A DNA stretch of 35,071 bases from Anaerolineae bacterium (GTDB lineage Bacteria > Chloroflexota > Anaerolineae > B4-G1 > DUEL01). Each line of letters begins with the position of its first letter. The stretch's first letter is position 1. The stretch is from assembly GCA_025062415.1 (NCBI GenBank), contig JANXAH010000183.1, positions 1 through 35,071 of the forward strand, written 5' to 3'. The notes beneath the pieces were generated by a model. That model searched no databases and had not been told where the DNA came from. It saw only the letters and a list, made by a program, of their open reading frames with translations. Positions 1 to 35,071 of the stretch are shown piece by piece. A program made the translations under genes and the position numbers.

Positions 1-340
1 CGATCAGCGCCGACTGGAAGTCGGCCTGTGCCGACCTGTGAGAAATGCGTCAACGAAGGCTGACGCCCGGCGCAGAGCGCCCAGGAAGGCCGATTTCCGA
101 TCAGCGCCGACTGGAAGTCGGCCTGCGCCGACCTGTGAGAAATGCGTCAACGAAGGTTGACGCCTGGCGCGAAGCGCCCAGGAAGGCTGATTTCCAATCA
201 GCGCCGACTGGAAGTCGGCCTGCTTTGGCCTTCGGCCAGCGGTCGGCCTGTGCCGACCCGGAGTTTCGGCAGCGGCGAAGGCTGAAGCCCGGCGCAGGTT
301 GCCCAGGGAGGGCTGATTTTCCATCGGCGCCTCCGGCCAT
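1..340. repeat. 97-bp tandem repeat, 2 near-identical copies plus a diverged third
   Basis: Copies begin at 1, 98 and 195, each opening with (c/a)gATCAGCGCCGACTGG or a close variant. Copies 1 and 2 match over their whole 97 bp apart from a few substitutions. Copy 3 diverges after about 30 bp but returns to the same ending (aggctgatttt, about 312-322). Each unit carries a small inverted repeat, CCGACTGGAAGTCGG. A related sequence reappears at about 26127-26268 in front of scpA. Open frames across this block on both strands are repeat-driven, and I regard the block as non-coding. Confidence 0.85.
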
Positions 341-409
341 CGGACGATTCCGGTAGATGGGGCATATCCCTTTTGCAGCGTGTTTCGTCGGAATCGCAGG
401 CCCCCTATG

Positions 410-444
410 CGGCGGCGGCCCGCCCGAAGGGCGGGCCGCCGCCG
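410..444. repeat. GC-rich perfect hairpin with GAA loop
   Basis: A 16-bp perfect stem (410-425 with 429-444) closes on a three-base GAA loop. It belongs to a recurring family in this window of long GC stems ending in GGC-NNN-GCC (also 13790-13826, 16062-16092, 18349-18391). No T-run follows on either side, so it is not an obvious intrinsic terminator. Confidence 0.8.
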
Positions 445-493
445 TAGTCCCCGGAAACGACCAGGAGCCTATGCCGAAGGGAGGGGAGGGATC

Positions 494-524
494 TTGCGGC
501 GGGCGGCAGAATCGCCCGCCGCAA
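494..524. repeat. GC-rich hairpin upstream of the YeiH operon
   Basis: A 12-bp perfect stem, TTGCGGCGGGCG (494-505) with CGCCCGCCGCAA (513-524), encloses a 7-base loop. It has the same sequence flavour as the other intergenic hairpins. It lies about 55 bp upstream of the predicted promoter and may end transcription coming from the left, outside the window. Confidence 0.7.
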
Positions 525-578
525 AATCCCTATGGAAGTCCTCGCCACAGCGAGAAGAGCGTTGCCCCTCTGCCGCCG

Positions 579-607
579 TTGACACCCGGAACGCATTATG
601 CTATAAC
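579..607 (+). promoter_or_regulatory. sigma70-type promoter for the 647-gene operon
   Basis: A consensus -35 TTGACA (579-584) is separated by 17 bp from -10 TATAAC (602-607). The start site would be near 614, giving a leader of about 33 nt. The leader contains a strong Shine-Dalgarno (AAGGAGGGG) just before the ATG at 647. I saw no operator-like symmetry nearby. Confidence 0.8.
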
Positions 608-646
608 GAAACTTGACAAGGGAATCATCCCAGGGAAGGAGGGGCA

Positions 647-778
647 ATGGAGGAGAAGGCGCTCACGAGGCGAGAATCCGCTTTTCTGCGCTTAAGCGAA
701 GACTGGTGGGCCGTCATCATCGGGTTTCTGCTGATCGCCCTGGTTCTCCTGGGCGTGCTGAACCGCATTCCCTGGTAG
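647..778 (+). CDS. 43-aa single-pass membrane protein, detached N-terminal segment of YeiH-type transporter
   Basis: The peptide has a charged N-terminus ([17 protein letters not shown]), the motif [12 protein letters not shown] and one hydrophobic helix of about 20 residues (roughly 22-40), and ends in NRIPW. From memory of the family, putative sulfate exporter (UPF0324/Cons_hypoth698) proteins in many anaerobes begin with a very similar EDWWAVxxG helix fused to the transporter. Here it is a separate gene ending 13 bp before the transporter ATG. It has the strongest ribosome-binding site of the pair, AAGGAGGGGCA before ATG. The likely role is an accessory helix of the transporter complex in the inner membrane. 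The start is well supported; the function is inference from neighbour and motif. Confidence 0.75.
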
Positions 779-791
779 TCCGGAGGGAAAA

Positions 792-1835
792 ATGGCAAAC
801 GCACTCTCCGGATACAGCACCAGAAAGAAGGTTCTCTGGGGGATTGTGTCGGCCCTGATGCTGGCGCTTCTGGCTCTGGCGGTGAACCGCCTGTCGGCGT
901 TGGGCCCGAAGGCGCTGGAGTACCCCCTCTGGGCCGCCGTGCTGGGCCTGCTGGCTAACATCGTCGCCAGTGGACTGAAGGTCAAGGACAAACTGGGCAC
1001 CGTTGTCCGAACCGAACTTTTCCTGAAAGTGGGCCTGGTTCTTCTGGGAGCCAGCGTGAACATCACGGAGGTGCTCAGCGTGGGAGTTCGGGGGCTGGTC
1101 CAGGCCCTGGTGATGGTGACGGCGGTCTTCTTTTTCACCTGGTGGCTGGGCGGGATCCTCCAGTTGGAGAAGAAACTGCGCGCGGTGATGAGTGCTGCCG
1201 TTTCCATCTGTGGGGTCTCCGCAGCCATTGCGGCCGCCGGGTCTATCCTGGCGAAAAAGGAACATCTGGCCTACGTTACCGCGATGGTCATCGTCACTGC
1301 GCTGCCGCTGATGGTGCTGATGCCCTGGATCGCGGCCCTCTTTGGAATGTCTCCCCATTGGGCCGGGGCCTGGTTCGGCGGCAACATAGACACCACGGCT
1401 GCCGTCGTCGGCGCGGGGACTATCTACGGCGAGGAGGCAGTCCGGGTCGCCTCCATCGTCAAGATGGCCCAGAACGCGCTTATCGGCGTGGTGGCCTTCC
1501 TGCTGGCCCTCTACTGGGTGACGCGGGAGGAGCGGATGGAGGCCGGGCGCCCCAGCGCGCGGGTGCTCTGGGACCGGTTCCCCAAATTTGTCCTGGGCTT
1601 CATCCTGGTCTCGGTGCTGGCGTCGGTGGGGGTCTTCACGAAGGCTCAAGTCAAAGACATCACCGCGCTGCGCCACTGGGCTTTCACCCTGGCCTTTATC
1701 GGCATCGGCTGGGACCTGGCCCTTGGCGAATTCCGCAAAGTCGGCCTGCGCCCCCTGGCGGTCTACCTGGCTGCGACGGTCTTCAACACGCTCCTGGCTC
1801 TGGGTGTCTCCTGGGTTCTATTCGGAGGAGGATAA
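792..1835 (+). CDS. YeiH/UPF0324 family putative anion (sulfate) exporter
   Basis: This is a 347-residue, highly hydrophobic protein with about ten membrane helices. Family hallmarks are the conserved stretch LFLKVGLVLLGASVNI (about residues 76-91), the middle motif SVSAAV/CGVSAAIAAAGSI followed by KKEHLAYVTAMVIV, and AGAWFGGNIDTTAAVVGAGTIYGEEA. The length matches the usual 330-350. The start follows CCGGAGGGAAAA and lies 13 bp after the DWW micro-protein, so the two are probably co-translated. The family is usually annotated as a putative sulfate exporter, but substrate assignments are weak; taurine/sulfonate degradation neighbours support sulfite or sulfate export in some bacteria. No sulfonate genes are visible here, so the substrate is open. 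Confidence 0.85.
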   Translation: MANALSGYSTRKKVLWGIVSALMLALLALAVNRLSALGPKALEYPLWAAVLGLLANIVASGLKVKDKLGTVVRTELFLKVGLVLLGASVNITEVLSVGVRGLVQALVMVTAVFFFTWWLGGILQLEKKLRAVMSAAVSICGVSAAIAAAGSILAKKEHLAYVTAMVIVTALPLMVLMPWIAALFGMSPHWAGAWFGGNIDTTAAVVGAGTIYGEEAVRVASIVKMAQNALIGVVAFLLALYWVTREERMEAGRPSARVLWDRFPKFVLGFILVSVLASVGVFTKAQVKDITALRHWAFTLAFIGIGWDLALGEFRKVGLRPLAVYLAATVFNTLLALGVSWVLFGGG

Positions 1836-1850
1836 ACTCCCATCGGGGAT

Positions 1851-2501
1851 ATGCAAATCAGAGATGCGCCAGTGGATAACTCCGGGCAGATGGGTGCTGG
1901 CCCTTTGCCCGTCACGGGGATCGTGCTGGCAGGAGGCGCCAGCCGCCGGATGGGACAAAACAAGGCCTTTCTGGAACTGGCCGGACGTCCGTTGATCGCC
2001 CACGTCCTGGACCGTATCGCAGAGGTCTGCGAAGAAGTTCTGATCATCGCTGGCGATGTTGCCCTTTATGCCAGTCTGGGTGTCCGGGTCGTCCCCGATA
2101 TCTTCCCTGGAGTGGGAGTGCTGGGAGGTCTGCACGCAGGGCTGACGGCGGCGCGGCACGACCTGATTCTGGCCGTGGGCTGCGATATGCCTTTCCTGAA
2201 CCCCGCGCTCCTGCGGGCCTTCGTCGCCTGGGCGGAAGGGTACGACGTGGCTGTGCTCCTACAGGGGAAACAGGTGGAGACGTTGCACGCGGCCTACCGA
2301 CGTACGTGCCTTCCGGCGATGGAGGCGGTTATCCGGGCCGGTGAGCGACGCATTATCTCCTTTTTCCCTTACGTTCGGGTCCGCTATATTGCGCCGGAGG
2401 AGGCCAGGGCACTGGACCCTGATCTTCGGTCGTTCTGGAACGTGAACACCCCTCAGGAGTGGGAGGCGCTGCGGGCAAAGATGGGGATAGAATCCAGATA
2501 G
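1851..2501 (+). CDS. mobA: MobA-like molybdenum cofactor guanylyltransferase / MocA-type NTP transferase
   Basis: The 216-residue protein has a Rossmann-type nucleotidyltransferase fold. The signature LAGGASRRMGQNKAFLEL (from about residue 26) binds the GTP/CTP phosphates. GVLGGLHAGL and AVGCDMPFLNP (the metal-binding Asp of the DMP motif) follow, and NVNTPQEW closes the domain. In the MobA family this transfers GMP to molybdopterin to make the bis-MGD-type cofactor in the cytosol. The relative MocA/YgfJ acts in selenium-dependent molybdenum hydroxylase maturation, and I cannot separate the two here. Start choice is uncertain: the ATG at 1851 has only a weak GGGG 4 bp upstream, and an in-frame ATG near 1890, just before the GIVLAGG core, is a possible shorter start. 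Confidence 0.8.
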   Translation: MQIRDAPVDNSGQMGAGPLPVTGIVLAGGASRRMGQNKAFLELAGRPLIAHVLDRIAEVCEEVLIIAGDVALYASLGVRVVPDIFPGVGVLGGLHAGLTAARHDLILAVGCDMPFLNPALLRAFVAWAEGYDVAVLLQGKQVETLHAAYRRTCLPAMEAVIRAGERRIISFFPYVRVRYIAPEEARALDPDLRSFWNVNTPQEWEALRAKMGIESR

Positions 2502-2544
2502 GTCCGAATGGCGCAGATTCAATTCTCCTTTTAGGAGACGAGCG

Positions 2545-3684
2545 GTGAAGTCCCCGACGCGTGTTCTGGTTGTAGACGACGAACTGGGCATCCGGGAGGG
2601 ATGCCGGAGGGTCCTGGCTCCCCAGGGGTTTGAGGTAGATGTGGCGGAGAATGGCCCTGTAGGCCTGCGCAAACTCCGGGAGTCCCGCTACGACGTTCTC
2701 CTTCTGGATATCATGATGCCCGGTATGAGCGGTATTGAGGTTCTCCGCCAGGCCCGCCAGATAGACCCGGACCTTATTTGCATCATTATCACCGGCTACG
2801 CGACGGTGGAACTGGCGGTCCAGGCCATTCGCGAAGGGGCCCATGACTTCATCGCCAAACCTTTCTCGGCCGACCAGCTTCTCCAGGTGGTCAATCGGGA
2901 ACTGGAGCGACGGGCCCTGCGGAAGGAGGCAGAACGGCTTCGGGCGCTGGAGGAGGAGGCCCGAGAACTGGCCCGGGCGAAGGCGGAACTCCAGAAACTG
3001 GAGGCGGTGGAGGGCCGCTTTATGCTCACCCTGGTCCACATCCTGCGGGCCCCTGTTGCCCTTCTTCAGAACACTATCCAGTTGATCCGAAGAGGCTACG
3101 TTTCTCCGGAGGAACAGGCGGAAATGCTGGAGCGAGCGGAGGTGCGGGCCACGGCGTTGCTGGCGACGCTGGACGACCTTCTGCTCCTGGCTTACCTGAA
3201 GGAGGGAATCGGCCTCAGTCGGACGGAGGTGGTTTCTTTGGCGGAAGTGCTGGAGGGTGTGCTCACAGGGTTGAGGCCGCGCGCCGAGCGACAGGGGGTG
3301 AGATTGGAAGCGGATGTGCGGGATTCCCCTCAGGTTCGGGCCAATCCGGACCATCTCCGGGCCCTGTGGACCCACCTGATAGACAACGCTATTCGCTATA
3401 CTCCTCCCGGTGGTCGGGTGACCGTCTCACTGTGGGCGGACCCGGAGCGCGGCGTCGCCGTCGGCTCCGTCTCCGACACGGGCATTGGTATTCCCGCAGA
3501 CGAAATCCCCCGCGTTTTTGAGGAGTTCTACCGGGCGGAAGGCGGAAGACGGATGCAAGAGATGGGCACTGGCCTGGGCCTGCCCATCGTCCGGCAGGTG
3601 GTGGAAATATACGGAGGAACGATTGAAGTGGAATCGGAGGTGGGGCGGGGGAGCACCTTTCGTTTCACCCTGCCCCTGGGGTAA
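2545..3684 (+). CDS. hybrid response regulator-histidine kinase (receiver at N-terminus), HILRAP H-box
   Basis: The 379-residue soluble protein has this order: receiver domain 1-~120 (acidic pair D11/D12, phospho-acceptor D55 in LLLDIMMPG, KPF loop), a short coiled coil rich in Glu/Arg/Ala (~125-160), HisKA dimerisation helix with H165, and a HATPase domain with N-box (DNAIRYTP), G1 (DTGIGIP), F-box and G2 (GTGLGLPIV). The start is GTG with AGGAG 8 bp upstream. It is a close paralogue of the gene at 6228, with the same domain layout and the same His number. The H-box reads H-I-L-R-A-P instead of H-E-L-R-A-P, so the Glu next to the phospho-His, normally important for catalysis, is missing. It probably works in a phosphorelay with the sensor kinase at 4190. 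Confidence 0.88.
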   Translation: MKSPTRVLVVDDELGIREGCRRVLAPQGFEVDVAENGPVGLRKLRESRYDVLLLDIMMPGMSGIEVLRQARQIDPDLICIIITGYATVELAVQAIREGAHDFIAKPFSADQLLQVVNRELERRALRKEAERLRALEEEARELARAKAELQKLEAVEGRFMLTLVHILRAPVALLQNTIQLIRRGYVSPEEQAEMLERAEVRATALLATLDDLLLLAYLKEGIGLSRTEVVSLAEVLEGVLTGLRPRAERQGVRLEADVRDSPQVRANPDHLRALWTHLIDNAIRYTPPGGRVTVSLWADPERGVAVGSVSDTGIGIPADEIPRVFEEFYRAEGGRRMQEMGTGLGLPIVRQVVEIYGGTIEVESEVGRGSTFRFTLPLG

Positions 3685-4189
3685 GAGACAAAAGTTAGGT
3701 CCGGATGCGCCATAGTTAGTTAAAAATATAGCGTGCGAAGCAGATTTGGAAAATCGGCCTTTTTCAGGAAATTGGCGAGAACGTATCCCCAATCGCCTCC
3801 GGCAGCCCCAAAAGAGCGAAAACATTTTTCGCTGCCGCGGCTTCGCCGCCGCAAGCGAAAAAACATTTTCTTCGGGTCGCGGAAACGGCCAGAGACTTCT
3901 GCAGAGACGCCAAGGCCAAAAGGCCAAAGTTGAAGAGTTGAGGGCAGTGGCTTCCTTTCCGGTGGGGAGAGGGTGCGCTCAGGAAAGCAAAGGGGGACAA
4001 ATGTAGCACAGACCGCCAAGCCTGCGGGGTACAGGCTGACAACCTGCGTTACGTGACCTCCGGGATTTTGAGACGCGCTTTATCCCAATGTTTACCGCCG
4101 GGCAAGATGAAGTTGATCGCCTCACTCCTCCCCGTTGCCTGCCGCTGGGGATGGGGTGAGAAAGGCTGCATAAATACGAGGGAACGAAC
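3685..4189. other. 505-bp gap: imperfect hairpin with A/T tracts, and a dispersed CAGGCTRACARCCTGCG element
   Basis: There is no credible gene; the open frames on both strands lack start signals and protein-like composition. At about 3824-3862 a GC stem closed by CGGC-TTC-GCCG sits between TTTTT and AAAAA tracts, so it could terminate transcription from either side. At about 4031-4060 is an element (ggctgacaacctgcgttacgtgacct) that recurs at 29861-29890 and resembles the array at 27085-27361. Stretches at about 3740-3770 resemble the ending of the 97-bp repeat at the left edge. I saw no confident promoter for the 4190 gene. Confidence 0.6.
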
Positions 4190-6166
4190 ATGAGGGCATT
4201 CTTTCTGCGGTTTCTGGGTGGACGGTTACGGACGGTTCTGACGGTTTCTTTCGCGCTGGTCGCCGCGCTGACCGTAGGGTTGAACGCGCTGGTTGTCTCC
4301 CGCGTCATCAACGATTATCTGGCCTCTGCCGAGACCGAGCGGGTGGCACGAGATATGAAACTGGCCGAGACTTTCTACCAACTTAAACTGGATGAGATCG
4401 CGGCGATCAGTCATCGGCTGGTTCTGGACCAATGGGTGGTGGAGAACTTCCCTGCCGCGGCCCAGGGGGACCCGAAGGCCATCCAGATTATTGACCGGCA
4501 GATTACCAACAAAATCATCATCCTGGCCCTGGGCGGCACCCATCTCATCGCTGTACTGGACACTCAGGGAGAACTGGTGATCGGAAAGGTCCTCTGGCCC
4601 AACGGAACGCTCTCCTCGGCCCTCACCAACGGTCATTTCGGAGACCTGCCCATTGTCCGCACGGTACTGGATACGGGCGAGCCCCAGGCTGCCACAGAGA
4701 TTATTCCAAAAGAGTTCCTGGCCCAAGTGGGACTGGATAACCAGGCCTTTATTCCACTTTTGGAGACTCCGCTGGCAGCCCCTGAACCTTTTGACCCTCG
4801 CGAGGGAACAGCCGGGCTGGCGCTGGTAGGAGTCTCTCCTCTGCGCAACGAATCGGGGCGGCTGATGGGGGCTGTCCTCTCCGCCTATATGTTCAACAAC
4901 GACTACACTCTGGTAGACCGCATCAAGGAGGTCGCTGGGATAGATACGGTCACCATCTTCTTAGGTGACCTGCGGGTTTCCACCAACGTGACCGACGAGA
5001 CGGGACGGCGGGCCATCGGAACCCGCCTCTCCCAGGCCGTCCGGAAGGTCGTGCTGGAGAGGGGAGAGGAATACGTGGGTCGGGCCTTCGTGGTGAAGGA
5101 ATGGTACATCACCCGCTATGAGCCGCTGCGGGATCACAAGGGCAATGTCGTCGGTATTCTGTACGTCGGCGCACGGGAGGCCGCCTTCCGGAGCCTGGTT
5201 CACTCCTTCAACCAGCGGGTTGCGCTGATCGCCGTCATCTGTATCTTGCTGGCAGTGGTCGTCGCGGTTCCCATTGGCTACGTGATCACTCGCCCGGTCT
5301 CCGAACTGGTGGAGGCCCACTGTCGGGTGGCAGCGGGGGATATGTCTGTCCGGGTACAGCCCTACGGCAATGGCGAACTGGCTCTGCTGGGCCGTTCGTT
5401 CAACACGATGGTGGAGAGGCTCCGCCGGACCCAGCAGGAACTGCTCCATAAGGAGAAACTGGCCTCTATGGGGCAACTGGCGGCGGGCGTGGCCCACGAA
5501 CTGAACAACCCCCTGGGAACTATTATGCTCTTTGCCGACGCGCTCCACCGGGAACTTCCTCCCGAAGATCCCCACCGGAGCGACTTGGAGATGATTCTGA
5601 AGGAGGCCAACCGGGCCAAAAAGATCGTCGCAGACCTTTTGAACTTCGCCCGCCAACAGGAGATGCTGGCCCAGGATACCGACCTGCACGCGTTGCTGGA
5701 CCAGTCGGTGGAGAGTGTCCGGTATCAGCCCACCTTTGCAGAGATCCAGATTATCCGGCAGTACGATCCCCGAATCCATCTGATCCGGGCCGACCCCGCC
5801 CAGTTGCAGCAGGTTTTCGTCAACCTGCTCAACAACGCGGCGGAGGCCATAGAAGGGCCCGGCACGATCACCATCACGACCCGTGCGTTGAACGGTCAGG
5901 TGGAAATTTCCATCAGCGACACCGGCTGTGGCATCCCCGAAGAGCATATGGACAAACTCTTCACGCCCTTTTTCACCACCAAACCGCCGGGCAAGGGGAC
6001 CGGTCTGGGTCTCTCCATTGTCTATGGCATCGTCAAGATGCACCGGGGACAGATCACTGTCCAGAGCGAGGTCGGGAAAGGGACCACCTTCACCATCACT
6101 CTGCCGGGAGAATGGGTGGAAAGGACGGAGTGTCCCAGAGTGCCTTCGGGGGAGATGATCGTGTGA
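4190..6166 (+). CDS. membrane sensor histidine kinase (Cache-HAMP-HisKA-HATPase)
   Basis: The protein has 658 residues. Membrane helix 1 lies at about residues 12-34. A large extracytoplasmic sensor region of the Cache type follows (~35-335), ending in the typical [11 protein letters not shown] strand. Helix 2 (~343-365, [23 protein letters not shown]) leads into a HAMP domain ([23 protein letters not shown]). The HisKA box is [13 protein letters not shown] with phospho-His H436, followed by HATPase motifs [36 protein letters not shown]. The start has GAGGGAA 7 bp upstream. Cache sensors bind small extracellular ligands such as carboxylates or amines; the ligand cannot be read here. Its phosphate is probably passed to the receivers encoded on either side. 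Confidence 0.92.
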
Positions 6167-6227
6167 AGGCGACAGCAGGATCACACATCGGACCCCAGGG
6201 AAGGCTGTATGCCTTTGAGGTGAGTCG

Positions 6228-7364
6228 GTGAACGAACGGCCGCACATCCTGGTCATTGACGACGAGGAGGGCATCCGCGCCGGCTGTCGGCGGGCCCTGG
6301 AACCGGCAGGATACATCGTGGAGACGGCCGCAACAGGGCAGGAGGGGCTCCGTCGTTTCCGGGAAGGAAACTTTGACCTGGTTCTGATAGACGTGGTCCT
6401 TCCTGATATGCGCGGGGTGGACCTCCTGAAGCCCATCCTGGAGAAGGACCCCGACGTGGTCTGCATCATCATCACCGGGTACGCCACCGTGGAGTTGGCG
6501 GTCCAGGCCATCCGGTCCGGTGCCTACGACTTCCTCTCCAAGCCTTTCACCGCCGATGTCCTGCGGATGACAGTGGCCCAGGGGTTGGAGCGACGCCGTC
6601 TCACCCTGGAGGCCAAACGTCTTCAGAAAATAGAGGAGGAGGCACGGGAACTGGCACGGGCCAAGGAGGAACTGGAACGGCTGGACCGGTTCAAGACGAC
6701 CTTTATGTGGACGGTGGCCCACGAACTGCGCGCGCCGCTGAACGCGCTCCAGAGTTTCCTGCTGGCTATCCTCAAAGGGTACATCCCGCCGGAGGAGCAG
6801 CAGGAGGTGTTAGGTCGGGCCGTTCAGCGGGTCCAGGAACTGCTGGACCTGGTGGACGACCTTTTGAAACTGGCAGCGGCCAAGAGCGGGAAGGGGCTGG
6901 AAAAACGGGTGCCCGTTTCCCTGGCCGACGTCCTGGAAAAGGTAGCCCCCCTGTTCCAGAAGGAAGCGGAGGCTAAAGGGCTCTCCTGGAGGTTGGAGGT
7001 CCGTGCTCGTCCGGTGGTCCGGGCCGACCCCGACCAGATGGCCCAGGTATGGAGCAACCTCATCTCCAACGCGGTCAAGTACACTCCGGCAGGGGGGCAG
7101 GTCCGGGTCGTGCTGGAGGAACAAGATAGGTGGGCTATCGGCACCGTAGAAGATACGGGTATCGGCATCGCGCCTCAGGATCGCGAGCGCATCTTTGAGG
7201 AGTTCTACCGGACCCCCCAGGCTAAGGAGGTTGCTCCGCGCGGTACCGGGTTGGGGCTTCCACTGGTGAAACAGATCGTGGAAACCCACGGTGGGAGCAT
7301 CACGGTGGAATCCGAAGTGGGAAAGGGAAGCCGTTTCGTCTTCCGATTGCCGGTTTCGTCGTGA
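6228..7364 (+). CDS. hybrid response regulator-histidine kinase (receiver at N-terminus), canonical H-box
   Basis: The 378-residue protein is a paralogue of the 2545 gene over its full length, with receiver (D11/D12, D55 in VLIDVVLPD), coiled linker, HisKA (H165 in TVAHELRAPLNALQS) and HATPase (SNAVKYTP, DTGIGIA, FEEFYR, GTGLGLPLV). Unlike its sister it keeps the Glu after the phospho-His. The GTG start lies in AGGTGAGTCGGTG, 61 bp after the stop of the sensor kinase, so the two are probably co-transcribed. Tandem duplication around the sensor gene suggests a branched or two-step phosphorelay: the sensor phosphorylates the receiver domains and these tune the attached kinases. No DNA-binding output domain exists in any of the three proteins. 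Confidence 0.9.
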   Translation: MNERPHILVIDDEEGIRAGCRRALEPAGYIVETAATGQEGLRRFREGNFDLVLIDVVLPDMRGVDLLKPILEKDPDVVCIIITGYATVELAVQAIRSGAYDFLSKPFTADVLRMTVAQGLERRRLTLEAKRLQKIEEEARELARAKEELERLDRFKTTFMWTVAHELRAPLNALQSFLLAILKGYIPPEEQQEVLGRAVQRVQELLDLVDDLLKLAAAKSGKGLEKRVPVSLADVLEKVAPLFQKEAEAKGLSWRLEVRARPVVRADPDQMAQVWSNLISNAVKYTPAGGQVRVVLEEQDRWAIGTVEDTGIGIAPQDRERIFEEFYRTPQAKEVAPRGTGLGLPLVKQIVETHGGSITVESEVGKGSRFVFRLPVSS

Positions 7365-7402
7365 GGTGGCCCTCTGGACCCCTCCCCGTCACCTTAGGAA
7401 TG

Positions 7403-7441
7403 AAAAAGAGCGCCAGGTAGTGAGTGCCTGGCGCTCTTTTT
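7403..7441. terminator. bidirectional intrinsic terminator between convergent genes
   Basis: A perfect 15-bp inverted repeat (7403-7417 and 7427-7441) has a 9-base loop. The stem is AAAAAGAGCGCCAGG, so each strand ends the stem with a T5 tract. It lies 38 bp after the stop of the + strand kinase and 14 bp after the stop of the - strand receiver gene, and serves both operons. Confidence 0.93.
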
Positions 7442-7455
7442 GCTCTGGCCCGGTG

Positions 7456-7842
7456 CTACGATGCCTTCCTCCGAAGCATCTCTTCTATCCGCGCCAGCAG
7501 CAGGTCCGGGTCTATCGGCTTATGGATCCACTCGTCCACCGGGATGTACTCGCCCGAAGGGACGATCCCCTGCGCTCGCGCCCCTGTCAGCGACGTCACC
7601 ATAATCACCGGCACATCCTTCAACTCCGGGTCCTGCGCCATCTCTCGGCTCACATCCAGCCCGTCCAGGATGTAGGACATCATAATGTCCAGCAGGACCA
7701 GGTCCGGTTTCTCCTTCCGCATCACTTTCAGCGCCTGCTGCCCGCTGGCCGCCGTGATGACCTCATACCCCTTGCCGCGCAGGATCCGCTTCGTCAAGTT
7801 GACGAAATCCGGATCGTCGTCTACCACCAGGATTTTCGCCAT
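7456..7842 (-). CDS. single-domain response regulator at the end of the hydrogenase operon
   Basis: The 128-residue stand-alone receiver has the acidic triad D8-D9-D10, phospho-acceptor D52 (LVLLDIMM), a switch Thr/Ser in VTSLTG and the conserved Lys in IHKPI. It has no output domain. The start is supported by AAGGAGG 7 bp upstream. It carries an insertion-like stretch after the phosphorylation site (SYILDGLDVSREM) and another before the KP motif (VPSGEYIPVDEW). It lies 48 bp downstream of the cytochrome b gene on the same strand, so it is probably the last gene of the hydrogenase operon. It could receive phosphate from the kinases encoded convergently at 2545-7364, but this is inference from proximity. 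Confidence 0.88.
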   Translation of the reverse strand: MAKILVVDDDPDFVNLTKRILRGKGYEVITAASGQQALKVMRKEKPDLVLLDIMMSYILDGLDVSREMAQDPELKDVPVIMVTSLTGARAQGIVPSGEYIPVDEWIHKPIDPDLLLARIEEMLRRKAS

Positions 7843-7890
7843 TTTCGCCTCCTTGCAACCACAGAGGGCACAGAGGGGCCTTTGTGGTTT

Positions 7891-8610
7891 TTAGTGATGG
7901 GCAGCCTCTCGCTTCTTCGCCTCCCACATTTCCATCGCCCGCTTCGGACCGTAGAACCACTTCGCGTGGTGCTCCGCGGCATACTCCGCCGAGGTCACCC
8001 CGAAGCGCATACTCACCAGCCCGGCCCACATCAGCGGGTGGGCCACTGCCAGGTAGAGATGGACCATCAGCATACAGACCGACACGATCATCGCCAGGTC
8101 GTGGAACACCACCAACCACCGGAAAATCTCCGGCGGAATGACTCCTTTTCCGAACCACATCGGAATACCGGTGATGCCGAAAACGAACCAGGTGACGATC
8201 ATCATCAGGCCATTCAGTTTCTCCCCGGCATTGAAGCGGCCCTGGGGCGGCATCGCCTCGTGCTTGCCCAGCAGGTAGTAGGCGGGAGCGGCCTTGAGCC
8301 AGCCGATGTCTTCTTTCCTGAGTAGAAACTCGCGAAGGTGCAAAATCAGCCGGCGGGGCTCAACGAGATAGTAGACGATGGGCAGCAGGCCGAAAATGAC
8401 CGCCGCAACCCGGTGGACCAGCCGGATAAACAGGCCCGCTTCCCCCTGAGCCAGCGGTTGTAGGAACGGAAAGTACAGGATCATCCCGGTAATAGCCAGA
8501 GGGACAAACGTGGCGGTATGGAGCCAGTGGCCCAACCGTTCCATAAAGGTGTACTTGGGAATCCACTGGATCGTGATGACTTCCGGTCTACCCTTCAGTT
8601 GGACGGTCAT
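7891..8610 (-). CDS. cytochrome b membrane subunit (FdnI/FdoI type), hydrogenase quinone-reducing anchor
   Basis: The 239-residue membrane protein has four predicted helices (about 30-50, 68-88, 133-155, 168-192). Candidate haem b ligands are histidines in helix 1 (GHWLH), helix 2 (LVHRV) and helix 4 (FHDLAMI, MVHLYLAVAHP). The loop GRFNAGEKLN is a signature of formate dehydrogenase gamma subunits. In that family it takes electrons from the ferredoxin-like beta subunit and reduces menaquinone at the membrane. Its ATG overlaps the stop of the ferredoxin gene by 4 bp (ATGA), so translation is coupled. With no formate dehydrogenase catalytic gene in sight, it most likely links the hydrogenase to the quinone pool. 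Confidence 0.88.
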   Translation of the reverse strand: MTVQLKGRPEVITIQWIPKYTFMERLGHWLHTATFVPLAITGMILYFPFLQPLAQGEAGLFIRLVHRVAAVIFGLLPIVYYLVEPRRLILHLREFLLRKEDIGWLKAAPAYYLLGKHEAMPPQGRFNAGEKLNGLMMIVTWFVFGITGIPMWFGKGVIPPEIFRWLVVFHDLAMIVSVCMLMVHLYLAVAHPLMWAGLVSMRFGVTSAEYAAEHHAKWFYGPKRAMEMWEAKKREAAHH

Positions 8611-9509
8611 TTCACTTCCTCCATACGAATCTTACGGCGGACGAAGAGGAAGACGCCGAAGATGCCCAGAAGTGCGGCACCGAAGGCCACGTTGCCCAGG
8701 GGTTGGATGATCCGCTGCCAAGCCCGGGCAAAAGTCGGTGTCTTCGGAACCGACGGGAGGCCATAGGCTTCCGGTTCATCCAGCAGGATGCTCAGCCGGT
8801 GCAGGCCCCCTGCCTCCGTCTCGCCGTAGAGGCGGGCGCTCATTCCCTTTGCCTGTAACTCGGCCACGCGCGCCCGGGCCTTCTCCAGCAATTCCCCCCG
8901 CTTGCCCCACGTCAGCGCACCCACCGGGCAGACCTCAGCACAGCGGGGCCCGCCGATGCCCGCCCAAAGGCGATCCTGACAGAAGACACACTTGGCCGAC
9001 TTCGCTCTGCCCGTCAGCGCGTTTTCCACCTGCAGGTGCGGGACACCGTAGGGGCAGAACTGGGTGCAGTAGCCGCAGCCGTTGCACTTATCCCGGTCCA
9101 GGGCGACGAACCCCTTCGGGTCGTGGTAGAGCGCGCCCGTCGGACAGACCTCCACACAGGCGGCATCGGTGCAGTGCATACACTGGTAGTTGAAGAAGTG
9201 CCAGCCGGTTTCGGTTCGTCGGAGTTTGATGATGTTCCAGGTGATGGCGGAGAGGCCCTGCGGGGATTCGTAGATGCCCAGTGGGTCGGTGCTCTCGTTG
9301 GGGAGTTTATTCCAGCGCTTGCAGGCCATCTGGCAGGCCTTGCAGCCAACGCACTTGACCGGATCGTAGAGAATGGCCACCTCGTCGGGAGCGACCGCGC
9401 GGGTCGCAGCAGCAGGACGGGCGTTGGCCAGTGCGATGCCCAGCCCCAGCGCGGAGAGGCCCAGGAACTCCCGACGGCTCATCTGGATCTCGGACTTCTT
9501 GCCGTTCAC
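8607..9509 (-). CDS. Tat-exported four [4Fe-4S] cluster ferredoxin subunit with C-terminal membrane anchor (FdnH/HybA type)
   Basis: The 300-residue protein begins with a Tat signal (MSRREFLGLSALGLGIALA, about residues 10-30) and then has four Cys groups. These are CVGCKACQMAC, CMHCTDAACVEVCP, CNGCGYCTQFCPYG, and CVFC with a distant CAEVCP. It ends with one membrane helix (about 271-291) and a positively charged tail, RRKIRMEEVK. This matches the beta subunit of formate dehydrogenase-N and HybA of hydrogenase-2: a periplasmic electron wire held by one helix. It lies 3 bp after the maturation protease and overlaps the cytochrome b gene, so it should pass electrons from the hydrogenase small subunit to cytochrome b. 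Confidence 0.92.
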   Translation of the reverse strand: MNGKKSEIQMSRREFLGLSALGLGIALANARPAAATRAVAPDEVAILYDPVKCVGCKACQMACKRWNKLPNESTDPLGIYESPQGLSAITWNIIKLRRTETGWHFFNYQCMHCTDAACVEVCPTGALYHDPKGFVALDRDKCNGCGYCTQFCPYGVPHLQVENALTGRAKSAKCVFCQDRLWAGIGGPRCAEVCPVGALTWGKRGELLEKARARVAELQAKGMSARLYGETEAGGLHRLSILLDEPEAYGLPSVPKTPTFARAWQRIIQPLGNVAFGAALLGIFGVFLFVRRKIRMEEVK

Positions 9510-9512
9510 GGT

Positions 9513-10019
9513 TCACCCCTCCTGGTGGAGTTGATCGCTCCCCGTATCATTCAGGGGGCAAATTCCCCACCGCTGTAGTTCCGCCAGAACGTTCTGGAGG
9601 AGAACCTCCACCTGATCGGCGACGGTTGAAGAGAGTTCCAGCCCCACGTCCAGAGAGGCTGGCTGGATGCCCCAGAGGACCACCTCGGCAGGAGAGCGTC
9701 CCAGCAGGCGGGCCGCCGCCAACAGGTCGCTCACACCAGCCTGATGGGGGGAATACTTCAGGCTCAGAACGGCGGGGATCTGTTCCCCTTCCAGCCGGGC
9801 CACTGTCCCCGGCGGAGCGTCCATCTGCACCGCGTCTATGATGAGCAGGCGCTCTGCCTCCTCCACGTAGGGCAACAGGTCCAGCCCCAGTGTCCCGCCG
9901 TCCAGGATGGTCACCTCCTGCGGGAACCGATACCGTTCCCGCAGGAGGCGGACGACGTGGACACCCACACCCTCGTCGCTCAGGAGGATATTCCCCACGC
10001 CCAGGACCAAGGTCTTCAC
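9513..10019 (-). CDS. hydrogenase maturation protease (HyaD/HybD family)
   Basis: The 168-residue cytosolic endopeptidase removes the C-terminal extension of the [NiFe] large subunit after nickel insertion. Family motifs are VLGVGNILLSDEGVGVHVV (Ni-sensing Glu in DEG), ILDGGT, LLIIDAV (second acidic ligand) and KYSPHQAGVSDLL (His ligand). I place the start at the GTG at 10019, whose codon overlaps the stop of the large subunit gene (GTGA, 4 bp). The longer open frame to 10100 only runs back over the large subunit and lacks family sequence. A protease dedicated to the large subunit next door implies that subunit is really made and processed, which argues against the interrupted large-subunit gene being dead. 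Confidence 0.92.
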   Translation of the reverse strand: MKTLVLGVGNILLSDEGVGVHVVRLLRERYRFPQEVTILDGGTLGLDLLPYVEEAERLLIIDAVQMDAPPGTVARLEGEQIPAVLSLKYSPHQAGVSDLLAAARLLGRSPAEVVLWGIQPASLDVGLELSSTVADQVEVLLQNVLAELQRWGICPLNDTGSDQLHQEG

Positions 10020-11734
10020 GGGCAAGCACAATCGTTCAGGCGGATGCGGGTCACCTCCCGACCGCGCGCGTCCGTGACATGGATGGCACAGGCCATACAC
10101 GGGTCAAAGGAGTGGATGGTCCGCAGGATCTCTATAGGCCGCTCCGGGTCGGCAATGGGGGTACCGACCAGGGAGGCTTCGTAGGCCCCCGGCTGGCCCT
10201 TTGCGTCCCGCGGGGAACCGTTCCAGGTGGAGGGGACCACCGCCTGATAGTTGGCGATCTTGCCGTCCACAATGCGTACCCAGTGGCCCAGGGCGCCGCG
10301 CGGGGCCTCGTGGGGCCCCCATCCCTGTGCCTCTTTCGGCCAGGTGGCGGGGTCCCACTTCTCCCCGTTGTGGACGGCCAGGTCACCGCGCGCGATGTTC
10401 TCCGCCAGTTCGTCTACCCACTTATTCAGTTGCTCGGCGACGACCAGGGTCTCAATCCCGCGCGCTGCCGTGCGGCCCAGGGTGGAGAAGAGGGCCTCGG
10501 GCCCCACGCCCAGTTGCTTCAGGACCCCATCCACCAGTTCTTTCACCCGCTTCTGGCCGGAGGCATAGGCCACCAGCACTCGGGCCAGCGGCCCCACTTC
10601 CATCGGCTTGTCGTCGTACCGGGGCGCCTTAAGCCAGGAGTACTTGCCTGCGGTGTTCAGATACTCGTAGGGCGGCTTGGGACCGGTATAGTTCGGAGTG
10701 GTCTCCCCCTCCCATGGATGCTTGCCGACGCTATCGCCATCGGCGTACTGATACCAGGAGTGGGCCACGTACTCGGCGACCTTCTTGTGATCTACCGGAT
10801 AGACTGTACTCAGGTCTCGGTTGAGGATAATGCCTGCCGGGAAGAGGAGATTTCCAGCCCGGTCGGGGAACTCGCCGTAGACCAGGAAGTTGCCCAGCCC
10901 TTCGCCGATGCTGGCCCATTCGTCCTTGTAGAACGAGGCAATGGCCAGAAGGTCGGGGATATAGACCTGCTGGACGAAGGTCAGGGCCTTGGTGAAGAGC
11001 CGCTTCAGGAAGGCCAGTTTGTCTGCGTTCAACGCGGTCTCGCTATCCGGGTCCACTGTGATAGCCATCCCGCCCACCAGGTAGGTCTGGGGGTGGGGGT
11101 TCTTGCCGCCCAGAAGGGCGTGGGCCCGGATGACGTCCCGCTGCCAGTCCAGCGCCTCCAGGTAGTGGGCCACCGCCATCAGGTTGGCCTCGGGGGGAAG
11201 CCGGTAGGCCGGGTGGCCCCAGTAACCGTTGGCGAAAATCCCCAACTGGCCGCTGCGGACGAAGGCATCCAGTTTCGCCTTGATGGTGCGGAAATAGTCG
11301 GGGCTGGAATTGGGCCAGTCGGAGATAGACTGTGCCAGTTGGGCCGTTTTGTTGGGGTCGGCCTTCAGCGCGCTGGTGATGTCCACCCAGTCCAGGGCGT
11401 GAAGATGGTAGAAGTGAATGACGTGGTCCTGAACGTGCTGAATGCCCGCAATGAGGTTGCGGATAATCCGCGCGTTATCCGGAATCTGAATTCCCAGAGC
11501 GTCTTCTACGCCTCGCACGGAGGCGACGGCATGCACCGTCGTTCAGACCCCTCATATCCGCTGGGCCATCAGCCAGGCCTCGCGGGGGTCGCGGCCTTTG
11601 AGGATGATTTCCAGCCCCCGGAACATGGTACCGGAGGCCCAGGCCTCGGCGACGCGCCCATCTTCAATGCGGGCCTCAATGCGCAGATGGCCTTCTATGC
11701 GGGTGACGGGATCAATGACAATCTTCTGTGCCAT
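10016..11734 (-). CDS. [NiFe(Se)] hydrogenase large subunit with two in-frame UGA (Sec61, Sec64) in the N-terminal nickel motif
   Basis: Read through, this is a 572-residue catalytic subunit, the normal length for group 1 enzymes. Residues 1-60 (from IVIDPVTRIEGHLRIE to REAWLMAQRI) are followed by TGA (11554-11552), Gly-Val, TGA (11545-11543), then TTVHAVASVRGVEDALGI in the same frame. The family motif here is RICGVCTTVHA, so the two TGA fall exactly on the two Cys that bind Ni (terminal and bridging ligands). The C-terminal motif is intact (DPCMACAIH, C546 and C549), and a 20-residue tail after H552 awaits cleavage by the adjacent protease. TGA ends other genes in the window, including this one, so it is not globally reassigned. 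Selenocysteine is the most economical reading. The start lies 1 bp after the small subunit stop. Split annotation (11552-11734 and 10016-11536) would be an artefact. Confidence 0.93.
11510..11541 (-). promoter_or_regulatory. two tandem SECIS-like hairpins downstream of the double UGA
   Basis: On the mRNA strand, hairpin 1 is CGACGG-UGCAUG-CCGUCG (11541-11524), a perfect 6-bp stem starting one base after the second UGA. Hairpin 2 is GCCUC-CGUGC-GAGGC (11524-11510), a perfect 5-bp stem abutting it. Each apical loop has a G in its first two bases, as in the bacterial SECIS description. The loop of hairpin 1 starts about 20 nt from the first UGA and that of hairpin 2 about 27 nt from the second, within the range reported for bacterial SECIS. 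The assignment of one hairpin per UGA is inference; both lie inside conserved coding sequence, so chance symmetry is possible. Confidence 0.55.
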
Positions 11735-11735
11735 C

Positions 11736-12821
11736 TCACTCCTCCTTCTTGGCGATCTGGCTCACCGCCACTGCACCGGCCACACCGGCGGCCACACCCA
11801 CTGCGGCGCCGATAACGCCCGCCGTGATGGGGGACATTTCTTTGACCGGCTCCACTTCGGGGTAAGTGGTGGGCGGCGTCAGGACGTGGATGGGGACAGG
11901 TTCGTAGGCGGGCATCTCCCAGAAGTTGGGGGCACCGCAGGCGATGCAGCCGTGCCCGGCGCCCACCGGCCAGGAAGTCCCCTCGTTCCAGCGGATGGAC
12001 GGGCAGTTCATAAAGGCGACGGGCCCCTTGCAGCCCATCTTGTAGAGACACCAGCCCTTGCGGTGGCCCTCGTCGCCCCAGGCCTCCACGAACTCCCCGG
12101 CGTCAAAGTGGCCGCGCCGTTCGCAGTTGTCGTGGATGCGACGGCCATGGGCGAAGAGGGGCCGGCCCAGGTCGTCCAGCGCGGGCAATTCTTTGAAGGT
12201 CAAGTAGTGGACCACCGTAGCGGTGATGTTATCGGCGTTCGGGGGGCAACCGGAGAGGTTGACAATGGGGACGCCGGAGATGATGTCCTTGACCCCTTTG
12301 GCGCCGGTGGGATTGGGAGGTGTGGACGGCCAGCCGCCGTAGAAGGCGCAGGCGCCTACAGTGATGATGGCCGCCGTGTTGGCCGCTACCTCCTTGAGAA
12401 TGTCCAGCGCGGTGCGGCCAGCAATACAGCAATAGATACCGTCGTCGGCAGTGGGAATGGAGCCCTCCACGATAGTGATGTAGCCTCCTTCCTTGATAGT
12501 ATCGTGAAGGGACTTTTCTGCCGCATGGCCGGCGGGGGCCATAATGGTCTCCAAGTAATTCAGGGAGAGAATGTCCAGAACCAATTCGGCAACGGAGGGA
12601 CGGTTGGCCCGCAGGAGGGATTCGGTGCAGCCCGTACACTCCTGGAAGTGCATCCAGACGACGGGAGGCCGTCGGACGCTCTCCAGGGCCCGAGCGATTT
12701 TCTCCGCCCGGTCCACCGGCAGAGCCAGAACACCAGCCATGATGGTGCAGAACTTCAGGAACTCACGACGGGAGATCCCCCGGACGGCCAATTCTTCGGC
12801 CAGGGTCATAGAACGTTCCAT
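11736..12821 (-). CDS. [NiFe] hydrogenase small subunit, Tat-exported and membrane-anchored
   Basis: The 361-residue electron-transfer subunit has a Tat signal (SRREFLKFCTIMAGVLALP, about residues 15-35). The proximal cluster motif is ECTGCTE, with later Cys in GACAFYGG and LSGCPPN. The medial/distal cluster region is HDNCERRGHFDAG, WCLYKMGCKGP, NCPSIRWNEGTSWPVGAGHGCIACGAPNFWE. A C-terminal helix (ITAGVIGAAVGVAAGVAGAVAVS) anchors it. The proximal motif has Gly where O2-tolerant enzymes have an extra Cys, so a standard 4-Cys cluster is expected. The start is ATG at 12821, with AAGGAGGT 5 bp upstream; the longer frame to 12890 is disfavoured because this ribosome-binding site lies inside it. 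It heads the operon. Confidence 0.94.
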   Translation of the reverse strand: MERSMTLAEELAVRGISRREFLKFCTIMAGVLALPVDRAEKIARALESVRRPPVVWMHFQECTGCTESLLRANRPSVAELVLDILSLNYLETIMAPAGHAAEKSLHDTIKEGGYITIVEGSIPTADDGIYCCIAGRTALDILKEVAANTAAIITVGACAFYGGWPSTPPNPTGAKGVKDIISGVPIVNLSGCPPNADNITATVVHYLTFKELPALDDLGRPLFAHGRRIHDNCERRGHFDAGEFVEAWGDEGHRKGWCLYKMGCKGPVAFMNCPSIRWNEGTSWPVGAGHGCIACGAPNFWEMPAYEPVPIHVLTPPTTYPEVEPVKEMSPITAGVIGAAVGVAAGVAGAVAVSQIAKKEE

Positions 12822-12838
12822 AAAGGCACCTCCTTGTG

Positions 12839-13267
12839 CTACGGAATTTGGGTGGGAAAAGGGAACGGCCAGTCCAACACGAGCGTGCACCTCCTGACGT
12901 GAGAAATTTTGAACAAAATGGCTCCTTCATCAAGGTTGGCCGCGTCGGTGAAGCCGAGCGTTGCGTACCTGGTTTTGAACTTCTGGGCGCTCTGGAAGAA
13001 GCAGATGATCTTACCATCTTTGGCGTAAGCGGGCATCCCATACCAGAGTTTTGGGGAAAGGCCCGGAGCGCTGTCTTTAATGAGAGCATGGAGCCGCAAG
13101 GCCATCGTGCGGTCCGGCTCCGTCATCTCTGCGATGTTCGCAAGTACGTCGTTCTCTCCGTTCGGCCGATGGACGCGCGTTTCTGCCTTCACCTCTTCAA
13201 CACGCTCTTTTACTGCGGCTCGTTCTTCGTCTGAAAAACCTTTAGTCGTACGCTTACCCCGGTTCAT
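12839..13267 (-). CDS. DUF1801/YdhG-like protein with a replaced C-terminus (truncated)
   Basis: The 142-residue protein has an N-terminal part (residues 1-~116) that reads as a DUF1801 protein: charged lead, [59 protein letters not shown], then ANLDEGA. Relatives continue with a MWPTxFALKELTxxEE-type helix. Here the sequence switches after ANLDEGA to an unrelated tail ending 17 bp before the hydrogenase small subunit. The break falls where the hydrogenase leader begins, so the 3' end seems to have been lost when the two regions were joined. The ATG at 13267 has only a weak ribosome-binding site. The function of intact relatives is poorly defined (some are described as iron chaperone-like); this copy may be non-functional. 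Confidence 0.65.
12906..12919. promoter_or_regulatory. 14-bp palindrome upstream of the hydrogenase operon (possible operator)
   Basis: ATTTTG-AA-CAAAAT is a perfect 6-2-6 inverted repeat about 85 bp upstream of the small subunit ATG. It lies at the junction where the DUF1801 similarity ends. It is A+T-rich in an otherwise G+C-rich region. No clear -35/-10 pair could be assigned next to it, so a regulatory role is only a suggestion. Confidence 0.3.
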
Positions 13268-13784
13268 AAGAACCTGTTATTCGTCCGTCACTCCAGCGGG
13301 AGGAGACCGCTTTCCACAACTGCCCCAACGCCTGGGAGCAATCCAGGAATTGACGCTATGGCCAGAGGTGCCCGGACCCTGGTTTCTGAGGGTGGGAATA
13401 GGGGGAAAGTCTCCATTGCACAGGGGTAGAGAGGGAGGGCCAAACACAACACACTTACCCTGCGCGGCTCTAAACGTTCAGTGGCCCAACGAATTATCCT
13501 TGCCGCCAGGATGTGTGTATGAGCGGGCTTCAGAACTGTGGAGTGCTCACCTGCAGAATAGGGGAACATCCTCTTTCCTTGGCAAAGGCGATTATAGCCT
13601 GTTTCGGCGCTCTGTCAAGTCGCCGATCTTTTGCCGATAACTGACCCGCAGTCAGTCATCGGGTGACATGTATCATATTCGTTCCCGGTCACTTGTCTAT
13701 AGCGCAATAGGACTAACCTCACACCAGGGATAGGCCAAAAGGACTATTCACCTTCACGCCCCCTTGGTCCAGGGGGAAAAGCCC
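13268..13784. other. gap without recognisable genes
   Basis: About 515 bp lie between the start of the DUF1801-like gene and the carbamate kinase terminator. Frames of 60-90 codons exist on both strands, but their translations are Pro/Arg/Leu-rich with no family look and no good ribosome-binding site. The stretch 13630-13740 is less G+C-rich than its surroundings and contains the short inverted pair TGAC-CGCA-GTCA. I saw no promoter I would defend. Confidence 0.5.
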
Positions 13785-13826
13785 AAAAAGCGCTGCGGCG
13801 GGCGGCGAAGCCGCCCGCCGCAGCGC
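13785..13826 (-). terminator. intrinsic terminator of the carbamoyltransferase-carbamate kinase operon
   Basis: A perfect 17-bp GC stem (13790-13806 with 13810-13826) has a GAA/TTC loop. Read on the - strand it is followed immediately by TTTTT (13789-13785). It lies 12 bp after the carbamate kinase stop. The stem belongs to the GGC-NNN-GCC hairpin family of this window. Confidence 0.9.
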
Positions 13827-13838
13827 GTGGTCCTTCCA

Positions 13839-14789
13839 TTAACCGGGGATGATACGGGTACCTGTCTCGCCCCGCAGCGCGCGGGCGATGTTCTCCGGGC
13901 TGGTGATGATAGCCTCTTTGCCCCCGGCCTCTAAGAACCAGATGCAGGCCTCAATCTTGGGGAGCATGCTCCCCTTGGCAAAGTGGCCCTCGGCGATGTA
14001 GCGCTTAGCCTCGGAGACCGTCATCACGTCTATGGGCCGCTGGTCCGGCTTTCGGTAGTTCAGGTAGACCTTCTCCACCGCCGTGGAGATGAGGAACAGG
14101 TCGGCGTTGATGGAGCGGGCCAGCAGGGAGGCCGCGTAGTCCTTATCTATGACCGCGGCAACGCCCTTGAGGTTTCCGTTCTCATCCTCAATGACCGGGA
14201 TGCCCCCACCACCCACAGTGATGGTAATAATGCCCGCATCCAACAGCATCTTCACCACGTCCAGTTCCACGATCCGTTGGGGAAGGGGAGAAGCGACAAC
14301 CCGGCGCCAGCCGCGTCCGGCGTCCTCTACCACCACCCAGCCCTCTTCCTGAGCCCGCCGCTTAGCCTCCTCCTCGGTCATAAAGCCGCCGATGGGTTTG
14401 GTGGGGTTCTTGAAGGAGGGATCGTTGCGGTCCACGACGACCTGGGTCACCACGGTAGCGGCCTGCTTTTTCAGGCCCCGGCGCCGGAACTCGTTCTGCA
14501 GGTTCTGCTGGAGGGCGTAGCCGATGGCGCCCTGGGTATCCGCCCCGCAGACGTCCAGGGGTACCTCGTGCATCCCGGCGACCTTGTGGGCGATCTCGGA
14601 GCGCCGGAGGATGAAGCCTACCTGAGGGCCATTCCCGTGGCCGATGGCGACGGTCCAGCCCTGCTCAATCATGTCGGCGATGTGGTAACAGGTCTCCTTC
14701 GCGGCCTCGTACTGGTCCTGAACGGTCACGCGCGTTTCGTCCTTGATCAGCGAGTTTCCGCCGATGGCAATCACAGCCAGTTTTCGCAT
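13839..14789 (-). CDS. arcC: carbamate kinase
   Basis: The 316-residue cytosolic enzyme of the amino acid kinase fold catalyses carbamoyl phosphate + ADP to ATP + carbamate. Motifs are LAVIAIGGNSLIKD at the N-terminus, TVAIGHGNGPQVGFIL, the PIGGFMTEEEA-to-GRGWRRVVASPLP segment typical of carbamate kinases, TVGGGGIPVIEDENGNLKGVAAVIDKDYAASLLA and EKVYLNYRKPDQRPID. The start is fixed by AGGAGGAAGAGACG before ATG at 14789; upstream extension to 14885 is unrelated. It is the last gene of an operon with two carbamoyltransferases. The set therefore fits a catabolic route in which a carbamoylated substrate is phosphorolysed to carbamoyl phosphate and then used for ATP. It resembles YqeA of the E. coli ygeW-ygeY-yqeA region. 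Confidence 0.93.
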   Translation of the reverse strand: MRKLAVIAIGGNSLIKDETRVTVQDQYEAAKETCYHIADMIEQGWTVAIGHGNGPQVGFILRRSEIAHKVAGMHEVPLDVCGADTQGAIGYALQQNLQNEFRRRGLKKQAATVVTQVVVDRNDPSFKNPTKPIGGFMTEEEAKRRAQEEGWVVVEDAGRGWRRVVASPLPQRIVELDVVKMLLDAGIITITVGGGGIPVIEDENGNLKGVAAVIDKDYAASLLARSINADLFLISTAVEKVYLNYRKPDQRPIDVMTVSEAKRYIAEGHFAKGSMLPKIEACIWFLEAGGKEAIITSPENIARALRGETGTRIIPG

Positions 14790-14843
14790 CGTCTCTTCCT
14801 CCTGTAAGCGGATTTTGGATTCTCCGGAGGGGAGAGGGAGATT

Positions 14844-14872
14844 TTGTCGCGACGGCACAGCCGCCGCAACAA
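14844..14872. repeat. imperfect GC hairpin between carbamate kinase and carbamoyltransferase genes
   Basis: Arms TTGTCGCGACGGC and GCCGCCGCAACAA (13 bp, two mismatches) close on a three-base loop. It lies in the 145-bp gap between two genes of one operon and has no T-run on the - strand. It may be a processing or partial termination site rather than a full terminator. A weaker relative lies at about 14896-14925. Confidence 0.55.
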
Positions 14873-14934
14873 ACCCTCTCTCCACCGGTTGAGGCTACGC
14901 TTCGCAGCGACAGAGCCGCCGCGAGAGCGCGTTC

Positions 14935-15972
14935 TTAAAGATTCCCCATCGTCAGGGCCATCACGGCCTTCTGGACATGGAGCCGGTTCTCGGCGATGTC
15001 GTAGATGGCGGAGCGGGGGCCAGAGGCGACGTCGTCGGTCACCTCGTGGCCGCGGTCCACCGGCATCGGGTGGGAGAAAATGGCGTTGTCGGTGCGGGCC
15101 ATCTTCTCAGCGGTGACGATCCACTGGGGATACTGGAGGGCCTTCTGGATCTCCTCCTGCTTGCGGAAGACACCGCCCTCGTAGGCCTGAGGGCTCATCC
15201 AGTTGCGGGAATAGACAACATGGGCGCCCTCGTACCCGGCCTCGGGGTCGTGGATAATCTCAAAGTCCGCCTTATTGGCCGCGCAGTTGGCCTTCACCCA
15301 GCCGATAACCTCCGGGTCCAGGTCGTACCCTTCCGGATAGGCGAGGGTGATGTGCATTCCGAAGCGGGAGGCAATGAGAAGTGCTTCCTGGACGGAGCAC
15401 CAGGAGCGAGCCAGCGCCCCGTGGGCCCAGGTGAGGAGCAGTTTCTTGCCCCGCAACGCCTCAAAGTTGGGCCGTCCGGGCCCTTCGCCGAACCACTCCG
15501 CCCAGCCCATAATGTCGGCCAGGCCCTGATAGGGGTGGAAGCGGTCGTCGGCCATAGAGGAGACGGGGATAGTTGCCCAGTAGGCGTACTCCTTGATCAG
15601 TTCCCAACCCTCACCGTAGCGGGTGACCTTGTCCTCCAGGATGCGGATGCCGATGCCTGCCGCATAGCGGGACATCACCTTCGCAGCGTCCTCAATGGTC
15701 TCCCCCGCAGTGGCGGCGGTCTTGAGGCGCATCGTCTCCGGGGTCAGATACTGGGCATGGCCGCCCAGTTCCGTCGCCGCACACTCAAAGGACTGGCGGG
15801 TGCGGACCGAGGGGTTGTAGAAGAACATAAAGAACGTCCGGCCCTCCAGGACCTTCATCCAGCGGGGGTTGAAGCGATCCCGCTTCATTTTGGTAGCCAG
15901 TTCCAGGGCCGTCATCAGTTCGTCAAAGGACCAGTCCTGGGTCGTCAGCAGGTCACGTCCATAGAGATCCAT
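14935..15972 (-). CDS. divergent knotted carbamoyltransferase paralogue (AOTCase/YgeW-like)
   Basis: The 345-residue protein has the carbamoyl-phosphate site NPSVRTRQSFE (normal SxRTR), FHPYQGLADIMG for the HPxQxLxD motif, and the C-terminal signature AENRLHVQKAVMAL shared with N-acetylornithine carbamoyltransferases. Two substrate-side motifs differ from the family. The WxYSPSxxKPxxVPQ loop reads WAHGALARSWCSVQ, and the usual HCLP reads HPMP. The start ATG has AGGAGGT 7 bp upstream. It lies 128 bp downstream of a better conserved paralogue. It may have a changed substrate, or form a mixed trimer with its neighbour in which one partner supplies the missing groups. Anabolic ornithine or N-acetylornithine activity seems unlikely given carbamate kinase in the operon. 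Confidence 0.85.
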   Translation of the reverse strand: MDLYGRDLLTTQDWSFDELMTALELATKMKRDRFNPRWMKVLEGRTFFMFFYNPSVRTRQSFECAATELGGHAQYLTPETMRLKTAATAGETIEDAAKVMSRYAAGIGIRILEDKVTRYGEGWELIKEYAYWATIPVSSMADDRFHPYQGLADIMGWAEWFGEGPGRPNFEALRGKKLLLTWAHGALARSWCSVQEALLIASRFGMHITLAYPEGYDLDPEVIGWVKANCAANKADFEIIHDPEAGYEGAHVVYSRNWMSPQAYEGGVFRKQEEIQKALQYPQWIVTAEKMARTDNAIFSHPMPVDRGHEVTDDVASGPRSAIYDIAENRLHVQKAVMALTMGNL

Positions 15973-16061
15973 AGCGTACCTCCTGCAGGTTCTTTTCCGA
16001 CTTGTGGGATAACAGCGATCTGCGGTTCCCCTAATTCCCGTTGCGTCGCCCAGGTGGGGGG

Positions 16062-16092
16062 TTCGCAGCGGCGGCTTTGCCGCCGCTGCGAA
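16062..16092. repeat. perfect 14-bp GC hairpin between the two carbamoyltransferase genes
   Basis: TTCGCAGCGGCGGC (16062-16075) pairs with 16079-16092 around a TTT loop, 8 bp after the stop of the upstream gene on the - strand. No T-run follows, so it may protect the mRNA end or attenuate rather than terminate. It is almost identical in core to the hairpin at 18349-18391. Confidence 0.8.
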
Positions 16093-16100
16093 AGGCGGAC

Positions 16101-17165
16101 TTACCGCATCACCAGGGCCATCACGGCCTTCTGGACGTGGAGCCGGTTCTCGGCCTCATCAAAGACAACAGAGCGCCAGCCAGACTTGGGGTTGGTGTTG
16201 TCTATGACGGAGTCCTCCACCTCCCAGCCCCGGTCGGCGGGCAGGCAGTGCATGTAGATGGCTTCGGGGTCGGCCAGGGCCATGTACTCCGGCGTCGCCT
16301 TCCAGTCCTTATAGCGGTCAAAGACTTCCTGGGCCAGTTTGGGATCGCCCACACCGACGGGGGGCTTGAACATCTGAACCGGAGCCCAGGCTTTGGGGTA
16401 GACGACGTGAGCGCCCTTCGCGGCCTCCTCAAAGTCGTGGACGATGCGGAAGGAGGAGCCGTTCCGTCGGGCGAACTCCTCGCAGGCCTTGATGACTTCG
16501 GGGTCCAGTTCCATCTCCGGCGGATGGGCCAGCGTCACGTCCATCCCCATCATCGTAGCGGCAACGATGGCGCTCTGGGGGACGGCGCGCGGCTTGTGCA
16601 CACTGGGAGAATAGGCCCAGGACATAGTGAAGCGGACGCCCTTGAAGGTGCCAAACTTCTCGTAGATGGTGAGGATGTCCGCCAGGGCCTGGAAGGGATG
16701 GCACTTATCGTCCTCCATGTTGAGGACAGGAATGTCGGCCCAGTAGGCGAAGTTACGGATCATCTCCTGGGCTGCGCCGTAGACCCAGTCCACCGGGTTG
16801 CCGTAGCAGCGGATAGCGATGGCATTGCCCATCCGGGAGAGGACGCGGGCCACGTCGGAGACGCGCTCGGTGGAATAGGCGACCTCCTTGCCCGGCAGTG
16901 CGGGGGTGTAAATCTGGCCCGGCGCCAGTTCAATGGCCTGGCCGCCCAGTTGGGCGATGCCCGAGGCGAAGGAACTGCGGGTGCGGAGAGACTGGTTGTA
17001 GAAAATCATATAGAGGATTTTGCCCCGCAGGATGTGGTCGTGGGGCTCGCCCATAGCATAGCGCCGCTTCAGGTCCAGCGCGACATCCAGGATGGTCTCA
17101 ATCTCCTCTTTGGTCCAGTCCAGGAGTGTGATGAAGTCACGGCCACGGAAGGTATCGGTCTTCAT
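16101..17165 (-). CDS. ygeW: YgeW/N-acetylornithine-type knotted carbamoyltransferase
   Basis: The 354-residue protein has NQSLRTRSSFASGIAQLGG (carbamoyl-phosphate loop), KCHPFQALADILT, MSWAYSPSVHKPRAVPQS (the long loop typical of YgeW and N-acetylornithine carbamoyltransferases, in the knotted region), MHCLPADRGWEVED (conserved HCLP) and DEAENRLHVQKAVMAL. It keeps all motifs that its downstream sister has lost. The start is ATG at 17165 with AAAGGAGG 7 bp upstream; the GTG at 17183 lies on top of that ribosome-binding site and is rejected. It follows the GntR gene by 43 bp. With carbamate kinase downstream it most likely runs in the phosphorolytic direction. The true substrate of YgeW proteins is unknown to me. 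Confidence 0.88.
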   Translation of the reverse strand: MKTDTFRGRDFITLLDWTKEEIETILDVALDLKRRYAMGEPHDHILRGKILYMIFYNQSLRTRSSFASGIAQLGGQAIELAPGQIYTPALPGKEVAYSTERVSDVARVLSRMGNAIAIRCYGNPVDWVYGAAQEMIRNFAYWADIPVLNMEDDKCHPFQALADILTIYEKFGTFKGVRFTMSWAYSPSVHKPRAVPQSAIVAATMMGMDVTLAHPPEMELDPEVIKACEEFARRNGSSFRIVHDFEEAAKGAHVVYPKAWAPVQMFKPPVGVGDPKLAQEVFDRYKDWKATPEYMALADPEAIYMHCLPADRGWEVEDSVIDNTNPKSGWRSVVFDEAENRLHVQKAVMALVMR

Positions 17166-17208
17166 TTGGGAGCCTCCTTTCACTGATTGCGTATGACGTA
17201 TTGCGTGT

Positions 17209-17937
17209 TTATTTTCTGACCACGTAGAAGCGAAACCGTTCGGGCACGAAGTAGTTGTAGGAGAAGTTCAGGGGGGTCCCGGCGACGTCAAAGAGCGTCT
17301 CCTCCAGCAGGAGCAGAGCATCTCCGGGGCGAACCTGGAGGCGCTGAGCAAGGGCACGGGTGGCGGGAAGGGCCAGGATTTCCGCCCGTGCTTCTTTCAC
17401 GCGCAGGGAAGGATTCTGGCGCAGGAGGTCCAGAACAGAGCCAGCGAAGCGGACTTTCAGGTCGTCGGGGGAGAGCCACTGGAGGGGGACGAAGTCCTCC
17501 AGATAGGCCACAGGCAGCCCGTTCACCAGCATCGTTCGGGAGACGCGGGTGAGCGGAGATCCAGGTTCTACCCGCAGCCGGTCCGCCAGCAGCGGGGTCG
17601 CTTCCACGACCTCGGCGACGACGTCTTGAGGGACGGCCTCCATCCCCAGACGGGCGGCGAGGGAGCGGACGCTCTCCAGTCGCTCCAGGCCGCTCTCCAG
17701 CCGATGCTCCGGAGCGACGAAGGTACCGGCCCCCTGCCGGCGAACAATTCGGCCTTCCTCTTCCAGGAGTCGGAGGGCTTCCCGGAGGGTAGCGCGGGAG
17801 ATACCCAGTTGGGCGGCCAGTTGAGCCTCTGGGGGGAGTTGCTCGCCCGGCTTCCAGTGGCCTTCCCGCAGGAGGGCTACCAACTGGTCATAGGCCTGGG
17901 CAGATAACGGTCGCCGGTCGGGCCGCAGGATGTGCAC
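17209..17937 (-). CDS. GntR/HutC-family repressor of the carbamoyltransferase operon
   Basis: The 242-residue protein has an N-terminal winged helix (about 10-80: AYDQLVALLREGHWKPGEQLPPEAQLAAQLGISRATLREALRLLEEEGRIVRRQGAGTFV) and a UTRA effector-binding domain (about 100-240, with LPVAYLEDFVPLQW and LNFSYNYFVPERFRFYV). The length fits HutC-type regulators. The frame is open to 18018, but the promoter at 17975-18002 and operator at 17957-17970 lie inside that extension. The start is therefore the GTG at 17937, which has only a weak upstream ribosome-binding site. It is the first gene of its own operon, so it probably represses itself and the downstream enzymes until an effector from the pathway binds. 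Confidence 0.9.
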   Translation of the reverse strand: MHILRPDRRPLSAQAYDQLVALLREGHWKPGEQLPPEAQLAAQLGISRATLREALRLLEEEGRIVRRQGAGTFVAPEHRLESGLERLESVRSLAARLGMEAVPQDVVAEVVEATPLLADRLRVEPGSPLTRVSRTMLVNGLPVAYLEDFVPLQWLSPDDLKVRFAGSVLDLLRQNPSLRVKEARAEILALPATRALAQRLQVRPGDALLLLEETLFDVAGTPLNFSYNYFVPERFRFYVVRK

Positions 17938-17956
17938 TGCCGGTCTCGCTCTAATG

Positions 17957-17970
17957 GTCAGATGTCTGAC
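17957..17970. promoter_or_regulatory. GntR operator overlapping the operon start site
   Basis: GTCAGA-TG-TCTGAC is a perfect 6-2-6 inverted repeat. It starts 4 bp downstream of the -10 box and covers the expected transcription start (about 17968). Position and symmetry fit a self-repressing GntR dimer site. Confidence 0.75.
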
Positions 17971-17974
17971 GATT

Positions 17975-18002
17975 ATTTTACCCGGAAGCGGAAAAATGTC
18001 AA
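17975..18002 (-). promoter_or_regulatory. sigma70-type promoter of the gntR-carbamoyltransferase operon
   Basis: Read on the - strand, -35 TTGACA (18002-17997) is followed after 16 bp by -10 TAAAAT (17980-17975). It drives gntR, both carbamoyltransferases and carbamate kinase as one unit ending at the 13785-13826 terminator. Confidence 0.8.
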
Positions 18003-18137
18003 GTTGGTTCGTCGTCACTGTCGTGGTTCAAGGGAAGCCCCGATGTCAACGTCGGGGATCAGGGGTGGGAAAGAGCGCCGAGGGCGCCTTCATCTGTCGG
18101 GCGCTCCGGGTGCCTGCTCCGTCGTGAGAGGTCTGTG

Positions 18138-18159
18138 GGGCAACTGCAAGCAGTTGCCC
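18138..18159. repeat. dispersed hairpin GGGCAACTGC-AA-GCAGTTGCCC
   Basis: A perfect 10-bp stem with AA loop. Two relatives with the core (G)GGACAACTGCAA(G/A)CAGTT lie at 25872-25899 and 25953-25982. It lies in the 320-bp gap between gntR and the tRNA, where I see no gene. Confidence 0.75.
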
Positions 18160-18220
18160 AACCGCCCGACAAATTTAGGACACACCCTGAGATATGGGTG
18201 CAGTCAAAGGGCGAAGAGGC

Positions 18221-18249
18221 TTGCGTTTCAATGCAAAGTGTGGTATAAA
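18221..18249 (+). promoter_or_regulatory. promoter of tRNA-Arg
   Basis: -35 TTGCGT (18221-18226), 17-bp spacer, -10 TATAAA (18244-18249). The predicted start is at about 18256, a few bases before the mature tRNA 5' end. Confidence 0.65.
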
Positions 18250-18258
18250 TAAGGCGAG

Positions 18259-18331
18259 GCCCCCGTAGCTCAGCAGGACAGAGCACCGGCCTCCGGAGCC
18301 GGTGGCCCGCGTTCGAGTCGCGGCGGGGGTA
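18259..18331 (+). tRNA. tRNA-Arg(CCG)
   Basis: The 73-nt cloverleaf has acceptor GCCCCCG/CGGGGGT (G1-U72 wobble), D arm GCTC-AGCAGGACA-GAGC, and anticodon arm CCGGC-CTCCGGA-GCCGG with anticodon CCG at 18293-18295. A 4-base variable loop and T arm CCGCG-TTCGAGT-CGCGG follow, with discriminator A. The CCA end is not encoded. It reads the Arg codon CGG, which is frequent in this G+C-rich window. Confidence 0.95.
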
Positions 18332-18348
18332 CTGGAAATGGGGGAGGA

Positions 18349-18391
18349 AAAGACTGCGCCGCAGCGGCTTTGCCGCTGCGGCGCAGTCTTT
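18349..18391 (+). terminator. GC hairpin after tRNA-Arg, probable terminator
   Basis: A perfect 20-bp stem (18349-18368 with 18372-18391) has a TTT loop. The 3' arm ends in CTTT and runs into CTCC, so the T tract is short. It isolates the tRNA from uvrB. The core is shared with the hairpin at 16062-16092. Confidence 0.75.
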
Positions 18392-18410
18392 CTCCCCGAA
18401 GAGGGACGCC

Positions 18411-18439
18411 CTGGCAAACCGATATGGACGCGGTATAAT
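18411..18439 (+). promoter_or_regulatory. promoter of uvrB
   Basis: -35 CTGGCA (18411-18416), 17-bp spacer, perfect -10 TATAAT (18434-18439). The leader to the uvrB start is about 165 nt. No LexA-type box was noticed. Confidence 0.65.
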
Positions 18440-18610
18440 AGAATGTATGGGAACGCTTCGGCCTTCGGAACCTGCAACAGCACCCTTTCGTCCTGAAATC
18501 GTACGATTCAGCCTCACCCCCCAGTGAAGAAAGATACGGGGCTCTCCGATGGCCGACATAACTTCCTGCCCTTTGTGTCCGCTGGGGTCTGAAACGGCCA
18601 GGTGAGCAAG

Positions 18611-20707
18611 ATGCCTCGCTTTCAACTTGTCTCCGAATTCCAGCCCACGGGCGACCAGCCGGAGGCCATCGCCGCGCTGGTGGAGGGGCTTCGCCGCGGC
18701 TATAAGCATCAGACCTTGCTGGGAGCCACGGGCACGGGCAAGACATACGTAATGGCCAAAGTCATAGAGGCCGTCCAGCGGCCCACTCTGGTCATCTCCC
18801 ACAATAAGACCCTCGCTGCCCAACTCTACGCAGAATTCCGCCAGTTTTTTCCCCACAACGCTGTAGAGTACTTCGTCTCCTACTACGACTATTACCAGCC
18901 CGAGGCCTATCTTCCTCAGTATGACCTGTACATTGAGAAAGACGCGGACATCAACGAGGAGATAGACCGGCTCCGGCTGGCGGCGACAGCCGCGCTCTTC
19001 TCCCGCCGCGATGTCATCATCGTCGCTTCCGTCTCCTGTATCTACCCCATCGGCGATCCGGAGGAGTGGGGCCGGGTGACACTGCGGCTGGCAAAGGGCG
19101 AGCGCCATCGCCGGGAGACCGTTCTGCGCCACCTGGTCAGCATCTACTACGAGCGCAACGACCTGGAACTGGCCCGCGGCCGCTTCCGGGTCCGGGGCGA
19201 CACGCTGGAGGTGATGCCCGCCTACGGTGAGACGGCCTACCGTATCAGTTTCTGGGGCGACGAAGTGGAGCACATCGCCGAGGTCCATCCCCTCACTGGC
19301 GAGGTCCTGGCGGTCCTGGACGAGGTGACCATCTTCCCCGCCAAGCATTTCATCACTCCGGAGGAGAAACGGGCCAAAGCCATCGCTGATATTGAGGCCG
19401 AACTGGAAGAGCGATTGAGAGAACTCCGGGCCCAGGGAAAACTCCTGGAAGCCCAGCGGCTGGAACAGCGGACCCGGTACGACATAGAGATGATCCGGGA
19501 GGTCGGCTATTGCGCGGGGATTGAGAACTACTCCCGCCACCTTCAACAGCGTCCTCCCGGCTCCCCGCCCTGGACGCTGATAGATTACTTCCCCGCCGAT
19601 TATCTGCTCATCATAGACGAATCGCATATGACGATCCCCCAGATTCAGGGGATGTACCACGGCGACCGGAGCCGGAAGGAGACGCTGGTGGAGTACGGCT
19701 TCCGGCTCCCCTCCGCGCTGGATAACCGACCCCTGACTTTTGAGGAATTTGAGGCACGGGTCAACCAGGTCATCTACACCTCTGCCACCCCTGGTCCCTA
19801 CGAACTTCAGAAAAGCCAGCAGGTTGTCCAGCAACTCATCCGTCCCACGGGCATCGTGGATCCCGAAATCATCGTCCGGCCCGCCAGGGGACAGGTGGAC
19901 GACCTGGTCGGGCGCATCCGGGAGCGGGTCGCGCGGGGGGAGCGGGTTCTGGTCACTACACTCACCAAACGAATGGCCGAGGACCTCTCCGATTATCTGC
20001 GGGAATTGGGGATCAAGGTCCACTACCTGCACAGTGAGATCCAGACCATAGAACGGGTGGAGATTCTGCGGGACCTGCGGATGGGCGTCTACGATGTGGT
20101 CGTGGGCATCAACCTCCTGCGGGAGGGGTTGGACCTGCCGGAGGTGAGTCTGGTGGCGATTCTGGACGCAGATAAGGAGGGCTTCCTGCGGTCGGACACG
20201 GCGCTGATCCAGACTATCGGGCGGGCGGCCCGCCATGTCCACGGCACCGCTGTCCTCTACGCCGACCGCATCACCGAGTCTATGAAGCGGGCGATAGAGG
20301 AGACGGAGCGCCGCCGGGCTATCCAGATCAAGTACAACGAAGAACACGGGATTGTCCCCACCAGCATTGTCAAGGAAATCCACGACCTGACCGACCGGGT
20401 GCGCGCCCAGACAGTCCGGGAGCCCTCCCTGCCTGTCACGATGATGCCCAAAGACGACCTGGCGCGCGTGATCCGGGAACTGGAGAAGGAAATGCGAAAG
20501 GCCGCGGAGGAACTGGAGTTTGAGAAGGCGGCGATGCTGCGGGACCGCATTTTTGAGTTGCGCAAGGTGCTGGTGGAGAAGGAAGAACAACTGCCGCCCT
20601 GGGAGCGGGACCGACGATTGGCTGCGTTGGATAGTTCTCTCGCCGGGGCCTCACCGACGAGGGCAGAACAGGATGCGCGTGGAGGGAAAGGTCGTCATCG
20701 GCGATAG
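18611..20707 (+). CDS. uvrB: UvrABC excinuclease subunit B
   Basis: The 698-residue UvrB is the damage-verifying helicase-like subunit of nucleotide excision repair. The sequence shows [10 protein letters not shown], Walker [10 protein letters not shown], the beta-hairpin region [50 protein letters not shown] (DESH), [47 protein letters not shown] and a C-terminal UVR domain ([24 protein letters not shown]). ATG 18611 is preferred over GTG 18602 because AGGTG lies just upstream of it. The last ~30 residues (from about PWERDRR) go beyond the usual end of the family, and the final 35 bp overlap the methyltransferase gene. The restriction-modification pair seems to have been placed directly against the uvrB 3' end. 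Confidence 0.97.
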
Positions 20708-21908
20708 CCGCAATATGGCTGAAGTGGCGGACGAGAGTATTGGATTGGTGGTCACCTCGCCGCCCTACTGGCATCTGAAGGACTACGGAGTGCCGGGCCA
20801 GATCGGCTATGGCCAGACGCTGCATGAGTACCTGATGGATTTAAGCCGCGTCTGGCGGGAATGCTGGCGCGTGCTGATGCCGGGCCGCCGGCTCTGCATC
20901 AACGTGGGCGATCAGTTTGCCCGCGCTATCATCTATGGCCGATACAAAGTCATCCCCCTTCATGCTGAAGTGATCGCCCAGTGCGAGACTATCGGGTTTG
21001 ATTATATGGGCGCCATCATCTGGCAGAAGAAAACAACGATGCGGACGACTGGGGGAGCCGTCGTAATGGGGTCGTTTCCCTACCCACCCAATGGTATCGT
21101 GGAACTGGACTATGAATTCATCCTTCTGTTTAAAAAACCCGGCCCCCCTGGAAAAGTACCGCCGCAGATAAAGAAGGCGGCACAGCTGAGCCGGGACGAA
21201 TGGAAGGAATACTTCTCCGGCCACTGGACTTTCGGAGGTGAGCGACAGATTGCCCACGAAGCAATGTTCCCGGAGGAACTCCCCCGCCGACTGATCCGGA
21301 TGTTCTCTTTCCCCGGAGAAACCGTCCTGGACCCCTTTCTGGGCAGCGGCACGACGGTCCGCGTTGCGCTGGAGCTGGAGCGCAGTGGGATCGGCTACGA
21401 AATTCAACCCGCCTTTCTTCCCATTATTCGGGAAAAAATGGGACTTCTCTTTCCAGTGACCATTGTTCAACGGGAGCAGACGTATCCTCCGGTAGATCCT
21501 CCCAAAGGTTACACTCCACGGGTCAAGGATGCTCGTCCGCTGATGGACCCCCATCTAATGCGATTGGGTGCTGAAGCGGTATATAGGGTCGTTGCGGTTC
21601 AGGACGATCTGACCCTTCGGATGGACAACGGTTGGGTGATTTCTCTGCTGGGAATCCGAATTTCTCAGAAGCGCAGGGAACAGGCAATGGAGTACCTGCG
21701 CCGATACATCCTTGGAAAACAGGTCTTTCTGCGTTTTGACCTTCCGCCTCAATCGTCGGAGGCGCCCATTCCTGCCTATCTCTACCTAACCAACAAGATC
21801 TTCGTCAACCGCAAGATGATAGAGATGGGTCTGGCCGATGCCGACCGCGAAGTCTGGCATCGGTATCGGGATAAGTTTCTAAAAGCGGAGGCCCGACGTA
21901 ATGGCTAA
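20673..21908 (+). CDS. beta-class DNA (cytosine-N4) methyltransferase fused to a C-terminal SNase-like domain
   Basis: The 411-residue protein opens with the catalytic motif IV TSPPYW (about residues 28-33), which is typical of N4-cytosine methylases. Motif [11 protein letters not shown], comes later (from about residue 219), the order of the beta class. With the MjaI-type endonuclease next door the predicted target is CTAG. From about residue 300 a second domain begins ([26 protein letters not shown] ... [24 protein letters not shown]), with the strand pattern of the staphylococcal nuclease/thermonuclease fold. It lacks the Arg and Glu after the LLG strand that the nuclease needs. It may be a nucleic-acid-binding domain rather than an enzyme. 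The ATG at 20673 overlaps uvrB by 35 bp; the longer frame runs inside uvrB. Confidence 0.87.
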
Positions 21909-22599
21909 AGAATGGGTTCTGAATATCGCTTTCAACCGCTGGCAATTGAACCGTCCCAAATATGTAGGGCGGGTGGTGGAGGCTATCCGGGCCTGTGCAC
22001 CGAAGTCACTGGAAGAATGGGAACATTACTACTTCAGCGAGGTTCCCAGAAAGCACGTCCCCGCAAAGTGGCAGATGTTAGGCAACACGATGCAGGAGCA
22101 TCTGGAAGAGTTAGGACGTCGGCTCTACGCAAAAATCAGCGAGCAGTTGCGGGCTGAAGTGGATGCTATTACCGAAGAGGAGTGCGTTGCTTATGTGCGT
22201 GATGTAGTTATCCGCCGTACTTACGAGGGTTATCTCACAGAGAAGCGGACTATCTATGAGCAACTGGAGCAGGCGCTGGGAGTGAAACTGCAACCTGCAC
22301 CGGACGAGTGGGATCGTCGGTATAATGTGGATTTCTTCATATCGGTCGGGACCCGCCTCGTCGGCCTTCAGATTAAGCCGGTCACCTATGGACAGATACC
22401 AGAGTTGCACCGATGGCAAGAATGGATGAGGAATTCCCACCGGCGGTTTGAGGAAGAAAAGGGTGGAAAGGTCTTTATTGTCTTTTCTCTGACCGAAAAA
22501 GGTGGCAGGAAGCGTATTTTGAACGTGGAAGTTATAGACCAGATTCGTGGTGAACTCTGGAGGCTAACATCCGATGACCAAACTTCGCCTCACCCGTGA
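21901..22599 (+). CDS. MjaI-family type II restriction endonuclease (predicted CTAG)
   Basis: The 232-residue protein resembles MjaI-type endonucleases from its first line: [41 protein letters not shown]. MjaI cuts at CTAG. A PD-(D/E)XK-like core is visible as NVDFF (D144) followed by VGLQIK (Q157, K159), that is D...QxK rather than the common D...ExK. The ATG overlaps the methyltransferase stop by 8 bp, so modification and restriction genes are translationally linked with the methylase first. The 3' end overlaps the YgeY-like gene by 26 bp. Family recognition is from memory of sequence features and needs a profile search. Confidence 0.75.
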   Translation: MAKEWVLNIAFNRWQLNRPKYVGRVVEAIRACAPKSLEEWEHYYFSEVPRKHVPAKWQMLGNTMQEHLEELGRRLYAKISEQLRAEVDAITEEECVAYVRDVVIRRTYEGYLTEKRTIYEQLEQALGVKLQPAPDEWDRRYNVDFFISVGTRLVGLQIKPVTYGQIPELHRWQEWMRNSHRRFEEEKGGKVFIVFSLTEKGGRKRILNVEVIDQIRGELWRLTSDDQTSPHP

Positions 22600-23761
22600 C
22601 GAACGGGCCCAACTGGTGGCCTTTCTGCAGGACCTGGTGCGGATTCCCAGCCCTCCCACCCAGGAGGGGCCGCTGGCGGAGCGGATGGCCCAGGAGATGG
22701 AGCGGCTGGGCCTGCGGGAAGTTCGCACCGACCGTATCGGCAACGTCCTGGGCTGGGTGGGCCAGGGAGATGGGCCGGTCCTGATGTTCAACGGCCATAT
22801 GGACACGGTGGCTCTCACGAACCCCAGCGCGTGGAGATGGGATCCCTTCGGGGGAGTGGTGGAGGGGAAGTACCTCTATGGCCTTGGCTCCTGCGACATG
22901 AAAGGAGGACTCGCCGCAATAGTCTACGGCGCATATCTCCTGCGGCGCACCGGGCTCCCCAAACGGGGCCGCGTCGTTGTTGCAGGGGTGGTCCAGGAGG
23001 AGCCGTGCGAGGGACTCGGCAGCCGGGTCCTCATAGAGGAAGAGGGAGTCCGGCCCGACTGGGTCGTCATCGCCGAGCCGACGAACCTGGAGGTCGTCCG
23101 CGGTCAGCGGGGCCGGATAGAGATTGAGGTGACCGTCCACGGCCGCACAGCCCACGCCTCCCGCCCCGATCTGGGGGAGAACGCCATCTACGCGGCGGCG
23201 CGGCTGGTCTTCGGCCTGGAACTTCTCTCCGGCCAACTGAGCAACGACCCCTTCCTGGGGGCGGGAAGCCTCGCCGTGACTGAAATCCGGAGCCAGGCAG
23301 CCAGCCGCAACGCCATCCCCGACCGATGCAGCCTCGTCATAGACCGCCGGCTGACGCTGGGGGAGACGGAGGCGATGGCCCTGGCAGAGGTCCAGCGGGT
23401 CATCACGCGCGAGGGGGTCCGGGCCGACGTGGGGGTCGCAGAGTTCCAGGAGACCAGTTACACCGGCTATGCCCGTCGGGTCCGGAAGGTCTTCCCTCCG
23501 TGGGTGATAGAAGAAGGACACCCTCTGGTGGACGCGCTGGTGCGGGCCGTACGGAAGCAACTGGGCCGCCGCCCCCGGATGACCGCCTGGCAGTTCTCCA
23601 CGGAGGGGGCCTACACCGCGGGGATCGCCGGGATTCCCACCGTGGGCTTCGGCCCCGGCGACCCGGCCCTGGCCCACACTACCGACGAGCATGTCCCCGT
23701 GGACGATGTCTGTGCGGCGGCAGAGGTCTACGCCCAACTGGCCGCTGAACTGATGGGATAA
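22574..23761 (+). CDS. ygeY: YgeY-family selenium metabolism-linked M20 hydrolase
   Basis: The 395-residue zinc hydrolase of the M20 (ArgE/DapE) family has the metal and catalytic residues in FNGHMDTVAL (His, Asp), GLGSCDMKGG (bridging Asp), VVQEEPCEG (Glu pair) and TTDEHVPVD (His). Segments VRGQRGRIEIEV, NDPFLGAGSLAVTEI, DRRLTLGETEAM and TGYARRVRKVFPPWVIEEGHPLVDALV align by eye with E. coli YgeY, including its [23 protein letters not shown] segment. YgeY is encoded in the E. coli cluster with ygeW and the carbamate kinase yqeA. Both partners are present here about 5 kb upstream in a separate - strand operon. The exact substrate is unknown; an amide or carbamoyl-type bond is plausible. The start follows GGAGGCTAACATCCG and overlaps the endonuclease gene. 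Confidence 0.88.
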   Translation: MTKLRLTRDERAQLVAFLQDLVRIPSPPTQEGPLAERMAQEMERLGLREVRTDRIGNVLGWVGQGDGPVLMFNGHMDTVALTNPSAWRWDPFGGVVEGKYLYGLGSCDMKGGLAAIVYGAYLLRRTGLPKRGRVVVAGVVQEEPCEGLGSRVLIEEEGVRPDWVVIAEPTNLEVVRGQRGRIEIEVTVHGRTAHASRPDLGENAIYAAARLVFGLELLSGQLSNDPFLGAGSLAVTEIRSQAASRNAIPDRCSLVIDRRLTLGETEAMALAEVQRVITREGVRADVGVAEFQETSYTGYARRVRKVFPPWVIEEGHPLVDALVRAVRKQLGRRPRMTAWQFSTEGAYTAGIAGIPTVGFGPGDPALAHTTDEHVPVDDVCAAAEVYAQLAAELMG

Positions 23762-23816
23762 GACGGGTCAGGTGGGCGGCAAGCCACCCGCCTAACCTTC
23801 TCTCCCCGGAGGAGCA

Positions 23817-25940
23817 ATGGAGGCTATCCCTCTGGACCCGATGACTGCGCTGTTTACCCCGCGCGCCGTGGCTCTGATCGGTTCCGTTGGCGAAGGGAGA
23901 CTGGGCTACCACCTGCTCCGGCAGATGCTGGACGGGGGCTTTCCACCCCAGAACCTGGCCATCGTCAACCCGCGGGGGCAGGGAGCCCTGGGGGTGCCAG
24001 GATTCCCGTCCCTGGCCGAAGCGGGCTTGCCCCTGGATATGGCCGTTGTCGTCGCTCCCGCGGCCAGCGTCCCCCAGGTCCTGGAGGAGTGCGCTGAGGT
24101 CGGGATTCGCGTCGCCGTGGTTATCACCGCGGGGTTCTCGGAGGTGGGGAACATCGCCGGGGAGGAGGCCATCCGGGAGATCGTCCGCCGAACCGGCCTG
24201 CGGGTCGTCGGCCCCAACTGTGCGGGCATCGTCAACACCCACCACCGTCTTTTTCCCACGCTGGAGACCCGACCCCCTGCGGGAGGCGTCTCCCTTGTCG
24301 CCCAGAGCGGCGCACTGGGGGGCGTCTTCCTGGCCTGGGCGAAGGAGCAGGGTCTAGGGGTCGCCAAGTTCGTCAGTTACGGCAACGCCGCCGACCTGAA
24401 CGAAGTGGACTTCCTGCGCTATCTGGCGGAGGATCCCCAGACGCAGGTCGTGGCCCTGTACCTGGAGACCGTCCAGGACGGCCGAGCCTTTCTGGAGGCC
24501 CTTTCCGCCTGCACGGCGCGCAAGCCCGTGGTGGTCATCAAGGCGGGGCGGACCGGTTCGGGCCAGCGCGCGACGCTTTCGCACACCGGTTCCCTGGCGG
24601 GGGCCGACCGGGTCTACGATGCGGCGCTCCGGCAGTGCGGGGCTATCCGGGTCACGACGGTGGAGGAGATGATAGACCTCTGCCTGGGGTTCACTGCGCT
24701 TCCACCCGTGCGAGGCCGCCGGGTGGTCATCGTGACCAACTCTGGAGGACCGGGGGTTCTGGCGGCAGACCGGGCGGAGGAGGCCGGGCTGGAGGTGGCA
24801 GAGCCCTCTCCTGCGCTTCGGGAGCACCTGGCGTCCTTTCTGCCACCCCAGTGCGCGCTGGGCAACCCCATTGACCTGACGGTGGAAGGGACGGAGGAGG
24901 GGTACCGGCGAGTGCTGACGGCGGTCCTGAAAGAATACGACGCGGCCATTGCGCTGAACATCGCGCCGGCCTATCTGGACTCGGTGCCGCTGGCCCGAGG
25001 AGTTGTGGAGGCAGCGCGGGAAAGCGGGAAGCCCATCGCGCCAGCCTTTCTGCCTGGTCCCATCGTCGCCGACGCCGTCGCCTATTTGCGCGCGCACGGG
25101 CTCCCTAACTTCCCCACGGGGGAACGAGCCGCCGCGGCCCTGGCCCGCCTGGCGGAGTACTCCCTCCGTCCCGGGCGCCAACCCATTATAAGGCAGGGGG
25201 CATCTCTCCCGTCCGTGGGCTCCCTGCCCCATTCTTTGCTGGAGCCAGAGGCGATGGCATGGCTCCGGGAGAACGGTCTGCCTGTGCCGGAGTTCCGTTT
25301 TGTCCACAACGCCGAGGAGGCTCGGCGGGCCGCGCGGGAAATCGGTTACCCCGTGGTGATGAAGGTCGTCTCCCCCGAAATCCTGCACAAGTCGGAGTGG
25401 GGTGGTGTCGTTCTAAACATTGCAGACGACGAAGAGGTCCGCAGGGCCTTTGAGCATCTCTGTTCCGTTGCAGAAGGACGGGATTTTCGGGGAGCCGTGG
25501 TCTATCCGATGGTTCGGGGCGCGCACGAGGTGCTGGTGGGCCTCTTCCGAGACCCCCAGTTCGGCCCCGTCCTGGCCTTTGGGCTGGGAGGCATCTACAC
25601 GGAGGTTCTGGGGGACGTGGCGCTGCGGGTGGCGCCGGTGGACCGGTCGGAGGCCGGGGAGATGATTCGGGAGATCCGGGGCTATCCGATCCTGGCGGGC
25701 GCGCGGGGCCGCGCTGCGGGCGACTTAGACGCGCTGGCCGATCTGCTGGTGCGGGTCTCGTGGCTCCCTTTCCAGTATCCGGAGATTGCGGAGATGGACC
25801 TGAACCCGGTCTTTGTCCTGCCAGTGGGCGTCCTGGTCGGGGATGTCCGGATTATTCGCTCCGGCGCCAACGTGGGACAACTGCAAGCAGTTATCCCACA
25901 AACTTTCTGCCGGGTATCTTCAGCGCCCAGCCCATCGTGA
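23817..25940 (+). CDS. single-chain ADP-forming acyl-CoA synthetase (acetyl-CoA synthetase alpha-beta fusion)
   Basis: The 707-residue enzyme converts acyl-CoA + ADP + Pi to acid + CoA + ATP, an energy-conserving step of fermentation. An N-terminal CoA-binding Rossmann domain (LFTPRAVALIGSVGEGRLGYHLLRQM; TAGFSEVG; VGPNCAGIVNT) is followed by the ligase region with phospho-His H256 in ATLSHTGSLAG. A C-terminal ATP-grasp domain starts at about 475 (EAMAWLRENGLPVPEFRFV ... VVMKVVSPEILHKSEWGGVVLNI ... MDLNPVFVLPVGVLVGDVRII). The start has GGAGGAGCA just upstream. The last ~20 residues (from about GANVGQLQAVIPQ) are encoded by a dispersed hairpin repeat and look like an acquired tail. With YgeY and carbamate kinase it suggests a peptide- or ureide-fermenting lifestyle. 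Confidence 0.9.
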   Translation: MEAIPLDPMTALFTPRAVALIGSVGEGRLGYHLLRQMLDGGFPPQNLAIVNPRGQGALGVPGFPSLAEAGLPLDMAVVVAPAASVPQVLEECAEVGIRVAVVITAGFSEVGNIAGEEAIREIVRRTGLRVVGPNCAGIVNTHHRLFPTLETRPPAGGVSLVAQSGALGGVFLAWAKEQGLGVAKFVSYGNAADLNEVDFLRYLAEDPQTQVVALYLETVQDGRAFLEALSACTARKPVVVIKAGRTGSGQRATLSHTGSLAGADRVYDAALRQCGAIRVTTVEEMIDLCLGFTALPPVRGRRVVIVTNSGGPGVLAADRAEEAGLEVAEPSPALREHLASFLPPQCALGNPIDLTVEGTEEGYRRVLTAVLKEYDAAIALNIAPAYLDSVPLARGVVEAARESGKPIAPAFLPGPIVADAVAYLRAHGLPNFPTGERAAAALARLAEYSLRPGRQPIIRQGASLPSVGSLPHSLLEPEAMAWLRENGLPVPEFRFVHNAEEARRAAREIGYPVVMKVVSPEILHKSEWGGVVLNIADDEEVRRAFEHLCSVAEGRDFRGAVVYPMVRGAHEVLVGLFRDPQFGPVLAFGLGGIYTEVLGDVALRVAPVDRSEAGEMIREIRGYPILAGARGRAAGDLDALADLLVRVSWLPFQYPEIAEMDLNPVFVLPVGVLVGDVRIIRSGANVGQLQAVIPQTFCRVSSAPSPS

Positions 25941-25982
25941 GGAAGAGAGCAGTGTGGGACAACTGCAAACAGTTGTCTCACA
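25872..25982. repeat. two copies of the TGGGACAACTGC hairpin; second is a possible terminator
   Basis: Copy 1 (25872-25884 with 25887-25899, AA loop, one mismatch) lies inside the acyl-CoA synthetase reading frame near its 3' end. Copy 2 (25953-25965 with 25970-25982, one G-T pair) lies 12 bp after the stop and is followed by a T-rich AGATTTCTTCC, so it may terminate transcription. Both relate to 18138-18159. Confidence 0.75.
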
Positions 25983-26126
25983 AGATTTCTTCCAAGATAC
26001 GAAGGGGCCAGGTTACAGAAGTTGGCCTTTGTGGGTCTGTGCTTGTGGGGTGTTTCCCGTTAGAGAACGCAGGAGGCGTGGGGATTTTCCGGGTTTCTCT
26101 GCGTTTTCTGCGGTGAGAAAGCGCAT

Positions 26127-26268
26127 CGGCCTCCGCCAACGCTGGGCGCGGTCGGCCTGCTTTGACCTTTGGCCTGGGGTCGGCGCAGGCCGACCCTGGG
26201 GAGCGTTAACGTAGGCCGACGCCCGGCGCAGGAGCGCCAGATAGGGCTGCTTTCTAATCAGTGCCGAT
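26127..26268. repeat. diverged copy of the left-edge 97-bp repeat, reaching into the scpA start codon
   Basis: The sequence ggccgacgcccggcgcaggagcg and the following ctttctaatcagtgccgat match the unit at 1-194 (ggctgacgcccggcgcagagcg, ttccaatcagcgccgac). The first part holds a GGTCGGCCTG/CAGGCCGACC inverted pair (about 26150-26195). The repeat ends exactly at the scpA ATG, replacing any normal ribosome-binding site. The remaining gap 25983-26126 shows no gene. Confidence 0.75.
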
Positions 26269-27004
26269 GCTCACTGCCACTTATCCCATCCGTTTACCCG
26301 TCTTTGAAGGGCCGCTGGACCTATTGCTGGAATTGATAGAAGAGCGGCAACTGGATATTACCGCGGTCTCGTTGGCCCAGGTTGCCGATCAGTATCTGGC
26401 CGTGATTGAGGAACTGGGTCGCCGAACGCTGGCCGATCTAACGGGGTTTCTGGTCGTGGCCGCAAAACTTCTGGTCATCAAAAGCCGGGTTCTGCTTCCC
26501 GACTATCGCGCCGGGGAAGGAGAAGAAGACGAGGACACGGCAGAGTTCATTCAGCAACTGGAGGTCTATCAGTTTTTCCGGAGGATGGCACGAGAACTGG
26601 AGCGGTTGGAGGAGCGGGGCTGGCGGTGCTACGTGCGGGTGGGCAAGAGTGGAGACCGTCGGTTGCCGCCGGACCCGCGCCTGTATCTGGAAGGGGTCAC
26701 GCTGGAAGATCTGCTGGCGGCGGCACGGGCGGCGTTCCAGGTTCTCCCCTCTGGGCCGCCCGTGGAGGCCGTCGTTGCCCCCATCACAGTCACCGTTCAG
26801 GAGCAGATGGAGAAGATTCGGGAAGCCCTTCGGCAGGTCGCGCGGGTTCGGTTCCAGGACCTGCTGTCCGAGGCAGCGAGCCGGGTGGAGGTGATTGTCA
26901 CCCTGTTGGCTGTGCTGGAACTGCTGAAGCAGGGCCTGGTTCGGGCCCGTCAGGAAGGGCTCTTTGGGCCAATTTTTGTGGAAGCCGCGGGCCCGGCGAC
27001 TTGA
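26267..27004 (+). CDS. scpA: segregation and condensation protein ScpA (kleisin)
   Basis: This is a 245-residue kleisin that bridges the SMC heads and binds ScpB in the chromosome condensin. Family features are the opening VFEGPLDLLLELIEERQLDITAVSLAQVADQYL, LTGFLVVAAKLLVIKSRVLLP, an acidic linker (GEGEEDEDTAEF), and the C-terminal winged helix (EVIVTLLAVLELLKQGLVRARQEGLFGPIFV). The length is normal. The start is ATG 26267 (or GTG 26261). Neither has a Shine-Dalgarno, because the upstream DNA is a dispersed repeat. Translation may be leaderless or weak. No scpB follows; the gene stands alone before a repeat array. Confidence 0.93.
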   Translation: MLTATYPIRLPVFEGPLDLLLELIEERQLDITAVSLAQVADQYLAVIEELGRRTLADLTGFLVVAAKLLVIKSRVLLPDYRAGEGEEDEDTAEFIQQLEVYQFFRRMARELERLEERGWRCYVRVGKSGDRRLPPDPRLYLEGVTLEDLLAAARAAFQVLPSGPPVEAVVAPITVTVQEQMEKIREALRQVARVRFQDLLSEAASRVEVIVTLLAVLELLKQGLVRARQEGLFGPIFVEAAGPAT

Positions 27005-27084
27005 CAATCTGCGCTGTAACGGGTTTGTGAAGACCAACCCCGGCTGAGGGCCAGAGGCAACAGCCTCAGAGCAGGTCTGAAAAT

Positions 27085-27361
27085 TCCGGCTCTCCGGGCT
27101 ATAGTAGCGCAGGCCACCAGGCCTGCATCTGTACAGGCTAAAAGCCTGCGCTACGGGCTAAAAGCCTGCACTACGGGCTATAGTAGCGCAGGCTGCCAAG
27201 GCTTGCATCTGTACAGGCTAAAAGCCTGTGTTACATCACAGGCTAAGAGCCTGCGTTACAGGCTAAGAGCCTACATCACAGGCTAAAAGCCTGCGTTACA
27301 GGCTAAGAGCCTACATCACAGGCTAAAAGCCTGCGTTACGGGCTAAAAGCCTGTGCTACGC
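27085..27361. repeat. array of ~20-bp palindromic units, core GGCTAAAAGCC
   Basis: About eleven units of the form (a/g)GGCTAAAAGCCTGCGTTACa or close variants (GGCTAAGAGCCTACATCACA) run in one direction. They alternate with GTAGCGCAGGC elements. The core GGCTAWRAGCC is a near-perfect palindrome, so each unit can form a small hairpin. Unit spacing is 19-21 bp without unique spacers, so it is not a CRISPR. Single related elements occur at 4031-4060, 29861-29890 and 34203-34253. It lies between convergent scpA and the 27389 gene, where there is no clear terminator. The stretch 27005-27084 is featureless. Confidence 0.85.
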
Positions 27362-27388
27362 GACCCTCAGCATTTTTCAGATATGCTC

Positions 27389-27952
27389 TCAGTTGGCGTG
27401 GAAGACGACCGACGCACAGGGATGGCTCTCAGGGAGGGAAATGACGATAATCGCAGAAAGAGGAGGATAAATTCCTTCAGGGTCCGGCGCATGGAGTTGA
27501 ATGTGCCATTTGCCTCCTCCGGGGAGCACAATCTCCCAGCGTCCCTGGGAGTCTGTGAAAACGACCGTATCCAGACCAGAACCCCAGAGGTGCAGAGGAT
27601 ACCCAGCCAGCCCCTTCCCATCCTGACCCTTCACGACTCCAGTGAGTGTAGCACGAGCACACGTCCGGGCGTTCGCTGGTTCTACCCGAGCCGTGAAGGG
27701 TAAGGGCGGAGTCAGGGACGGAGACAGCGTGGCAGGGCGCAGGGGAGTCGGCGTGGGAAAGGGCAGGAAGGCCGATGGTGGAGTCGGGGGTGAAAGCATC
27801 TCCGTGGCCTTCTTTTCCGACGTCGGGACAGGGGACGGAGCAGGAGGGGGTAGAATCTGCGGATGGAAGGCGATAGCCAGAAACAACCCTATTAACAATC
27901 CGGTTGCAACGACCAGTATAAGCGCCAGCCCGTTAAGTATTCGTGCTCCCAT
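27389..27952 (-). CDS. membrane-anchored protein with Pro/Thr linker and carboxypeptidase-regulatory-like domain
   Basis: The 187-residue protein has one N-terminal helix (about 7-29, LNGLALILVVATGLLIGLFLAIA), a Pro/Ser/Thr-rich extracellular linker (about 33-85) and a small beta-rich domain (about 95-185). The domain reads ATLTGVVKGQDGKGLAGYPLHLWGSG..., the opening of carboxypeptidase-regulatory or peptidase-associated beta-sandwich domains. It ends with IYPPLSAIIVISLPESHPCASVVFHAN. The layout and ending resemble the upstream gene at 27956 (TYRPVSDVVIVQL), so the two are diverged paralogues in one operon, 3 bp apart. The function is unknown; the design suggests a cell-surface binding or scaffold module. 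Confidence 0.75.
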   Translation of the reverse strand: MGARILNGLALILVVATGLLIGLFLAIAFHPQILPPPAPSPVPTSEKKATEMLSPPTPPSAFLPFPTPTPLRPATLSPSLTPPLPFTARVEPANARTCARATLTGVVKGQDGKGLAGYPLHLWGSGLDTVVFTDSQGRWEIVLPGGGKWHIQLHAPDPEGIYPPLSAIIVISLPESHPCASVVFHAN

Positions 27953-27955
27953 TCT

Positions 27956-28687
27956 TTACCGCCGTCTCCACTCCTCCCAGTTCAGGGTACACGTCACGAA
28001 ACCCAGGGAGCGAGTGGCCCAGTCTCCCAACTGGACAATGACGACGTCGGAAACTGGGCGATAAGTGCCATCGGGATTGGGGTATTTGTCGTATAGACGG
28101 ACCCGAATTTCCATTTGCCGGTAGGCCGTGGGATCACAGCACTGTTCCCAGGCGGCCTCGCTCTCATACATCAGGTTGTACCGGGGGTCTGCGCCAGCGA
28201 CCCGGTCTATTGCCCCACCTATCCCAGGACACTCCACCGCTACGTGATACCCGGGCAGCGGATTTCCGTCCAGGTCCTGCACCTTCCCGGCAACGCCAGA
28301 CCAGGGAATGCCGTAGAGGTTCATCCGGTATTCTACCTCGCAGGTGAAAGGATAGGGCGCGCGGGTGACCCGCGGGGTGGGCGTGGGCGTCGGAGGCCAG
28401 GTCGGAGTGGGCGACGGCGTGAGCGTCGGGGTGCGCGTCGGCGTGGGCGATGGAGGGATTGTCGGCGAGGGTGAGGGAGTTGGCGTCCACGTCGGCGGGA
28501 GCGCTGGCGTGGCCGTCGGAGATGGGGTCGGAGTAGGCCCCAGGGCAAGGCTGGGTTCTCTGGGCGGAGGAAAGGGGTTAAAGAACACCCATGGGTTCAC
28601 CAGAACCGCCAGGTATCCAACAATCAGGACACCGGTCAATCCCAGCATCAACACGCTCAGCAGGTTGAAAAGTGTGGCCCGTTTCAT
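27956..28687 (-). CDS. membrane-anchored protein with (PT)n linker and small extracellular beta domain
   Basis: The 243-residue protein has an N-terminal helix (about 8-32). A 60-residue linker is almost only Pro, Thr and Ser (PTPTPSPTATPALPPTWTPT... type, about 50-108), coded by a GGCGTSGGCG-like microsatellite at about 28375-28545 when read on the + strand. The extracellular domain (about 113-243) contains WSGVAGKVQDLDGNPLPGYHVAVEC, the carboxypeptidase-regulatory-like opening, four to six Cys that could pair as disulfides, and a final strand SLGFVTCTLNWEEW. The linker length probably changes by slippage. Same operon as 27389; partner or ligand unknown. Confidence 0.78.
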   Translation of the reverse strand: MKRATLFNLLSVLMLGLTGVLIVGYLAVLVNPWVFFNPFPPPREPSLALGPTPTPSPTATPALPPTWTPTPSPSPTIPPSPTPTRTPTLTPSPTPTWPPTPTPTPRVTRAPYPFTCEVEYRMNLYGIPWSGVAGKVQDLDGNPLPGYHVAVECPGIGGAIDRVAGADPRYNLMYESEAAWEQCCDPTAYRQMEIRVRLYDKYPNPDGTYRPVSDVVIVQLGDWATRSLGFVTCTLNWEEWRRR

Positions 28688-28827
28688 TGCCCATCACTTA
28701 TTGCGTATTGCTTATCGCCGATTATTTCGCTGTGGCCTGCTGGCTATAAACCGCCCAGTGCGGATCGCGTCGGACACAGGAACGCCACTCGCACTGCATC
28801 CCACGCAGTAAGCGCCACCTCTACGTT

Positions 28828-29766
28828 TCACTCCACATACCGTTCAATCACCGCCTGGTTCCACAGGCTCTCTATCCACCGCTGGACGGTCTGTTCCTGT
28901 AGAAGCTGCAGGTTTTCTGGACTGATCGGGCGGTTCTCGGCTCGCTCCAGCGTCTGGACGATGTGGTAACCAAACGCGCTCCGGACGACCTGGCTGATCT
29001 GCCCAGCCTGAAGGGCGAAGGCGGCCTCTTCCACCTCGGGCGCCAACAGGACTCCGCGGGGGAACCAACCCAGATCGCCCCCCGCGTCGCGGGTGCTCTC
29101 ATCCTGGGAATAGAGGCGGGCCAGTTGAGCGAAGTCGGCTCCGCTCTGGAGCTGGGCCAAAATCCGCTGAGCCAGTTCTGGGGTGTCCACCAGGATGTGG
29201 CGGGCGTGGACCTGTTCGGCCTGGCTCGGAACCGTCGCCCGTACCCTTTCCAATACTCGGTTGCGGATAAGGTCGGCCCGAAGTTGAGCCCTCAGGTCCT
29301 GGAGCGTCATCCCACTGCGCTCCAGTCGTCGGGAGAACTCCTCCTGGCTCCCGGCGTCTGCGACCAGCCGGGCGATTTCCGCGTCTATCTCCTCTTCGGT
29401 GACGGTGATCCCCATCCCCGCAGCTGCCTGCTCCAGCAGGACCTGCTCAATCATCCAATCCAGAATCTGTTTCCGCATCTGAAGGAGGCGCTGCTGCACC
29501 TCCGGACTGGAGAGGTTCTCTCCGGAGGCGACCAGCGCAGCCTGATACTGGGCGACCTGACGTTCGTAGTCCGCCAGGTAGATGGGCTGGCCGTTGACGC
29601 GAGCAGCCAGTGGGCGTTCCGGTTCGGGCGTTGCTGTTGGAGGGGGGGGTGTTCGTCCTGGTCCGGTGGGAGATGCCACCGGATTCGTAGACACAGTGCC
29701 TGAACAGGCGGAAAGAAGAAAACTCGTCAGAAGTCCGGCAAGCAGGATCCTTTGGAAATTTCTCAT
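28828..29766 (-). CDS. PrsA/SurA-type peptidyl-prolyl isomerase lipoprotein (parvulin)
   Basis: The 312-residue secreted foldase has a lipoprotein signal with lipobox LSAC (Cys21) and a short Thr/Pro linker (PVASPTGPGRTPPPPTATPEP). A SurA_N-like helical chaperone region follows (~55-185: ARVNGQPIYLADYERQVAQYQ ... VTEEEIDAEIARLVADAGSQEEF), then a parvulin domain (~190-285). The parvulin motifs are VHARHILVDTPELAQRILAQLQSGADFAQLARLYSQDESTRDAGGDLGWFPRG and ALQAGQISQVVRSAFGYHIVQTLE. It helps exported proteins fold outside the membrane. The P/T-linker proteins downstream on the same strand could be clients or merely co-transcribed. The start codon has AGGA about 10 bp upstream. Confidence 0.92.
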   Translation of the reverse strand: MRNFQRILLAGLLTSFLLSACSGTVSTNPVASPTGPGRTPPPPTATPEPERPLAARVNGQPIYLADYERQVAQYQAALVASGENLSSPEVQQRLLQMRKQILDWMIEQVLLEQAAAGMGITVTEEEIDAEIARLVADAGSQEEFSRRLERSGMTLQDLRAQLRADLIRNRVLERVRATVPSQAEQVHARHILVDTPELAQRILAQLQSGADFAQLARLYSQDESTRDAGGDLGWFPRGVLLAPEVEEAAFALQAGQISQVVRSAFGYHIVQTLERAENRPISPENLQLLQEQTVQRWIESLWNQAVIERYVE

Positions 29767-29860
29767 CGCCGCATCCTGGGAGAAAGATAGTCAATCATTA
29801 AGCCACCTGGCGCTCTGGATAATCCTGCCAGGAATCGTGCTGCTTCGGGCCACCCATCAC

Positions 29861-29890
29861 CGGCTTAACAGCCTGCGCTACGTGACCTTA
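29861..29890. repeat. single dispersed element GGCTTAACAGCCTGCGCTACGTGACC
   Basis: Nearly the same as 4031-4060 and related to the 27085 array. It lies in the predicted leader of the parvulin gene. The remainder of the 29767-30209 gap shows two promoters and no credible gene. Confidence 0.65.
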
Positions 29891-29909
29891 GGGAGATGGC
29901 GTTATCATT

Positions 29910-29938
29910 ATTATAGCCAGGGGTGAATTTTCTGCAAA
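29910..29938 (-). promoter_or_regulatory. promoter of the parvulin-lipoprotein operon
   Basis: On the - strand, -10 is TATAAT (29915-29910) and -35 is TTTGCA (29938-29933), with a 17-bp spacer. The leader to the ATG at 29766 would be about 135 nt and contains the dispersed repeat at 29861-29890. Confidence 0.6.
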
Positions 29939-30209
29939 GGCAGAGGACTGAGGTTCAGACACGAGTTGGGACAGGGAGGACAATGGCCGCAAAGATGGCC
30001 CAGGCATCCTCCACAATCCGCTCCCAGTCTCGGACAGAGAGCGACCATTTCTATTTGAGCAGAACAAAGAGGCCTGAATACCGCCTCCACTTCTTCCCTT
30101 CTATGGGACGCGTGGGTACCTCCTCTCGGTGGATTTTCTTTATATTCTGCCACTATCCAAAGGCCCATGCAAGGTGTCCCAACTTATGTCCGAACCTCAG
30201 GCAGCATTC

Positions 30210-30257
30210 TTGACAAAAGGTCGCTATGCGGATATACTGTATGCAACTCATTGCATA
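30210..30257 (+). promoter_or_regulatory. promoter plus ArsR-type operator of the thiol/lipoyl operon
   Basis: -35 TTGACA (30210-30215), 17-bp spacer, -10 TATACT (30233-30238), expected start near 30245. A perfect inverted repeat TATGCAA-CTCA-TTGCATA (30240-30257) covers the start site. A wider pair TCGCTAT (30221-30227) and ATAGCGA (30257-30263) surrounds it. This is the usual place for a self-repressing ArsR/SmtB dimer site. Confidence 0.8.
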
Positions 30258-30269
30258 TAGCGACCTCCT

Positions 30270-30632
30270 GTGGAAAACGAACGTTACGAATCGGCCATAC
30301 GACTCCTTGCCCTCCTGGCCCATCCGGCGCGCCTGCGGATTCTGGATATTCTGCGGCGTGGTGAAGCCTGCGTCTGTCACCTGCAGGCTGCGCTGGAGGT
30401 CCCCCAACCGTATGTTTCCCAGCAATTGCGGGTATTGCGGGAGGCCGGCCTGATCTCCCAACGTCGGGAGGGGCTTTTTATCTACTACCGGCTGGCGGAT
30501 GAACGGGTGGCCCATCTGCTGGCAGAGGTTCTTGGGCCAGCAACGGTGGAGGCTCCAATCCCTCATTGCGCCTGCCCCCGCTGTCAGGAGACCCATCTCT
30601 CCCAATCCTTCTGCCTGGTGGAGGTAAACTGA
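30270..30632 (+). CDS. ArsR/SmtB-family metal(loid)- or thiol-responsive repressor
   Basis: The 120-residue winged-helix repressor has helices LLALLAHPARLRILDILRRGEACVCHLQAALEVPQPYVSQQLRVLREAGLISQRREGLFIYYRL. The pair C34-V-C35/36 (ACVCHL) sits where As(III)-sensing ArsR proteins have ELCVCDL. A second Cys group is added at the C-terminus (PHCACPRCQETHLSQSFC). This suggests binding of a soft metal(loid) or a sulfane/persulfide signal. The GTG start has no good Shine-Dalgarno; transcription should begin about 25 nt upstream in the operator. It leads a compact + strand cluster through 34732 and probably controls it. Confidence 0.9.
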   Translation: MENERYESAIRLLALLAHPARLRILDILRRGEACVCHLQAALEVPQPYVSQQLRVLREAGLISQRREGLFIYYRLADERVAHLLAEVLGPATVEAPIPHCACPRCQETHLSQSFCLVEVN

Positions 30633-30633
30633 A

Positions 30634-30840
30634 ATGACCCAACCGCGCGAGGATCAGAAGTCCCCCGTCCAATGCGCATGCGTCAAGGACCCCTTCGCGC
30701 TGCTCCCGCCGGAAATGCGGCCGCGCGAGGGGAAAAAGAGCAGCCTCCGGCAGGTCACCTGCCCTGGCTGTGGTCTGACCTTCTGGACCAATCGGGAGAC
30801 CGACTACTGTATGGAATGTGAGAAAAGAATGACAAAATGA
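30634..30840 (+). CDS. 68-aa cysteine-rich zinc-ribbon-like protein
   Basis: Six Cys stand in three pairs: C14-A-C16, C43-PG-C46 and C59-ME-C62. The last two (VTCPGCGLTFWTNRETDYCMEC) look like a small zinc ribbon; the first CxC could bind a further metal. It begins 1 bp after the arsR stop, so it is translationally coupled. The last codons lie in the 8-bp repeat array, so the C-terminus may vary between strains. I do not recognise the family. Position suggests a metal-binding partner or buffer for the operon. Confidence 0.7.
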   Translation: MTQPREDQKSPVQCACVKDPFALLPPEMRPREGKKSSLRQVTCPGCGLTFWTNRETDYCMECEKRMTK

Positions 30841-30923
30841 CGAAATGACAGAATGACGGAATGACGGAATGACAGAATGACGAAATGACAGAATGACAGA
30901 ATGACAGAATGACGGAATGACGG
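30828..30923. repeat. 12 copies of an 8-bp unit AATGACRR
   Basis: Uninterrupted 8-bp periodicity (AATGACAA, -GA, -AG, -GG and so on) runs from the end of the 68-aa gene to just before lpd. The unit contains ATGA, so it offers many start/stop overlaps in changing frames. Copy number is likely unstable and would alter spacing between the two genes. Confidence 0.9.
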
Positions 30924-30954
30924 AATACGGAATACGCAACACAAGGAGACGAGC

Positions 30955-32358
30955 ATGACCGAGACCTACGACGTCGCGATTTTAGGGGCGGGGCCCGGTG
31001 GGTATGTGGCGGCGCTGCGGGCGGCCCAGTTGGGGATGCGCGTCGCGCTGGTGGAACAAGCGCGCGTTGGCGGGACCTGCCTCAACGTCGGATGTATCCC
31101 GACAAAGGCTCTGGTCACCGCAACGGATCTGCTGGCCCGCGCCCGACGCGCCGCGGAGTACGGGGTCCGCATCCCCCAGGCCGCGCCCGACCTGGAGGGG
31201 ATGATGGCCTACCAGCGGACTGCTGTGGAGCGGCTGGTGGGCGGTGTAGAGCAACTGTTGAAGGATTGGAAGGTCGTAGTGATCCGGGGCCGGGGCCGCC
31301 TGATCCGCCCGGACGCTCTCGCTGTGACCGACGGGGCCGGGCAGACGACGGAGGTCGTCGCCCGAAACATCATCCTGGCCCCCGGCTCCGTGACGGCCCG
31401 CCCGCCCATCCCCGGCCTGGACCTCCCTGGCGTGGTGACCAGTACGGAGGCGCTGGACGTCTCCAGCATCCCGGCCCACCTGGTGGTCATCGGCGGCGGG
31501 GTCATCGGGCTGGAGTTCGCCTGCATCTACGAGGCACTGGGGAGCCGCATCACCGTCCTGGAGATGATGCCGAATCTCCTTCCCGGCGCGGCCGACGAGG
31601 CCATCGCGAAGCGGTTGGCGGTGCTTCTGCGGCGGCGGGGGATGGACATCCGCACCGGCGCAACGGTCCAGGCTGTGGAGGAGGCGGAGAGCGGCCTGCG
31701 GGTGCGCTTCGCCACGGCGAAAGGGGAAGAGGCCGTGGTGGGCGACCGGGTTCTCCTGGCGACGGGCCGTTGGCCCAACACTGCTGACCTGGGGCTGGAG
31801 GAAGTGGGCGTCCAGATGAACCGGCGCGCGATCGCGGTGGACGAGTACCTGCGGACGAACGTTCCCAACGTCTGGGCCATCGGCGATGCCATCGGCGGGA
31901 TGATGCTGGCCCACAAGGCGATGGTGGACGGGCGGGTGGCGGTGGAGAACATCGCCGGTCAGAAGCGGGCGGTGGACTACCGATCCGTGCCCAGCGCCAT
32001 TTTCACCTCGCCGGAGGTGGCGGGGGTCGGGCTGACGGAGGAGCAGGCCCGCCAGCAGGGCGCCGACGTTCGGGTGCTCCAGTTCCCGTTCTCCGCCAAT
32101 CCCCGTGCCCAGATTCTGGGGGAGACGGAGGGGCTGGTCCGCATCATCTGCGAGGCGGGCAGTGGGCGGGTGCTGGGGGTGCATATGATGGGCCCCCACG
32201 TCACCGAACTCATCGCCGAAGGGGCGCTGGCCGTGCAGACGGGCGCCACCGCCGACGATTTGGCCTGGACCACCCACGCCCATCCCACGCTGACCGAGGC
32301 CGTCCTGGAGGCCGCGCTGGGATTCCGGGGCGCGACCATTCACTATCATCGGAAGTAG
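30955..32358 (+). CDS. lpdA: dihydrolipoamide dehydrogenase (Lpd)
   Basis: The 467-residue FAD disulfide reductase has an FAD site AILGAGPGGYVAALRAAQLG, redox disulfide C42/C47 in GGTCLNVGCIPTK, NAD site VVIGGGVIGLEFACIYEALGSRITVLE, second FAD motif VWAIGDAIGGMMLAHKA and the catalytic His-Glu pair in THAHPTLTEAV. All active-site parts of a true Lpd are present. It reoxidises dihydrolipoyl groups with NAD+, or the reverse. ATG 30955 has AAGGAGACGAGC upstream. There is no pyruvate dehydrogenase or complete glycine cleavage set; the next gene is a lipoyl carrier, so this Lpd most likely serves that protein. Confidence 0.95.
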   Translation: MTETYDVAILGAGPGGYVAALRAAQLGMRVALVEQARVGGTCLNVGCIPTKALVTATDLLARARRAAEYGVRIPQAAPDLEGMMAYQRTAVERLVGGVEQLLKDWKVVVIRGRGRLIRPDALAVTDGAGQTTEVVARNIILAPGSVTARPPIPGLDLPGVVTSTEALDVSSIPAHLVVIGGGVIGLEFACIYEALGSRITVLEMMPNLLPGAADEAIAKRLAVLLRRRGMDIRTGATVQAVEEAESGLRVRFATAKGEEAVVGDRVLLATGRWPNTADLGLEEVGVQMNRRAIAVDEYLRTNVPNVWAIGDAIGGMMLAHKAMVDGRVAVENIAGQKRAVDYRSVPSAIFTSPEVAGVGLTEEQARQQGADVRVLQFPFSANPRAQILGETEGLVRIICEAGSGRVLGVHMMGPHVTELIAEGALAVQTGATADDLAWTTHAHPTLTEAVLEAALGFRGATIHYHRK

Positions 32359-32475
32359 GGAGCACCACAAAGGCGCGAAGACACGAAGGAATTAACAACT
32401 AAAAAATTAACAATTAAAAATTAACAATTAAACTTCGTGTCTTTGTGTCTTCGTGGCGAACTCAAAGAGGGGGCG
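32359..32475. other. A+T-rich island with TTAACAATTAAAA repeats between CACGAAG/CTTCGTG arms
   Basis: The 117-bp gap holds three copies of TTAACAATTAA-like sequence (about 32392-32430), flanked by GACACGAAG and CTTCGTGTC arms. It is strikingly A+T-rich in a G+C-rich setting. The flanking CTTCGTGTCTTTGTGTCTTCGTGG type sequence is a common intergenic repeat in metagenome-derived genomes (from memory). It may form a large stem-loop between lpd and the lipoyl-carrier gene. Confidence 0.6.
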
Positions 32476-32928
32476 ATGAACGGCTTCCTGGAACTGGTTG
32501 TGGATAAGTTCGTTTTCCGCTTCGCCACGGACCGGTACTACCACCCGGAGGGGGTATGGGCGCTACCGGAGGGGGACGGTCGGGTGCGCATCGGGCTTTC
32601 GGACTTCGCCCAGCAATCGGGGGGCGACGTTGCCTTCGCCGAGGTGAAGCCAGTGGGGACAGCGCTGGCCTTCGGCGATGAGGTCGCGTCGGTGGAGACG
32701 ATGAAGACCGATATCGCTGTCCCGGCGCCGGTGAGCGGGACGGTCGTGGAGGTCAACCCCGCGCTGGAGACCGCGCCGGAGGTCATCAATGAGGACCCCT
32801 ACGGCGAGGGCTGGCTGGCGGTCATAGAGGCCGCAGATTGGGAGACCGACCGGGCCCGCCTGCTGGACGCGCAGGCATATCTGGAGCGGGTGCGGGAAGT
32901 TGCAGAAGAGGGGATGAGAAAGCGGTGA
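32476..32928 (+). CDS. GcvH-like lipoyl (or biotinyl) carrier protein
   Basis: The 150-residue protein is a hammerhead beta-barrel of the glycine cleavage H type: PEGVWALPEGDGRVRIGLSDFAQQSGGDVAFAEVKPVGTALAFGDEVASVETMKTDIAVPAPVSGTVVEVNPALETAPEVINEDPYGEGWLAVIE. The modified residue is K77 in VETMKTD. Classical GcvH has ESVKAAS; ETMK is intermediate between lipoyl and biotinyl motifs. I favour lipoyl because lpd precedes it and the rest is GcvH-like. No glycine cleavage P or T genes are present, so it is probably a specialised carrier, comparable in idea to the lipoate-binding proteins of the sHdr sulfur oxidation pathway. ATG 32476 follows AGAGGGGGCG. Confidence 0.85.
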   Translation: MNGFLELVVDKFVFRFATDRYYHPEGVWALPEGDGRVRIGLSDFAQQSGGDVAFAEVKPVGTALAFGDEVASVETMKTDIAVPAPVSGTVVEVNPALETAPEVINEDPYGEGWLAVIEAADWETDRARLLDAQAYLERVREVAEEGMRKR

Positions 32929-32998
32929 ATTGGGGAAGCAACAGAATCGGCGAGCATTTGCGTCCGTCTGCGTCCTGGTTTGAAATCGCGGAGGCGGG

Positions 32999-33400
32999 AT
33001 GAGCGAAAAGGTGGTGGTCATTCCCTGCAGCGGTATTGGCAAGACATTCGGGACGGTGAGCCGCGAGGCCGCGTACGCCGTGGTGGAGGACCTACGCCCG
33101 GACCGAACCCAACTGGTCGCCCTTTCCCTGCTGGTGCTGGGGGACGAGGAGGCGCGGGCGGCAGTGGCCGGCCATCCCACCATCACCATTGACGGCTGCC
33201 GTCTGGCCTGCGCGACCAAAATGGTCCAGGAGAGCGGTCTACCGGTGGCCCGTTCGTTCACCGTCCTGGACGCCTTCCGGAAGCACCGCGACCTGAAGCC
33301 GGAGGGCATCTCAGCCTTGAATCCGGAGGGTCAGCAACTGGCCTGCGCTCTGGCGAAGGAGATCGCGGAGGCAATAGACGCGCTGCAGGAGGAGGCGTAA
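32999..33400 (+). CDS. DGC-domain putative zinc-binding protein (short form)
   Basis: The 133-residue protein has Cys at C10 (VIPCSGIGK), C67 (TIDGC) and C71 (RLAC), matching the DGC domain named for the Asp-Gly-Cys motif. The family is described as putative zinc-binding; its biochemistry is not known to me. Its core is shared with the N-terminal half of the next gene (CSG ... TVSR/VSREA ... LRPD ... IDGCxxxC), so the two arose by duplication. Start ATG 32999, with GGAGGCGG immediately upstream. Placed after a lipoyl carrier and before an OsmC-like protein, a thiol or metal-transfer role is plausible. Confidence 0.85.
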   Translation: MSEKVVVIPCSGIGKTFGTVSREAAYAVVEDLRPDRTQLVALSLLVLGDEEARAAVAGHPTITIDGCRLACATKMVQESGLPVARSFTVLDAFRKHRDLKPEGISALNPEGQQLACALAKEIAEAIDALQEEA

Positions 33401-33401
33401 A

Positions 33402-33452
33402 CGGAATACGCAATACGGAATACGCAATACGTACTCCGTACTCCGTATTCCG
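33402..33452. repeat. 23-bp imperfect inverted repeat of CGGAATACG units
   Basis: Arms 33402-33424 and 33430-33452 pair with three mismatches around a 5-base loop. The units CGGAATACG and CAATACG also occur just before lpd (about 30921-30942). The hairpin ends 12 bp before the start of the second DGC gene and could limit its expression. Confidence 0.75.
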
Positions 33453-33464
33453 TTGGAGGTGGCA

Positions 33465-34202
33465 ATGCCATTGTTGCCGAAAAAGAAGGTGGGGATTGTC
33501 GCCTGCTCCGGAGAAGAGTTGCCGGAGGGGACGGTTTCACGGGTTGCGGCGCTGAAGGTGCTGGAGGAACTGCGCCCGGACGACACAGTGACCATCTGCC
33601 TGCCGCTCTTTCTGGCGGGCGGGGAGGGAGACCGGGCCTTTGCCCGCTTCTACCCGACGGTCGCCATAGACGGCTGCGAGAAACGGTGCGCAGCGCGGGC
33701 GACGGAGATGTACTCCGGCAAGCCTGCTGCCAGCATCGTGGTGACGGACGTGGCAGCGGAGAACGGCCTGGGGCCCATCCGGGGCAGTCGGCGGCTGAAC
33801 GATGCCGGGATACGGGCTGCGGAACTGGTCGCCCAGGAGGTGGTTCGCCTGGTGGACGAACTGCTGGGCCGGACAGCGCAGGCGGTAGGGAAGGCCATTG
33901 CGGAGGAACCAACCCCGGAGGCCTCGGAGGAAGAGGAGGAGACCGTCACCCTCTGCTCCTGCGGCTCCGGCATCCCGGTACAGAAGGTGACGGTCAATGG
34001 GCGGGTGGTCACGCTCATCGCACTGCCCGCCATCTTTGAGCAGTTCTACCAGAACGGTAAACGGCCCGGCGACGGGACGACGCGGGAACTTCTGGAAATG
34101 ACCCGCATCTATAACCCCATTCCGCGGGAGGAGGAAGCCGCCTACGCCGAAGCGCTGGCGCGGGAGTATGAGAAGTTTTGCCGCAAGCGCGCTACGGGTT
34201 GA
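33465..34202 (+). CDS. DGC-domain protein with extra C-terminal Cys-containing domain
   Basis: The 245-residue protein has an N-terminal DGC domain (1-~135; C14 in VACSGEELPEG, C71 in AIDGC, C75) as in the preceding gene. A linker rich in Glu follows (about 149-161, EEPTPEASEEEEE), then a C-terminal domain starting TLCSCGSGIPVQKVTVNGRVVTLIALPAIFEQFYQNGKRPGDGTTRELLEMTRIYNPIP. C164 and C166 form a CxC pair like those in ArsR and the 68-aa protein of this operon. I do not recognise the C-terminal domain. ATG 33465 is chosen because TTGGAGGTGGCA precedes it. The protein probably handles a metal or persulfide delivered by the lipoyl carrier. Confidence 0.8.
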   Translation: MPLLPKKKVGIVACSGEELPEGTVSRVAALKVLEELRPDDTVTICLPLFLAGGEGDRAFARFYPTVAIDGCEKRCAARATEMYSGKPAASIVVTDVAAENGLGPIRGSRRLNDAGIRAAELVAQEVVRLVDELLGRTAQAVGKAIAEEPTPEASEEEEETVTLCSCGSGIPVQKVTVNGRVVTLIALPAIFEQFYQNGKRPGDGTTRELLEMTRIYNPIPREEEAAYAEALAREYEKFCRKRATG

Positions 34203-34253
34203 TGTGGCGCAGGCCGCTGGGCCTGCCTTACGCAGGCTAACAGCCCACGCCAA
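34203..34253. repeat. dispersed GCAGGC/GCAGGCTAACAGCC element
   Basis: The gap contains GGCGCAGGCCGCTGGGCCTGCCTTACGCAGG (split here by its own inverted symmetry) and AGGCTAACAGCC. It is a member of the family seen at 27085-27361 and 29861-29890. Confidence 0.65.
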
Positions 34254-34267
34254 CCACAAGGAGACGG

Positions 34268-34732
34268 ATGAGCCGCACTGCCACATACTACACCGTCGTC
34301 ACCTGGAAGGGGGAGCGCTGGGGCCACGTCGTTATGGGCAACGGGCCGGAAATGGACTTCTCCGCGCCGCCCGATGCCCATGGTCATCCCGGTGTCCTGA
34401 CGCCGGAAGATGCCTTCGTCGCTGCTGTCAATACCTGCATAATGATGATGTTCCTCTGGGCGGCGGAGCGGTTCAGATTGGACCTGGTCTCCTACGAGTG
34501 CCGGGCCGAGGGGACCAAGTTGGTGGAACTGGACCGAACGGAAACTTTCACCCACGTTTGGCTGTGGCCGAAGATTGTGGTGCGTGCGGGGAGCGAAGAC
34601 CCGGCGGTCGTGGAGAAGCGGGTACGCCGGGCGCTGGAAGGCGCGCGCAAATACAGTCTGGTTGCCAATTCCATCAAGTCGGAAGTCATCATAGAGCCGG
34701 AAATTGTCGTAGCGCAAGACGATGAACTTTAA
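34268..34732 (+). CDS. OsmC-like protein with only one of the two redox cysteines
   Basis: The 154-residue protein shows the OsmC/Ohr architecture: strand WKGERWGHVVMGNGPEMDFSAPPDAHGHPGVLTPEDAFVAAVNTCIMMMFLWAAERFRLDL (first redox Cys, C57), then VVEKRVRRALEGARKYSLVANSIKSEV. In active OsmC/Ohr peroxidases a second Cys stands in the segment that reads KYSLVANS here; this protein has Ser. It therefore cannot form the usual disulfide and may act as a thiol-binding or persulfide protein. OsmC/Ohr peroxidases are re-reduced by dihydrolipoamide and Lpd (established for Ohr), which fits the lpd and lipoyl carrier upstream. The start has AAGGAGACGG before ATG. It is the last gene of the cluster in the window. 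Confidence 0.85.
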   Translation: MSRTATYYTVVTWKGERWGHVVMGNGPEMDFSAPPDAHGHPGVLTPEDAFVAAVNTCIMMMFLWAAERFRLDLVSYECRAEGTKLVELDRTETFTHVWLWPKIVVRAGSEDPAVVEKRVRRALEGARKYSLVANSIKSEVIIEPEIVVAQDDEL

Positions 34733-34850
34733 AAATTTAACCCGGACATAGGCCGATATGGCAACTTAAAAATTGCCCGGCAATCCGTCGTTCTTCGCCC
34801 TCACCCCACTCCCTGCCCCCTCCCCTCTCCCGCTCGCCTGCGGCGGCGGG

Positions 34851-35071
34851 CGGAAACCTCACCCCTCCCCCGACCCCTCCCCTCTCCCACAACAGGGCGA
34901 GGGGAGGGGAAATCTGTTCCCCCTTCTCCCCCGCTTCGGGGAAGAAGGGGAGTAGGGGGATGAGGGGGTTTCCCACCCACAAAAGGCTACCGTTGGAAGC
35001 GGAAACCTCACCCCTCCCCCGACCCCTCCCCTCTCCCACAAAAGGGCGAGGGGAGGGGAAATCTGTTCCCC
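34851..35071. repeat. 72-bp direct repeat (149 bp apart) of CCCCTCCC-rich sequence
   Basis: 34851-34922 and 35000-35071 are identical except for one base. Each copy holds an inverted pair CCCCTCCC...GGGAGGGG around CTCCCACAA, so each can fold. The flanking C-rich tract from about 34800 and the segment between the copies are the same sort of low-complexity sequence. There is no gene from 34733 to the window end. Confidence 0.85.

Follow-up and report, generated by a model that had tools for sequence, protein, structure and literature searches.

A conserved ArsR-linked gene cassette with a GcvH-like carrier, DGC-domain proteins and an OsmC-like protein, possibly involved in the handling of arsenic

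The window analysed here, which is the whole of a 35 kb contig, carries seven genes on the + strand that encode, in order, an ArsR-family repressor, a 68-aa Cys-rich protein, a dihydrolipoyl dehydrogenase (Lpd), a GcvH-like carrier (H), two DGC-domain proteins (D1 and D2) and an OsmC-like protein (Osm). This is the gene order of the original prediction; all ORFs were recovered, and six of the products have profile matches above curated cut-offs. We rather favour the view that this cluster represents one form of a mobile cassette under ArsR repression, the core of which consists of H, D1, D2 and Osm together with an ArsE-type thioredoxin. It also seems somewhat likely that the cassette is an ArsR-controlled, lipoyl-dependent dithiol relay, which would bind or reduce arsenic species, the putative substrate, and pass them to interchangeable exporters. 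The cassette looks like an undescribed way to handle arsenic or a similar thiol-binding poison. The novelty is in the combination, as every part comes from a known family, and the literature covered consists of open-licence PMC papers.

The H-D1-D2-Osm core is present at 64 non-redundant loci, patchily distributed among environmental bacteria of the Chloroflexota, Acidobacteriota and Kiritimatiellota and found in one archaeal bin, so that its conservation is not limited to the genome of the window. The order H-D1-D2-Osm is kept at 51 of these loci, most of the others being cut by contig ends, and in most core loci the genes overlap by 4 to 8 nt. With dozens of loci showing the core in one and the same order, the clustering is not a product of chance. 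As controls we used 36 other GcvH loci from cassette genomes. An ArsE-type thioredoxin, assigned from a representative that matched TIGR00412, lies beside 57/64 cassettes and none of the controls, and an ArsR adjoins 44/64 cassettes as against two controls, one of which is itself a cassette variant. The neighborhood survey thus bears out the proposal of an undescribed ArsR-linked cassette, but the original parts list has to be amended, as it lacked the thioredoxin. Spread on plasmids was rejected, as D2 was absent from 72,556 plasmids and OsmC matches on them were only remote.

H (32476..32928, + strand) is 150 aa long from its ATG at 32476, which confirms the numbering of the predicted lipoyl residue, Lys77, in the motif VETMK. 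It resembles the GcvH of glycine cleavage in fold, in overall sequence and in this Lys with a Glu at position -3, both invariant in an alignment of 55 H homologues. Judging from its sequence, H probably carries lipoic acid. It scores above the GcvH cut-offs of Pfam (PF01597, GCV_H, 116 bits, cut-off 22) and PRK01202, and its best PDB match is 1onl (E 3e-34). These scores would suit a glycine-cleavage H protein that had been duplicated or misannotated, in a fortuitous grouping of genes, but we regard this as very improbable, and the conservation of the cassette, with its core order held across phyla, already makes it wrong. In a tree with GcvH, cassette H proteins form their own clade (support 100/92). 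The motif ET[IMV]K is found in 54 of the 55 cassette proteins where GcvH has ESVKA, the Glu of the GcvH HEW motif is replaced by Val, Leu or Ile, and the Asp at K+4 of GcvH is lost. We take Glu14 and Asp67 of the pea protein to be the pocket residues by which glycine-cleavage H holds aminomethyl-lipoate; Glu occupies the first column in 21/22 GcvH and 0/55 cassette H proteins, and the Asp found at the second in 20/22 GcvH is not conserved in the cassette. Unlike GcvH, cassette H does not adjoin gcvT or gcvP. GcvP is present in 31/35 cassette genomes, and most genomes searched encode a separate ESVKA-type GcvH beside it on the same contig. The window's cluster contains no glycine cleavage or 2-oxoacid dehydrogenase genes, as had been claimed, GcvP and two other GcvH being encoded on other contigs. 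On the evidence of the tree, the altered pocket and the GcvH genes that these genomes keep besides, we reject H as a glycine-cleavage protein, and the original suggestion of a carrier outside that pathway stands.

The repressor (30270..30632, + strand, GTG start, 120 aa) matches the ArsR/SmtB family (NF033788, 99.5 bits, cut-off 55) and has a CxC motif, in EACVCHL, and a C-terminal tail, HCACPRC. The CxC motif occurs in 42/46 cassette ArsRs and a CxCPxC tail in 25/42 of those encoded upstream of the cassette. An inverted repeat just upstream of arsR, CTGTATGCAA-CTCA-TTGCATATAG (30237..30260), is predicted to be the probable ArsR operator. A palindrome of the type TATATGCAA-N4-TTGCATATA lies at the same place in the close relatives L009 and L012, and AT-rich palindromes are found upstream of arsR in L010, L017, L019, L029, L101 and L113 as well.

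D1 (32999..33400, + strand, 133 aa) and D2 (33465..34202, + strand, 245 aa) are members of the DGC-domain family PF08859 by score (54.3 and 60.6 bits, cut-off 27), a family that is uncharacterised as far as we found. D2 differs from the family in an additional conserved C-terminal CSC domain of about 75 aa (CSCGSGIP...), which the original prediction did not mention. In alignments Cys10, Cys67 and Cys71 of D1 and Cys14, 45, 71, 75, 164 and 166 of D2 are invariant. In AlphaFold2 models (pLDDT 95 for D1 and 86 for D2) three or four invariant Cys lie at the ends of predicted strands, where they could form a candidate metal(loid) or thiol site. Comparison with the PDB, at the level of sequence and of structure, gave no significant match for either protein. 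Resemblances to flavodoxin-like proteins, lumazine synthase and LMW phosphatases were weak (the best to YfkJ, with a TM of about 0.55 and E 0.13); LMW phosphatases and ArsC have the same fold, and we did not rely on these matches for a fold assignment. Osm (34268..34732, + strand, 154 aa; PF02566, 41 bits, cut-off 27.5) retains Glu47 and Cys57, residues of the peroxidatic site in OsmC, which are invariant in an alignment and were also aligned to 2onf and 2d7v. In all Osm proteins the position usual for the resolving Cys is taken by an invariant Ser130, and there is an extra invariant Cys78.

The link to arsenic comes from the genomic neighborhoods. Genes for ACR3, ArsC, ArsA, ArsD, ArsG or ArsP lie within 6 kb of 34/64 cassettes and of none of the 36 control GcvH loci (p=5e-9), and at 19 of the 27 cassettes that have at least 4 kb on both sides; for nearly half of all cassettes no ars gene was recognised in the vicinity. 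Representative neighbors were confirmed by scores above the cut-off for ACR3 (385 bits, cut-off 283), ArsD and ArsG, and by best match for ArsC. Across whole genomes ACR3 is not enriched, being present in 9/31 cassette genomes as against 111/267 others of the class sample (p=0.25). The window encodes no arsenical exporter or arsenate reductase, and ACR3 has no match in its genome. The cassette shares with ars operons (ArsR, ACR3, ArsC, ArsA/D, arsEFG-type) the CxC ArsR, the ArsE-type thioredoxin and the frequent ars neighbors, but its exporter is not constant. Among open-licence PMC papers we found no described ars operon that includes a carrier of the lipoyl type, a pair of DGC proteins or an OsmC-like protein, and nothing relevant on DGC, GcvH or OsmC with ars genes, on DGC itself or on the regulator name TsoR used by NCBI. 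An arsenic-only role does not account for the TauE, FmdE-like, Fe-S and radical-SAM genes found recurrently beside the cassette in Chloroflexota.

What was observed is which genes the cassette holds, how far they are conserved, that they co-localise with ars genes, that operator-like palindromes precede arsR, that certain Lys and Cys residues are invariant and that H is separate from glycine-cleavage H. From this we infer how such a relay might work, including lipoylation, As(III) as inducer, the transfer of electrons or arsenic and the sequence of events. The inducer, thiophilic and most likely As(III), would bind the CxC site of ArsR and release the operon. Lys77 of H would carry the lipoyl group, the disulfide of which would be reduced by Lpd, the cassette's own enzyme in the window and the housekeeping one elsewhere. 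The dihydrolipoyl arm would then serve the Cys sites in the two DGC proteins, in the 1-Cys OsmC-like protein and in ArsE. It would either donate electrons for the reduction of an arsenic species or of a protein-thiol adduct, or carry As(III) directly as a dithiolate, and the product would go to whichever exporter adjoins the host's cassette (ACR3, ArsA/D-linked, ArsP or ArsG). In keeping with such a relay, OsmC and AhpD families are known to accept electrons from lipoyl/Lpd systems, and an AhpD-like gene accompanies 13/64 cassettes. More tentatively, a free, dedicated lipoyl carrier may act as an arsenic shuttle, its arm taking As(III) or reducing As(V) or thiol-arsenicals and passing them by way of the DGC Cys and the OsmC-fold protein to ArsE and an exporter; we consider this possible but doubtful. 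Were it true, the shuttle would stand apart from 2-oxoacid dehydrogenases, glycine cleavage and sHdr as a lipoate-dependent process. Very few processes are known to use lipoic acid, whose vicinal dithiol is the classic target of arsenite poisoning; a free lipoyl-type carrier combined with an arsenic-type switch and exporters would turn this weakness into a defence. The cassette would also place the DGC family in a functional setting and be one more system that depends on lipoate. The question can be tested directly, since the cassette has few parts, which seem to be soluble and lend themselves to assay.

The original prediction left the substrate between a metal(loid) and sulfane sulfur; the former gains independent support from the ars genes found next to half of the cassettes, and the latter gains little. 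We judge it unlikely that, as in sHdr, a lipoyl arm carries persulfide sulfur among the DGC, OsmC-like and thioredoxin proteins, with an ArsR that senses sulfur as the regulator. There is a precedent in LbpA, a GcvH-like lipoate-binding carrier of sHdr sulfur oxidation that has two strictly conserved Cys near its N and C termini (PMC6067878), and sulfane-sulfur-responsive ArsR repressors exist (PMC12423496, PMC10451225). The cassette likewise places a GcvH-like carrier in a non-glycine-cleavage cluster, with ArsR-type regulation in some, and TauE permeases lie near 11/64 cassettes, with a rhodanese-like domain noticed by eye at L007. Cassette H has no invariant Cys, however (35/55 have none at all), and DGC and OsmC-like partners take the place of hdr-like genes; hdr-like, lipoate-protein ligase, LipS, sHdr, TusA and DsrE genes are all absent from the recurrent neighbors. 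The missing Cys and missing hdr or ligase neighbors rule out H as an sHdr LbpA. Furthermore, the window ArsR has a CxC metal(loid) motif and scores 68 bits against the BigR equivalog, far under the cut-off of 155, and the ars neighbors themselves argue against a sulfur substrate.

A thiol peroxidase for redox stress, in which Lpd and lipoylated H would supply the 1-Cys OsmC-like protein, with or without an AhpD-like protein, for reduction of organic hydroperoxides, is about as unlikely; ars genes would then lie nearby by way of oxidative stress caused by arsenic. The reduction of Ohr by lipoylated proteins is established. The invariant Glu47 and Cys57 agree with this, and the cassette shares the OsmC fold and Glu/Cys site with Ohr/OsmC peroxidases and the AhpC-AhpD-SucB-Lpd system of Mycobacterium tuberculosis, an AhpD-like gene (AhpD/CMD domain) lying beside 13/64 cassettes and Lpd in some. 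The cassette differs from these systems in its free, dedicated carrier, its DGC proteins and its ArsR control. Against a peroxidase, Ser130 replaces the resolving Cys throughout, the adjacent regulator is a CxC ArsR, and neither ArsE nor the pair of DGC proteins would be needed in a minimal enzyme of this kind. It appears less probable again that the cassette detoxifies some other thiophilic metal (Cd, Pb, Hg, Cu or Zn) or keeps it in homeostasis, with DGC as a metal-binding or metal-delivery protein. CxC sites of the ELCVCDL type are also found in ArsR-family Cd/Pb sensors, and 3 of 122 scanned neighbors are cation-efflux family proteins, but no P-type ATPase, MerA/MerR or Cus family gene is among the recurrent neighbors shown, where the arsenic-specific ArsA, ArsD, ACR3, ArsG and ArsP recur instead.

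Two genes of the window that had been taken as parts of the system proved to be accessory. Lpd (30955..32358, + strand, 467 aa) is above the cut-off for dihydrolipoyl dehydrogenase (TIGR01350, 515.8 bits, cut-off 408.8) and below that for MerA (375.6 bits, cut-off 454.5), and has the GGTCLNVGC disulfide and HAHPTLTE dyad; it is optional, occurring in only 7/64 loci. The 68-aa Cys-rich protein (30634..30840, + strand), zinc-ribbon-like by eye, matches no Pfam or NCBIfam family above threshold and has homologues in 9/64 loci. Two LplA/LipB-type genes are encoded in the same genome, away from the cluster. The ArsE-type thioredoxin is missing from the window because the contig ends, 340 bp past the OsmC-like gene, and the operon may therefore extend further. 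Another contig of this genome, C144, begins with an ArsE-like thioredoxin gene followed by a radical-SAM gene, the order that relatives show downstream of their OsmC gene, and has a repeat in common with the tail of the window.

All seven genes of the original prediction were recovered on the + strand at the positions proposed (30210-34732), and matches to family models agreed with the family calls: an ArsR/SmtB regulator, a 68-aa Cys-rich protein without family assignment, a dihydrolipoyl dehydrogenase (Lpd), a GcvH-like protein (H), two DGC-domain proteins (D1 and D2) and an OsmC-fold protein (Osm). Judged by its scores, above the cut-off of TIGR01350 and below that of MerA, the Lpd is a true dihydrolipoyl dehydrogenase. 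Since H starts at ATG 32476, the candidate lipoyl lysine is K77, as originally numbered. At its C terminus D2 carries a further conserved domain, which contains a CSC motif. The window spans an entire contig of a 2.7 Mb draft genome (93% complete), and it ends 340 bp beyond the OsmC-like gene.

A DGC2 search using one genome per species gave 38 loci. Removal of duplicates left 64 cassette loci, spread over Chloroflexota, Acidobacteriota and Kiritimatiellota plus a single archaeal bin. The order H-D1-D2-Osm is found at 51 of them, nearly all of the others being cut by contig ends; the locus-finding method partly guarantees D2 and Osm, while H, D1, ArsR, the thioredoxin ArsE and the ars genes carry no such bias. 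Genes of most relatives overlap by 4 or 8 nt, a sign of translational coupling. In the window, spacers are found where relatives mostly show overlap, and these (30826-30926, 32365-32456 and 33400-33454) contain tandem and inverted repeats, including an 8-bp AGAATGAC array and 24-25-nt hairpins, a pattern that would fit insertion of repeat elements at several junctions of the operon.

The distribution of the cassette is patchy: among 298 genomes of the window's class the OsmC profile matched in 31, and among 400 of its phylum the DGC2 profile matched in 5. Aligned sequences are conserved (52-87% identity to the window for D2, 62-93% for Osm), and this conservation together with the patchy presence suggests horizontal spread. 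In the H tree, acidobacterial and kiritimatiellotal sequences are nested among those of Chloroflexota. A plasmid search returned no plasmid with the cassette. The archaeal locus (L037, a Euryarchaeota bin_16 contig) has a complete H-D1-D2-Osm adjoining a divergent ACR3, and may reflect transfer or a binning error.

We compared neighbors within 6 kb with those of 36 other GcvH loci from cassette genomes. An ArsE/MTH895-type thioredoxin occurs at 57/64 cassettes and 0/36 controls, ArsR at 44/64 and 2/36, and at least one of ACR3, ArsC, ArsA, ArsD, ArsG and ArsP at 34/64 and 0/36 (Fisher p = 5e-9), or at 19 of the 27 cassettes with at least 4 kb of flank on each side. The contrast is conservative, because one control, L182, is itself a cassette variant. 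This minimal ArsR-H-D1 form (L182:6328-7902, genome G586, contig C47) adjoins a GcvH-type gene, has no D2 or Osm match within the stretch searched, and its ArsR has an ECVCHL motif and a C-terminal CPCPKC tail. Against curated models, representative ACR3 scored 385 bits (cut-off 283), ArsD, ArsG and ArsE exceeded their cut-offs, and ArsP_1 scored 262 bits. The arsenic reading is limited by the genome-wide frequency of ACR3, which is no higher with the cassette: 9/31 cassette genomes have it, as do 111/267 of the other genomes in the class sample (p = 0.25). Where present, ACR3 often adjoins the cassette (G515, G617, G586, G480 twice, G011 and G624), far oftener than expected from its placement in a genome of several megabases. 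Lpd and the 68-aa protein, at only 7/64 and 9/64 cassettes, are accessory.

Lys77 and the Glu at -3 are invariant in 55/55 aligned cassette H sequences, the motif being ET[IMV]K in 54 of the 55 instead of ESVK, and we predict lipoylation at Lys77; two LplA/LipB-type genes lie elsewhere in the window's genome. A maximum-likelihood tree separated, with no exceptions, cassette H (100/92), canonical GcvH and an ESGKW group. Of 35 cassette genomes, 31 encode GcvP; a canonical GcvH adjoins it in the majority of those searched. The glutamate of the HEW motif (pea Glu14, which helps to hold aminomethyl-lipoate in the H protein) is present in 21/22 canonical GcvH and 0/55 cassette H, and the K+4 aspartate (pea Asp67) is lost. 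The separate group, the separate GcvH beside GcvP and these losses make a role of cassette H in glycine cleavage very unlikely. Bacterial LbpA, the lipoate-binding protein of sHdr sulfur oxidation, is defined by two cysteines (PMC6067878); cassette H lacks both, and this identity was rejected.

The canonical ESVKA-type GcvH of the window's genome (L004:9740-10093, contig C235) does not adjoin gcvP, which sits on other contigs; by eye, an aldehyde ferredoxin oxidoreductase-like gene lies nearby (L004:10751-12466). The ESGKW representative (L005:4655-5089, contig C18 of the window's genome; relatives L147, L148, L149, L150, L152 and L153) adjoins, by eye, genes for an HdrD/CCG-like protein and multihaem cytochromes. 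As a separate, strongly supported clade, this group is possibly another lipoyl carrier outside glycine cleavage.

We consider it fairly probable that the cassette encodes a dithiol relay that is under ArsR control, depends on lipoyl groups and handles arsenic or a thiophile like it, the exporters being exchangeable; in this relay the lipoyl arm of H would move either electrons or arsenic itself. Aligned D1 has invariant cysteines 10, 67 and 71, and D2 has 14, 45, 71, 75, 164 and 166; by secondary structure in AlphaFold2 models, those of the DGC domains directly follow predicted strands and could form a thiolate site. Sequence and structure searches found no solved structure of a D1 or D2 relative. 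A stand-alone small homolog of the D2 CSC domain (L115:11346-11654) suggests a module in its own right, for which Pfam has no family. Osm keeps the peroxidatic-site Glu47 and Cys57 of OsmC; it has an invariant Ser130 aligned with the second Cys of 2onf and 2d7v, and an extra invariant Cys78. Such a 1-Cys protein would need an outside dithiol for resolving, and the dihydrolipoyl arm could serve. Among the other readings of the cassette, sulfane-sulfur transfer (the other half of the original prediction) and a thiol-peroxidase function are about equally unlikely, and action on another metal is less likely still.

As for regulation, the DNA-binding region of 42/46 cassette ArsRs contains a CxC motif (E-x-C-V-C-[HDE]-L), a site type that serves for As(III)/Sb(III) as well as for Cd/Pb. 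A C-terminal CxCPxC tail occurs in 25/42 upstream cassette ArsRs. Directly ahead of arsR, the window (at 30237-30260) and several relatives have an AT-rich palindrome. Among the open-licence papers searched, none linked DGC, GcvH-like and OsmC-like proteins mutually or with ars genes; the components belong to known families, and within the reach of this search the system as a whole is undescribed.

Contig C144 of the same genome (L122) begins with an ArsE-like thioredoxin gene (336-623) and a radical-SAM gene (1113-2300), the order that follows Osm in L021 and L039. Because a repeat is common to the window tail and the first bases of C144, this contig is a plausible, unproven continuation of the cassette. 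Other recurrent neighbors in Chloroflexota are SPASM radical-SAM, AhpD-like, Fe-S and FmdE-like proteins and TauE permeases. The SPASM proteins with an AbrB-like N terminus (L122:1113-2300, L018:3378-4643, L021:1950-3203) best match, below its cut-off, a tungsten-cofactor oxidoreductase maturase model. FmdE-family proteins account for 7/122 scanned cassette neighbors (e.g., L098:5737-6342, L100:6395-7012, L101:8042-8779, L025:5126-5731 and L095:4225-4827).
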